IMG/VR virus record: IMGVR_UViG_3300017605_000781 | Coordinates: 1 to 44,433 of that record | From: a virus | Strand: one strand, 5' to 3' | Length of the DNA stretch: 44,433 nt | Shown: positions 1 through 44,433 of the stretch, one piece after another | Numbering within the stretch: the stretch's first letter is position 1 | How the letters are laid out: every line of letters begins with the position of its first letter | Notes under the pieces: generated by a model | Told to the model about the DNA's origin: nothing | The model's database searches: none | The model's input: the letters and a program-made list of their open reading frames with translations, nothing else | Position numbers and translations under genes: made by a program

Positions 1-141
1 AAGCATTGGGCGTACAAACGCTCAAGCTAATATGATCAGTGCGCGTAAGCCATCGGGTGGTGGGGGGAGTCAGAATCCTTACACCATTCCAAACGCCGCT
101 TTAACTAATCTAGATCGACAAATTAAGATTGCCAAAAAAGG
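1..141. repeat. Left copy of the 141-bp terminal overlap
   Basis: Bases 1-141 are identical to 44293-44433, ending in both cases at the run GCCAAAAAAGG. The repeat lies inside an open reading frame that continues in the same frame across the join. This fits a circular assembly whose ends overlap by one k-mer (141 is a common assembler maximum) better than a biological terminal repeat. Confidence 0.95.
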
Positions 142-484
142 ACTAGAAGCCTTAGGCCTTTGGGATAAAAAAGCTGGTTCACCAAGGGATATTGGAACGC
201 TAGAAGCGACCCCTCAGCAATATGCTGAATGGGATTTCAACCCTTTCGATGGAACACCTGCGCCAAGAACCAATGCAAAAGATGCAAATTATCAACGCAA
301 GATGGAAACCTGGCAATCAAAAAATGCAGCTTACCAAGCAAAGAAAAGGGCTATCGATCGCTATCAACAACTAACAGGAAGCACCCCATTTGGCGGAACC
401 GCACAAGAAAACTTGCAAAGCACCGGCTCCCGTTTGAGCGGTAATGCGGCCAAATTGTCGAACTCCATTTATCCAGGGCGATAG
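2..484 (+). CDS. Internal virion protein, C-terminal part (gene wraps the contig ends)
   Basis: This is the 3' part of the gene that starts at 43457. Frame 2 is open from base 2, and the ATG at 32 is an internal methionine, not a start. Joined across the circle the gene is 1,320 nt and encodes 439 residues. The C-terminal part is rich in Gly, Gln, Asn, Ala and Lys and has no recognisable catalytic motif. It sits between small Gly/Gln-rich proteins (42130-43457) and two large proteins (488-4526), the usual place of podovirus ejection proteins. The role as an ejection or internal capsid protein is inferred from position and composition only. Confidence 0.8.
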   Translation, partial: SIGRTNAQANMISARKPSGGGGSQNPYTIPNAALTNLDRQIKIAKKGLEALGLWDKKAGSPRDIGTLEATPQQYAEWDFNPFDGTPAPRTNAKDANYQRKMETWQSKNAAYQAKKRAIDRYQQLTGSTPFGGTAQENLQSTGSRLSGNAAKLSNSIYPGR

Positions 485-487
485 AAA

Positions 488-3043
488 ATGGTTGCCTTAC
501 AAGGTCAGGTCAGTTTTGATGCCATCGCTGCAAAGCCGGAGTTTCAGACAGCGCCCCCAGACGTTCAGCAGGACGTAGCGGATCGATATTTTAACGACAA
601 CATCGCTGCAAAGCCGGAGTTTCAAAAGGCCACGCCCGAAGTGCAAGCCGATGTCCGCACGCGTTTTTTCTCAGATTACAAGCTGGCCCCCGTCGAGACA
701 TTGCCAGAACCCAAGCAGCCGGAGTGGGTTTCTCAGCTTCCCGATGAGATTGGCTACGCAGCCGCCACAACGGCATTGCCTTTTGCAACCGCCGGAAAGG
801 CTCTAAGTTTTGACTACCTCGATGCTGAAAAACCACTTTTGGATTATGCGCGTGGCATTGAGCAGAAATACCCTCAAGACTTCGCCAACGACCCACGACG
901 TATTGACTCCACTTATTCCCAGGCTGGTAGAGCAGTCAGCTATGGTGCTGGCCTGGTCAAGAACTTCCAGGCTCTTGAAGGTTTAGGCGCACGTGGTATT
1001 CGGTATGTTGGAGGCAAGATCTGGCCTAATACAACCAGACTAGCGCAAGCCGCAGGAGTTGGGGAGGCTCTCAACATTCCAAGCTGGCTACAAGCAGGTC
1101 TAGCCGGTGCTACATATGAGGGCGTTAAGAGTATACCCGCAAATCAATTAGACGCAGGACAGCGTGCAATGAATGCGGCTGGCGGTTTTGTTGGTGGAGC
1201 GGCTTTGCCTATTGCTGGGAATGCTCTAAAAGGCAGCGTGCAAGCCACCCGGAATATTTTCCAGGGGAATAATGCGCCGGTTGGTATGGCCGAACTACAA
1301 AACGCTTTGAAACGGGCCTCTAAAAAGCAGCTTCACGAAACCTTTGAATTATTGGCGAATACTGTCCGCCGGATCCAAACGGGTGAGATTGACCCGGCGC
1401 TTGTAGACCCTAATGACTATGCCGCTTTGGTTCAGGGGATGGATTATGTCGGCAAGGCCATTAAAACGGGTAAGGCTATAAAACGTCCGAACTTTGCGCG
1501 CGGATTGGCGCGACGAGTTGAAGGCAAAGCAAAGATACGGGCCATTAAGGGCAAAAGGAGTATTGAAAAACCAAAGCCTGCTTCTACGCCATCAACTGAG
1601 ACAGTTGATGTAAAAGATCAGGAGCCGATAAAGGCAACTGTTAAATACAAAACAGTTGAAAGAAAAGTAAAACGTAAAGTAACCGTTTACACTGATGAGG
1701 TTCAATCAGAGCTTGAGCGCTTGGATGCTGAACACAAGGTTTATAAAGAGCGTCAATTAAGAAATAGAGATAAAGAGCAGGCTAATAAAAACATAAAAGG
1801 TCATGCCTTATCCACGGCTGCAAAAAAGCGAGAAGTAATTCAAGGGGAGTCGCTTGAGCCTGTTGACGATGGACTTACCGGTAAAGAGCTAAAAGCTAAA
1901 GTCCTGAAAGAACAATCAAATTATTCTGGCAAAGCAGTGATTGTCAACGGGAAAAAAGCCAGGGTGGTGAATGCCCCCTTCGGCAAAGTGAAAGTCGAAT
2001 TTGAGGACGGCTCAATTCAAACCGTTGAACCATCAAATATAAAACCAGCACCAAAGCCGAAACCAAAGCCTACAACAGTAGTCAAAGAGATTGAAGAGAC
2101 TGTGGTCGAGGAGGTTCCTGATAATACCCCAGATGAATCGCCAATCCCACAACCTAAACAGGAAAAACCAACACTCAAAGGCGCTATCAAAGAGATGGTT
2201 CGCCAAGTAGAAAAAGACGCGAACCTTCCTGAAGATGCAGGAGCCTCGACCGCTGGTCAAGTGGAAAAGAAAACAAACCGAAAGCTCACCACCGCAGAAA
2301 GAGATATCCACAACAACTTGCGGGCCATTGCCAGAACCGAAGCCGTTGACGACGCGAGGGGTATTCACCAGCAGTTCGAGGTTAACCCTGATCGCCAGTT
2401 GAAATACGAAGCCATTAAAGGACAAGTTTCTCAAGAACATCAGGCTATCGCTGAAAAGCTGGATGAGGCCATGAGTCAAGGCAAGGCTATCCGGGTGGAA
2501 TATGCCGCCGAAGAAGCAGGGCGCTCGAACGAAGCCGCCAAAGTGACCAACACAGGTAATGTCAAAGTAGAAGTAACCGACTTCACGCCTCTACACTGGA
2601 CGTTAACCAGCGGCGATAAAGCGATGATTCACGGGTACAACCAACGCGGCCACTTTGTCTCTTATCACCTGGAACCATCCACCAACGGTAGCCAGGTCTT
2701 AAAAGCAGGTAAAATCATCGACAGGGCCTTTGTGGGAGAATACCCCAACGTCTATTTAGGCTCTCGTCGGTTCCTGGTGAAAGATGTTTTGGGGCGTGGT
2801 GTCCGCTCCGCAGATGGGCCGGTAAAGACCAGTGAAGCTATTGCCGTGGCAGAGCAAACCGCTGCCATCTTCAAAGCCATTGAAAACAACCAAGCCATCC
2901 CGCCGGAAATTAAGCGAATTCTCAAGAAAATCTCTACCGGCAAAAAGGCCACCCGAGCAGAATTACTCATTCTGCAAAACAAATTCAAGAAACCAAAGGA
3001 TATTGAACTCTTGCAAACTTTCTGCAAAATGATGGGCCTGTAA
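488..3043 (+). CDS. Large internal virion protein with N-terminal tandem repeat and WYL-like region
   Basis: An 851-residue protein. Residues about 10-34 and 38-61 form a tandem repeat built on the motif IAAKPEFQ followed by a Val-Gln-Asp/Ala-Asp-Val segment. Residues 80-350 are Gly/Ala-rich, and about 350-470 are Lys/Glu-rich. Residues about 478-515 look like a small SH3/KOW-type barrel (KARVVNAPFGKVKVEFEDG). A Pro-Lys linker follows, then a helical region. Residues about 660-735 (GKAIRVEYAAE through GYNQRGHFVSYHLEP) resemble a WYL-type fold. The gene follows the wrapped gene with a 3-bp gap and precedes another virion-type gene by 1 bp. Ejection protein is the best inference; the WYL and KOW comparisons are by eye. 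Confidence 0.7.
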   Translation: MVALQGQVSFDAIAAKPEFQTAPPDVQQDVADRYFNDNIAAKPEFQKATPEVQADVRTRFFSDYKLAPVETLPEPKQPEWVSQLPDEIGYAAATTALPFATAGKALSFDYLDAEKPLLDYARGIEQKYPQDFANDPRRIDSTYSQAGRAVSYGAGLVKNFQALEGLGARGIRYVGGKIWPNTTRLAQAAGVGEALNIPSWLQAGLAGATYEGVKSIPANQLDAGQRAMNAAGGFVGGAALPIAGNALKGSVQATRNIFQGNNAPVGMAELQNALKRASKKQLHETFELLANTVRRIQTGEIDPALVDPNDYAALVQGMDYVGKAIKTGKAIKRPNFARGLARRVEGKAKIRAIKGKRSIEKPKPASTPSTETVDVKDQEPIKATVKYKTVERKVKRKVTVYTDEVQSELERLDAEHKVYKERQLRNRDKEQANKNIKGHALSTAAKKREVIQGESLEPVDDGLTGKELKAKVLKEQSNYSGKAVIVNGKKARVVNAPFGKVKVEFEDGSIQTVEPSNIKPAPKPKPKPTTVVKEIEETVVEEVPDNTPDESPIPQPKQEKPTLKGAIKEMVRQVEKDANLPEDAGASTAGQVEKKTNRKLTTAERDIHNNLRAIARTEAVDDARGIHQQFEVNPDRQLKYEAIKGQVSQEHQAIAEKLDEAMSQGKAIRVEYAAEEAGRSNEAAKVTNTGNVKVEVTDFTPLHWTLTSGDKAMIHGYNQRGHFVSYHLEPSTNGSQVLKAGKIIDRAFVGEYPNVYLGSRRFLVKDVLGRGVRSADGPVKTSEAIAVAEQTAAIFKAIENNQAIPPEIKRILKKISTGKKATRAELLILQNKFKKPKDIELLQTFCKMMGL

Positions 3044-3044
3044 G

Positions 3045-4526
3045 ATGCCGCAAGGATGCACCCCGGATAATGTCATGGGCCAGTTGGTCGCAGGAATGGA
3101 AGCACTGGGAACGGATGTTGACCAGCGCTACATTCTGAAAGACATGAAAACACCTGAGAAGTCAGCCTATTTCCGCACCCGTTCGCAATCCATGAACGAC
3201 GTGGAAGTGGATTCAGTCGGCACCGAAAATGATAAAACGCAATCAGGCATTCGGAAATACTGGAGCGTTGTCGATAAAATCGCCGGACGGCCAGGGCAAG
3301 CCATCAGCAGCGTGATAACTGAACAAAGAAACCCATCCGGCCTGTTTGGGGAAGACCGGGTAAAGCCGGTTATCGACTTTGTGACGCAACACTATAAAAA
3401 GAATAGTGGCAATCTGCAAAATAGACAATCACAATACACCGCAGGCATCAAGAAGGTATTCAGCTCCATTGATGTATCGGATTTGAAAGAAAGTCGTAAG
3501 GGAGCCTGGAAGAATTACCAGCACTTTTACGAGCATGGCGGCGAGCTTTACACTTCAGGCAGTGGGAGCAAGGTTGGGTCTTTAGTGACTAACCTTGCTG
3601 GGAATACCATTCAATCAAGCCCTACCGTCCTACTGGGAAACATTTTAGAAGGAACGGTTAAGCTACCGGCCCTCTACCCGACAACATTCCTTCAAGGGCT
3701 AGCTAAAGGCATTTGGAAGGGAAAGGGGATTTTCAAGATTCCCGAATTAGAAGCCCTTGGGTTGTATGGCCGCGAATACGCAGGCAAAGAGAATGCGCCC
3801 ATATGGGATAAAATCGGGACTCTTATTGAGCTATCTGATGTACCTTTCAAGAATGCCCTTTACTATGCCGGGGAATTAAAAGGCGGGGAGTCCGAAGGGT
3901 TGCGAGCTGTGCAACGCGGTGCGTTTTTGCCCCGGTTCGGGGATTTGCCGTCGGTTTACTATTCGACGGCTGGACGCAATGATGTTCGTTTCCTGAGTTA
4001 TACCGTCAATACTTGGAAGCTGTATGCCGACTTTGGGAAAGGCTTGCTTACAGGCTCAGGGGAAGGACGGCTGAAGTCCGCTTATGGCCTCAGTGTTTTA
4101 ACGAGCTTACCCTTTGCGCTGGGTGGGCTGCGCGGTGGGATTCCTGAGCCGATTGCCAACATGATTGGCGTGTTTTCACCTGATACGAAAGAAGTGATTG
4201 AAGAGAGCAGTACGCCGCTTTCCGGCTTCGTTCAGGTGGGAGGTGTCAACCGGATCGGAATTGCATATTCTATCGCCGAACGGCAACTAAAAAAGAGTTG
4301 GAGCAATTTCGAAAAGGGTGGGGCGGCACTGCAAGACCAGGACACCACCAAGGCCGCCGGGTATTTCACCCAGGCCACTTTAGGGTTGTTGCCATTCACA
4401 AAATCACCTCTGGGTGATGCCCAGCTTCAAAAGCTGATGAATCTCGGTTTAGATATTGCCAGGGATGACCTGGATGAGCCGTTGAATGAGCGGCTCCAAA
4501 ACGACTTTTTACCCAAGCCAAGATAA
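3045..4526 (+). CDS. Internal virion (ejection-type) protein
   Basis: A 493-residue protein starting one base after the previous stop, so translation is probably coupled. The N-terminal 150 residues are charged. The middle (about 170-240) and residues 340-380 contain Gly/Ala/Leu-rich stretches that could insert into membranes, as expected for a protein that leaves the capsid with the DNA. No enzymatic motif is visible. It closes the internal-protein cluster and is followed directly by a terminator hairpin. The +1 spacing raises the question of a split gene, but the stop is TAA and a good ATG follows, so I treat them as two genes. Confidence 0.7.
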   Translation: MPQGCTPDNVMGQLVAGMEALGTDVDQRYILKDMKTPEKSAYFRTRSQSMNDVEVDSVGTENDKTQSGIRKYWSVVDKIAGRPGQAISSVITEQRNPSGLFGEDRVKPVIDFVTQHYKKNSGNLQNRQSQYTAGIKKVFSSIDVSDLKESRKGAWKNYQHFYEHGGELYTSGSGSKVGSLVTNLAGNTIQSSPTVLLGNILEGTVKLPALYPTTFLQGLAKGIWKGKGIFKIPELEALGLYGREYAGKENAPIWDKIGTLIELSDVPFKNALYYAGELKGGESEGLRAVQRGAFLPRFGDLPSVYYSTAGRNDVRFLSYTVNTWKLYADFGKGLLTGSGEGRLKSAYGLSVLTSLPFALGGLRGGIPEPIANMIGVFSPDTKEVIEESSTPLSGFVQVGGVNRIGIAYSIAERQLKKSWSNFEKGGAALQDQDTTKAAGYFTQATLGLLPFTKSPLGDAQLQKLMNLGLDIARDDLDEPLNERLQNDFLPKPR

Positions 4527-4529
4527 CCC

Positions 4530-4553
4530 AAAGCCCCCGACGGAGGCTTTTTT
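4530..4553 (+). terminator. Rho-independent terminator after internal protein genes
   Basis: The hairpin pairs AAAGCC..CC with GG..GGCTTT, with one C-A mismatch and a GAC loop, and is followed by a run of T. It lies three bases after the stop codon at 4526 and before the fibre gene, so it probably reduces read-through from virion genes into fibre genes. Confidence 0.75.
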
Positions 4554-4565
4554 ATTGGAGACTTT

Positions 4566-5531
4566 ATGCCAGCAGACGATATCTCTCGGCTGTATGACTT
4601 CATGCCGAATACCCAGATTGCTTCCGGCCAGGTTGATGATGAGCTTAACTTGCATGTCACCACGCTAAATAACAAAGCCAGTCGTGTAGTGGAGAATACT
4701 TTCACTGGAAACAATACCTTCCAGGGGTCAAGCGTTTTCTCTGGCGCGGTCAATATTTCTGGTGCAACCACGTTATCCAATGTCGCCACGCTGAATGTCG
4801 ATGTCATCGCAGAAAAGACAGCCGCCGCAGGGGTGACGATTGATGGCGTTTTAGCGAAAGATGGAAACATCAACGTAGGCTCTGCTGGTTATACACCTGC
4901 CGCCGATGGTGATTTTGGGTACGACGAGACAGCGGATGAATATAAAGGCCGCAAGAACGGTACGAATCGAACGATCATTACTGACGATTTGCTTGGAAAT
5001 TTCCATCCAGGGTATCAGAACAGGCGATACACTTCCCCGTTAATCAACACCTATGGAACAGGCGCTGGGGCAGGCCGGGGCATCAATGCAAGTACCAATA
5101 CGATCGCTATACCGTTCTATGTGGGGAAAGCTCAGGCTTTTGCAACCATCGGGGTCTATGTGGCGACTGCCGTAGGGGCATCCAGTATTGGACTAGCGAT
5201 TTACAACAATGCAGATGGGATTCCAACAACAAGAATTCTAACGGGCTCGGTGGCATCCGACACAACCGGGTTCAAGAGTGCGGCCTTCTCGGTAGGAGCC
5301 TTCAATCCTGGTTGGTACTGGCTAGCCGCTCGTGCCAGCTCTGCCAGTGTAGGGATAGCCTATGCCGATACAATTGGGATGAGTACTATTCTAGGGCATG
5401 AGACGCTGGGTGAGGTCTATACGGCCATTTCAAATACTGGGAACCTACCTTCACCTTGGGGAGCGGTCGTTTCTGGTGACTATGTAGCTCATACCGGCAC
5501 GAATACGCCGGTCATCACCTTGGGGATATAA
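4566..5531 (+). CDS. Tail fibre protein with virion anchor and beta-rich tip
   Basis: A 321-residue protein. The start is set by GGAG six bases upstream of ATG. The N-terminus (residues 5-30, with LYDFMPNTQIASGQVDDELN) resembles the anchor segment of podovirus tail fibres. Residues 40-90 are a repetitive Ser/Thr/Asn/Val beta stretch, as in fibre shafts. Residues about 183-321 form a globular beta domain that recurs in the gene at 6044: a conserved IPF..., a GVYV strand, and a PGWYWLA motif near residue 250. The role would be attachment to the host surface. It is the first gene of the fibre/lysis group. Confidence 0.8.
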   Translation: MPADDISRLYDFMPNTQIASGQVDDELNLHVTTLNNKASRVVENTFTGNNTFQGSSVFSGAVNISGATTLSNVATLNVDVIAEKTAAAGVTIDGVLAKDGNINVGSAGYTPAADGDFGYDETADEYKGRKNGTNRTIITDDLLGNFHPGYQNRRYTSPLINTYGTGAGAGRGINASTNTIAIPFYVGKAQAFATIGVYVATAVGASSIGLAIYNNADGIPTTRILTGSVASDTTGFKSAAFSVGAFNPGWYWLAARASSASVGIAYADTIGMSTILGHETLGEVYTAISNTGNLPSPWGAVVSGDYVAHTGTNTPVITLGI

Positions 5532-5533
5532 GC

Positions 5534-5800
5534 ATGCTGAATCAAGTTTTCGATCTGGATGGCAACGTTATTTTTGAAGAGGTAGTTCCCGATCCCGAGC
5601 TACCTCTAATGGACAAGCTCAACGCCATCATTGAGACACAGCCCATCACCACTCAAGTGCAGTTCGGGCCATTGATCGCCGCCGGAAACTTGTATATCCA
5701 GCAGGGGAAAATCGAGCATTTGCGGACTCTTATTCAAACCACGGTTATTCCTGCGCCATTAGAACCTATTCGCGAAGCAATGCTTGCCGTCATACCCTGA
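5534..5800 (+). CDS. Small protein of the tail-fibre cluster
   Basis: An 88-residue acidic protein with no recognised motif, starting two bases after the fibre stop. Its last codon overlaps the next start. Location suggests a fibre chaperone or a small structural part, but nothing in the sequence proves it. Confidence 0.6.
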   Translation: MLNQVFDLDGNVIFEEVVPDPELPLMDKLNAIIETQPITTQVQFGPLIAAGNLYIQQGKIEHLRTLIQTTVIPAPLEPIREAMLAVIP

Positions 5801-6051
5801 TGAACAGCGAAACGCTTCTCTTTCTCTTCCAGGCGGGAGGGAAAATCTTGAATTCCCGCATCGGCCTGGTGATGCTCTTCCTGCTCTACACTTCCAGCCC
5901 GTGGGGACTTGGGGCGAAAGTGGACACGATCGGAACGAGCCTAGCCGCACAAATCGAAATTATGCGATCAACCCAAGCAATGGAAGTGCAAAACACCCAA
6001 CGGATCGCTCAGCTTGTAGAGCGGTGCAACCTGCTTCCACGAAATGATTAG
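5800..6051 (+). CDS. Small single-span membrane protein, possible holin or spanin partner
   Basis: An 83-residue protein whose ATG overlaps the previous stop (ATGA-type junction). Residues about 20-40 (RIGLVMLFLLYTSSPWGLG) form one hydrophobic segment, followed by an amphipathic helix rich in Gln, Glu and Arg. Single-span small proteins near an endolysin gene can be holins or antiholins; here the endolysin is 3.7 kb downstream, so the assignment is weak. A different-frame ORF at 5784-6047 overlaps it; the coupled ATGA start favours this frame. Confidence 0.55.
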   Translation: MNSETLLFLFQAGGKILNSRIGLVMLFLLYTSSPWGLGAKVDTIGTSLAAQIEIMRSTQAMEVQNTQRIAQLVERCNLLPRND

Positions 6052-6658
6052 AAATCTTCCAATCCTCACCCTGAAAAACTACTTCGACAAGCTGTATGAG
6101 CCTATTGGTGGGGGTGGAGGAAGTGGAAGTACGTTTGAGCCTATAGGCATCGGCGGGAATTATTACGGACACGCCTTGCTACCGAGAAGCAACTTCGCCA
6201 ATTTCCAGCCATCCATCGCCGTGCTGTATGCCATTCCGGTATTCCTACCGGCAATGACCATCCAGAGCGTTGGCGTGTATGTCAACACAATTGAAGCCGC
6301 CAAGTCGGCAAGGCTTGGAATTTACAAAGGCACCAGTGGAAGCCTACCTCTCGTTTTTGATGCCGGAACCACTTCCCTTGGCACGGGGGGGGAACGTTCG
6401 CTCACGGTCAACCAAGCGGTCACTGCTGGCTGGTATTGGTTGGTTGTCAACACGACCGCTACCGGAACGTGTCAACTGGCCGCCGCAACGGATGCCGCCG
6501 GAACGGGTTTCCCGGCTCCCAACTTTTTAGGTTCAGGTACAGCCACTGGGAACCCAACGACTCATGACTTGCAGGCTATGGCTTTTGGAGTCTTGCCTTC
6601 CACCTTGACGATTAGCCCGACGCAGACCGGCAAAACGCCGCACATCTTTGTGAAATAA
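6044..6658 (+). CDS. Fibre-tip-like protein sharing a beta domain with the upstream fibre
   Basis: A 204-residue protein. After a short N-terminus and a Gly-rich hinge (residues 22-28) it carries the same beta domain as the C-terminal part of the 4566 fibre: IPVFLPAMTIQSVGVYV near residue 64, ARLGIYKG, and TAGWYWLVV near residue 130. It overlaps the preceding gene by 8 nt. It is probably a second receptor-binding module, perhaps carried on the fibre or nozzle. Confidence 0.65.
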   Translation: MIRNLPILTLKNYFDKLYEPIGGGGGSGSTFEPIGIGGNYYGHALLPRSNFANFQPSIAVLYAIPVFLPAMTIQSVGVYVNTIEAAKSARLGIYKGTSGSLPLVFDAGTTSLGTGGERSLTVNQAVTAGWYWLVVNTTATGTCQLAAATDAAGTGFPAPNFLGSGTATGNPTTHDLQAMAFGVLPSTLTISPTQTGKTPHIFVK

Positions 6659-6667
6659 GGAGCATCC

Positions 6668-7012
6668 ATGACAGAGCTTTTTCCGAAAAATAGGCTTGTT
6701 CAATATACCGATCCGGGTGTGATCATTGATCCGAATCCATCACAAGGCAGTGTGATTGTTTCGACAACCAGTGTCCAAGTCAGGCCAGTAAACGACCAGC
6801 GCAGCGGCATTATCATCCAAAACCCGCTTGCGTCCACCGTGTCGGCTTATATCTCAGTGGACGGATTCCCAGCGGTTGCCGACGCAACCCGGATTGAGTT
6901 AGCCCCAGGAGCCACCCTATCCATGACAGCGCCTGAGCCTGGAACGGACTTGGCTATTCACGCCATAACGGCATCCGGTAGCGTTACCCTTCACTATACG
7001 GAGTTCACCTAA
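6668..7012 (+). CDS. Small beta-rich structural protein
   Basis: A 114-residue Ser/Thr/Val-rich protein with alternating hydrophobic residues and no Cys, typical of small beta-sandwich virion parts. AAGGAGC precedes the ATG. Context: between fibre-tip genes. The exact role is unknown. Confidence 0.6.
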   Translation: MTELFPKNRLVQYTDPGVIIDPNPSQGSVIVSTTSVQVRPVNDQRSGIIIQNPLASTVSAYISVDGFPAVADATRIELAPGATLSMTAPEPGTDLAIHAITASGSVTLHYTEFT

Positions 7013-7013
7013 A

Positions 7014-7562
7014 ATGCAGATTTATTCCCAAGCCACCGCTATTCGGGGCATTGAAGGGTCAACACCAGTTGCGGTCGTCGGAAATAGCGCGGTCGTTTCT
7101 GGAAACTTTACCCGACCAGCAGACACCACGGCCTATGCTCTCGGCGATTTAGTTGCCAACAGCACGACCGCCGGTAGCGTTGTGCCTATCACGCTAGCCG
7201 TATCGAGAATTGCCAACAGTACCGTGTTGATTCGTAAAGTCCGGCTCAAGAAATCGACAACCGGAGTTACAAATGCTTCTTTCCGAATCCATTTCTATAG
7301 CGCCTCCCCAACTTGCACAAATGGCGACAATGGGGCCTGGCTGACCACAGAAAGCACGTATATGGGTGCTTGTGATGTTGCCATCGACAAGGTGTTTTCT
7401 GATGCAGCAAAAGGCAACGGAGTGCCTCTCATTGGCTCTGAAATGATCGCAGTTCCTGCCAGCGCCACACAAAACATCTTTGCTCTGATCGAAGCCCGCG
7501 CAGCGTACACCCCCGGCAACGCCGAAGTGTTTACCCTGTCCGTTGAGTGCCTGAGAGACTAA
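7014..7562 (+). CDS. Beta-rich phage structural protein
   Basis: A 182-residue protein. The segment FTRPADTTAYALGDLVANS (residues about 31-49) is a pattern I recognise from structural proteins in many tailed phages, usually next to fibre genes. It starts two bases after the preceding stop, with no strong Shine-Dalgarno site, so it is likely read by coupled translation. Confidence 0.65.
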   Translation: MQIYSQATAIRGIEGSTPVAVVGNSAVVSGNFTRPADTTAYALGDLVANSTTAGSVVPITLAVSRIANSTVLIRKVRLKKSTTGVTNASFRIHFYSASPTCTNGDNGAWLTTESTYMGACDVAIDKVFSDAAKGNGVPLIGSEMIAVPASATQNIFALIEARAAYTPGNAEVFTLSVECLRD

Positions 7563-8479
7563 TGCCTTATCTTATTGGTACACGCCGGGCGCTTTTAGGT
7601 TCTCGAACGCTCCCATTACTGGATAGAATCCCTGGCGGTTTAGCGGCATACAGCCTGCGAAAGCTACGGGCTGGCTACACGGATGGTGCGATTCGGGTGC
7701 GTCGTTCCAGCGATAGCACAGAGCAGGACATCGGGTTTGACGCCGCAGGTAATTTAGACACCAGCAGCTTGCTGGCCTTCACTGGGGCAGGCGATGGGTT
7801 TATCACAACCTGGTATGACCAAACCGGAGGCGGTGCGACATTCGCGCAGGCGACAACGGCGAACCAGCCAAGGATTGTTGCGTCGGGCGTTGTCGATGTC
7901 ATCAACGGGAAGCCGACCGCGCTTTTCGACGGCATCAATGATTCCCTGACTGGAAACGCTACCTGCAACGCACTCTTGAAAAACAAGACGGGCATGAGCT
8001 TGTTGGCAGCCAATAACTTTTTATCGTTCCTGGTCTCTAACCGATGCATTATCAGCTTCTCGTTGCCAGCCGCTGCGAGTTCGATCCGATTATCCGTCAC
8101 GGCCTTGGTCGATGTCGGCTCCACGGCAAACAGGGGCTTTAACGCACGAGCGCTTGATACTGACGGCCTTTCCAGTAGGAACACAGCCAGTAAGTACGAT
8201 GGAAGCTTCGCGCTAAACTGCTACACCATCGACTACACGACGGCTGCGGGCGTGAACCGGCGTAACGGCGTTGTCATTGATTCCGGAACGTTCGGCTCTA
8301 TGACGGCGGGAAGCACCAGCAACACGGATTCTCTGGCAAGTAATATCGGGTCGTTCAACGGGGGGCAATTCCCCAATATGAACCTTGGCGACTTAATTCT
8401 TTTCTCGCGCGTTCTGAGCGCCGCTGAGATGAGCTTGGCTGAAAGTAATATGGCCGCCTACTACGGCGTAACAATATAG
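7562..8479 (+). CDS. Tail protein with arabinofuranosidase-B/concanavalin-like fold
   Basis: 305 residues. An in-frame GTG at 7547 exists, but the ATG at 7562, which overlaps the previous stop as TAATG, is the likelier start. Residues about 20-110 contain AYSLRKLRAGYTDGAIRVRR and a later FITTWYDQTG motif. These recur in phage tail proteins related to the alpha-L-arabinofuranosidase B catalytic family and to LamG/concanavalin-type domains. It may bind or cut surface sugar; catalytic acids cannot be assigned here. It lies directly before the SGNH esterase gene. Confidence 0.7.
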   Translation: MPYLIGTRRALLGSRTLPLLDRIPGGLAAYSLRKLRAGYTDGAIRVRRSSDSTEQDIGFDAAGNLDTSSLLAFTGAGDGFITTWYDQTGGGATFAQATTANQPRIVASGVVDVINGKPTALFDGINDSLTGNATCNALLKNKTGMSLLAANNFLSFLVSNRCIISFSLPAAASSIRLSVTALVDVGSTANRGFNARALDTDGLSSRNTASKYDGSFALNCYTIDYTTAAGVNRRNGVVIDSGTFGSMTAGSTSNTDSLASNIGSFNGGQFPNMNLGDLILFSRVLSAAEMSLAESNMAAYYGVTI

Positions 8480-8491
8480 GGAAAGTGAGCT

Positions 8492-9769
8492 ATGGCAAGA
8501 AATTACAAGGTTGGAACCAATAACAGCGGCGTTTACAGCCGGACATATCCCCCTTATTGTGGCACTTTTACCACACTTAGGACGATATCGGCTATCATTA
8601 AAGCGCCTGTTTCTGAATTTACCCATGTTCAGATGGTTTTGCAAAACCACCAGGTGTTAACCACTCCAACATTGCAAGGCGCACTGGTGGCGGTTACGAA
8701 CACGGCAACATCCATTGGGACGAAGGTTGTTCCATCAACCGGGAACACAATTACCAATAACAGCGCTACCGGTTGGTCACAGGTCACTTTCAGTAATGGT
8801 GCTGTGACCACCCCAACACTGCCAGCCGTTGTCAACAATGACCCAAGCGGCGTGGCTGACGTCAGCTTTGATGGCGAATTCTTATTCTCGGATTGGATTG
8901 CATGCCGTTCTATCCAGCCAAACGATAACTCCGGGAATAATAATCCTTATCTGATGTACCGAACGGCCTTCGATTCTCCCCAGAACTGGTATCCGCTGGA
9001 CATTGACGCAACCGACAAAAATCGTAGCGATTACTACGAAGCTCATCAATCAAGCGCTACGGATGCAACCGGCGTAACCAACCCATCCACAATGACCACT
9101 GGTACGGCTTCGGGCATTTGCCAGATTCGGGGAATCAATTTCAGGAATGCCAATTCAGGCACTCGTAATATTAAAATCATGGCCGTGGGAGACTCCATTA
9201 CTCAAGGCTATGCAACGTCTACCGGCTTCCGCTCCTGGACGTGGCAGGCGGAACGGCAACTGCAACTTGCCGGTTTCGACGTCACGATTATGAACGAGGG
9301 TTGGGTCGGTTGTCCAACGATTAGCTATAACAACTTCGGTTTAAAGCGACTGGGCAAAGACAAATACAGACCAAACATTGTTTTGTATTCTATGTATTCC
9401 CCCAACGACTTGAAAACACAGGCCGATATGGACGCGATGTACACTCGTGGAATGCAGTTTGCGGACACTTGCAAGAGTTTGGGCATCCAATGTATTTTTA
9501 CTTTCCTGCTTCCCTGGAATACGTTGAGCCTTACAGATGATAATATTCGAAAAGGTTTAATTACGCGAACCAAGGCCCAGACACAATACGATGTTCTGGA
9601 TATGACGCAGGTTACAGGGAACCGCTTGAGTCCAGAGGATATTATTGCAGCATACGATAGTGGCGACGGTATCCATGCCAATGATATCGGAAACGAAGTG
9701 ATGGGGAATTATACCGCTAAATGGTTAACAAACTTCATATACAGAAACGCCGGGTTATATGGGATATAA
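8492..9769 (+). CDS. Tail-associated SGNH/GDSL esterase
   Basis: A 425-residue protein. The N-terminal half (1-220) is beta-rich and probably attaches to the virion. The C-terminal half is an SGNH hydrolase: block I VGDSIT near residue 232, block II Gly in NEGWVGCPT near 270, block III SPND near 300, and block V DGIH near 391-394. Together these supply the Ser, Gly, Asn and Asp-His of the family. Such enzymes on phage tails usually remove acetyl groups from O-antigen or capsule. The substrate here is unknown. Confidence 0.85.
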   Translation: MARNYKVGTNNSGVYSRTYPPYCGTFTTLRTISAIIKAPVSEFTHVQMVLQNHQVLTTPTLQGALVAVTNTATSIGTKVVPSTGNTITNNSATGWSQVTFSNGAVTTPTLPAVVNNDPSGVADVSFDGEFLFSDWIACRSIQPNDNSGNNNPYLMYRTAFDSPQNWYPLDIDATDKNRSDYYEAHQSSATDATGVTNPSTMTTGTASGICQIRGINFRNANSGTRNIKIMAVGDSITQGYATSTGFRSWTWQAERQLQLAGFDVTIMNEGWVGCPTISYNNFGLKRLGKDKYRPNIVLYSMYSPNDLKTQADMDAMYTRGMQFADTCKSLGIQCIFTFLLPWNTLSLTDDNIRKGLITRTKAQTQYDVLDMTQVTGNRLSPEDIIAAYDSGDGIHANDIGNEVMGNYTAKWLTNFIYRNAGLYGI

Positions 9770-9776
9770 TTAAGGA

Positions 9777-10301
9777 ATGGGGATTCCTGCGATTAATTTA
9801 TTAACGCTCCGTCGCGTCTGTATTCATTGGAGTGCGGGAGGGTACACCCCTGGGGATGCCGAACGATACCACTACCACTTTACCGTAGATGCAATGGGGA
9901 ATATTGGCATTGGAAGATTCAAGCCAGAGAATAATATCCCGCCCTTGCGCAACGGCGGCTACGCTTCCCATTGCGGAGGTGGAAACTCATATACTATCGG
10001 GGTGGCTCTCTGCGGCATGGCTGGATACACAAGCCCACGTTCCCAAGGACGATACCCGCTTACAGCCAAGCAATGCGAAGCCGCCTGGAAGCTTATTGCT
10101 GAACAATGCTACAAGTACGGAATCCCAGTCACAGAGGACACGGTTTATACACACTACGAGTTTGGGAAGAAAAACCCTGAATCCGACAGCGCCGGGAAGA
10201 TTGACATAACCTTTCTGCCTCACAAGCCGGAATTAAAGCCCGGTGAGGTCGGGGATTATATAAGGGGTAAAGTTACGTGGTACTTAGCAAAGATGAAGTA
10301 A
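9777..10301 (+). CDS. Endolysin, N-acetylmuramoyl-L-alanine amidase
   Basis: A 174-residue Amidase_2/PGRP-type enzyme that would cut the bond between MurNAc and L-Ala in peptidoglycan. Visible motifs are IHWSAGGYTPGD (zinc His near residue 17), YHYHF, and THYEFGKK near 125 followed by a DSAGKIDI segment that would supply the last zinc ligand and catalytic Lys. There is no signal peptide, so it needs a holin. The length equals a single catalytic domain without a wall-binding module. The 3' end contains the start region of the next gene. Confidence 0.85.
   Translation: MGIPAINLLTLRRVCIHWSAGGYTPGDAERYHYHFTVDAMGNIGIGRFKPENNIPPLRNGGYASHCGGGNSYTIGVALCGMAGYTSPRSQGRYPLTAKQCEAAWKLIAEQCYKYGIPVTEDTVYTHYEFGKKNPESDSAGKIDITFLPHKPELKPGEVGDYIRGKVTWYLAKMK
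10259..10297 (+). repeat. Near-repeat of a translation start region, copy A
   Basis: TATAAGGGG, then AAAGTTAC, GTGGTA and AGCAAAGATGAA. Copy A lies inside the end of the endolysin gene and supplies the RBS and GTG start of the gene at 10277. It matches copy B (10710-10746) at nearly every base apart from small indels. Confidence 0.8.
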
Positions 10302-10714
10302 AAGAATGGGTAGAGGCAAATATTGAATCGTTAATGCTGTCTTATGGTGTACCACATTGGCAGATAACCATAGAGTATGCATTCGATGATTCCTCGGGTT
10401 GTGCGGGAAAATGCAATGCAAACCCTAGATATGAAAGAGCAAAAATCACTTTAAACATCCCCATCATTGACGATATCGAAGACCTTGAGAAAATATTGCG
10501 TCATGAGATTTGTCATATTCATCACTCTCCATTCGAAATGGTGCGCTGGGCTTTGGAAGATGCGCTAGACCAGCTACCAGGAATGGCAAGCACAAAGGCG
10601 GCCTTGAACTCTGTATTCCATGATGCAATGGAATTAACGGTTAAGAATATTGAGCGGTTGCATGCCGGACACATGGAAGATGCGCAGCTAGAAAATGGGA
10701 ATCCAAAACTATAA
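10277..10714 (+). CDS. Predicted zinc metallopeptidase-like protein (HExxH)
   Basis: A 145-residue protein starting at GTG after AGGGG (spacing about 9), inside the end of the endolysin gene. Residues 76-80 read HEICH in the context LRHEICHIHHSPFE, a zinc-peptidase signature. A Cys pair precedes it near residues 38-42 (GCAGKCN). The length and the helical tail fit SprT/WSS1-like or other small phage metalloproteases. No signal peptide is seen. The substrate is unknown; a role in lysis or virion maturation is possible from position. Confidence 0.65.
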   Translation: MVLSKDEVKEWVEANIESLMLSYGVPHWQITIEYAFDDSSGCAGKCNANPRYERAKITLNIPIIDDIEDLEKILRHEICHIHHSPFEMVRWALEDALDQLPGMASTKAALNSVFHDAMELTVKNIERLHAGHMEDAQLENGNPKL

Positions 10715-10746
10715 GGGGAAGTTACGTGGTATCTGAGCAAGATGAA
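10710..10746 (+). repeat. Near-repeat of a translation start region, copy B
   Basis: TATAAGGGG, AAGTTAC, GTGGTA, then GAGCAAGATGAA. It carries the RBS and GTG start of the gene at 10726 and mirrors copy A at 10259-10297. The two genes therefore begin with closely similar codons (Val, then Ser-Lys-Asp-Glu versus Ser-Glu-Gln-Asp-Glu). Confidence 0.8.
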
Positions 10747-11109
10747 TTGACTCCAATAGGCGGTTTTGAGGCTTTAGCCTCTGCCAATGAAATGCTTGAG
10801 TATTTTAGCAAGGCAGTGGCAGAGGCATTTTTGATTAGTATTCCAGAGACCGAAAAAAATCAGTCGTCCGAAATTTGTGAACCTATCACCAATCAAGCCG
10901 GTGGCATGTACAACGATGAAATGATGAAGCATATGCGGCCAGAGCATGACTTCAGAAAAGAGTCTGATAAAGGGCCTATTTGCGACCTTTGCACTAGATG
11001 GGTAACGTCTAGGGGTGATGGACATGAGAACAATTGTCTTAAATTTGGTGAATCTATTTGGAAAGAAGAGGGTCTTCGCTCTTCGGTTGTGCCTTGGATG
11101 TCTGCCTAA
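10726..11109 (+). CDS. Small Cys/His-containing protein
   Basis: A 127-residue protein, GTG start from start-region copy B. The C-terminal half holds H..., CDLC, then a His-Glu-Asn-Asn-Cys cluster (residues about 75-105), which may bind one zinc ion. I do not recognise the family. Its stop overlaps the next ATG as TAATG. Confidence 0.55.
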   Translation: MVSEQDELTPIGGFEALASANEMLEYFSKAVAEAFLISIPETEKNQSSEICEPITNQAGGMYNDEMMKHMRPEHDFRKESDKGPICDLCTRWVTSRGDGHENNCLKFGESIWKEEGLRSSVVPWMSA

Positions 11110-11636
11110 TGCGCTATTTCGTAGATACCGAATTCATTGAAGATGGGAAAACCATCGACCTTATTAGCATTGGTATTGTGGCGGAAGATGGCCGGGAATA
11201 TTACGCCATTTCTAAAGAATTCGATGCTAGCAGGGCGGATGAATGGGTTAAGGTAAATGTATTGGCCCAACTCCCAGAAACAAAAACAAGCGTCCGACCT
11301 ATGGGGCCTTTCCTAAGGGGCATGTATATTGATTACCATTATCCGCCTGAATACAAAACAAGAGAAGAAATAAAGGCTGGAATTCTAGAGTTTGTCAATG
11401 AAGATGAGCCAGAATTCTGGGCGAATTACGCCGCTTACGATTGGGTTGTTTTGTGCCAGTTGTTTGGCAAAATGATAGACCTCCCAAAGGGCTGGCCTTA
11501 TTTTTGTCGAGACATCCAGCAACTCGCGCAATCGCTCGGAAATCTAGAACTTCCAAAACAAGAACAAGGCGAACACAACGCCCTTGAGGACGCTAAATGG
11601 GGCAAGGTCGCTTATGACTTCCTTACAACAGCCTAG
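11109..11636 (+). CDS. DEDD-type 3'-5' exoribonuclease-like protein
   Basis: A 175-residue protein. An upstream in-frame start at 11058 exists, but the TAATG overlap at 11109 fits the operon style. The N-terminus MRYFVDTEF gives the first acidic pair (D6, E8). A mid-protein Asp (ANYAAYDW) and the C-terminal EHNALEDA give the rest of the DEDD set. This resembles the Rv2179c-like exoribonuclease family seen in phages. Likely role: RNA or nucleotide trimming late in infection. Confidence 0.75.
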   Translation: MRYFVDTEFIEDGKTIDLISIGIVAEDGREYYAISKEFDASRADEWVKVNVLAQLPETKTSVRPMGPFLRGMYIDYHYPPEYKTREEIKAGILEFVNEDEPEFWANYAAYDWVVLCQLFGKMIDLPKGWPYFCRDIQQLAQSLGNLELPKQEQGEHNALEDAKWGKVAYDFLTTA

Positions 11637-12069
11637 CCTCATCCCCATCTCTGACAAATGGTATCGCCTAACCCAAGACTACCAATACACCTGGGAAGCT
11701 GAAAACAACACTTGGCGGGTGGTGGTGTTTGCCGGGTTTGAAACTGACATTGCCAGTGTGCCGCGAGTCGTTTGGACGATAACCGGCATCATCCCGGATG
11801 GACTTCATCGGGCGGCGGCTGTTATTCATGACTTGCTCTATATGGCTTCAGGAGCGCCGAAAAAACCAAACGGTACACTAGAGTACTTCAGCTCTGTTTT
11901 TGGAAGCTGGCAGGCATGCAAACTGCCAATGGGTAGAAAAAATTGTGACAGGCTCTTTTGCAGAATTATGAAAGAGGCAGGAGTCTCAAAATTAAAACGT
12001 GACCTCATGTATCAGAAAGTCCGGGAATTCGGGTGGATTCCTTGGAGGAATTATCAGAAAAGGATTTAA
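11614..12069 (+). CDS. DUF1353 family protein
   Basis: 151 residues from the ATG at 11614, which overlaps the end of the exonuclease gene by 23 nt; a start 30 bases upstream is possible. The pattern YRLTQDYQYTW, GFETDIASVPRVVW and AAAVIHDLLY matches DUF1353, found widely in phages near lysis genes. Conserved Asp and His residues suggest a catalytic or metal role, but function is not established. Confidence 0.75.
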   Translation: MTSLQQPSLIPISDKWYRLTQDYQYTWEAENNTWRVVVFAGFETDIASVPRVVWTITGIIPDGLHRAAAVIHDLLYMASGAPKKPNGTLEYFSSVFGSWQACKLPMGRKNCDRLFCRIMKEAGVSKLKRDLMYQKVREFGWIPWRNYQKRI

Positions 12070-12071
12070 GA

Positions 12072-12572
12072 ATGACTGACCACAAAGTTTTTTACGGAAC
12101 AAAAAAGATTGCCGCGACACCGATGACGCGTTTGGCTTACAACGACTTTCGCGGCTGGACGTTACCTGAAGATGAAAAGGGTGACGACGCCGGTTATCTG
12201 GTTGAATATCTAGATGGCATCAGTCCATCGAACACCAAAGAATATTCAGGCTATGTCTCTTGGTCGCCAAAAGAGGTTTTTGAGTCTGCATATCAGCCTT
12301 TAGACGGTTTGAGCTTCGGGCATGCGCTATTCGCCTTGAAAGAAGGCCATCGGATTGCTCGTTCTGGCTGGAATGGAAAAGAGCAATTTGTTTACCGTGT
12401 CCCAGCAGACAGCTACCCAGCTAAAACGGATGCAGCCAAAGCCGCCTTTGGTGAAATGGTTCCCTACAATGCTTATTACGCTTTGAAAACGGTTCAGAAT
12501 ACCGTAGCGACATGGGTGCCAAGTTCCACCGATTTGGAAGCCACAGACTGGCAGATTGTCGATGTGGATTAA
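12072..12572 (+). CDS. Tad2-like (DUF2829) anti-Thoeris protein with N-terminal accessory domain
   Basis: 166 residues from the ATG at 12072, with AAGGA upstream; a GTG at 12033 is a less likely start. Residues 1-75 (KVFYGTKKIAATPMTRLAYN to GYVSWSPKEVFESAY) form a small domain often fused to this family in phages. Residues about 78-166 show the DUF2829/Tad2 pattern: LSFGHALFALKEG, RSGWNG, then near the end a Trp-x-Pro-Ser segment and a Thr-Asp-Trp. Tad2 proteins bind the Thoeris signal molecule (a cyclic ADP-ribose isomer) and block that TIR-based defence. Activity of this member is inferred from family only. Confidence 0.8.
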   Translation: MTDHKVFYGTKKIAATPMTRLAYNDFRGWTLPEDEKGDDAGYLVEYLDGISPSNTKEYSGYVSWSPKEVFESAYQPLDGLSFGHALFALKEGHRIARSGWNGKEQFVYRVPADSYPAKTDAAKAAFGEMVPYNAYYALKTVQNTVATWVPSSTDLEATDWQIVDVD

Positions 12573-12840
12573 AACCCTTCTCCCCTGGTTAATACTCCGT
12601 GAAATAGCAGAAAACCAAGAAAGGATCATTAGAATCATGAGCGCTAACCAAGACAAAATCGACGCTTTAACCACCAAAGTAGACAAAATTATTACTGAAA
12701 TCGAAGCCTTGAAAGAGCAGCCTGGTGCTGAAGTTCTCGACTTCACTGGATTGGAAGCTGCCATCAATACAGCCGATGAGCTGAATCCTGACGCTCCCGA
12801 AACCGTCGAAGGTGGAGCGGGCAGCGATACCGAAGGTTAA
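12562..12840 (+). CDS. Small coiled-coil protein, last gene of the late block
   Basis: 92 residues from the ATG at 12562 (overlap of 11 nt with the Tad2-like gene). A second candidate start, the ATG at 12638, would give a protein of 67 residues. Residues about 26-52 form a heptad-like helix (DKIDALTTKVDKIITEIEAL), and the tail is acidic. The short hydrophobic start MWIKTLLPWLI might touch the membrane. The function is unknown. Confidence 0.6.
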   Translation: MWIKTLLPWLILREIAENQERIIRIMSANQDKIDALTTKVDKIITEIEALKEQPGAEVLDFTGLEAAINTADELNPDAPETVEGGAGSDTEG

Positions 12841-12875
12841 ACCTCCGACACAACAAAACAGATCCCCTTTAATCA

Positions 12876-12910
12876 AAAAGCCCCAGCTTTTAACGGCTGG
12901 GGCTTTTTTC
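12876..12910 (+). terminator. Strong terminator at the end of the late block, probably bidirectional
   Basis: A perfect 8-bp stem, GCCCCAGC at 12880-12887 with GCTGGGGC at 12896-12903, with an 8-nt loop and a T run after it. The 5' side is preceded by an A run, so it could also stop leftward transcripts from the early block. Confidence 0.9.
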
Positions 12911-13053
12911 TTTGGGTCTCGCGCGGGCGGTACGAGCTACTCTTCCCTCTTGGAAGACTAACTTAACCCCTTCTTCCCTCCTTCCCTTCTTCTGGAAGCT
13001 AGTGGAGGAGAGACGATTGTCATTTCCTTCTTAGATTCCTTGTGCCGTAAGGC

Positions 13054-13082
13054 TTGACAACCTTTTTTGCGCAGCGTAATCT
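13054..13082 (+). promoter_or_regulatory. Possible sigma70 promoter in the late/early gap
   Basis: A perfect -35 TTGACA (13054-13059), 17-bp spacer and a weak -10 TAATCT (13077-13082). It points right, into a short structured segment that ends in a terminator, with no coding gene in between. Confidence 0.45.
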
Positions 13083-13088
13083 TTAGGG

Positions 13089-13154
13089 GTCGCTTGTGGC
13101 TTTGCCCCTTTCGGCTACTATAAGGCCCCCTGTATAGCGCGCGGGGCCTTTTTT
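13089..13154 (+). ncRNA. Candidate small RNA of about 65 nt
   Basis: Between the possible promoter at 13054 and the terminator at 13122-13154 lies about 65 nt with no open reading frame. A GGGG...CCCC pairing (about 13086-13108) forms a first hairpin; the terminator forms the second. The layout fits a phage small RNA. No family is recognised. Confidence 0.35.
13122..13154 (+). terminator. Rho-independent terminator in the late/early gap
   Basis: AAGGCCCC (13122-13129) pairs perfectly with GGGGCCTT (13143-13150), with a 13-nt loop and a run of six T. It points right, so it ends the candidate small RNA or backs up the terminator at 12880. The stretch 12910-13053 before it is pyrimidine-rich, contains a small inverted repeat TCTTCC/GGAAGA (12941-12957), and has no visible gene. 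Confidence 0.8.
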
Positions 13155-13347
13155 ACGTTAAAGAAACTATCACAAGCTCATCACGGCTGTCCACAAATGC
13201 TATAATCAAGTAATCGAACCCCTCACGCTTAGCCCTGTGACGACAGGTGATGCGCAACACGAGGCTGGCGAATTGCTGACTTAGCTGATCAGCATTACCA
13301 GAGAGGCTACAGGGTGACAGGCATCTGGTCAAAAAAGGTCCCAGCAC
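13153..13347 (-). CDS. Doubtful small ORF at the end of the leftward block
   Basis: 64 residues from a GTG. The C-terminus (FDYLIIAFVDSRDELVIVSLT) looks protein-like, but the N-terminus does not, and the upstream AAGAG is a weak RBS. It overlaps the terminator region at its stop. The surrounding 13155-13403 otherwise holds a CAGGCA/TGCCTG inverted repeat and no other gene. It could be a remnant of a nuclease-like gene. Confidence 0.25.
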   Translation of the reverse strand: MLGPFLTRCLSPCSLSGNADQLSQQFASLVLRITCRHRAKREGFDYLIIAFVDSRDELVIVSLT

Positions 13348-13403
13348 GAAAGCTCTTGTGATGATGAATGCCTGCGTTCCTACGTGGGCAACGTTCGAAA
13401 GAA

Positions 13404-13631
13404 CTAGTCATCCAGGGGCTTTTTTGTTGTTTCCCATTTCTTTGTCTCCACCCAGAAAAACCCGTCCTCAACTACCACGGAATCCCCCTCTCGTGCTAGT
13501 TCGCCGTAGGGAAGTGTTACAAGTCGGTTGTTGATGTTGTCATAGCAGTTATTTACGCCTTTCGTGCCGATCAGATCCATGATCCTCTCGACGCTGGTTG
13601 AACTTCCGTCGTACAAGACTCTCTCCATCAT
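13404..13631 (-). CDS. Small hypothetical protein, end of early block A
   Basis: 75 residues, or 74 from the second Met. GGAGGTGGG lies directly before the ATG pair, and the start overlaps the upstream stop. The acidic C-terminal half suggests a small beta domain (DSVVVEDGFFWVETKKW). No family is recognised. It is the last confident leftward gene. Confidence 0.6.
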   Translation of the reverse strand: MMERVLYDGSSTSVERIMDLIGTKGVNNCYDNINNRLVTLPYGELAREGDSVVVEDGFFWVETKKWETTKKPLDD

Positions 13632-14212
13632 CCCACCTCCGCCATTCCCACCGGTGCCATCTGATGCACCAGCTCCGCATTTCCCACCGCATAGACTTTG
13701 GTGTATTGCCGGTTGCCACGGGTGCCAGCAAACACCTCTTTCCCCGTATCGAGAATAACGCCGAAGGTTTTAAGCCGGTAGATTTGCTGACTCACAGTGC
13801 GTCTAGGCCATGCCTGCTCACCTACTCCAACCCGGTTGACGTGGTTGATAATGGCGTCGAAATGGTTCTCCTTGCCACTCAGGAAAGCGACGATAGCGAC
13901 CCGAAGCAATTGGGCCTTTTCTCTCACTTCGCTCTGCGGTGCGCCAACCTGAAGGGATTCCAGGCGCTTGCCGAACCGTTTACTTGCAGGGGCAATGCCA
14001 GAATCCAAAAGTGCCTGGACAACCAGAGGCATGAAACAGGTGGGGTTATTCCCGCCATTCCAGCGCAAACGGCCCTCTGTAATTCGGCTGTTATGGCAGT
14101 TGAAGCAGTTTCTCTCGGATTCGTAGCAGTCAATAGACCCGTCTGTCCAGCGTCCAACGTCTTGAGTTGTTTCTAAAATATATCGGTTTGTGTTTACTGG
14201 TGTCCAAGTCAT
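13628..14212 (-). CDS. Hypothetical protein with Cys pair and winged-helix-like end
   Basis: A 194-residue protein joined to its neighbours by ATGA-type overlaps. Near residues 36-39 there is a CFNC pair. The C-terminal third (HFDAIINHVNRVGVG, RTVSQQIYRLKTFGVI) looks like a winged helix followed by a beta hairpin, so DNA or RNA binding is possible. Position beside replication genes supports a nucleic-acid role. The function is inferred, not shown. Confidence 0.6.
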   Translation of the reverse strand: MTWTPVNTNRYILETTQDVGRWTDGSIDCYESERNCFNCHNSRITEGRLRWNGGNNPTCFMPLVVQALLDSGIAPASKRFGKRLESLQVGAPQSEVREKAQLLRVAIVAFLSGKENHFDAIINHVNRVGVGEQAWPRRTVSQQIYRLKTFGVILDTGKEVFAGTRGNRQYTKVYAVGNAELVHQMAPVGMAEVG

Positions 14213-14553
14213 GCCTCAATCCTCCTGGTTTCAATACCCTTGCCTTGTGCCACGCGAACCATGTCTTCTGTCCCTTTACCACCGGGGAAAGCCAGCACCA
14301 AGTTGGGGAAAGTTTCGGCCATTTCCCGGTTTCTTATCGGGCCAGCCGCTGGGCCATAAAGCTTCCAGTTGGCTTTATACTCTTCCAGGCGTACGCCTAT
14401 CTCCTTCGCCCATTGAGCAGCCAGGTTATCAGCGCCTGAACAGCCGCCATGCACTATGGTTGTGATGGGCTCTTTGAGGTGAATCCAATCCAGGGCTTTA
14501 AAAAGCGTGTCCCTGTCGCTGTAATTCCTGCCACCGCAGACTATGACTCGCAT
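14209..14553 (-). CDS. SLOG-fold (DUF2493) nucleotide-binding protein
   Basis: A 114-residue protein with the family pattern MRVIVCGGRNYSDRDTLF at the start, IVHGGCSGADNLAAQWA near 33-50, GPAAGPIRNREM near 67-80 and VLAFPGGKGTEDMV near 85-98. This is the small SLOG/YspA-like Rossmann family, thought to bind nucleotides or their derivatives. Larger SLOG domains act as ligand sensors in bacterial defence proteins such as ThsA. The role in phages is unknown. It is read as part of the replication operon. Confidence 0.85.
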   Translation of the reverse strand: MRVIVCGGRNYSDRDTLFKALDWIHLKEPITTIVHGGCSGADNLAAQWAKEIGVRLEEYKANWKLYGPAAGPIRNREMAETFPNLVLAFPGGKGTEDMVRVAQGKGIETRRIEA

Positions 14554-15410
14554 TATCCCGCTCTCCTCATGTCTTCTTGCTTTGTCTGCAAGAGTAGTCC
14601 TACTTCGCTTAGCCTGGAAATGATTCGCTTGTCGTAAAGCTCCTTAAAGCCGTCCGGCCCTTCAAAGCTAGCGTTGCTTGTGATGATGGTCTTCTTTCGG
14701 AATTTGTGTCGCTCGCCAATGAGATAGCCGAAATGCGCGTCAAAATCCTTCCCGCGATACCCAACCGGCTCACAGCCCAAGTCATCCACAACCAGGACAC
14801 CGCACGAAGCCAGCTTGTTTAGCTCGTCGCCGTACTTCCTGGAGTTATGGATATACTCAGCCATCTTGTAGGCGTGGACATACATGGCGCTGGAATACTG
14901 GATTTTGAAGACTTCGATTTCGACTTTGGCGATTCGGTTGGCATAAGCCAAGGCGGCAAAGGTCTTCCCGGATCCTGGCTGGCCTAACATGACCGCAAAA
15001 TGCTTACCACTTGGCAAGAAAGTGTTAGGAAGCCAGTTCATAGCCTCTGTTTTGTCTGCTTTCGGGTTGTGATAGCTTGCTCCATCAAGAAGCGTTTCCC
15101 CGCCCAGCAGATAGCGATTGTGCAAGATATCCCGTTCAAACAGAGTAAGGCCTTGGTCTTTCGGTTCAACAGGGTTCTCTTTTGCTTTTTTAGCAAGAAT
15201 TTGCAGCTTCGCCATCGCTTCTTGCAGCCTTCCTGGCGTTTTTTCGCGTGGGTCTTCCTTGGGAGCCTGTCTAACAGGAAACAAATAGGCTAGATAGTCC
15301 TGGGCTTCCGCTTTACCAGTCCCTTTGTCCATTAAAAAGGCAAGCCTTTCCTCTGGTGACAATGGAGCCAAAACCTTGAAAAGCTCTCTTTGGTTCATAC
15401 GCTTAAGCAC
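14553..15410 (-). CDS. DnaC/IstB-like replicative helicase loader
   Basis: 285 residues from a GTG at 15410; an ATG at 15398 is an alternative start. It is an AAA+ ATPase: Walker A GQPGSGKT at residues 143-150, Walker B VLVVDDLG near 205-212, sensor ITSN, and an Arg-rich RIISRLSEVG segment near the C-terminus. The N-terminal 120 residues would bind the host helicase. It probably loads the host DnaB on the phage origin with the organiser encoded just upstream. No phage helicase is present, which fits recruitment of host machinery. Confidence 0.85.
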   Translation of the reverse strand: MLKRMNQRELFKVLAPLSPEERLAFLMDKGTGKAEAQDYLAYLFPVRQAPKEDPREKTPGRLQEAMAKLQILAKKAKENPVEPKDQGLTLFERDILHNRYLLGGETLLDGASYHNPKADKTEAMNWLPNTFLPSGKHFAVMLGQPGSGKTFAALAYANRIAKVEIEVFKIQYSSAMYVHAYKMAEYIHNSRKYGDELNKLASCGVLVVDDLGCEPVGYRGKDFDAHFGYLIGERHKFRKKTIITSNASFEGPDGFKELYDKRIISRLSEVGLLLQTKQEDMRRAG

Positions 15411-16203
15411 TCCCGCTTGAAACGTCCTTCCGGCTGTCTATTGCGTTGAGAACGTCTTTGAATGACCCGCTGATGTACTCTCTGTCTGCACCCGCAACGA
15501 TGTTTCGACCGTCTACCGCTGTGGATTTTTGAGGGAAGTTGGCGATTTTTACCGGGTTGCGCCGTTTGATCTGAAGCTGATCCCACTTCTCACGAAGTTT
15601 TCCAGGTGAAAGAACGTTCGTTCGCCAAAAGGAATCGGATTGAACCCATGTGAAAAGCTCTTTGATTTCAGCAAGAGAGCGTTTATCGGATTCGACCATC
15701 AAGCGGATTTCATTTGCCCAAGCAGAGAAGTTGGGTTCTTTTGAGGATGGATTCAAATCTCGTATCTTCTCTGACATCCAAACCGCGATTGCCATTTGCT
15801 CGTCAGTGCTGCGAAGCATGCGCTGACTAGAAGTTTTCTTCTCTTCTCTAATCTCTTCTTCTCTTAAGTCGCGCGTAGAGCCATCCGGGTTTTGACCCTC
15901 TGAAGTTGAACTTAAATCAACTTTGTTTGATTTACTTGAAGTTTCTTCAGGTTTCTTTAGGATTCCTAAACTTACTTGAGCTTTCTCGAAGACAACTTTC
16001 ATGTCAGGAAAGATGCGAGAAAGGCGAGGATTTTTGATTCGGCATTCTCTTGCGAGGATAGCGGGAGTTAGCTCAAAGGGGCCTATTTCCTGTGCCAGCT
16101 CCAAGAGCATGGTCAAGTAGGCGTACGATTCCGCTCCATGCGTATCAATCAGTTCGCTGACTAATGGATGCCTTGCTGGAATAGTCTTTGTGAAAATCTT
16201 CAT
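15403..16203 (-). CDS. Replisome organiser (lambda O/DnaD-like)
   Basis: 266 residues from the ATG at 16203 (GAGA upstream); the frame stays open to 16362 but that part overlaps the upstream gene. The N-terminal 100 residues look like a winged-helix DNA-binding domain. A Glu/Lys/Ser-rich linker follows. The C-terminal part has FWRTNVLSPGKLREKWDQL, a signature common in phage replication initiation proteins. The gene overlaps the helicase loader, the typical O-P-like pair. An origin may lie within the linker-coding region, as in lambdoid phages. Confidence 0.75.
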   Translation of the reverse strand: MKIFTKTIPARHPLVSELIDTHGAESYAYLTMLLELAQEIGPFELTPAILARECRIKNPRLSRIFPDMKVVFEKAQVSLGILKKPEETSSKSNKVDLSSTSEGQNPDGSTRDLREEEIREEKKTSSQRMLRSTDEQMAIAVWMSEKIRDLNPSSKEPNFSAWANEIRLMVESDKRSLAEIKELFTWVQSDSFWRTNVLSPGKLREKWDQLQIKRRNPVKIANFPQKSTAVDGRNIVAGADREYISGSFKDVLNAIDSRKDVSSGSA

Positions 16204-16232
16204 CTTAAATCTCTCTATACGCATCAAGTAAA

Positions 16233-16982
16233 CTAGGCGGTTTCGCCGCAAAGGAAATCGCAGCTCAAAGACTCTATCTTTAGCTGTCCAGGAACGTCGT
16301 TTCTTGTTTCCAGGGTTTTTTCCAGGTCGTCCAAAAACACAGGATTGCCATTTACTCGGCAAAGGGCATATCCTAGGTCTCTTTCCTGACTGGCCCGCTT
16401 CCAGAAAATATCCGGGAAATTCTTCTTAACTGAGAGCCAGTACCCTATGCCGGATGCCTTGAGGCAACCCAAGCAGTTGTTGTTTTCATAGCCAAGCAGG
16501 TACATTGCTGGTAGCGTTATTCCTGCTTTTTGTATGACTTGAAAACAATCTGCTTTGGTCAAGCCTTGTTCTATAAGCGGGAATCTGAGTTTGTATTCAG
16601 GACTGGATAACTTGAGTCGCTCGGCTCTTTTAATGTCCTTCGGATCGGCTGTGTAGCCGAATACGTGCGTCTTTTCCAGTTCTCCAATATTGAATCTGAC
16701 TCGTTTTTTTAAGTCACTCGTGCAACGAGCGCCTTTCTCACTTCGTAAAAATCTGGATTTCTCGATGCAGTCGTCGAGGTCTTTGTATTTCCCATTTTCT
16801 AAAACCTCAATCGGACGTTTAAGCCATTGTGCTATTTCTTGCCGGAATCGCTCGTTATCAGGATGCTCGCTATTGGTTTCTGCCTTGATAATGCGAATCT
16901 CTGCCCCTGTATCGACCATAAGCTTTGTGGCTACTGCGGATGCGGCTCCATCTGAGTACCAGCAAACGAACTCTGTTTCCAT
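16233..16982 (-). CDS. PAPS-reductase-like PP-loop protein
   Basis: A 249-residue member of the adenine-nucleotide alpha hydrolase fold. The PP-loop near residue 9 reads YSDGAASAVATKL. A CxxC-like pair (CLGC) lies near residue 170 and another Cys pair at the C-terminus. Phage members of this family are called phosphoadenosine phosphosulfate reductase family proteins. Relatives include CysH and DndC (DNA phosphorothioation). The substrate cannot be told; with no Dnd partner genes here, DNA sulfur modification is only a possibility. It follows a long inverted repeat and leads the replication genes. Confidence 0.75.
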   Translation of the reverse strand: METEFVCWYSDGAASAVATKLMVDTGAEIRIIKAETNSEHPDNERFRQEIAQWLKRPIEVLENGKYKDLDDCIEKSRFLRSEKGARCTSDLKKRVRFNIGELEKTHVFGYTADPKDIKRAERLKLSSPEYKLRFPLIEQGLTKADCFQVIQKAGITLPAMYLLGYENNNCLGCLKASGIGYWLSVKKNFPDIFWKRASQERDLGYALCRVNGNPVFLDDLEKTLETRNDVPGQLKIESLSCDFLCGETA

Positions 16983-17103
16983 CGCAAAAACTCTCTATTT
17001 TCGAAACAAAGTAAACATCCCCCACTTAGAGTCTTGCCCTTCGGATCTGCCGGTGTTAAACTCGCAGAACAAATGGCCTCAGTGAGGTCATAAAGATTTT
17101 TGG

Positions 17104-17186
17104 TTTTAGCCCCTTCGTTGTTCTAGAACGCTGGGGCTTTTTTCTTTTTCAAGAAAGTTCTTCCAGCGTACAACGAGGGGCTAAAA
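17104..17186. terminator. Rightward terminator nested in a long inverted repeat
   Basis: TTTTAGCCCC...CGCTGG at 17104-17134 is the imperfect inverse of 17163-17186 (CCAGCG to GGGGCTAAAA). Inside it, AGCCCC pairs with GGGGCT followed by six T, giving a terminator that points right, against the genes around it. The remaining non-coding stretch 16983-17208 also contains the leader of the PAPS-reductase-like gene; I see no clear promoter in it. Confidence 0.6.
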
Positions 17187-17208
17187 GTGGCAACTTGATT
17201 TTAAGCTT

Positions 17209-17478
17209 TCAAAGCTTTTGCTGTTTGGGCATCTCTGTCCGAGTAATTAAGCTTGCCAAGAACTCGGATGACAGGTTGTTTAAGGCTTGTTTGGCTATTT
17301 GCCCTCTATCCCTTTGTGCATAGTATATTCCCTGCTTCGCCAAGGGTATAACTAATTCTCCTCTCCAATTACTTTCAGTGGCATATATCTGTAGTGCTTG
17401 AGTTAGTACGCTAATTTGTGTACAAAAAGCCTCCTCCCTACAGTCACAAGCATGATGATGGGTAATGCAGTTAGTCAT
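17209..17478 (-). CDS. Small hypothetical protein rich in His/Cys at the start
   Basis: 89 residues. AGGAG seven bases before the ATG gives a good start. Residues 4-14 (CITHHHACDC) contain a His/Cys cluster that may bind metal; the rest is helical. The family is not recognised. Confidence 0.6.
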   Translation of the reverse strand: MTNCITHHHACDCREEAFCTQISVLTQALQIYATESNWRGELVIPLAKQGIYYAQRDRGQIAKQALNNLSSEFLASLITRTEMPKQQKL

Positions 17479-17487
17479 GAGAGTCTC

Positions 17488-17724
17488 CTACTTCGAATCG
17501 AACAAATCGAGCATCTTCCCTGAGACTGTGTTAATAGCGGCTGCAAAGGTTTCATCCATCAGGTAGGCTCGAACCAGTGAAGGAAGTGCGATACCCGGCC
17601 CGGTCTCCCCGGATTGGATTGGAGAGGATGCCAGGTATGTTAAAAGGTCGTTCGTTAGATTTTCCACAGTTCGCTTGCTGCGAAAGTGCTTTTTAATCAG
17701 GTCTAAAAAGAAGTTGTCACTCAT
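17488..17724 (-). CDS. Small helical hypothetical protein
   Basis: 78 residues from the ATG at 17724, which overlaps the nuclease stop as ATGA. The open frame extends to 17805, but that part lies within the nuclease gene. No motif is recognised. The location suggests a partner of the nuclease or of recombination. Confidence 0.6.
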   Translation of the reverse strand: MSDNFFLDLIKKHFRSKRTVENLTNDLLTYLASSPIQSGETGPGIALPSLVRAYLMDETFAAAINTVSGKMLDLFDSK

Positions 17725-18119
17725 CCAAAAACCACCTCTCCCCCTGCCGCCTCTATCTGATCCGCTGCAAAGTTCATCCTGTCTGACAACTGGATAGAAA
17801 TCCAAGGGTTTCCATTTACAGAATAAACAAGCGCCGGTTTCTTATTAGAAGGGCAGTCTTCTTTTAGCTGCTTGTGATAACTCGGTAATTTCAAAGTCTT
17901 TTCGTTTTTCACCTCAACATGCCACCCATCCATGGCTGACACGTCCGGGATGCTGAGCCCACCGCCTGCCCCACCCTGGAATCCACGGCGCACCTTTTTC
18001 GTGGCTGTGGACTGGAATGAGGCTTGTACGGTTTTCTCAAGAGCCACTCCTTTTTCTTTGGAGGTTTTCTTTCCGCCTGGGGAGCGCGAAAGTTGCGTTT
18101 CTTTGGAATAAGGGTTCAC
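17721..18119 (-). CDS. PD-(D/E)XK-type nuclease, possible Holliday junction resolvase
   Basis: 132 residues from a GTG that overlaps the previous stop (GTGA). Residues about 24-34 (GVALEKTVQASF) supply the first helix with a Glu. Then IPDVSAMDGWHVEVKN near 57-72 gives the PD...EVK core, and a Gln-Leu helix follows. This fits small phage resolvase-like or VRR-type endonucleases. It sits with the Bet recombinase and methyltransferase, supporting a role in processing recombination or replication intermediates. Confidence 0.7.
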   Translation of the reverse strand: MNPYSKETQLSRSPGGKKTSKEKGVALEKTVQASFQSTATKKVRRGFQGGAGGGLSIPDVSAMDGWHVEVKNEKTLKLPSYHKQLKEDCPSNKKPALVYSVNGNPWISIQLSDRMNFAADQIEAAGGEVVFG

Positions 18120-18274
18120 CGAACCACCTCCAAGCCTTTCTTTCTTTTCTTAAGAGCCATACACTTTAAAACGTGTGAAACCAAAGCCACCAGCACGAAA
18201 AAAACAAAGAGAACCATCACCATCACGCTGGTTGATACAGCAGAGATGATGATTATGTTTAAGTAGTTAATCAA
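18116..18274 (-). CDS. Small membrane protein, TTG start
   Basis: A 52-residue protein that fills the gap between the methyltransferase and nuclease genes. GGGAGGTG ends four bases before TTG at 18274, and the frame overlaps the end of the methyltransferase. One long hydrophobic segment (about residues 14-38, with MVMVLFVFFVLVALV) is followed by a basic tail (KKRKKG). The stop overlaps the GTG of the nuclease gene. It may be a small inner-membrane protein; the function is unknown. Confidence 0.6.
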   Translation of the reverse strand: MINYLNIIIISAVSTSVMVMVLFVFFVLVALVSHVLKCMALKKRKKGLEVVR

Positions 18275-19031
18275 GTACACCTCCCATTAAGACTTTAAAC
18301 GCTTTTCTGGCCTGGGACGGAACCACTGCATTACCCAGTGACTTAAGCCTGTCCACCCGGTACGGTAGCCCATAAGGGATTCCACAAATCTCGGGCTCAA
18401 CTGCTGGTCGTTTGATATCCACCCAAGAAGCTTGCATTTGACTGGAAGGCAAGGGCTTTTTCTTCTTGTCTCGGCCACATTCCCGGCTGGTTTCCAGTCT
18501 CTCGCTTTTGGCCTTGGCAAGCAGAAACCAACGGTTTCCGCGGAATCCATCAAGGCCATGTCCACTGGGAACAACACACCATCGACAGTCATACCCCATG
18601 CTGGTAATGATGCCGACCACTTGGATTCCTCCTCGAAAAGTGATTGCTGGCACGTTTTCCAGGAAGATGAACTTTGGTCGTAAATCGCCAGTGAGTCTAA
18701 TGATCTCGAAAAATAGACTACTTCGCTCTCCTTCCAGTCCTGCTCCTTGTCCCGCAATGCTGATGTCCTGGCACGGAAAGCCGCCCGTAATAATGTCGAT
18801 TGATTCTCCATCGTCGTGCTGGCCTTTAGAATGTCCGGCGAGCAAGCCTCTGTGAAGTGTCCGCACATCGTCCCAAATTGGGGCGAGAGGTAGTGAGCCC
18901 TCCACCATCCTAGAAACCAAGACTGCCTGAGCGTATCGGTTGATTTCACAGTAGGCAACTGGCCGCACCCAGGGAGCCAGGGCTTGAGTGATTCCTCCGA
19001 TTCCGCTAAATAAATCCAAGCCATTTAGCAA
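18267..19031 (-). CDS. DNA (cytosine-5) methyltransferase
   Basis: 254 residues from a TTG at 19031 (AGGAGA upstream); the longer frame to 19337 would overlap the Bet gene. Motif I is LDLFSGIGG at 5-13, motif IV is GGFPCQDIS with Cys 87, motif VI is LENVP at about 124-128. The C-terminus has LKSLGNAVVP (motif X). It is short for the family, with a small target-recognition region. It likely methylates phage DNA to evade host restriction. No matching restriction enzyme is seen. Confidence 0.9.
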   Translation of the reverse strand: MLNGLDLFSGIGGITQALAPWVRPVAYCEINRYAQAVLVSRMVEGSLPLAPIWDDVRTLHRGLLAGHSKGQHDDGESIDIITGGFPCQDISIAGQGAGLEGERSSLFFEIIRLTGDLRPKFIFLENVPAITFRGGIQVVGIITSMGYDCRWCVVPSGHGLDGFRGNRWFLLAKAKSERLETSRECGRDKKKKPLPSSQMQASWVDIKRPAVEPEICGIPYGLPYRVDRLKSLGNAVVPSQARKAFKVLMGGVLD

Positions 19032-19095
19032 AATCCTCTCCTCTCTACCCGGTGTTTTCTCCCGTAAGAAGAGGGACACCGGAAACCCCTGGGAG

Positions 19096-20106
19096 TTAAA
19101 ATGGTGCTGGTTCATTCGGGTCAAGGTTTTCCAGAAAATCAATAAACTCGCTGGCTTCATCCTTGGTGAGTTGCTTTCTGGATTCCTTACCGTATCGGCC
19201 AAACATCTCTGCGCGCCAAGCCGGAAGAAGGCTCTCTTTCTCCACGCAGAGAATCGCCAGTTTCCCAAGCTGTGGCTTTGTTGCCAGCTCTTCAACCGGG
19301 ATGTCCGAGATGATGGATTTCTCAAACTCAATGGCATTCTGTAGCCGGTTTAGGCCGTCATCAAACACCTCGTCCGATACACCTTTGAAGGTTGTAAGTT
19401 CGGTTACTGCCTGGATGTCGATTGCCAGGGCCTGGGCTTCGGCTGTCAACTCCTTAAGCCGTTGAATTCTCCGAGCTTTCTCCTGTTGTTCAGGCGTTGG
19501 GCCTGCGTCGATAACCTCCTCCTGCTGGCCCATCTCATCGGAGGTGTACAACCCGGAAAGCTCGTGCGGGAATGCCTTACGAAGTGCCAGGCTCTCGGCC
19601 ACTTTGGAAATCATCAGGTCGGGCATCTTGCGCCACATGGGCGAAAGTCCGTTTTTCCCTTCCTGCTTATAAGAGTTCCAGGAGGCAACGCCCCACAGAG
19701 GCTCTCTAAAGTCTTTCCGTAAGACGCCTACCTTTGCCGCTGCTGGTGGAGTTGTCGTTTCCAACCAGACTTCTTTCCACACGCCATCTTGTCCGCACCA
19801 TAACGGGCCAACCTGACCGGCGTATTTCCCGCTGCGTTCAGCGATCAACCGAAAGCCGTCGATGCTTGTTTGAATGCCCATGACCTCGCGGCCTGCCTTT
19901 GAGTCCCATCGCTTGATGGCGTAAATCTGTCGAGCCAGCGGGTCGAGTTTTGTGCGTTCGCATTGCTGGATAAACAGTGCCAATTCATCATCGGTAGCGC
20001 CTTGGCAGATTGTCCGTTTAATCAGGTCGATTTGGTCGTTTCTTAAATGAAACCCATCCTGCACAACGGCAAGATGGGTCTCCACTTTCTGGAGTTGCGT
20101 ACTCAT
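19096..20106 (-). CDS. bet: Phage recombinase of the Bet/RecT family
   Basis: 336 residues from the ATG at 20106 with AAGGA seven bases upstream. The N-terminal 190 residues show the Bet pattern: [50 protein letters not shown], and [13 protein letters not shown]. The C-terminal part is a helical acidic extension that may bind the host SSB or other partners. It anneals single strands during phage recombination. A partner 5'-3' exonuclease is not obvious; the PD-(D/E)XK protein at 17721 is too small for a typical lambda Exo. Confidence 0.9.
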
Positions 20107-20216
20107 TTCTTTTCCTTTCTTTCCTGGCATATGCAGCGAATGTCATCCCATCGCCCGCTTCCGTTGCAGGCTTTACAGGGTTCGGGCTTTTTGATTCCAA
20201 AGTTCAATAGCTTCAT
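20103..20216 (-). CDS. Tiny zinc-ribbon protein
   Basis: 37 residues. The ATG at 20216 is preceded by AAGGA, and its stop overlaps the Bet start as ATGA. It holds [17 protein letters not shown], a CxxCxGxG-type half ribbon plus a CxC, likely to bind one zinc. Translational coupling to Bet is probable. Confidence 0.55.
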
Positions 20217-20334
20217 TGAGTGTTTTTCCTTCTACTCTCGTGCAACACCCGAATGTGTCGCACGCTATAACGTGGTGCGGGCTGAGCCGTCGCCTATAAA
20301 AGTGGCTTGGCTCCAACCCGCACTTGGGACACAT
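20173..20334 (-). CDS. Lar-like restriction-alleviation family small protein
   Basis: 53 residues, starting two bases after the upstream stop. CPKCG at residues 2-6, a second Cys group (ACDTFGCC) near 24-31 and EAIELWNQ near 41-48 match the Lar pattern of CPxCG, a second Cys pair, and a C-terminal Ala-Ile-x-x-Trp-Asn. Lar of the Rac prophage eases type I restriction. Activity here is a guess from the family. Confidence 0.6.
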   Translation of the reverse strand: MCPKCGLEPSHFYRRRLSPHHVIACDTFGCCTRVEGKTLNEAIELWNQKARTL

Positions 20335-20336
20335 GG

Positions 20337-20564
20337 TTAAATCAGGAAACAAGGAGGCCCTCCCTTTGGCCCTGACCTCCCTATAAGCTCTTCGGCCTCG
20401 TGAGTCAGGGTGGCTTTATATTTATGGTAGTAACCCTCAATCTCTTTTCCGTATTTCTTTCTTGCTTTCTCTAAATCCGCCAAATCCTGAATGCGATCCA
20501 TAATTTCTCTTTGCCGGTTAGTCATTAGCGCCGATAACTGCGCGCGGCTCAATGCTACGGTCAT
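20337..20564 (-). CDS. Small helical hypothetical protein
   Basis: 75 residues, almost entirely predicted helix with many Arg/Lys/Glu, likely a coiled coil. Its start overlaps the upstream stop. No family is recognised. Confidence 0.55.
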   Translation of the reverse strand: MTVALSRAQLSALMTNRQREIMDRIQDLADLEKARKKYGKEIEGYYHKYKATLTHEAEELIGRSGPKGGPPCFLI

Positions 20565-20770
20565 GCTCCAATCCTCTCCCTTAATGCAGTGCGTCTATCC
20601 TGTTCCTGGTTGATGCGGGTGTCTTCCTTGTCCGCCCACCGCTGGATGGCCCAAAGCGCCCTCTTATAGAGGCTCAGTTGGCTATCATCCATCCGTTCCA
20701 GGTGGATGCCGCCAATAGCGCCTTCAATCAACGTGTCGAAATAACCGGCATCCGGTATCAAGCAGAACAT
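20561..20770 (-). CDS. Small hypothetical protein
   Basis: 69 residues from the ATG at 20770, joined to the upstream gene as TGATG. Mixed helix with a Trp-rich centre (LWAIQRWADKED). No family is recognised. Confidence 0.55.
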   Translation of the reverse strand: MFCLIPDAGYFDTLIEGAIGGIHLERMDDSQLSLYKRALWAIQRWADKEDTRINQEQDRRTALRERIGA

Positions 20771-21042
20771 CAGGCCCCCTCCCAATAGGCGTAATCAAAG
20801 CTGGGGGCGTGGCTTCTATCTTGCTCTTTCGATTCGTTGAAGATGGAATCGAACCAGAAATCGTCTTCGGTACTGTCTTTCCATCCGCATTCCTGGCAGA
20901 AGGTTTGAGCCCCCACCCACACGCGAATCGCGCCATCCGCAATCACAGCGCCGCAGTCGTCGCATTTCTCTTCTATTTTTAAGTCCCTTTTCGGGAGGCA
21001 GGCCACCGCCTTTTGAACCCACGTATTTGGTTGTGCTACCAT
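20770..21042 (-). CDS. Small zinc-ribbon protein
   Basis: A 90-residue protein. GAGGAT lies close before the ATG. CDDCG near residue 27 and CQECG near 49 form a four-Cys zinc ribbon. The acidic C-terminus is Asp/Glu/Phe/Trp-rich. It may be a nucleic-acid or protein adaptor; the family is not recognised. Confidence 0.6.
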   Translation of the reverse strand: MVAQPNTWVQKAVACLPKRDLKIEEKCDDCGAVIADGAIRVWVGAQTFCQECGWKDSTEDDFWFDSIFNESKEQDRSHAPSFDYAYWEGA

Positions 21043-21079
21043 ATCCTCGTTCCTTGTCCTTCTCGGTTAGTGAACATTG

Positions 21080-21114
21080 AGCCCTGATGCCTCTCACAGT
21101 TGTCAGGGCTTTTT
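21080..21114 (+). terminator. Rightward terminator-like hairpin against the operon
   Basis: AGCCCTGA (21080-21087) pairs perfectly with TCAGGGCT (21103-21110), with a 15-nt loop and four more T on the plus strand. It lies in the gap between two leftward genes, so it would stop antisense transcription or act as an RNA hairpin in the leftward message. Confidence 0.6.
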
Positions 21115-21268
21115 AATTGGTGAATCCTCCCGCCATCGCGAAAAAGATTGTCGTCATCGCGATGACCCAAAGGACTGCACCCGTACCGCCTCTCTCTCCT
21201 CCCACTGCCTCATCCAGACTCTCGACCTTTGCGCTCACACTGGCACGTTGTTGTTGTACTCTTTCCAT
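21113..21268 (-). CDS. Small C-tail membrane protein
   Basis: 51 residues. GAGGAG seven bases upstream selects the ATG at 21268; the frame is open to 21346 with weaker starts. The first 30 residues are polar (helical, Gln-rich). Residues about 31-49 (AVLWVIAMTTIFFAMAGGF) form one membrane span near the C-terminus. It could be a small holin-like or regulatory membrane peptide. Confidence 0.55.
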   Translation of the reverse strand: MERVQQQRASVSAKVESLDEAVGGERGGTGAVLWVIAMTTIFFAMAGGFTN

Positions 21269-21386
21269 GTCTCTCTCCTCTCTAAAGTGACTCAAGCCCA
21301 AAAGGGCATTGGCGGTTTTGGCCGCCGGACGCATGGCTAACCTCACTTTCTCTTACTGCCTCGCAAGCCATCGTGTTTTCATCAAA

Positions 21387-21427
21387 TGGAGCCGCCTGGA
21401 ATCGAACCAAGCCATGCCTATAGCCCC
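21387..21427 (-). ncRNA. tRNA-Ala-like minihelix (acceptor stem plus T-arm, no D or anticodon arm)
   Basis: Read on the minus strand: 5' GGGGCTA, a 9-nt linker, then the T-arm CTTGG-TTCGATT-CCAGG, then CGGCTCC and A. The acceptor halves pair at six of seven positions, with a G3:U70 wobble pair and A73, the alanine identity elements. The first ten bases (GGGGCTATAG) equal the 5' end of a standard bacterial tRNA-Ala. No CCA is encoded. It begins directly after the T run of a leftward terminator. It may be a functional minihelix, a deletion relic of a tRNA-Ala gene, or chance. Confidence 0.4.
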
Positions 21428-21457
21428 AAGAAAAGCCCCGCCATTGCGCAGCGGGGC
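21428..21457 (-). terminator. Leftward rho-independent terminator inside early block A
   Basis: GCCCCGC and GCGGGGC (21435-21441 and 21451-21457) form a perfect 7-bp stem with TTTTCTT after it on the minus strand. It lies between the regulator/46-residue gene and the rest of the leftward genes, so later genes need read-through, antitermination or another promoter. No promoter is obvious downstream. Confidence 0.8.
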
Positions 21458-21473
21458 ATGTTAAGAGATAGGA

Positions 21474-21614
21474 TTAGGTGGTGGTTGGTTGTTTTACTTC
21501 TCTAGGACTCTCTAAATGCGCCTGGTAAGGTTTCGTTAAAAGGTATTCATAATTGGTTTTAAAAGGTTCTTTCGGCTGGTTATGGAGCCAGCCTCCCCGG
21601 TTTTCTGTACTCAT
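21474..21614 (-). CDS. 46-residue hypothetical protein
   Basis: GAGGAG seven bases before the ATG gives a very good start. The product is polar and rich in Lys, Gln, Pro, Tyr (with NRGGWLHNQPKEPFKTNYEY) and ends in three Thr. It is the first well-supported gene after the HTH regulator and is followed by a terminator. Position recalls early regulators such as antiterminators, but no Arg-rich motif is seen. Confidence 0.6.
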   Translation of the reverse strand: MSTENRGGWLHNQPKEPFKTNYEYLLTKPYQAHLESPREVKQPTTT

Positions 21615-21690
21615 TCTTACTCTCCTCGTTAACCCCTACTGGACTCGAACCAGTTCTAACCACCTGGTAGGGCGTGAACCCGGCGGTCAT
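21580..21690 (-). CDS. Doubtful 36-residue ORF overlapping the 46-residue gene
   Basis: Its ATG overlaps the stop of a nine-codon reading frame (MGHPTPGEL, near 21690-21717) that has GAGGA upstream, which suggests leader-peptide coupling. However, the protein sequence (VVRTGSSPVG) is the kind produced by translating a T-arm-like DNA hairpin, so it may be spurious. The rest of 21718-21827 shows only a short CTTG/CAAG repeat. Confidence 0.25.
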   Translation of the reverse strand: MTAGFTPYQVVRTGSSPVGVNEESKNEYRKPGRLAP

Positions 21691-21827
21691 AACTCGCCGG
21701 GTGTTGGGTGTCCCATTATTCCTCAGAGGTCGTCTCTTCGGTGGGATTCAAATTGTCAAAGTTCAAACTGCTCACCTAGAGCGGGCTTGCTTTAAAAAAC
21801 AAGAATTTACAGTGTGTTTAATCTGGG

Positions 21828-22037
21828 TTAGGATTCAGGGTGGATGCAATCCATCAATGCAGATAGTTTGCATTTATAGAGTTTCTGAATTCTGACTAGA
21901 TGCTTTACTCGCGGTGTCACCACTCCTTTTTCCCAGCGGGAATACGCACGAGTTGATACTTTCAAGAGTCTTGACGTCTCCTCTTGAGTTCTGTCAGAAC
22001 GAACACGAAGCTCTTTCAATTTTTCTTTCAAATCCAC
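21828..22037 (-). CDS. HTH (XRE/Cro-CI type) regulator of early block A
   Basis: 69 residues from a GTG at 22037 with AAAGGA upstream. The frame is open to a GTG at 22073, which would make it leaderless given the promoter at 22081-22110. The helix-turn-helix is TQEETSRLLKVSTRAYSRWEKG. The length fits a Cro-like protein or a minimal repressor. It is the first gene of the leftward block and most likely binds the operators at 22079-22105. Confidence 0.8.
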   Translation of the reverse strand: MDLKEKLKELRVRSDRTQEETSRLLKVSTRAYSRWEKGVVTPRVKHLVRIQKLYKCKLSALMDCIHPES

Positions 22038-22078
22038 AGAGAGTGTCCTTTCAGGAAGACCATTTCGTCTCACAAGAA

Positions 22079-22105
22079 TTACTATACAGTAAGACTATTT
22101 AGTCT
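22079..22105. promoter_or_regulatory. Two abutting operators
   Basis: TTACTATACAGTAA (22079-22092) and AGACTATTTAGTCT (22092-22105) are palindromes that share one base and the core ACTAT--AGT. The first covers the -10 and the second fills the spacer of the leftward promoter. They lie between divergent HTH genes, so both regulators may compete here. Confidence 0.7.
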
Positions 22106-22110
22106 GTCAA
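22081..22110 (-). promoter_or_regulatory. Leftward early promoter
   Basis: On the minus strand, TTGACA (22105-22110), 18-bp spacer, TATAGT (22081-22086). A near-consensus sigma70 promoter with operators over the -10 and spacer. The transcript would start near 22074 and read the HTH gene and block A. Confidence 0.75.
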
Positions 22111-22127
22111 CAAGGTGATAAAAAGTC

Positions 22128-22550
22128 ATGACAGTTTGTACTAAAATGACCCATATAACAACCTTCGAAGTTCTCCTTGATGCAGCGTTAGCCGAGATTG
22201 GTATAACACTGAGGGAGATATCTCTATCCGTTGGGGATGATCCCTCACGTTTGGATAAAATTATCTATTTGAGGCGTCCAGCTAGTTTTGAAACGCGTTT
22301 AGCCACTCTGAAATTGATTTCAGAGTCGAAGCTGTTAAAAGGTAAACTAGACTTTCCAACCATGGCTGCATGGCTGGTGAGTGATTATGTCCCTAAAGAC
22401 ATTCTGAGAAAAGCTGTAAACGAGAAGTTAGAAGCGGATCAGGATTTACTAGAAGCGGTTAAAGAGTATAGAGAGAAAACCAAGAAGACACGTCGGAGAT
22501 TAAAGCCTGAGTTTCCGCAAAAAATGTTATGGCCTCACCCTGAGCAGTAA
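22128..22550 (+). CDS. Candidate lysogeny regulator
   Basis: A 140-residue protein, start at 22128 with AAGGTG upstream. Residues about 10-60 (FEVLLDAALAEIGITLREIS to LRRPASFETRLATL) could be a divergent helix-turn-helix. The C-terminal 70 residues are helical and Lys/Arg/Glu-rich. It is divergent from the XRE gene over two operators, the normal place for a repressor. No peptidase domain for SOS cleavage is present. The role is inferred from context. Confidence 0.55.
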   Translation: MTVCTKMTHITTFEVLLDAALAEIGITLREISLSVGDDPSRLDKIIYLRRPASFETRLATLKLISESKLLKGKLDFPTMAAWLVSDYVPKDILRKAVNEKLEADQDLLEAVKEYREKTKKTRRRLKPEFPQKMLWPHPEQ

Positions 22551-22654
22551 AACTGTTAAGGGTGGTTTCCAGTTCTAAAATATTCATGAAACCCCTACAC
22601 GATTATCGGCACCTAAAAAGTATATCCAACAATGGACACGAGGGAAAGTCAATC

Positions 22655-22756
22655 ATGGATTCCGCACTCCCCGCCTTGTTTTCCGTGTCCGTGGTGGTGC
22701 TTACCTGGGCCTGTGGATTATGGCTGATGCTTGACGCTGTAGACGATAAGGGTTAA
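22655..22756 (+). CDS. Very small membrane protein in the immunity unit
   Basis: 33 residues from the ATG at 22655 with GAGGGA upstream; the frame is open to 22562, so longer forms are possible. One hydrophobic segment (ALFSVSVVVLTWACGLWLML) and an acidic tail. Being in the rightward unit that should be on in lysogens, it could be a superinfection-exclusion peptide; that is inference. Confidence 0.5.
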   Translation: MDSALPALFSVSVVVLTWACGLWLMLDAVDDKG

Positions 22757-22778
22757 AGGGAAGCAGTGAGGCTCCCCG

Positions 22779-22820
22779 CCGCGCTACTCTATGCCATAGT
22801 GGGGCGCGGTCCCTGTTTTT
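22779..22820 (+). terminator. Terminator of the rightward immunity unit
   Basis: CCGCGC (22779-22784) pairs with GCGCGG (22804-22809), with an inner ACT/AGT and CTAT/ATAG pairing, and a T run at 22816-22820. It ends the unit before the convergent HerA-like gene. Confidence 0.65.
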
Positions 22821-22829
22821 GCGGATTTT

Positions 22830-22859
22830 AACCATATTCCCGACATTAGTAATATGGTT
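22830..22859. repeat. AT-rich inverted repeat between convergent genes
   Basis: AACCATATT (22830-22838) and AATATGGTT (22851-22859) are a perfect 9-bp inverted repeat with a 12-nt loop. T or A runs flank it. It may be a bidirectional terminator or a protein site. Confidence 0.6.
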
Positions 22860-22883
22860 TTAGTAAAATGCGTAAAATGCACT

Positions 22884-23876
22884 TTACTTCCACTGCGCCA
22901 ATATTCCCTGCAAGTCTTCTTTGGTGGCGCGTGGCACGTTAACTTGTCGCTTTGGGGTCCCGCCGCCGTGCTTGCAATAGCGCTTGCGAACCTGCACCAG
23001 TTCCGCCGGTTTGCCCGTGGTGGAGAAATAAAACTGCCCACGTTTGAGCGCCTTAATCTGGTCGAAAGAAACCCCTGCCGTATCCAGAAAACTCTTGATG
23101 GCCTTGTAATCTTGTTCGGCTGTGATGCCGCCAAACCAGAACCGGTTGCACTGGGTCAGGATATTCTTGTTTATGGACGCCGGTCGCTGCGTTGCCCAAA
23201 GGCTATCCAACGCCCGCTTGCGGCCACGTTTAGCGACGTGCTGGGACATAGAAAGCGAGTTCGGGCCTTCCTTACTCCCGCCGGCTCCTGTTTGGGGAGC
23301 GAATACCTGGGCCTCTTCGACAACGAGGCGAATCTTTGTTTTAAGAGAATTTTCAAGTTCAAAAAGTTTTTCCGCGATGATAGCGTAGGTTTCGGTTTGT
23401 TCGCCTTCAATCATGTCGGACAGGTCAAACACCACACTCACGCCACGGGTAAGCACGGTTCGGAGAACCTCTTCTATTTTCTCTTCGTCGCTCGGCTCGA
23501 GTGTCACGGTGGCATGGTCTCCACCGGCTACGATGAGCGGGTAACGATCCGCCAGGGTGTACCACTCGCCTTCAGGGTCAATGACACAAACAAGCCCTCC
23601 GGTTTCCAAAGTCTCTTCCAGCAGCACCCCGGCCAGGTAAGACTTCCCCATACCGGAAGAAGCGAGAATTGCATCCCGCTCCCCGCTGTCTTCGTAGTCT
23701 TTTAGGTTTATTTCAAAGGGAGCGCCCGTTTCCACGTTATGCCCCACTTTCAGAATCTGAGGTAACGAACCGCGTTGAACCACCTGAACCGGCTTAGGTG
23801 GTTCAGACACTTTCACCTGTGGTTCAGTCCAACCAAAAGGGGTGAAGTATTCGAGTAGAAAATCTATGACTGCCAT
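22884..23876 (-). CDS. HerA/VirB4-like P-loop ATPase
   Basis: A 330-residue protein. Walker A is ASSGMGKS at residues 72-79 and Walker B is LVVEEAQ at about 184-190. An Arg-finger-like RGRKRALDSLWATQRPA segment follows near 216-232. The N-terminal 45 residues resemble the small HAS-barrel region. HerA ATPases are hexameric DNA translocases, usually paired with the nuclease NurA or with defence nucleases; no such partner is visible here. Last gene of leftward block B, expressed with a small membrane protein. Role unknown: DNA handling, or prophage-encoded exclusion of other phages. Confidence 0.75.
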   Translation of the reverse strand: MAVIDFLLEYFTPFGWTEPQVKVSEPPKPVQVVQRGSLPQILKVGHNVETGAPFEINLKDYEDSGERDAILASSGMGKSYLAGVLLEETLETGGLVCVIDPEGEWYTLADRYPLIVAGGDHATVTLEPSDEEKIEEVLRTVLTRGVSVVFDLSDMIEGEQTETYAIIAEKLFELENSLKTKIRLVVEEAQVFAPQTGAGGSKEGPNSLSMSQHVAKRGRKRALDSLWATQRPASINKNILTQCNRFWFGGITAEQDYKAIKSFLDTAGVSFDQIKALKRGQFYFSTTGKPAELVQVRKRYCKHGGGTPKRQVNVPRATKEDLQGILAQWK

Positions 23877-23894
23877 TATTTATGCCCTGCCTAG

Positions 23895-24056
23895 TTAGAC
23901 ATCGAGTTTCTTAAGACGTTTGGAATGGTAAGCCCTTTTTTCGCCGTCTTTGCACATTAAGATTGCTGTGTTATTGTCAATCTCAATAAGTAGTCCTTCA
24001 ACCCAACCGTCTATAAGCTCGATCCTGTATTCTTCGCCTATTTCTAAAGCGGCCAT
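23895..24056 (-). CDS. Small beta-barrel-like hypothetical protein
   Basis: 53 residues from the ATG at 24056 with GAGGAT seven bases upstream; the longer frame to 24086 lacks an RBS. The pattern EYRIELIDGWVEGLLIEIDNN looks like a small SH3-like barrel. Located just before the HerA-like gene. Confidence 0.55.
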   Translation of the reverse strand: MAALEIGEEYRIELIDGWVEGLLIEIDNNTAILMCKDGEKRAYHSKRLKKLDV

Positions 24057-24058
24057 CG

Positions 24059-24178
24059 CTAATCCTCCAATAAAGGCTTGAGACACTTCCAGATTCTGCG
24101 AATCTCAAGCTCCGTTAATTCAACGTCAGGGAAGAACTGTCGCACTATTTCTTCGGGTGTCATCTCAACCAGTCTCAT
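24059..24178 (-). CDS. 39-residue hypothetical protein
   Basis: The ATG at 24178 overlaps the upstream stop as ATGA, and the stop lies two bases before the next start. The product is an acidic helical peptide (MTPEEIVRQFFPDVELTELE). Tight coupling on both sides supports a real gene. Confidence 0.55.
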   Translation of the reverse strand: MRLVEMTPEEIVRQFFPDVELTELEIRRIWKCLKPLLED

Positions 24179-24543
24179 AAGGCATCAACTGCCTGCTTCA
24201 ATGGTTGTTCCCATGAGTTCAGTTCGGTATTCCCTATAAAGAATATTAGGTCACACGCCGCCCGAATCACCGCGTCTCTTTTCCGTTCCCGTTCTAGGAA
24301 TTCGGCGGGGAGTGCGGAGAGAGCTTTTCTAGCAATCTCCGAATCACTAGGCAGATGATCACTTGTTGGGCAATCACATGGGCCTAAACAAGGTTCACTG
24401 ACTGTCAGGCTGATTATTTTCAAAGCCGCCACCAGCCCCTTAATCTGCGCTTGTTGGGTTTCAAGGGTGGTAAGTGTTACGGCTTCCGATGCTAATCTTG
24501 CGTTCACCTGATCGAATATTTCAGACATGAATTCTTCATTCAT
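24175..24543 (-). CDS. Hypothetical helical protein
   Basis: A 122-residue protein. A Cys/Pro motif in the middle (CLGPCDCP, near residues 52-58) may bind metal. The flanks are helical. Coupled by ATGA to the upstream membrane protein. No family is recognised. Confidence 0.6.
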   Translation of the reverse strand: MNEEFMSEIFDQVNARLASEAVTLTTLETQQAQIKGLVAALKIISLTVSEPCLGPCDCPTSDHLPSDSEIARKALSALPAEFLERERKRDAVIRAACDLIFFIGNTELNSWEQPLKQAVDAL

Positions 24544-24926
24544 TTCTGGGCCAGCTCCTTCGATTTGTCCTTTAAGCTATCAAACAGTGTCTTACAGCTA
24601 TAAGGAGTCTTGGACTCGTTCTGGCAGACACGGCCAATTTCCGACAGCACTTCACCATCCGCCGCCCGACCTTCTTCCGTGAGTTCTTTTTGAATAACGG
24701 AGTAATCCGGGTGGTTGAAAGCCAGTGTTCCACCGATACCAATGCCAATACAAATGAACCACGTTAGAACCGTCAGCGAAACTTTCACAGTGGTTCGGAT
24801 GGTTCGGTCTACTTTGTCCATGAGCTTGTCAGGTGGTGCTGTCATGCCGTTCAGCCTCGGTTCAGGGAGTGGTTCATCATCTATTCTAACTTCGCGATAC
24901 CATTTTTCTTTTGGTTCAGCGCCCAT
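24540..24926 (-). CDS. Single-span membrane protein
   Basis: A 128-residue protein: a polar N-terminal 45 residues, one membrane span near 47-70 (VSLTVLTWFICIGIGIGG), then a C-terminal domain with two Cys (residues about 101-110) that might form a disulfide outside the cytoplasm. The cluster with the HerA-like ATPase suggests a joint role at the membrane, by inference. Confidence 0.6.
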   Translation of the reverse strand: MGAEPKEKWYREVRIDDEPLPEPRLNGMTAPPDKLMDKVDRTIRTTVKVSLTVLTWFICIGIGIGGTLAFNHPDYSVIQKELTEEGRAADGEVLSEIGRVCQNESKTPYSCKTLFDSLKDKSKELAQK

Positions 24927-25155
24927 TTTTCAATTCCTCCATCGCCCTAACCAGTTGATCCACTTTCCCTTGTTTCTTACTTGCCTCCCGCCGCAACCAC
25001 TCAATAAATTCTAGAGTGGGTATTTGGTAGTTGGCCTTCCCCATAATGTCCACACGCGTATATGGGACATTCCCCTTTTCTATATGGTGGTAGAAAGTTA
25101 CGACTGTAATTCCAGCCTTTTGAGCTGCCTCTTGAACCGTAATAAATTCGCGCAT
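24916..25155 (-). CDS. MerR/excisionase-like DNA-binding protein
   Basis: A 79-residue protein. ITVQEAAQKAGITVVTFYHHIEKG followed by PYTRVDIMGKANYQIP is the HTH_17/MerR-like pattern of excisionases and small regulators. GGAA precedes the ATG. It could be Xis for the recombinase at 26210 or a regulator of its own promoter at 25224-25253. Confidence 0.7.
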   Translation of the reverse strand: MREFITVQEAAQKAGITVVTFYHHIEKGNVPYTRVDIMGKANYQIPTLEFIEWLRREASKKQGKVDQLVRAMEELKNGR

Positions 25156-25185
25156 CGGTTTTCCTTAAAATCCTGTCAGTCCTTG

Positions 25186-25211
25186 AAAAACGATAATCAA
25201 AAACGATAATC
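25186..25211. repeat. Tandem 13-bp direct repeat AAAAACGATAATC
   Basis: Two perfect head-to-tail copies (25186-25198 and 25199-25211), with a weaker related AACGATGAAC at about 25238-25247. They lie just downstream of the leftward promoter and upstream of the excisionase-like gene, so an operator or excisionase site is likely. Confidence 0.7.
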
Positions 25212-25223
25212 GAATCAATTACA

Positions 25224-25253
25224 ATAATAATATCTTTAACGATGAACTGTCAA
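25224..25253 (-). promoter_or_regulatory. Leftward promoter for the excisionase/HerA segment
   Basis: On the minus strand, TTGACA (25248-25253), 18-bp spacer, TATTAT (25224-25229). The start would fall near 25217, next to the tandem repeat. It would drive the genes from 25155 to 22884. Confidence 0.65.
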
Positions 25254-25268
25254 GTAATCCTTGACGGT

Positions 25269-25721
25269 TCAAAGCGAGTTCAGTTTTAGGACGATGGCGG
25301 CAATAAGCTCTCGCAGTGGGTGCCTGTTCACTTTTATCTGAGTGTTCAAGTTGGTTCGTTCACGGTTCAAAACAGAGTTCGTTATTTCATGAGCCTCGAT
25401 TGCTTTTTGTTGAGCTTCAAAAGCAATTTCGAGTCCTTCGAACCGTGCGTTTTTGATTTTCTCCGCCTGGAGTTCTGAATGCAGTCTTTCGAGTTCAGCT
25501 TGGAGTTCTGAAACTTTCACGTTGTCCATTTGTGGTTCATGAACTACGCGCTCCGGGATGGTCGATGATTCAACCGGAATGAGTGTCGTGACTTTTCCAT
25601 CCAGGTCTTGTTTTACGACCTCAATTTGCCCGCGCTTAATCCGGGTTCGAACAGTGTTCAAAGGGATTCCGAAAGTCTCAGCGTATTCGGGTACGGTTAG
25701 GTTGATGGTTTCAGAGTCCAT
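25269..25721 (-). CDS. DNA-binding protein with HTH head and coiled-coil tail
   Basis: A 150-residue protein. Residues 8-30 (VPEYAETFGIPLNTVRTRIKRG) are a helix-turn-helix. Residues about 68-125 are a long coiled coil (SELQAELERLHSELQAE), followed by a hydrophobic end. The layout recalls KfrA-like or MerR-like proteins. It overlaps the upstream HigA-like gene, so both may be regulators made together. It may bind the 25186-25211 repeats. Confidence 0.65.
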   Translation of the reverse strand: MDSETINLTVPEYAETFGIPLNTVRTRIKRGQIEVVKQDLDGKVTTLIPVESSTIPERVVHEPQMDNVKVSELQAELERLHSELQAEKIKNARFEGLEIAFEAQQKAIEAHEITNSVLNRERTNLNTQIKVNRHPLRELIAAIVLKLNSL

Positions 25722-25962
25722 TCTCTGTCCAGCCTTCCTTTTTTAAGTCATGCAAGTTCTGGATTTCAAGCCACGCCTTTGGAGAGTGTTCGTAAAATAC
25801 TTTCGAGAGCGCAATCGCCATTTTCGCGGATATTCTTCGCTTGTCGTTTAGTAGGTCTCTAATGTAGTCGCGGCTAAATTTGGTTTTGATTGCTAGTTCT
25901 GGTACTGACAGGCCGTCATCGTCCATGATGGCCCTTATTTCCTGCCCAGGCGATCGAATCAT
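25711..25962 (-). CDS. HigA/VapI-type HTH protein without a toxin partner
   Basis: An 83-residue protein. SPGQEIRAIMDDDGLSVPEL, a HTH with SRDYIRDLLNDKRRIS, and AWLEIQNLHDL match the HigA antitoxin family. No HigB-like gene lies beside it, so it is probably a lone regulator or an antitoxin against a host toxin. Confidence 0.7.
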   Translation of the reverse strand: MIRSPGQEIRAIMDDDGLSVPELAIKTKFSRDYIRDLLNDKRRISAKMAIALSKVFYEHSPKAWLEIQNLHDLKKEGWTENGL

Positions 25963-26012
25963 TCTTCTTTCAAATCCCTATTAAAATCTAACATTCTAAA
26001 AAACGACGAGAA

Positions 26013-26213
26013 TTATGGTTTAGGTGGTTTGGGTAGGGGTTGCCAGTGGGTTGGATGCAAAATCGGGGAGGATTTCCAAAAACCATTAATCCAACCACGC
26101 TCAGAGCGATATCCCACAAATACTCCTCCTTGTGGTTCTGGGGAGTAGAGTAAAATATCTCCGTTTAGCTCAGTGCATGGTGGGGCGGTCATAATCGGCA
26201 TCCATTCACTCAT
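26013..26213 (-). CDS. DUF551-like small protein
   Basis: A 66-residue protein. MSEWMPIMTAPP at the start and ILHPTHWQPLPKPP at the end are the DUF551 marks, common in phages of enteric and related bacteria. Overlaps the recombinase stop as ATGA. Function unknown. Confidence 0.75.
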   Translation of the reverse strand: MSEWMPIMTAPPCTELNGDILLYSPEPQGGVFVGYRSERGWINGFWKSSPILHPTHWQPLPKPPKP

Positions 26214-26797
26214 AGCAGTCCTACAAGCCTCCTCTTTGCTTCGGAATCACCTTCAATGTATCGCTGGGTCACGTTCAGGCTGGAATGGCCCGCCATTTGT
26301 TGGACATCACGCAAGCTAGCTCCAACCTGGGTAGCCTTGCGAGCCGCCATCGTGATGAATGTCCGCCGCCCGGAGTGGGAAGAGCATCCATGAAAACCCA
26401 GGGATTTATACAGCCTCTGGAACCACATGACCACACTGCCAGCCCCCAGGCGCTCGCCTCGCTCGCTGGTAATAACGTAGTCTTCCGGCTCGCGATCCTT
26501 CAACGCGTTCAGTTCGGCCAGCGCCTTGAAAAGTTCAGGATTTACAGGGACATCCCGCCCTGACTTTCCTTTACTAGCCTTGTTTTCCAGGGAGATGACA
26601 TCCAGCAGATGCCCTTGCCCGTCTGTCACCATTCCCCAGGTGAGAAGGGATATCTCTTTTGCCCGGAGGCCCGCCTTGGCTGATAAGAGGAACATTGCCT
26701 TGTCGCGCTCAGGGTAGCGGGTTTTTTGCAAAAACAGAAGGACGACGCGGGTTTGAACGTCGGTCAGGACTTTAGCCTGTTTGCCTTTACCGGACAT
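26210..26797 (-). CDS. Short tyrosine recombinase (integrase)
   Basis: 195 residues, catalytic domain only. Active-site set: Arg 45 (AGLRAKEIS), Lys near 74-78, His 141 and Arg 144 (SSHSGRRT), His 171 (MAGHSSLNVTQRY) and Tyr 180. It lacks the arm-binding and core-binding N-terminal domains of lambda-type integrases and resembles FimB/FimE-size recombinases. Likely role: prophage integration, or inversion of a DNA segment. It overlaps both neighbouring genes, so it is expressed as part of the operon. No clear attP flanks it. Confidence 0.85.
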   Translation of the reverse strand: MSGKGKQAKVLTDVQTRVVLLFLQKTRYPERDKAMFLLSAKAGLRAKEISLLTWGMVTDGQGHLLDVISLENKASKGKSGRDVPVNPELFKALAELNALKDREPEDYVITSERGERLGAGSVVMWFQRLYKSLGFHGCSSHSGRRTFITMAARKATQVGASLRDVQQMAGHSSLNVTQRYIEGDSEAKRRLVGLL

Positions 26798-27074
26798 GAG
26801 ACTGTTGCTCTTTCTCTAAAAGCAAAGCTGCGTGGGCTTCTAAAAGACTTTTTACAGACCATTTCGCCTCATAAATAAAGTGGGCGTCTTTTTTTTCAAA
26901 AACCCCCTCCCTCAACTGGACAGAAAACTTGAAAGTGGGCTGACTTTCGACCGTCCATCCACCGTTGAACATTTTCCAAGGGCCAGCGCTAGATTTTTCT
27001 GCATAGTCATATAAAGTGTAAAAATCTGGAGCCAGCCGTTTTAGTATTTCAATTGTTGTTTCAGGTTCGTTCAT
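26787..27074 (-). CDS. Phage accessory protein (Ead/Ea22-like pattern)
   Basis: 95 residues. A GPW motif near residue 31, a DAHFIYEAK segment and a Leu-rich end (LLEAHAALLLEKE) resemble accessory proteins found in early regions of many proteobacterial phages. It overlaps the recombinase start by 11 nt. Upstream, 27075-27189 (115 bp) has only a 28-codon ORF of low confidence. Confidence 0.5.
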   Translation of the reverse strand: MNEPETTIEILKRLAPDFYTLYDYAEKSSAGPWKMFNGGWTVESQPTFKFSVQLREGVFEKKDAHFIYEAKWSVKSLLEAHAALLLEKEQQSHVR

Positions 27075-27189
27075 TGCGTATTCTCACTTTCAAATAAAAT
27101 ACATCGAGTTCCAAAAGGCCTGGTTTTAATAATCCCTGGGAAGCCATGCTATATCATCACTCGTTATAATCGTGGAGTTATGCATCGAG

Positions 27190-27372
27190 TTACGGGCCTA
27201 CGAATCGGGAAAAATCATATATACATCTTTTACATATATGGTGTTCAGCCACATCAAATACAAGCTCCTCTAGCCCATCATTTCGAAGCCCATAGCCATA
27301 GATCGTATCTTGTGCGTCTTCGTACATGAACACGCTGTTGCACGTGTTGCATATATACTCTGTTTTCTTCAT
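27190..27372 (-). CDS. Small zinc-ribbon protein
   Basis: 60 residues. CNTC near residue 8 and CKRC near 47 form a four-Cys zinc site; it starts one base after the upstream stop. No family is recognised. Confidence 0.55.
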   Translation of the reverse strand: MKKTEYICNTCNSVFMYEDAQDTIYGYGLRNDGLEELVFDVAEHHICKRCIYDFSRFVGP

Positions 27373-27678
27373 CTAAGCCCTGCCTTCTGCTTTAGCGATG
27401 GCGGCTTCTAATTCTCGCTCGTAGCCATAGCGCAAGCCTTGCATGTCGAAATCGGTCCGCATAGCTGTCAGAATATCGCGCAGCATTTCCAACATCTCCG
27501 GCGCTGCTGCTATTAGGTGGGCGTTGGCCTTATCTTGCTTATGGATGTCTGGATATGCCGAATCGCTACCAATTTCAGCTATGGTCCCGAAGCTTTTCCC
27601 ATTCCGAACTTCGTCGTGGATATAGATTGTGTTGCTTCCTTGAGTTGTAGCCATCCAAGGCCCCGGCGTATGCGTCAT
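27373..27678 (-). CDS. Common phage accessory protein (TPGPW family)
   Basis: A 101-residue protein. MTHTPGPW at the start and NAHLIAAAPEMLEMLRDI (residues 52-69) form a pattern I recognise from many proteobacterial phages and prophages. Function unknown. ATGA overlap with the upstream gene. Confidence 0.65.
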   Translation of the reverse strand: MTHTPGPWMATTQGSNTIYIHDEVRNGKSFGTIAEIGSDSAYPDIHKQDKANAHLIAAAPEMLEMLRDILTAMRTDFDMQGLRYGYERELEAAIAKAEGRA

Positions 27679-27857
27679 TCTTCAAACTCCAAAGCATTAT
27701 CTATCTGTAAACGTATCCAAGCAGAGCCACCAAGTTCAGTTAACTTGTCGTGCTGGTCTTCGGTCATCCAGGCGTAGAATCGGGACGGATAAGTGCATAT
27801 TTTATCTTCTGGTGCCTTCCGGGGCCGGCCTTTGGGTCTGGGTGGGTGTTTAGGCAT
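27675..27857 (-). CDS. Small AT-hook DNA-binding protein
   Basis: 60 residues. PKGRPRKAP near residues 8-16 is an AT-hook. The C-terminal helix pair could be a ribbon-helix-helix remnant (MTEDQHDKLTELGGSAWIRL). It may regulate the surrounding genes. TAATG start overlap. Confidence 0.6.
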   Translation of the reverse strand: MPKHPPRPKGRPRKAPEDKICTYPSRFYAWMTEDQHDKLTELGGSAWIRLQIDNALEFEE

Positions 27858-28354
27858 TAGTTAAATAAAACCCCTTTCCGATTGTTCCAGCGATCCTGTA
27901 CGCTTTCCGCAGAAGCTGGGCCAATCCTAGATATACAGCAATTCAATATAAATTCTTTTGCGAAAGTTACAGGGTAGTATACTGTGTTGTGCTTAGCTTC
28001 GATTTTTGGATTTCCCCCACAGAAAGGGCATGTTTTCAAGTCGAATCCGATAAATATCGCTTGGTAAGCCTTTACCGATTCGTCTGGTTCGGGATACCTC
28101 CACTCTGTTTCTTGCTCTTGATTTGTACGCCTGTACCCATCCCAATGAGTAAGCGATATCGGCCAAGGCTGGGATTTGTCATAGCCCATTCCGCACATTG
28201 TTATTTCATCTACCCATTCTGTTTGGATTAAAAGATTCCCATGTTCTTTAGCAGGTGCTCTGAACCAGCAGAGTCCTGTTTTAATAGGTCTTGCATCGTC
28301 AAATTTTATCCATTTCTTTTCTGCGGAGGTTTGGAATTTTGACCAAGTCTTCAT
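27857..28354 (-). CDS. Lar-like protein fused to a DUF551-like domain
   Basis: A 165-residue protein. Residues about 14-85 (KWIKFDDARP to ISLTHWDGYRR) resemble a DUF551-type fold. The C-terminal part (CPFCGG at 109-114, Cys-Cys at 139-140, WNNR at 156-159) is a Lar restriction-alleviation zinc domain. AGGAG before the ATG is strong. Such proteins may inhibit host restriction, but only the Rac Lar has direct proof. Confidence 0.7.
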   Translation of the reverse strand: MKTWSKFQTSAEKKWIKFDDARPIKTGLCWFRAPAKEHGNLLIQTEWVDEITMCGMGYDKSQPWPISLTHWDGYRRTNQEQETEWRYPEPDESVKAYQAIFIGFDLKTCPFCGGNPKIEAKHNTVYYPVTFAKEFILNCCISRIGPASAESVQDRWNNRKGVLFN

Positions 28355-28381
28355 TTTAATCTCCTTCGTTGTTGCTCTTGG

Positions 28382-28786
28382 TTAAGCTGTAACGTAATCC
28401 CAGCCTTTGGGTGCGGTTGTTTCTGGGAAATGGAGTGCAGCCGATCGTGCAGCATCGGTATCAGGGCCTTTTTTTCTTACATCTTGTTGAGCAAGAATGA
28501 CAGTGTGGGCGATGTCACGCAGATTGGAAAGGGTGTTTGCTTTGCCCATTTTGTATTCATGATGGCTTACGACGACGAGGTTGTCATATTTAAAACTGTA
28601 TCCTCTGGAGGTGCCATCCGGTAAAAGCTCCATTGTGCCAATATATTCAATTGGAATGTTATTTTCCAGGCAGTAAGTTTTGGTGTTTTCATATTTAAGT
28701 GTTCTGTCTTTTATCCGTTGTCCGGCTTTGGGGACTGGCTTGCCTTTGGCTTCATACCACTCTTTATACGTCTTGGATTGAGTCAT
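28382..28786 (-). CDS. First gene of leftward block B, hypothetical
   Basis: A 134-residue protein. The start has AGGA upstream and lies 79 bases from the -10 of the promoter at 28865. The N-terminal 30 residues are Lys-rich, then mixed alpha/beta. No family is recognised. As the first gene of an early unit it may act on the host. Confidence 0.6.
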   Translation of the reverse strand: MTQSKTYKEWYEAKGKPVPKAGQRIKDRTLKYENTKTYCLENNIPIEYIGTMELLPDGTSRGYSFKYDNLVVVSHHEYKMGKANTLSNLRDIAHTVILAQQDVRKKGPDTDAARSAALHFPETTAPKGWDYVTA

Positions 28787-28864
28787 TTCCTAATTCCTTC
28801 TCGTTATCTAAACCTGTCTAGCAGTTGGGAGGAGCGCCTCGCCTTTGCTGCTCTCGACTCTTTT

Positions 28865-28893
28865 ATAATAACACTGGTTTTATCGTAAGTCAA
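28865..28893 (-). promoter_or_regulatory. Leftward promoter of block B
   Basis: On the minus strand, TTGACT (28888-28893), 17-bp spacer, TATTAT (28865-28870). Strong sigma70-type promoter in front of the gene at 28786. Confidence 0.75.
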
Positions 28894-28924
28894 TAGATAA
28901 TTTCATCAAACTTAAAAAATTTGG

Positions 28925-28958
28925 AACTTGTAAACTAACTTGTAAAACTCTACAAGTT
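28925..28958. promoter_or_regulatory. AACTTGTAA repeat array between divergent promoters
   Basis: AACTTGTAA at 28925-28933 and again at 28937-28945 (12-bp step), and the inverse copy TACAAGTT at 28951-28958. The array ends eight bases before the -35 of the rightward promoter and lies 32 bases upstream of the leftward -35. It looks like the site of a regulator of both transcripts. Confidence 0.7.
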
Positions 28959-28966
28959 ACAAAGGC

Positions 28967-28996
28967 TTGACATTAAAATCCGTAACATCATAAAAA
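28967..28996 (+). promoter_or_regulatory. Rightward promoter of the late block
   Basis: TTGACA (28967-28972), 18-bp spacer, TAAAAA (28991-28996); the -10 is weak, so activation at the adjacent array is plausible. An extended TGCTACACT at about 29005-29013 is an alternative -10. Non-coding DNA runs from 28787 to 29038. Confidence 0.55.
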
Positions 28997-29038
28997 TACA
29001 GATGTGCTACACTTTCCGCAGTAAAGTAGTTTTCTTTT

Positions 29039-29476
29039 TTGGCAACGCCCGCAGCACTGGCCTTAAGTGGTATCGCCGGGCGAATAGGGGACGCAACCGC
29101 AATGGCCCAGATTGTCCACTGCGCAGTAAGAACGCGCGCTAAAACCTACCGCCTCGCAAGCAGTAAGCCAGCCTACGAATTCCAGATTGCCTACCACGGA
29201 CGGGGCTGTAAGGGCTGTGGAGAGGCGTTTATCTATTGGCAGGGCGAATACCCAAACGGCACCCGTACGGAGCTATTCCCGGTGCCAAGCCAAGAGCATC
29301 AACACTGGCTTCGTCGCATCCAGGCGGGTGAGGCAAAGCCCGAAGCCCAACTCATGAGCGAATATTCCAGGCGCATCGCAGGCCATATCGACGGACAAAT
29401 ACAGTATCAAACCAAGCTGCGCCAAGCGCACCGCTGGTATAAAGGAGAACGAGTTGAACAGCACCGAAATCACTAA
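29039..29476 (+). CDS. First late-block gene, hypothetical Cys-motif protein
   Basis: 145 residues from a TTG at 29039, or 124 from the ATG at 29102 (AGGGG upstream). The start is uncertain; the N-terminal Ala-rich part looks less conserved. A CKGCGEAF motif lies near residue 60 (of the long form), giving a possible zinc knuckle. The C-terminus is helical with many Gln, Arg and His. The position upstream of the packaging genes suggests a regulator or packaging aid; this is a guess. Confidence 0.6.
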   Translation: MATPAALALSGIAGRIGDATAMAQIVHCAVRTRAKTYRLASSKPAYEFQIAYHGRGCKGCGEAFIYWQGEYPNGTRTELFPVPSQEHQHWLRRIQAGEAKPEAQLMSEYSRRIAGHIDGQIQYQTKLRQAHRWYKGERVEQHRNH

Positions 29477-29660
29477 CGCTCTCGCCCCACTCACCAACAC
29501 GGGCCGAGTCACTATCGAAGGCATGGCCGCCTACACGCTAATCCTGTTAATCGACGGCACAGACGAGTTGCAAGTCAATATCCCTTTTACAGCCACTGAG
29601 GCTACGCTCTTGGATATCCTCACTACCAACTACCCAGTACTGGCGGAGATTCTTGAGTAA
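29454..29660 (+). CDS. Small hypothetical protein, TTG start
   Basis: 68 residues. AAAGGAG six bases before the TTG is a near-perfect Shine-Dalgarno site. The product is acidic, beta/alpha mixed, with no family. Overlaps the preceding gene by 23 nt. Confidence 0.55.
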   Translation: MNSTEITNALAPLTNTGRVTIEGMAAYTLILLIDGTDELQVNIPFTATEATLLDILTTNYPVLAEILE

Positions 29661-29730
29661 TATCTTCTGGATATCCGTCCTATCACTATCTTTTGCTTAC
29701 CTGATTAAAGAGTTTAGAGCCGAGCTTTGA
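29653..29730 (+). CDS. 25-residue membrane peptide, TTG start
   Basis: TTG at 29653 with GGAG four bases upstream; the frame encodes a short hydrophobic segment (SNIFWISVLSLSFAYLI) followed by a charged end. Its stop overlaps the TTG of the glycosyltransferase gene. Too short to be sure, but coding overlap on both sides fits. Confidence 0.4.
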   Translation: MSNIFWISVLSLSFAYLIKEFRAEL

Positions 29731-30653
29731 AAATCCTCTTTATATTCCCCCGACCAACGCACTATGACAGCCGCACCGTTCGTGAGCTGCCAAGTGGTGG
29801 CACGGAAAAAGCGGTCATCTTCCTGGGCGAGGCGCTCACCAAGCTGGGCCATGAGGTGGTTACGGCCACTACGCCTGGGCAAGAGATGCCTGGTGACGTC
29901 GATGTGGTCATCACGCAACACGCAGAGTTCTTTCAGCACTACCCGGACGCCAAAAAGATATGGTGGACACACCACTTTAGCGACCAGCCAATCATAAAAG
30001 AGCAAGCCTGCTGGGCTAGGGCATACGCTGATACTATCGTGACGCTCTCACAGTGTCACAAACAAGACTTCCTCTCCTCCGTTTCACTGGACTCTGTGGT
30101 GCTCCCCCACGGAGTCTGGTGGGAGGAAATCTGCACCAACGTAGCCAGGGAGGACTTCCGCCTTATCTATGCTTCCACACCTTTTCGTGGACTGGAGAGA
30201 ATTCCAGGCCTGTTCACAGCAATTAAGGAGCGAGAGCCTAGAGCTACTATTGCAATCGCGTCTTCTATGCGTACTTACGGCGACGAGACAGGCGACGAGC
30301 AATACCAGGGACTATTCGATGAGCTGGCTGCAATGGCTGGCGTCGAGCTACTTGGATCGTTAAACCAAGAACAGCTTTATCGTGAATATGCGCGGGCTTC
30401 TGTGTTCTTTTACCCTTGCACCTGGCCTGAAACCTACTGCATGGCGCTGGATGAGGCGATTGCTCACGGGTGCATCCCGCTGGTGTCGAAACTGGGCGCA
30501 TTGCCTGAAAGAGCCAACTGGTCTGGTTTTCCGGATGATTTTACACTACCATTTGCCTGGAAACGGGATGATGCCGAGGATTTCAAGCCTAATGAGGGCA
30601 TCAAGCCAAAAGGCTGGATTGACGTAGCTAAAGAGTGGGAAGCTCTGTTTTAA
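29727..30653 (+). CDS. GT-B (family 4-like) glycosyltransferase
   Basis: A 308-residue protein starting at TTG, overlapping the previous frame. The N-terminus MKILFIFPRPT with PSGGTEKAVIFLGEAL matches the first Rossmann domain of GT4 enzymes, and FYPCTWPETYCMALDEAI near residues 228-245 carries the C-terminal E-x7-E-type donor site. It would transfer a sugar from a nucleotide-sugar to a host glycan, a phage protein or DNA. No membrane segment. It is the first of two glycosyltransferases in this cluster. Confidence 0.8.
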   Translation: MKILFIFPRPTHYDSRTVRELPSGGTEKAVIFLGEALTKLGHEVVTATTPGQEMPGDVDVVITQHAEFFQHYPDAKKIWWTHHFSDQPIIKEQACWARAYADTIVTLSQCHKQDFLSSVSLDSVVLPHGVWWEEICTNVAREDFRLIYASTPFRGLERIPGLFTAIKEREPRATIAIASSMRTYGDETGDEQYQGLFDELAAMAGVELLGSLNQEQLYREYARASVFFYPCTWPETYCMALDEAIAHGCIPLVSKLGALPERANWSGFPDDFTLPFAWKRDDAEDFKPNEGIKPKGWIDVAKEWEALF

Positions 30654-30665
30654 AAAGGGGAGCAA

Positions 30666-31139
30666 ATGTTTAATATCTTTAAGAAAAAATCAACTATCAA
30701 GCTCACAGCCGACTCGCACTCGGACTGCAAAGTTATCACGACTAACTCAGTGGATGGCGAGACAGTCACCTACTACCGTGCGCGGCTCGAAGGTGACTTC
30801 CTTGGGTCTGTTTATCTATCAGGCTTAAAAACAGATAATGGCGTGTTTCTGGATCCTGGCTGGGTTGAAGGGTTAATTCCACTTGCGTGGTCGCATGCTC
30901 GAAATAAGAGAGAGGCAGATAGGCGTTTAGTGTCTCCAGGCGAGTGTGCTTATATCGACCTTTTCGCCGTTAAGGCTGACGGCACTAAAATACCAGGCAC
31001 CTATAAAGCTTGGTGGCCGAACAGTTTGAAGGGTATTTTGGACAAGCCTCGTTTTATTCTATGCCTTCGCGTGAAAACTCGTGACGTGATTCAGGACTAT
31101 GAAATCTTGTTTGATGGTGAAAATCTGAATGTTCGCTGA
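30666..31139 (+). CDS. Hypothetical protein between two glycosyltransferases
   Basis: A 157-residue protein with GGGGAGC before the ATG. Mixed alpha/beta, with many aromatic residues (GTYKAWWPNSL). The pattern of strands could be a jelly-roll or a sugar-binding domain. Not recognised. The close spacing suggests a partner of the glycosyltransferases. Confidence 0.55.
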   Translation: MFNIFKKKSTIKLTADSHSDCKVITTNSVDGETVTYYRARLEGDFLGSVYLSGLKTDNGVFLDPGWVEGLIPLAWSHARNKREADRRLVSPGECAYIDLFAVKADGTKIPGTYKAWWPNSLKGILDKPRFILCLRVKTRDVIQDYEILFDGENLNVR

Positions 31140-31419
31140 TGATGAAGTTGAGCGGATTAGAGAGGCCCAGAATAGTCTCGAACGCGCCGAAGCCCGTCAA
31201 AAAACTGAGCGCCTAGAGCGATGGAAAGAAGAAGTTGACGAGGCTATTAAAAACTGCGTCCATATGACTTACGGCTTCTCCCCAAGCACTTATCCATCTG
31301 ATTTCCAAGCTAAAAGAGATAAGCAGTTGCGGGCGCAATATGGCGAAAAGTGGTATCGCTATTTCGACTGGAATGGCCGAGTACGCTGGTTTTGCACCCA
31401 ATGTGATTTCCCAAGATGA
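31129..31419 (+). CDS. Small hypothetical protein between two glycosyltransferases
   Basis: 96 residues. The N-terminal helix is Glu/Arg-rich (residues 5-40); the C-terminus has CTQC. It overlaps both neighbours (11 and 4 nt). Not recognised. Confidence 0.55.
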   Translation: MFADDEVERIREAQNSLERAEARQKTERLERWKEEVDEAIKNCVHMTYGFSPSTYPSDFQAKRDKQLRAQYGEKWYRYFDWNGRVRWFCTQCDFPR

Positions 31420-32474
31420 TCACACTTAACATGATTGTCCGCGACGAGGAGGCACTCCTTCCCGGCGCCATTAAATCTGTGAAAGATTTTGTTGATGAAA
31501 TTGTTATTCTGGACACTGGTAGCACTGATAGCACTGTGGATATTGCACGCAGCCTCGGCGCTACCGTTCACCACTTCGATTGGTGCAACGACTTCGCCGC
31601 TGCCCGTAACAAGGCCCTGTCTTATGTCCGCACCCCCTGGACTCTCTGGTTGGATGCGGACGATCTGGTGCAAAATCCAGAAACCCTCCGTTCCTTTGCC
31701 GAGGCCGCCCACAAGCAGCGGTTCTCCGGTGTGTGGTCAATCTACAAGCAAGATAGAGTAAGCTATCAGCGGCGCTTTCAGCTCTTCAAGACCAAAGCCT
31801 ACCGCTGGGAAGGGGTTGTCCATGAATCCCCGGTTCTCTTACCAGGCCATAACGGAGATACTATACTGTCCGATTTGGTGGTTATCCACCGCAAGCCCGA
31901 AGCCAGATGCCCAGTTGCTGCTCGTCGATATCTGGAAATCCTCCTGGAAAAAGACCCCGAAAACTGGATAGGCTTGGCTGAAAGCTATAAATACCTAGCT
32001 ATCCACTGCGATCCAAGTGAAGTTCAGGCGAATCTAGAAGCCGCTGATATCAACTACTATAAGGCGTGGGAGTGGGAAAAGAGCAATCCAGACACAAAGT
32101 ACATGTGTCTCATCAACATGGCGATGCTCAATACCCAGCTCATGGAATACGATGAGCGCCGCATCATCCTAGCGAAACGCTACGCGCAAGCCGCTATTGC
32201 CAACCGGCCCGAACGGGCGGAAGGCTTTGTTTTCTTTGGCACATGCCTCTTAAAAGAGTACGAGCCAGCGCTTGCCAAAAAGGCATTTGAAACAGCCTTA
32301 AGCCTTGAACCACCCAAGCACACGATAGGCATCGTGTATCACCAGCATTACAACGAAGTGCCTCGCAAGCTGATGGCTGTCGCCGACAGGATGATCGAAG
32401 ACCTGAAAGTGCAGCAGGCCGAAGCCGAAATACTCGCCCCAAAGTCTGTTTTATGGACTCCTGGGGCTGCATAA
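31416..32474 (+). CDS. Family 2 glycosyltransferase with helical-repeat tail
   Basis: A 352-residue protein. The GT-A domain begins ITLNMIVRDEEALLPGAI, with DTGSTDST near 33-40 and the DxD-like WLDADD near 75. The C-terminal part (about 190-330) is a series of helix pairs like TPR repeats. This domain order is known from glycosyltransferases that modify peptides or glycans in firmicutes and phages (for example SunS-like). The target is unknown. Confidence 0.8.
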   Translation: MITLNMIVRDEEALLPGAIKSVKDFVDEIVILDTGSTDSTVDIARSLGATVHHFDWCNDFAAARNKALSYVRTPWTLWLDADDLVQNPETLRSFAEAAHKQRFSGVWSIYKQDRVSYQRRFQLFKTKAYRWEGVVHESPVLLPGHNGDTILSDLVVIHRKPEARCPVAARRYLEILLEKDPENWIGLAESYKYLAIHCDPSEVQANLEAADINYYKAWEWEKSNPDTKYMCLINMAMLNTQLMEYDERRIILAKRYAQAAIANRPERAEGFVFFGTCLLKEYEPALAKKAFETALSLEPPKHTIGIVYHQHYNEVPRKLMAVADRMIEDLKVQQAEAEILAPKSVLWTPGAA

Positions 32475-32505
32475 CAGCCCAATACGGAGTTGATAATGAA
32501 CCGTT

Positions 32506-32940
32506 ATGGCGACAAAGAAGAAGAAGGTCAATTGGCCTGCCATAAAAAAACGCTACCTGAATGATGAGTTGCCCTCTAAAATAGCCCCTGACTATGAAGG
32601 GCTGACAGCCAATGCCATCAGCCAGAAGGCTTGCTATGAGGGATGGCGCGAAATCAAGAAGCAAATCTTCCAGAAAGTGGAAGACGATATCTACAAAGAG
32701 CTGAAAAAGCTTTCAAACATTACCATTCGAGTGCATACCAAGTTCATGCAGAAACTCGAAGGGCAGATGAAGGACATTCAAAACCCTTATCTCTTTGATG
32801 GCGAGCGGGTGAACGGTTTGTTTCAAACCGCGATGAACAACTCAGTCAAGCTCACGCAGTCGTCGATGAAAGCAGATGAGGAAAACCCGGAAGAAGAAGC
32901 GACGCCGGGCTTCCATATCTCCTTAGATGCTCCCGATTAA
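32506..32940 (+). CDS. terS: Terminase small subunit (TerS)
   Basis: A 144-residue protein. The N-terminal 60 residues contain a HTH-like segment (IKKRYLNDELPSKIAPDYEG, then ANAISQKACYEGW) that would bind the packaging site. A coiled-coil middle for ring assembly follows, then an acidic end that can contact TerL. It overlaps the TerL start. The family match is by pattern and position. Confidence 0.7.
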   Translation: MATKKKKVNWPAIKKRYLNDELPSKIAPDYEGLTANAISQKACYEGWREIKKQIFQKVEDDIYKELKKLSNITIRVHTKFMQKLEGQMKDIQNPYLFDGERVNGLFQTAMNNSVKLTQSSMKADEENPEEEATPGFHISLDAPD

Positions 32941-34315
32941 GCTCCTCCCGAAACAATGGGAAGTCTTCAACCCGGATGATGGCGTCGATTACGATATCAA
33001 ACTGTACCAAGGTGGGGTTGGTAGCGGCAAGACGTTTTTAGGAGCTGTTACCGGCTGTCGCACGATGAGCGAGAACCACGGTTCGACATGGCTAGTGGTG
33101 GCTGATACCTATGCCCGGTTGAAAATCACTACATGCGAGACCTACGAGAGCCTGCTGGATGCGGCTAAAATCAAGTACAAGTTTAACCGCACTGACAAAA
33201 TTATCAAGATTCCTGGCTGGGGCGACAGCCGCGTCATCTTCAAGGGCGTCGATGACCCAATGGCCTTACGTTCGGTTAACGGGATTGGCGCACACATCGA
33301 AGAGGCGAGTTTAATCACTGAAACCGCCTATACCGAGGTGCTGGGGCGGTTGCGTCAGGCGCAAGCTGGAACACCCATCCGCGTGATTCTGACAACCAAC
33401 CCGCAAGCTTCGAAAGGCTGGCTTTATGCCCATTTCGTAGAGCAAGCCGGGGTGAGAATTCAGAGTGTGCGGGACAAAGAGATTCGGGTGAATCGCCGCC
33501 GCGTTATTGCCCGGACACTTGATAACCCTTATGTTTCTGACGCGTTCATCGCCGCACTCAAGACCAGTTATGACGAAGAGCTATGGAAAATCATGGTGCT
33601 TGGTCAGGACGGGGACTACACAAGAGGCCTCGTGTCGCACAATTTTAGCGATCTGAATATCCAGCCGGTCGATTACAACCGTGAATCGGAAGTCTATCTG
33701 ACCTGCGACTTCAACGTTGACCCGATGTCCTGGGCATTGGCGCATCGGCAAGACCGGGAATATAGGTTCTTTGATGAGATTGTCATCGAGAACACAAATA
33801 TTAACGAGTGTGTCGATGTGTTCGTTCAACGCTACCCGGATGCGGCGTCAGTCGTTATCACTGGGGATGCGAGCGGGAATAACCGGGATGTCCGGACAGA
33901 GCAAGTGGGCGGGACATCCTTCACTCAGATGATTAACAGATTTAATTATCACAAGTACCCTGGCCGTGTCCGCCTGGACGTGCGCGAGAAAAACCCACCA
34001 ATCCTTGACCGAGTGGCCGCTTGGAATGGTGCAGTCTGCGACACCAATGGGGTGCGCAAGGTCTTTATGGATCCACGCTGCAAATGGCTCATAAACAACT
34101 GCCAGAACCTTCGGTACAAGGAAGGCACCAGCGAGATTTACGAGCCGACGCAGGTAGAAATACGGAACGATCCAAAAAAGAAATTTATCAAACATATTTT
34201 TGACGCTGCCTCTTACTTGGTCGAAAAATACGATCCAATCATCCGTAAGTCCGTGGACAACCGAAGCGCGGTCATTGTACCCAAGGCGATTAAAAACCGC
34301 TTTAGAAACAGGTAA
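32927..34315 (+). CDS. terL: Terminase large subunit (TerL)
   Basis: A 462-residue packaging motor. Walker A GGVGSGKT at residues 29-36; Walker B-like AHIEEASL near 123-130; a coupling motif TTNPQ follows. The C-terminal nuclease domain has a first Asp in TCDFNVDP near 261 and a second in VITGDASGN near 310, typical of the RNase H-fold. It threads DNA into the capsid through the portal and cuts it. Overlaps TerS by 14 nt. Confidence 0.9.
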   Translation: MLPIKLLPKQWEVFNPDDGVDYDIKLYQGGVGSGKTFLGAVTGCRTMSENHGSTWLVVADTYARLKITTCETYESLLDAAKIKYKFNRTDKIIKIPGWGDSRVIFKGVDDPMALRSVNGIGAHIEEASLITETAYTEVLGRLRQAQAGTPIRVILTTNPQASKGWLYAHFVEQAGVRIQSVRDKEIRVNRRRVIARTLDNPYVSDAFIAALKTSYDEELWKIMVLGQDGDYTRGLVSHNFSDLNIQPVDYNRESEVYLTCDFNVDPMSWALAHRQDREYRFFDEIVIENTNINECVDVFVQRYPDAASVVITGDASGNNRDVRTEQVGGTSFTQMINRFNYHKYPGRVRLDVREKNPPILDRVAAWNGAVCDTNGVRKVFMDPRCKWLINNCQNLRYKEGTSEIYEPTQVEIRNDPKKKFIKHIFDAASYLVEKYDPIIRKSVDNRSAVIVPKAIKNRFRNR

Positions 34316-34318
34316 CGA

Positions 34319-36427
34319 ATGGATTATCAGGTTAATACCGACTCTGTCCCACAGGGTCAACCAACGCTATCCGAAGATGATGCGGATTTTGTGCGCAAAT
34401 TTGTGCTCGAATGCGAGCGGAAGGGCCGTGACGAGCGTAAAGATTACAAGCTTGACTGGGAAGAGTGTGACCGCCTCTACAATTGCACCCCGAATCCCAT
34501 TGAAGACGAAGAGCTTGATTGGCAAACGAACATTGTTCTCCCCTGGGCCTATGATTCGGCTGAGAGCTGGCATGCCTACCTGCACTCGACTATGGTTCCC
34601 AAGCGGGATGAGATATTCACCCTGGACGGGCGGACACAAGAAGACCACCCAGGCGCAGAAGCCATGCAGAAATACATGGAATTCAAGCTGGATCAGTCTC
34701 GCTTCCAGGAGTTTTTCGGTAAAGTCTTAAGGCAGTTATCCCGCCAGAATCACGTCGCTGTCAAGCGCAATTGGCGGCTGGACAAGCAAACGGTTCACCA
34801 ATGGGGCGTGGATGAGGAAGTGCAGCCGGATGGCAGTATTCGCTCCGTTAAGCGTAAAGTGTCCGAAGACAGGGTAACTTATAACGGTTTGGGCGCTCAG
34901 CTTATCCAGTTGGAAGACTTCGTTTTTTACCCGATTTATGGCGATATCGATAAAACGACGCGCATTCATCGGACGTACCGCTACCTTGAAGACCTGAAAT
35001 ACGAAGCGGATGAAGGCATCACGCCGTACGATAAAAAGATTCTTGATAAAATCTCGGATGATTCCGAATACAAAATCTCGGATGACAAGCCACTGGCCGA
35101 AAGCGAATGCAAGCGCAAGTTCCAGGGCGTGGCGATTAAAGAAGCTTGGATTCATCGCCTTAAGATGCCGGATGGAAAAGTTTACAAGAACTATATCGCC
35201 ACACTGGCAAACGACAAGTATTTAATTCGATTCCAAAAAGCGCCCGAAGGCAAAAGCCCGTTTATCTGGCTAGCCTTGCGCCCGGATGGAGACTGCCTGT
35301 ACGGCTTCGGGTTGAATAGCAAAGGCGTTGGTATTTTGAACCAAGCCTCTGAGTTGTTCAACCAGAAAATGGACGAAATCAAGCTACGGATTCACCCACC
35401 AACGAAGTATTACGATGACGGGGTTTTCAATCCGTATGCTGTTATTAACCGCCCTGGGGCGTTTATTCGCGTAAGCAATAGTAGCGATGTGGCCGGTGGC
35501 AACTTAATGCCTCTGATGCAGGACTTCACCCCCATTCAAATAGCATTCCAGGAACTGGCAGAATTAAAAGTGGAATTCGAAACGGTTACAGTGCCTAAAG
35601 TCGTCAAAGGCATGATTGAAACACAGCGGCAATCCACCGCTACTGAGCAGAATTTAGCGCAAAACAACGCCTCAGGCAAGATGCATGCTGACGCTTTCCA
35701 TATTAATGAAAATTTCCTGAAGCCCTACCTGGAAGGGACATACAGCGATATTTACCAGCGGGTCAACGAAGACCCAGCCTTGCTGGAAGAGATGGCTCGC
35801 TTGGTTGTACCAGCCGTGGAGGTTATCACGACTGACCAGCAAGGCCAGCCTTTGCCGCAACCAATCACCACGCAGAAAACACCGGATGACTTGATTGCTG
35901 GCTTGCCTGAATTCCTGCCATTACCGGACGTTGATATACAGGTGGTGGGCTATCAGAACCAGGTGCGAAAGCAAGAACAATTGGTTTCGGCCCAAAACGT
36001 GATTGGCGGGCTAGCTCAAACCCCCGCTGCCAACTACTTTAAGTGGGGTCATGTGGCCGAACAGGCCGTGACCTTGATCGATATGGATCGCGACTTCCTC
36101 GTGATGAGCGAAGACGAACGCAACGAGCAAGACAAGAACGCTCAAGCGGCTCAAAAAGAGCAACAAGACTTATTGGTAGCGCAGGAAAAAGCCAAGCTTG
36201 ACCTGCAAGCCCAAAAACAGCAGCAAGATTATGACGTAAAACTGCGCGAACTGGCTCTGAAAGAGCTTGATTTGCAATTGAAATACCAAGCCGATGCGCT
36301 TCGGATGGACATGGAGGCGAGACGGGATGACACTGCGAACCAGAATGCACAGCAAGAACACGCTCTCAGAGGAGCAGAGATTGCTAGTAAAAGCGAAAGC
36401 AAAGCAGATTCTGGAGCTGAGAAATAA
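34319..36427 (+). CDS. Portal protein
   Basis: A 702-residue protein, starting three bases after the TerL stop. The length and the Gln/Ala/Glu-rich C-terminal helix (about residues 585-700, LLVAQEKAKLDLQAQKQQQ) fit podovirus portals with a long barrel. It forms the 12-fold ring through which DNA moves. Mid-protein motifs include GFGLNSKGVGILNQ near residue 328. A second gene starts inside its end in another frame. Confidence 0.85.
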   Translation: MDYQVNTDSVPQGQPTLSEDDADFVRKFVLECERKGRDERKDYKLDWEECDRLYNCTPNPIEDEELDWQTNIVLPWAYDSAESWHAYLHSTMVPKRDEIFTLDGRTQEDHPGAEAMQKYMEFKLDQSRFQEFFGKVLRQLSRQNHVAVKRNWRLDKQTVHQWGVDEEVQPDGSIRSVKRKVSEDRVTYNGLGAQLIQLEDFVFYPIYGDIDKTTRIHRTYRYLEDLKYEADEGITPYDKKILDKISDDSEYKISDDKPLAESECKRKFQGVAIKEAWIHRLKMPDGKVYKNYIATLANDKYLIRFQKAPEGKSPFIWLALRPDGDCLYGFGLNSKGVGILNQASELFNQKMDEIKLRIHPPTKYYDDGVFNPYAVINRPGAFIRVSNSSDVAGGNLMPLMQDFTPIQIAFQELAELKVEFETVTVPKVVKGMIETQRQSTATEQNLAQNNASGKMHADAFHINENFLKPYLEGTYSDIYQRVNEDPALLEEMARLVVPAVEVITTDQQGQPLPQPITTQKTPDDLIAGLPEFLPLPDVDIQVVGYQNQVRKQEQLVSAQNVIGGLAQTPAANYFKWGHVAEQAVTLIDMDRDFLVMSEDERNEQDKNAQAAQKEQQDLLVAQEKAKLDLQAQKQQQDYDVKLRELALKELDLQLKYQADALRMDMEARRDDTANQNAQQEHALRGAEIASKSESKADSGAEK

Positions 36428-36614
36428 CCCTGGATTCAAAGCCTACTGTGAGTCTATCCAAGAGCTGATTGAAGCCGAAACCCCAAAGATTTCATCTGTT
36501 CGCGATGCCAACAACGCCATCGAAATAGCGAGCAAGCTGGCCTATGTTCACGGCCTTCGGCGTTCCCTGATGGTAGTTTCCCAGGCGGAAGAGACTTTCA
36601 GAGAACTTTCCTAA
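36327..36614 (+). CDS. Small helical protein overlapping the portal gene
   Basis: 95 residues from the ATG at 36327, or 89 from 36345; the frame is open to 36294. The first third overlaps the portal end. The product is helical (SEEQRLLVKAKAKQILELRN). Similar small proteins after the portal occur in podoviruses, and may help assembly. Function unknown. Confidence 0.6.
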   Translation: MTLRTRMHSKNTLSEEQRLLVKAKAKQILELRNNPGFKAYCESIQELIEAETPKISSVRDANNAIEIASKLAYVHGLRRSLMVVSQAEETFRELS

Positions 36615-36627
36615 TTTTCCCAATCGC

Positions 36628-36677
36628 CCCCGGTCGTGTGAGTGCGGGGGATGTGGCGCTTGCCGCGCGTTAGCGGC
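36628..36677 (+). promoter_or_regulatory. Paired hairpins before the scaffold gene
   Basis: CCCCCG/CGGGGG (36628-36633, 36646-36651) and GCCGC/GCGGC (about 36662-36666, 36673-36677). No T run follows, so these are more likely RNA processing, stability or attenuation hairpins in front of the highly expressed scaffold-capsid genes. Confidence 0.45.
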
Positions 36678-36703
36678 GGTCACACTGTATTGAGGAATTG
36701 ACA

Positions 36704-37624
36704 ATGACCCTCGAAACGAGTAACTCGGATGAAGCTTTCATGCAAAGTTTCCGGGCCGCTAACGCTGCGCCCGAAGAAACCAGCACCGGCGAACCATCAC
36801 AAGAAGAGACTGTAACAACGGAGACTGCTGTCGCGGATCCGATTGAGAATGCAGCCTCTCCCCCTGCTGATGAAAACGCAGAGCTGGAACGTCTTCGTCG
36901 TATCGTCGCAACCGACCCGGTACGGCGTCAGGCGTACGAGCAAGAAGTTTTAGCGCAATACGGCTACCAGACGCAGGCACCACCTCCGCCTCAGCCTAGC
37001 GCTCAGCAACAACAAGCTCAATCGCCGCAATATCCAGTCAACCCGGATGAATTCGATCTCACCAATATGGATCACTGGATGCAGGTTGTCGGCCATGTGG
37101 TCGAGCAAAAGCTGAACCCAGCCTTCCAGTTCATTGATGAGCAAAAGCGTGATAACGAAGCCTACCTCCAACGGCAGGCGATGGAACACGTCGTGCAAAA
37201 TCAAAAGCTGTTATTGGATGAAATCGAAAAGCAGGTGCCTGGATACAGCAAGGCGTTTCAGCTTTACCCAGGGCAAGGCTATCAGCTTGCCGAAGGGGTA
37301 ACGCCTGAACAGGAAATGTTGGCAACGTACGCAAACACTCTGTTTAACCGACAGATTGCCTCATTTCCCCAGCAATTGCATGGAGACCCACGGGTCTTAA
37401 AAGACGTTCTCACCCGAATTGCTCCCCAGCTCAAAAAGCAGGCCGCCCGCCTCGGCATTAGCCAAGGAGCGCAAGCAGCAGGCATGAATCCGGCCATTCA
37501 GCGGGAAACCTATGTGGAAACCTCCAACGTAGCGCCCACGGTCAGCCAGAACATGTTCAGCAAAGCGCTCGAAAAGCATGACGACGTAGGCATGATGGCC
37601 GCTATTCGTAAGCGTAGAGCATAA
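36704..37624 (+). CDS. Scaffolding protein
   Basis: 306 residues from the ATG at 36704 (GAGGA eight bases upstream); a TTG two codons earlier is less likely. Residues 1-60 are acidic and disordered, then a Pro/Gln-rich linker (about residues 90-115) and a long helical part, as in capsid scaffolds. Its position directly before the capsid gene supports this. No protease motif is seen. Confidence 0.75.
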   Translation: MTLETSNSDEAFMQSFRAANAAPEETSTGEPSQEETVTTETAVADPIENAASPPADENAELERLRRIVATDPVRRQAYEQEVLAQYGYQTQAPPPPQPSAQQQQAQSPQYPVNPDEFDLTNMDHWMQVVGHVVEQKLNPAFQFIDEQKRDNEAYLQRQAMEHVVQNQKLLLDEIEKQVPGYSKAFQLYPGQGYQLAEGVTPEQEMLATYANTLFNRQIASFPQQLHGDPRVLKDVLTRIAPQLKKQAARLGISQGAQAAGMNPAIQRETYVETSNVAPTVSQNMFSKALEKHDDVGMMAAIRKRRA

Positions 37625-37640
37625 TTAGAGGGTCAACGAA

Positions 37641-38804
37641 ATGGCACAAACATTGTCCATCTCGACACAATTCGAGTCGAGACTGGAAGACATCAATAAG
37701 TTTATCAACGACATCGCAGACCGCGAAACGCCTTTCTTGAAGATGTTTCTCGACCTGAGCAACCCGGTCGATAACCCGAAGCATGAATGGGTCAACCGTT
37801 CATTGCGTGGGTTTGAGGATTCGTTGGTTGTGGCGATTTCCTCCACCACCCAAACCATCATCACAGTAAATGGCGGGACAGACACCCCGAAAGCCTACTA
37901 CGATGGCGTGACTCAGATTCGTATGGGAACTGAGGTCATGCTGGTCACATCGACAACTACGGTTGTTTCAAACTACCGTCGGTTGGTCATCACGCGTGGT
38001 TACTTGTCCACCACCCCAAGCACCTACCTGGCAGCAGCCAAGTTGCGGATTGTCGGCGGGCCTCGGGCGGAAGGTTTCGACGCGGACCGGGATGACAGCG
38101 AGAAGGGCGTACGGGCTTACAACTACTCTCAAATCTTTGAGAAACAGTTGAAAATCTCGGGTACGGCCTTGAAAACCAACATGGTCGAAAACGAAGCGGA
38201 GATGAACCGTCAAGGCGCACTCAAGATGAAAGAGCTCATGAAAGAGCTTGAAGTCTCGCTATTGAACAACGTGACCCGTTACGCCGATTCCAACATTGAT
38301 AACCGGGTAGCTGGTGGTTTCCCATACTGGGCGATCACAGCGGCCGGGAATAACCAGGACTTCGGTGGTTCGGCTATCAGCTTCGGATTGTTGGAAGACA
38401 AGATCGAACAGTACAAGCAGAATGGTGGCGACACTAATAAGCTGTGCATGGTCGTTCCGGTTCGCCAGCAACGCAAGTTGAACGAGTTGAAGGAAACGCG
38501 GGTTGTCCAAGGTGGCATGAACCAGTCCGAGAATAAAATCTCCAACTACTGGAACGTGTACGACTTCGGAACCACGGCACAGGTTCAAATCTACTTCACT
38601 AACGATCTGTTCGACGACGAGATTTACTTCTTCCAAAAGGACAAAATCAAAGTCCGTCCGTACGCAGGCCGTCAGATGCACCACGAGGACTTGGCGAAAG
38701 TCGGCGACAGTCAACGCGAGTTGCTTGTCGGCGAATACACGTTTGAGTTCTTCAACCCGAAAGAGACGTTGTACCGTGTGTCCAACCTCTCCACTTCGGT
38801 TTAA
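37641..38804 (+). CDS. Major capsid protein, SU10-like (DUF5309)
   Basis: A 387-residue HK97-fold capsid protein. The N-terminal segment DIADRETPFLKMF followed by a HEWVNRSLRGFEDSLVVA strand, and the C-terminal RPYAGRQMHHEDLAKVGDS then RELLVGEYTFEF, match the SU10/DUF5309 capsid family. It is preceded by AGGG and followed by the likely decoration gene. Highest-expressed gene of the phage by expectation. Confidence 0.85.
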   Translation: MAQTLSISTQFESRLEDINKFINDIADRETPFLKMFLDLSNPVDNPKHEWVNRSLRGFEDSLVVAISSTTQTIITVNGGTDTPKAYYDGVTQIRMGTEVMLVTSTTTVVSNYRRLVITRGYLSTTPSTYLAAAKLRIVGGPRAEGFDADRDDSEKGVRAYNYSQIFEKQLKISGTALKTNMVENEAEMNRQGALKMKELMKELEVSLLNNVTRYADSNIDNRVAGGFPYWAITAAGNNQDFGGSAISFGLLEDKIEQYKQNGGDTNKLCMVVPVRQQRKLNELKETRVVQGGMNQSENKISNYWNVYDFGTTAQVQIYFTNDLFDDEIYFFQKDKIKVRPYAGRQMHHEDLAKVGDSQRELLVGEYTFEFFNPKETLYRVSNLSTSV

Positions 38805-38816
38805 GGAGGTTTTGAC

Positions 38817-39254
38817 ATGAGCGATACAGGACGTTTGTTGAAACGGAATAAAACCGTTCAATTGGTATTCACTGGTTTATCCGCAGATGGCATGCTGTCT
38901 GATGGAGCCGGGACTATCAATATTCCATTGGACGACATCAACTGGCAACGGATTGTCGTCCATGGCAGCGTGGACACGTTGACAGGCACAAGCGTGACCT
39001 TCAAGGCAGTGACTGGGAACAACCCGACTGCTGTCTTGGCGACCACGAGCGTAGCAGCGGTCAAAGGCGATGGATCCACTGCCTTTGTGAGCGCTTCGCT
39101 TACGGCCACAGGCGCGTTCTCGTTTGCAACCACGAAACGCAGCTCGGACGGAGCAACCGCTTCGAATATCGGTCAGCAACTTGGATTCTGGGCGGACGTG
39201 ACTTCAGTCACTGTCCTGACTGGAACCCTGACCGTGTATATCGAGGGGACTTAA
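38817..39254 (+). CDS. Beta-rich protein, likely capsid decoration or head protein
   Basis: A 145-residue Ser/Thr/Val/Ala-rich protein with strong GGAGG before the ATG, indicating high expression. It follows the capsid gene directly and has alternating strands like a jelly-roll. A decoration role is inferred from context. A strong hairpin follows its stop. Confidence 0.6.
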   Translation: MSDTGRLLKRNKTVQLVFTGLSADGMLSDGAGTINIPLDDINWQRIVVHGSVDTLTGTSVTFKAVTGNNPTAVLATTSVAAVKGDGSTAFVSASLTATGAFSFATTKRSSDGATASNIGQQLGFWADVTSVTVLTGTLTVYIEGT

Positions 39255-39260
39255 GGCAAG

Positions 39261-39280
39261 GGGAGGGCTTCGGCCCTCCC
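39261..39280 (+). terminator. UUCG-tetraloop hairpin after the capsid genes
   Basis: GGGAGGGC (39261-39268), TTCG loop, GCCCTCCC (39273-39280): a perfect 8-bp stem with the most stable tetraloop, followed by pyrimidine-rich TCCTCTTTATT. It may be a partial terminator or a 3' stabiliser that keeps capsid mRNA above the downstream tail genes. The next gene's ATG (39292) has no Shine-Dalgarno site. Confidence 0.65.
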
Positions 39281-39291
39281 TCCTCTTTATT

Positions 39292-40029
39292 ATGAACTTG
39301 CTTCAGATTTGCCAATATATTGCCGACCAGAACGACGGCACACGCCCTGCTACGGTTTATAACGCCGACCCGACCCTTGTCAGTCGGACGATTCGACGTT
39401 GGCGCGGGCATGTCAATTCAGCTTATACGATGATTAAGCAGGCGCTCGGAATCCGCAATGAATATGCCGAAACCGAAACGACACTGACCATCACAGCCAA
39501 TACAGAGGCGTATTCTATTCCTGTGGGGATTCTGACCGTGCAGGAGTTGCAGGTTGCGACAGACCCGCCAATACGTATTTTGCCTTGGACGGAATACGAG
39601 CGGTATAAGTCGGATGCGCTCACCATTGTGGTCATGGGTAGTCCTGAAGTGGCGAGTATTTACAACCGGAAAATACATTTCTACCCTACCCCGGACGGTG
39701 GCTATACGGTCAACGTTCGCGGGCTGGGTAGCCTTGTCAGCCTGGACTTGGATGAGGATGAGCCAGTACTTGGTGAAGAGTTCCACCAGGCCATTGCCGA
39801 TTTGGCTCTTTATTTCGAAATGGCCTATGAAAACAACCCTCAATCGGGTTTGCTGGCGGTCTCTGAGAATGGGGAGCTGCAAGGCCAGGGAGGGCAGGCG
39901 GCTAAAGCGGTTGCCATGTACCGGATGGCGAAAAAGAACATCCGCAACCACATGGAAGACAGTCCACGCATGATTAGCCGAGCAGAGATGGCGCGAATTA
40001 ACCAGAACCGACGGATAACCCGCGCGTAA
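39292..40029 (+). CDS. Head-tail adaptor protein
   Basis: A 245-residue protein. N-terminal helices (LLQICQYIADQNDG), a beta-rich centre (EAYSIPVGILTVQELQVATD and SIYNRKIHFYPTPDGGYTV) and C-terminal helices give the pattern seen in podovirus adaptor proteins that join portal to tail. Overlaps the nozzle gene by one base. Assigned by pattern and position. Confidence 0.65.
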   Translation: MNLLQICQYIADQNDGTRPATVYNADPTLVSRTIRRWRGHVNSAYTMIKQALGIRNEYAETETTLTITANTEAYSIPVGILTVQELQVATDPPIRILPWTEYERYKSDALTIVVMGSPEVASIYNRKIHFYPTPDGGYTVNVRGLGSLVSLDLDEDEPVLGEEFHQAIADLALYFEMAYENNPQSGLLAVSENGELQGQGGQAAKAVAMYRMAKKNIRNHMEDSPRMISRAEMARINQNRRITRA

Positions 40030-41576
40030 TGCCTCAACGGATTTACACCAATTTTTCCGGTGGCGTTAACAAGCAAATCGGCCCGGTGGTTTTGGATGCT
40101 GGCGGCGCGGAAGCCTTGGCGCTTTGCGAAGACTCTTTTAATTGGGAATGCTCCGAAGCGGGCTTGATTAAACGACCTGGATACGATGCGGATTTGGCTG
40201 CCGCCTTGAGTGGCACCCCAGTCATTACAGGCGACTTTGAGTTTATTGATACCTCCGGCAACCGAGACCGCCTCGTGTGCGCCGGGACAAAGATTTTCAC
40301 GGTGTCCGGCGGCGTGGCTACCGAAGTGCTTACAGGCCAGACTTCCGGTGCTTATTACCAGACCGTCGAGTGGGATGACGGCGCTGGCACCAATATTCTC
40401 ATTTTCATGAACGGCGTGGACGATATGGTGTATTGGGATGGCAGCACCATGACCACCATGACGCCGACGGATCCAGACACTATCCTTGATGGGGCCACTC
40501 CTGCTTTCGCTTGCGTTTTTCGCGGGCGCATCTTTTACAGTGGCGATCCGGATATGATTCATCGGGTATACACTCCCCGCCCTGGTACGTTTGACAACTT
40601 CGACAATACCGATGGAACCGTCGATGCCTTTGATGTCGATGCCGGTTTTGGCGGGCGCATCACTGGACTAAAGGCGCTTACAAACAATTTCCTGACCATC
40701 TATAAAGAGCGGGCTATCCGTCGCCTATCAGGCACTTCTCCTTTTGGGTCGATTGGCACAGAACCGTTTGAAATCACCCCTGTCACGGATCAATTCGGTT
40801 GCATCGCTCCCCGTACATTGGTTGGCAATGAAGTAGAGCATTATTTTTTCGCCGAAGACGGCCTGCGCCAGTTGCGACCTATAGAGACTTACGGGGACAT
40901 TGACCCTCAACAGCCCACTTATCCCGTTCAAAGCGTTATAAACGCCCTGAATTTCTCCGTCATAACCGACGCATGCGCGGTATTTGATAAAACCAGCAAG
41001 CAAATTTGGCTTGCTGTACCGGATGGGGCCAGCACCACCAACAACAAGCTCATTAACTTCGATGTCATTACCCGGACAGTCGATTTCCGCACCAATGGAG
41101 ACATCAAGGCTTCGACGTTGAGCTACATCAACCGGGCCGTGTGCCACGGGGATTACGTCGGGCAGATTTACACCCACGGCATCGTCAATAGCAATAATGG
41201 CACGAATATCACAGCCGAATGGACGGGAAAATTCATCGCCCATAACGGCATCGGCACGATGAAAACCTACCGAAAGGTAATGTTTTTTGCGGACGCCGAC
41301 AGTGGCGGCGATGTCATCGTGCAATGGACGATTTTGCGAGAAGACGAGACCAACGCTTTATCAGAGACACAGACTATCAACTCGGCGAATGTGTGGGACG
41401 TAGGCTTGTGGGACGTGGCCTTATGGGCGACCGGCGCTAACAAGGTGCTGGCCTTAAAAAACCTGGGAAAAGGCAACTGCATCGCCTTCAAATTTACCAA
41501 TGTCAGCAGCACCCAGCGGGTGAAAATCAGACAGGTGGATATGTATTACGACATCTTTGGGACGCATCGCGGATGA
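40029..41576 (+). CDS. Tail nozzle / stabilisation protein
   Basis: A 515-residue beta-rich protein. The start (RIYTNFSGGVNKQIGPVVL, then WECSEAGLIKRPGY) and the repeated strand pattern (residues 80-260) are common to podovirus tail stabilisation or nozzle proteins related to the T7 gp12/P22 gp10 group. It would form the tail tube below the adaptor. The C-terminus overlaps the acetyltransferase start. Confidence 0.7.
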   Translation: MPQRIYTNFSGGVNKQIGPVVLDAGGAEALALCEDSFNWECSEAGLIKRPGYDADLAAALSGTPVITGDFEFIDTSGNRDRLVCAGTKIFTVSGGVATEVLTGQTSGAYYQTVEWDDGAGTNILIFMNGVDDMVYWDGSTMTTMTPTDPDTILDGATPAFACVFRGRIFYSGDPDMIHRVYTPRPGTFDNFDNTDGTVDAFDVDAGFGGRITGLKALTNNFLTIYKERAIRRLSGTSPFGSIGTEPFEITPVTDQFGCIAPRTLVGNEVEHYFFAEDGLRQLRPIETYGDIDPQQPTYPVQSVINALNFSVITDACAVFDKTSKQIWLAVPDGASTTNNKLINFDVITRTVDFRTNGDIKASTLSYINRAVCHGDYVGQIYTHGIVNSNNGTNITAEWTGKFIAHNGIGTMKTYRKVMFFADADSGGDVIVQWTILREDETNALSETQTINSANVWDVGLWDVALWATGANKVLALKNLGKGNCIAFKFTNVSSTQRVKIRQVDMYYDIFGTHRG

Positions 41577-42133
41577 GGAGTGTGGAAAAATTCGACATCC
41601 TCAACCCGGAACACGCTGGCTTTATGTACGACCTGGCAATGGCTTGTCGGGAAGACTTTATGAACGATCACGATAACGACATCCTCCTTATCATGAGCGA
41701 ATACGAGCGCCAGTTAAAAGCTGGAACGGTCGTTGCCTTTTTAGCCTTACAGGATGAGAAACCAGCCGGGATTATTTGGGTGGAACTGGATCGCTTCAAT
41801 ACTGGCCGACTTCGTGCTGGCCTGATGCCGCAGTACCGCCAAGGCTACACAGCGATGCATTTCTTCCGTCAGTTTATTGATTTCTGTTTTGAGCATTTGG
41901 ATGTCCGCAAGCTCGATGCCGAAATTGTGATGGGTGAGAAATTCCGCGATGCCGATGGACGCATTCGTTACCGGCAAATCAGAACGGCCTTGGCCGCCGA
42001 AAAGCTCTTGCGCCGGTTTGGCTTCAAGAAAGAAGGCCAGCCAAAAGAAGCCTTGATGATAGACGGAAAGCCGCGCGACACTCTGCTTTTTGGCTTTACG
42101 CGCAATCAGTATAAAGGACGAAAAGCGTCATGA
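41573..42133 (+). CDS. GNAT-type acetyltransferase-like virion protein
   Basis: A 186-residue protein. The middle (VAFLALQDEKPAGIIWVELD, then AGLMPQYRQGYTAMHFFRQF, residues about 47-105) is a GNAT acetyl-CoA-binding core. Such proteins sit next to tail genes in many podoviruses and are called internal virion protein A or acetyltransferase. The true substrate is unknown. ATGA-type overlaps link it to both neighbours. Confidence 0.75.
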   Translation: MRSVEKFDILNPEHAGFMYDLAMACREDFMNDHDNDILLIMSEYERQLKAGTVVAFLALQDEKPAGIIWVELDRFNTGRLRAGLMPQYRQGYTAMHFFRQFIDFCFEHLDVRKLDAEIVMGEKFRDADGRIRYRQIRTALAAEKLLRRFGFKKEGQPKEALMIDGKPRDTLLFGFTRNQYKGRKAS

Positions 42134-42801
42134 GCAAAAGTAAACAGCAAGCCAGCCAACCGCAACCAACCGCACCGAAACCATCCAATGAGTATTACTA
42201 CCAGGATGGGAATCTCCAATCCAGTCGGGTCTACGACAAGGGCGCGAAAGGCTACAATACCAACTCCTACAGCACCCCACAGGAACAGGCGATTCAAACC
42301 AACGCCACGCAGTTTATAAGCGATCTATCCTCTCGGATTCCGCAAGAATTCGCTATGACCCCTGACCAGTTGGACGCTGGGGTAAAAGCCTACACCGACC
42401 CGCAGGTTGCGGCGTTAAACAACTCTTACAACCAGGCATCCGGGCAAGCCAAGAGTGCAGCTTCGGCGCGAGGCATGGGCAATTCGGTTGGGTTCAATAA
42501 CTATTTCGCTAATCAGATTGAGAAGAATAGGGCGCAAGGCTTGGCAGATATTGCCGCCGGTGGGGAGCAAATGCGCTACCAGCTCCCAAGTCAGAGATTG
42601 GCTCCTTTCGTGGATGCCTTCAACCTGGTCAATGCCGGACTATCAGGCCAGCAATCGCAGGTTCAGGCAAATTTGAATCCTTCTTTCCAGGGAAGCCAGG
42701 CGACAAGCAACCTGCAAGCCGGATTGTACCCTAACCAATTGCAGGCATGGCAATTAATGAATCAGCAGCAGCCTAAATCAGGCTTTAGCCTGTTTGGATA
42801 G
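42130..42801 (+). CDS. Gln/Asn/Ser-rich internal virion protein
   Basis: A 223-residue protein, low-complexity start (SKQQASQPQPTAP) and a helical middle with RGMGNSVGFNNYFANQ. No catalytic motif. Position after the acetyltransferase and before the ejection-type proteins suggests a virion or ejection role. Confidence 0.65.
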   Translation: MSKSKQQASQPQPTAPKPSNEYYYQDGNLQSSRVYDKGAKGYNTNSYSTPQEQAIQTNATQFISDLSSRIPQEFAMTPDQLDAGVKAYTDPQVAALNNSYNQASGQAKSAASARGMGNSVGFNNYFANQIEKNRAQGLADIAAGGEQMRYQLPSQRLAPFVDAFNLVNAGLSGQQSQVQANLNPSFQGSQATSNLQAGLYPNQLQAWQLMNQQQPKSGFSLFG

Positions 42802-42809
42802 GAGATAGT

Positions 42810-43457
42810 ATGGCAACACTTCCTTTACAGGCTGGTGCAACGTTTACAGCGGGTGGCGGTGGCGCTGCTGGTGCAGCCGCTTTTTCAAACCCTATTACGG
42901 CGGCATTGGCTGCCGCTGCGTTGGCGACTGCATACGGCACAAGTCCAACCGTTCGAAAAAAAGCCAATTCCCTCGCGCATAAAGGGTGGGAGTCCATCAG
43001 CAACCCATTCCAGCACTTCGGGGATGGATCCGACAAAGACCGCTTCGGCAATTTACTTAACGGTCAGCTCGATACTGGCTTTGGGAAAGTGGATTTGCGA
43101 GGCAGTCTTCTAAAAAGCATGGGCCAGGGCCAGCAGCAGAAACAAAACAGCCAGAATCAAGCCCCGTTCATCACCCCGTTTATGGGCGGCGGTGGCGGTG
43201 GATTCTCAAACGATATTGCTGGCCTGAACGCCCCAGTGGCAAGACCAAGCGCCCCACGGCCTAGTTTCACGAGTCCATTTCTGCAAGCGCCGAACAGCAA
43301 TAATCCACAAGCAGGGTTTCAACCTCAGATGTCAGGGCAAATGCCGATGGCCCCAGGAATGGGCCAGATGGGTGTTTTTGACAAATACAACAAGATCGCG
43401 AACAAGCTTTCTCCTTTTATTGAAGCCTTAAGAAATCAAAACCAAGGGCCTTATTAA
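42810..43457 (+). CDS. Gly-rich internal virion protein
   Basis: A 215-residue protein. Residues 10-45 are Gly/Ala-rich and hydrophobic (AAGAAAFSNPITAALAAAAL), possibly membrane-inserting. The rest is rich in Gln, Pro, Met and Gly repeats (MSGQMPMAPGMGQMG). Likely an ejection component. Its stop overlaps the next ATG (TAATG). Confidence 0.6.
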   Translation: MATLPLQAGATFTAGGGGAAGAAAFSNPITAALAAAALATAYGTSPTVRKKANSLAHKGWESISNPFQHFGDGSDKDRFGNLLNGQLDTGFGKVDLRGSLLKSMGQGQQQKQNSQNQAPFITPFMGGGGGGFSNDIAGLNAPVARPSAPRPSFTSPFLQAPNSNNPQAGFQPQMSGQMPMAPGMGQMGVFDKYNKIANKLSPFIEALRNQNQGPY

Positions 43458-44433
43458 TGTCCGCAAATTTAGGTGATATCGCCAAACTGGCAACCGCCGC
43501 CAACGCCGCCAAGTATCAAGGTTCTGGTACGGGTGGATGGGGTACGGCGCTTAAATATCTTGGCGCACTTGCTGCCCCGCTGGCAGGCGCTCAACAAACC
43601 GGCGTTGTTCCTGCGTTTTTTAGTGCGTTGGGGAATGTTGGGCAGGTTAAAAACGAATCGGCGTATAACCAGTATCTTAAGAGTGTGGCCGATTATGAGC
43701 GGGCGCGACAGACAGCAACTGACACTAATGACGCCGGAATATTCAAAGCCAGCACAGGCCAGAATATCTCCGGCCCATTCAGCAGGGATTTTGCCAATCA
43801 ACAGACAGAAGCGATTAGGCAAAATAATGCCAATGCAGACAGAAACCGACTCGTTAATGGTGAAAACCTGCAATGGAGTCCTTTCTCTGCTGCAAACGAT
43901 ACACTCACGAATAATGTTCTTGAGCGTCAAGGGAAGCTAGCCGATTCAAACGCCGCCCTGGATGCCGCTAATAGCATATTCAGTGAAGGCCAAAGAGGTA
44001 GCAGTGTCAATGGTGGCGGTGTTATTCCTGGACAATTACGTCAGCCATTTGGCTTTGATGCTGGACAACCTCAAGGTTTGAGTGCTGGAGTGCAGCAAGT
44101 CCAGCCGTCAGTCGTTTCCCCGTTCATTCAAGGTGCCTTGCCAGTGGATCAGATATTTGGTCAGTTTGGTCGTGGCGTCCAGGATGCACAAGAAGCCGGG
44201 AAGCAATCAATTGACCAATTCGGTAATGTGACCACGCGCGATCACCTGACCCGTTCCGATTCTGAGACAGCTAAAAACAATCGCGCCACCGAAAGCATTG
44301 GGCGTACAAACGCTCAAGCTAATATGATCAGTGCGCGTAAGCCATCGGGTGGTGGGGGGAGTCAGAATCCTTACACCATTCCAAACGCCGCTTTAACTAA
44401 TCTAGATCGACAAATTAAGATTGCCAAAAAAGG
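43457..44433 (+). CDS. Internal virion protein, N-terminal part (gene wraps the contig ends)
   Basis: Starts at the TAATG overlap and stays open to the end of the window; it continues in frame at base 142 and ends at 484, giving 439 residues in all. The N-terminus has an Ala/Gly-rich, slightly hydrophobic stretch (LGALAAPLAGAQQ) and a long Asn/Gln/Ala-rich helical part. Reading the window as linear would split or miss this gene. Probably an ejection protein by context. Confidence 0.8.
   Translation, partial: MSANLGDIAKLATAANAAKYQGSGTGGWGTALKYLGALAAPLAGAQQTGVVPAFFSALGNVGQVKNESAYNQYLKSVADYERARQTATDTNDAGIFKASTGQNISGPFSRDFANQQTEAIRQNNANADRNRLVNGENLQWSPFSAANDTLTNNVLERQGKLADSNAALDAANSIFSEGQRGSSVNGGGVIPGQLRQPFGFDAGQPQGLSAGVQQVQPSVVSPFIQGALPVDQIFGQFGRGVQDAQEAGKQSIDQFGNVTTRDHLTRSDSETAKNNRATESIGRTNAQANMISARKPSGGGGSQNPYTIPNAALTNLDRQIKIAKK
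44293..44433. repeat. Right copy of the 141-bp terminal overlap
   Basis: Identical to bases 1-141. The non-redundant length is therefore 44,292 bp. Confidence 0.95.

Follow-up and report, generated by a model that had tools for sequence, protein, structure and literature searches.

A tRNA-Ala-like acceptor and T-arm element in a temperate phage genome, probably the remnant of a tRNA gene

The window analysed here, the whole 44,433-nucleotide stretch of the virus record IMGVR_UViG_3300017605_000781, carries on its minus strand a short tRNA-derived element (element 1, Table 1) in which Ala-type acceptor ends are combined with a T-arm. With moderate confidence, element 1 is regarded as the remnant of a tRNA gene that is carried passively in a temperate phage. 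It lies in the spacer of an early operon, directly after an intrinsic terminator and close to a second, less complete tRNA-like remnant.

Table 1. Coordinates of element 1 and of the features discussed with it
Feature	Position	Strand	Basis or remark
11-mer GGTTCGATTCC, repeat	20845..20855	-	Inside coding ORF 20770-21042; not a T-arm
Element 1: tRNA-Ala-like acceptor and T-arm	21387..21427	-	Sequence, fold, shuffle test
Intrinsic terminator GCCCCGC...GCGGGGC TTTTCTT	21435..21457	-	Ends 7 nt upstream of element 1 G1
46-aa ORF between both remnants	21474..21614	-	RBS just 3′ of element 2; no Pfam match
Element 2: second tRNA-like remnant, without anticodon arm	about 21629..21676	-	Sequence
GC-rich hairpin (CCCGGCG...CGCCGGG), just 5′ of element 2	21683..21705	-	Sequence, fold
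HTH_3 (XRE-type) regulator, first gene of minus-strand early operon	21828..22073	-	Pfam HTH_3 E 4e-11
Sigma70-like promoter TTGACA-18-TATAGT (11/12)	22081..22110	-	Consensus match only
Tyrosine integrase	26210..26797	-	phrog_216, PF00589

Read from 21427 to 21387, the full letters of element 1 are GGGGCTATAGGCATGGCTTGGTTCGATTCCAGGCGGCTCCA, composed in order of GGGGCTATAG, GCATGG, the T-arm CTTGG-TTCGATT-CCAGG, CGGCTCC and A73, with a linker of 6-9 nt between the 5′ half and the T-arm. The 5′ half begins with GGGGCTA and is followed by T8-A9-G10 at the expected place. Six of the seven acceptor pairs form (G1-C72, G2-C71, G3:U70, G4-C69, C5-G68 and U6:G67), G3:U70 and U6:G67 being the two G:U pairs, while A7 and C66 are unpaired as an acceptor position and C66 pairs with G48 instead in the predicted fold. 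This fold joins the acceptor and T stems into one unbroken 12-bp helix (6 + 6 bp), from which 9 nt bulge out, and has an energy of -15.9 kcal/mol, a value that is not unusual in comparison with dinucleotide shuffles (z -1.6).

The initial annotation had described a 5′ acceptor half, a linker, a T-arm and A73 on this strand, with six acceptor pairs including G3:U70, and both the letters and the predicted fold bear this out. Its two caveats are also accurate, as the 11-mer GGTTCGATTCC does recur in a coding gene (Table 1) and the CCA is not encoded, TTTG following directly after A73. The D and anticodon arms are missing, as it had stated, and ARAGORN calls no tRNA at this place, so that element 1 is not a canonical tRNA gene; Rfam at gathering thresholds calls no family there either. 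Element 1 has the acceptor/T helix, the G3:U70 pair and the A73 of an alanine minihelix and lacks an encoded 3′ CCA. It also has the properties of a tRNA fragment in a mobile element, namely a tRNA portion beyond chance that forms no complete cloverleaf and is carried by a mobile genome.

Three matches to the pattern GGTTCRANTCC occur in the window, against 0.27 expected. In 400 first-order resampled (shuffled) windows, with an acceptor half defined by at least 6/7 pairs within 20 nt, T-arms with 5 bp were found at a rate of 0.145 per window, T-arms together with such an acceptor half at 0.03, and those having A73 as well at 0.0025. The full tRNA-type combination, which adds T8-R9-G10, appeared in none of them (0/400), and element 1 is therefore considered to be tRNA-derived; the initial annotation had named a tRNA relic or attP scar among its options. 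The 5′ half is the weaker link in the derivation. Once the 3′ half of element 1 is given, a 5′ half with at least 6/7 pairing is found with P about 0.15, so that pairing alone means little, and 6/7 pairing plus T8-R9-G10 with P about 0.005. This frequent pairing, together with a GGGGCT in element 1 that could reflect the hairpin 3′ arm of the terminator, is what speaks for a product of chance, that is, a random T-arm-like string beside a random half that happens to pair with it, but the absence of the full combination from all shuffled windows and the presence of a second tRNA-like element 220 bp away make such an origin most improbable.

This second remnant, element 2, is located upstream of element 1 in the same spacer and on the same strand, and is composed of CGCCCTA, CAGGTGGTTAGA, ACTGG-TTCGAGT-CCAGT, AGGGGTT and A, with acceptor pairing of only 5/7. 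It has the same T-arm as the tRNA-Val(GAC) of L278, a Vampirovibrionales genome, and matches both ends of a phage tRNA-Met. The CAGGTGGTTAGA segment may be a D-loop remnant, but in L314 similar letters are made up of an anticodon stem together with the variable loop. When host genomes were searched for element 2, the sole result was an orphan 3′ piece of a tRNA, with 2 mismatches, next to a tRNA-Val in L278, and a search for D-loop/T-arm fusions of this type returned only full tRNAs or other fragments. The initial annotation, which gave the letters of element 1 correctly, had described this one element and missed the second remnant, the integrase and a 141-bp repeat at the ends of the window.

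The repeat consists of positions 1-141 and 44293-44433, which are identical, indicating that the genome is complete and either circular or terminally redundant, and the presence of a tyrosine integrase indicates that the phage is temperate. The window also encodes a RecT-like protein and replication genes. A gene for a HerA-like (DUF87) ATPase is found in the early operon (22884-23876, minus strand), and an Rfam DUF3800-VIII RNA motif at 13349-13422 on the plus strand scores 46 bits, above threshold. Relatives of the terminase reach 59-75% identity in IMG/VR, and terminases with ~40% identity belong to prophages in Vampirovibrionales and Gastranaerophilales genomes, from which the host is probably a member of the class Vampirovibrionia.

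Relatives of the phage were found through the terminase and RecT, and none through the regulator or the HerA-like ATPase. Structural genes are common to the window and to G002, G003, G006, G007 and G010, while the early region is not; none of the relatives examined carries element 1, and its region has no homology match in phages or plasmids. No conservation of the kind that the initial annotation had proposed to look for in related phages was found among these relatives. Pieces of tRNA 3′ ends are common in the relatives. In G006, a tRNA-Val 3′ half adjoins the integrase, and L021, L025, L036 and L040 have tRNA 3′ halves located about 0.7 kb beyond the terminase; those of L021 and L036 show 6/7 pairing with a 7-mer located 2-8 nt upstream and are pseudo-minihelices in which a 5′ tRNA end is missing altogether. 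A tRNA of G002 called as Ala(AGC) (G002:C1:5096-5165, minus strand; L098) has C33 and an abnormal anticodon arm, which could fold into 7 bp closed by a 3-nt loop. Another tRNA-like element, at about 9450-9540 on the plus strand of L125 and also in L128, pairs at 7/7 acceptor positions and has a complete T-arm, but shows no recognisable D arm and receives no ARAGORN call.

Strings that resemble minihelices are also present in other phages. A minihelix pattern with the exact Ala 5′ end gave three matches in IMG/VR, none of them the same as element 1, and a looser Ala-type pattern (GGGGCT, a gap, GGTTCRANTCC and GCTCCA) is found in 26 IMG/VR contigs. About half of these 26 come from isolate genomes and represent one kind of prophage junction, GGGGCTAGATGCGGGTTCAAATCCCCCCGGCTCCACCA with its variants, probably a tmRNA 3′ end joined to a phage arm; others belong to longer tRNAs or tmRNAs. 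Divergent prophage junctions (L287 3630-3664, plus strand; L290; L295) have GGGGCT a few bases before a tmRNA-like 3′ end, this GGGGCT being part of a small hairpin in L290, and may represent a recurrent pseudo-minihelix or an integrase site. One of the 26, a 53-nt acceptor/T-arm element with a GGGGCT start and an encoded CCA, at 9576-9625 on the plus strand of L289 and the same in L286, is close to phage tRNA genes and receives no ARAGORN call; it is a better natural minihelix candidate than element 1. In mycobacteriophage Nibb, GGTTCGATTCCCGGCGGCTCCA is located some 90 bp away from the integrase gene, and other phages also carry tRNA fragments. Taken together, the prophage junctions, the L286/L289 element and Nibb show that minihelix-like shapes arise repeatedly from phage tRNA and tmRNA ends.

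Element 1 could also be a working attP, through which the integrase recombines with a host tRNA-Ala or tmRNA at its 3′ end, the 5′ half being simply a phage arm that pairs by chance. The window encodes an integrase, the tRNA 3′ half of G006 and the Nibb string are both situated near one, and the tmRNA-like junctions of other prophages have a GGGGCT flank before GGTTCAAATCC...GGCTCCA. These tRNA- or tmRNA-derived att sites (G006, Nibb and the L287-type prophages) resemble element 1 in having a T-arm and an acceptor 3′ end, sometimes with GGGGCT upstream, but they adjoin an integrase or carry CCA, whereas element 1 does neither; many genes lie in the 4.8 kb that separate it from the integrase. 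Moreover, an attP core should match attB, and the 3′ 22-mer of element 1, GGTTCGATTCCAGGCGGCTCCA, is found in 0/84,980 GTDB bacterial and archaeal species and in no IMG/VR contig, a search that may not cover the records closest to that of the window. Nor do 382 genomes of Vampirovibrionia contain any match to the 22-mer with 2 mismatches or fewer, although the true host may be unsampled; the nearest Vampirovibrionia sequences differ at 3 positions and, in L276 and L277, are tRNA-Ala and tmRNA. Element 2 would be an equal attP candidate. A working attP is considered unlikely; with the integrase at this distance, it would require an unsampled host.

Regarding transcription, the predicted promoter would transcribe the regulator and then the spacer with both remnants. 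No promoter of its own was found for element 1, and given the terminator directly before it, transcription could occur only by read-through. The initial annotation had called element 1 a tRNA-Ala minihelix in its title. Taken as a functional alanine minihelix, this reading is not supported, in view of this context, the lack of conservation, the lack of an Rfam family and the frequent occurrence in phages of tRNA 3′ fragments whose acceptors pair by chance. A functional RNA could be either a transcribed minihelix charged by AlaRS, acting as a decoy or toxic molecule, or a mark at which RNase P/RNase Z would cut between early genes. Consistent with it are the 12-bp predicted helix with G3:U70 and A73, the presence of two tRNA-like elements between early genes, of which element 2 stops just before an RBS, and the behaviour of alanine minihelices, for which the reference list of PMC9976931 has, by title, one study on their charging in vitro (Francklyn and Schimmel 1989) and one on their inhibition of cell growth (Hipps and Schimmel 1995). 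The terminator immediately upstream, the absence of an encoded CCA and of conservation, the 5/7 acceptor of element 2 and a fold z of only -1.6 all argue against it, as does the best Rfam shape match, mascRNA, whose 15.8 bits fall short of the threshold of 42.5, and a functional RNA is considered distinctly unlikely. What points to a charged or decoy minihelix is the predicted shape of the element. It is very unlikely that both elements are kept by selection, as RNase P/Z processing marks or as an Ala-type AlaRS decoy that would be turned on by antitermination past the terminator.

A tmRNA or permuted tmRNA was also considered and rejected, with 10-12 bits against 47 for tmRNA_permuted and 9-12 against 70 for cyano_tmRNA; neither a gathering score nor a second piece with a tag frame was found. 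Element 1 shares the acceptor plus T-arm helix, G3:U70 and A73 with the synthetic alanine minihelix of Francklyn and Schimmel. It also shares a short tRNA-like acceptor and T-arm shape with mascRNA/menRNA (RF01684), but these are eukaryotic lncRNA products and the score of element 1 is far under the threshold of that family. The alanine minihelix is reportedly a synthetic RNA with CCA and without the 9-nt bulge.

The reading of element 1 as a passively carried tRNA-gene remnant is supported by a tRNA signature above chance, a second anticodon-less piece in the same spacer, a complete temperate genome, the tRNA 3′ pieces that are common in relatives and the terminator directly before the element. 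On the other hand, GGGGCTA and T8-A9-G10 are in place at a low conditional probability, the six acceptor pairs and G48:C66 keep a 12-bp helix, and G3:U70 and A73 are intact; element 1 is tidier than random decay need leave. In addition, no parent tRNA was found among the GTDB species or the Vampirovibrionia genomes searched with the 22-mer. Partial tRNA genes that result from mobile-element integration are documented (review PMC9897764), and like them element 1 keeps the T-arm and the acceptor 3′ side in a temperate element; unlike them, it also has a tRNA-Ala-like 5′ end and no matching host tRNA was found. Element 1 would most probably derive from a captured tRNA through internal deletion of the D and anticodon arms or, alternatively, from an old integration/excision event in which a tRNA 3′ end was left behind. 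Element 1 would then be carried passively, probably without function, and any transcript would be read-through past the terminator.

A literature search found no natural phage alanine minihelix. To our knowledge, none is known so far, and element 1 would be the first if it were expressed and charged. In that case, it would be relevant to phage interference with aminoacylation, and if it is only a relic, it serves as a caution that tRNA fragments of temperate phages can resemble minihelices by chance.
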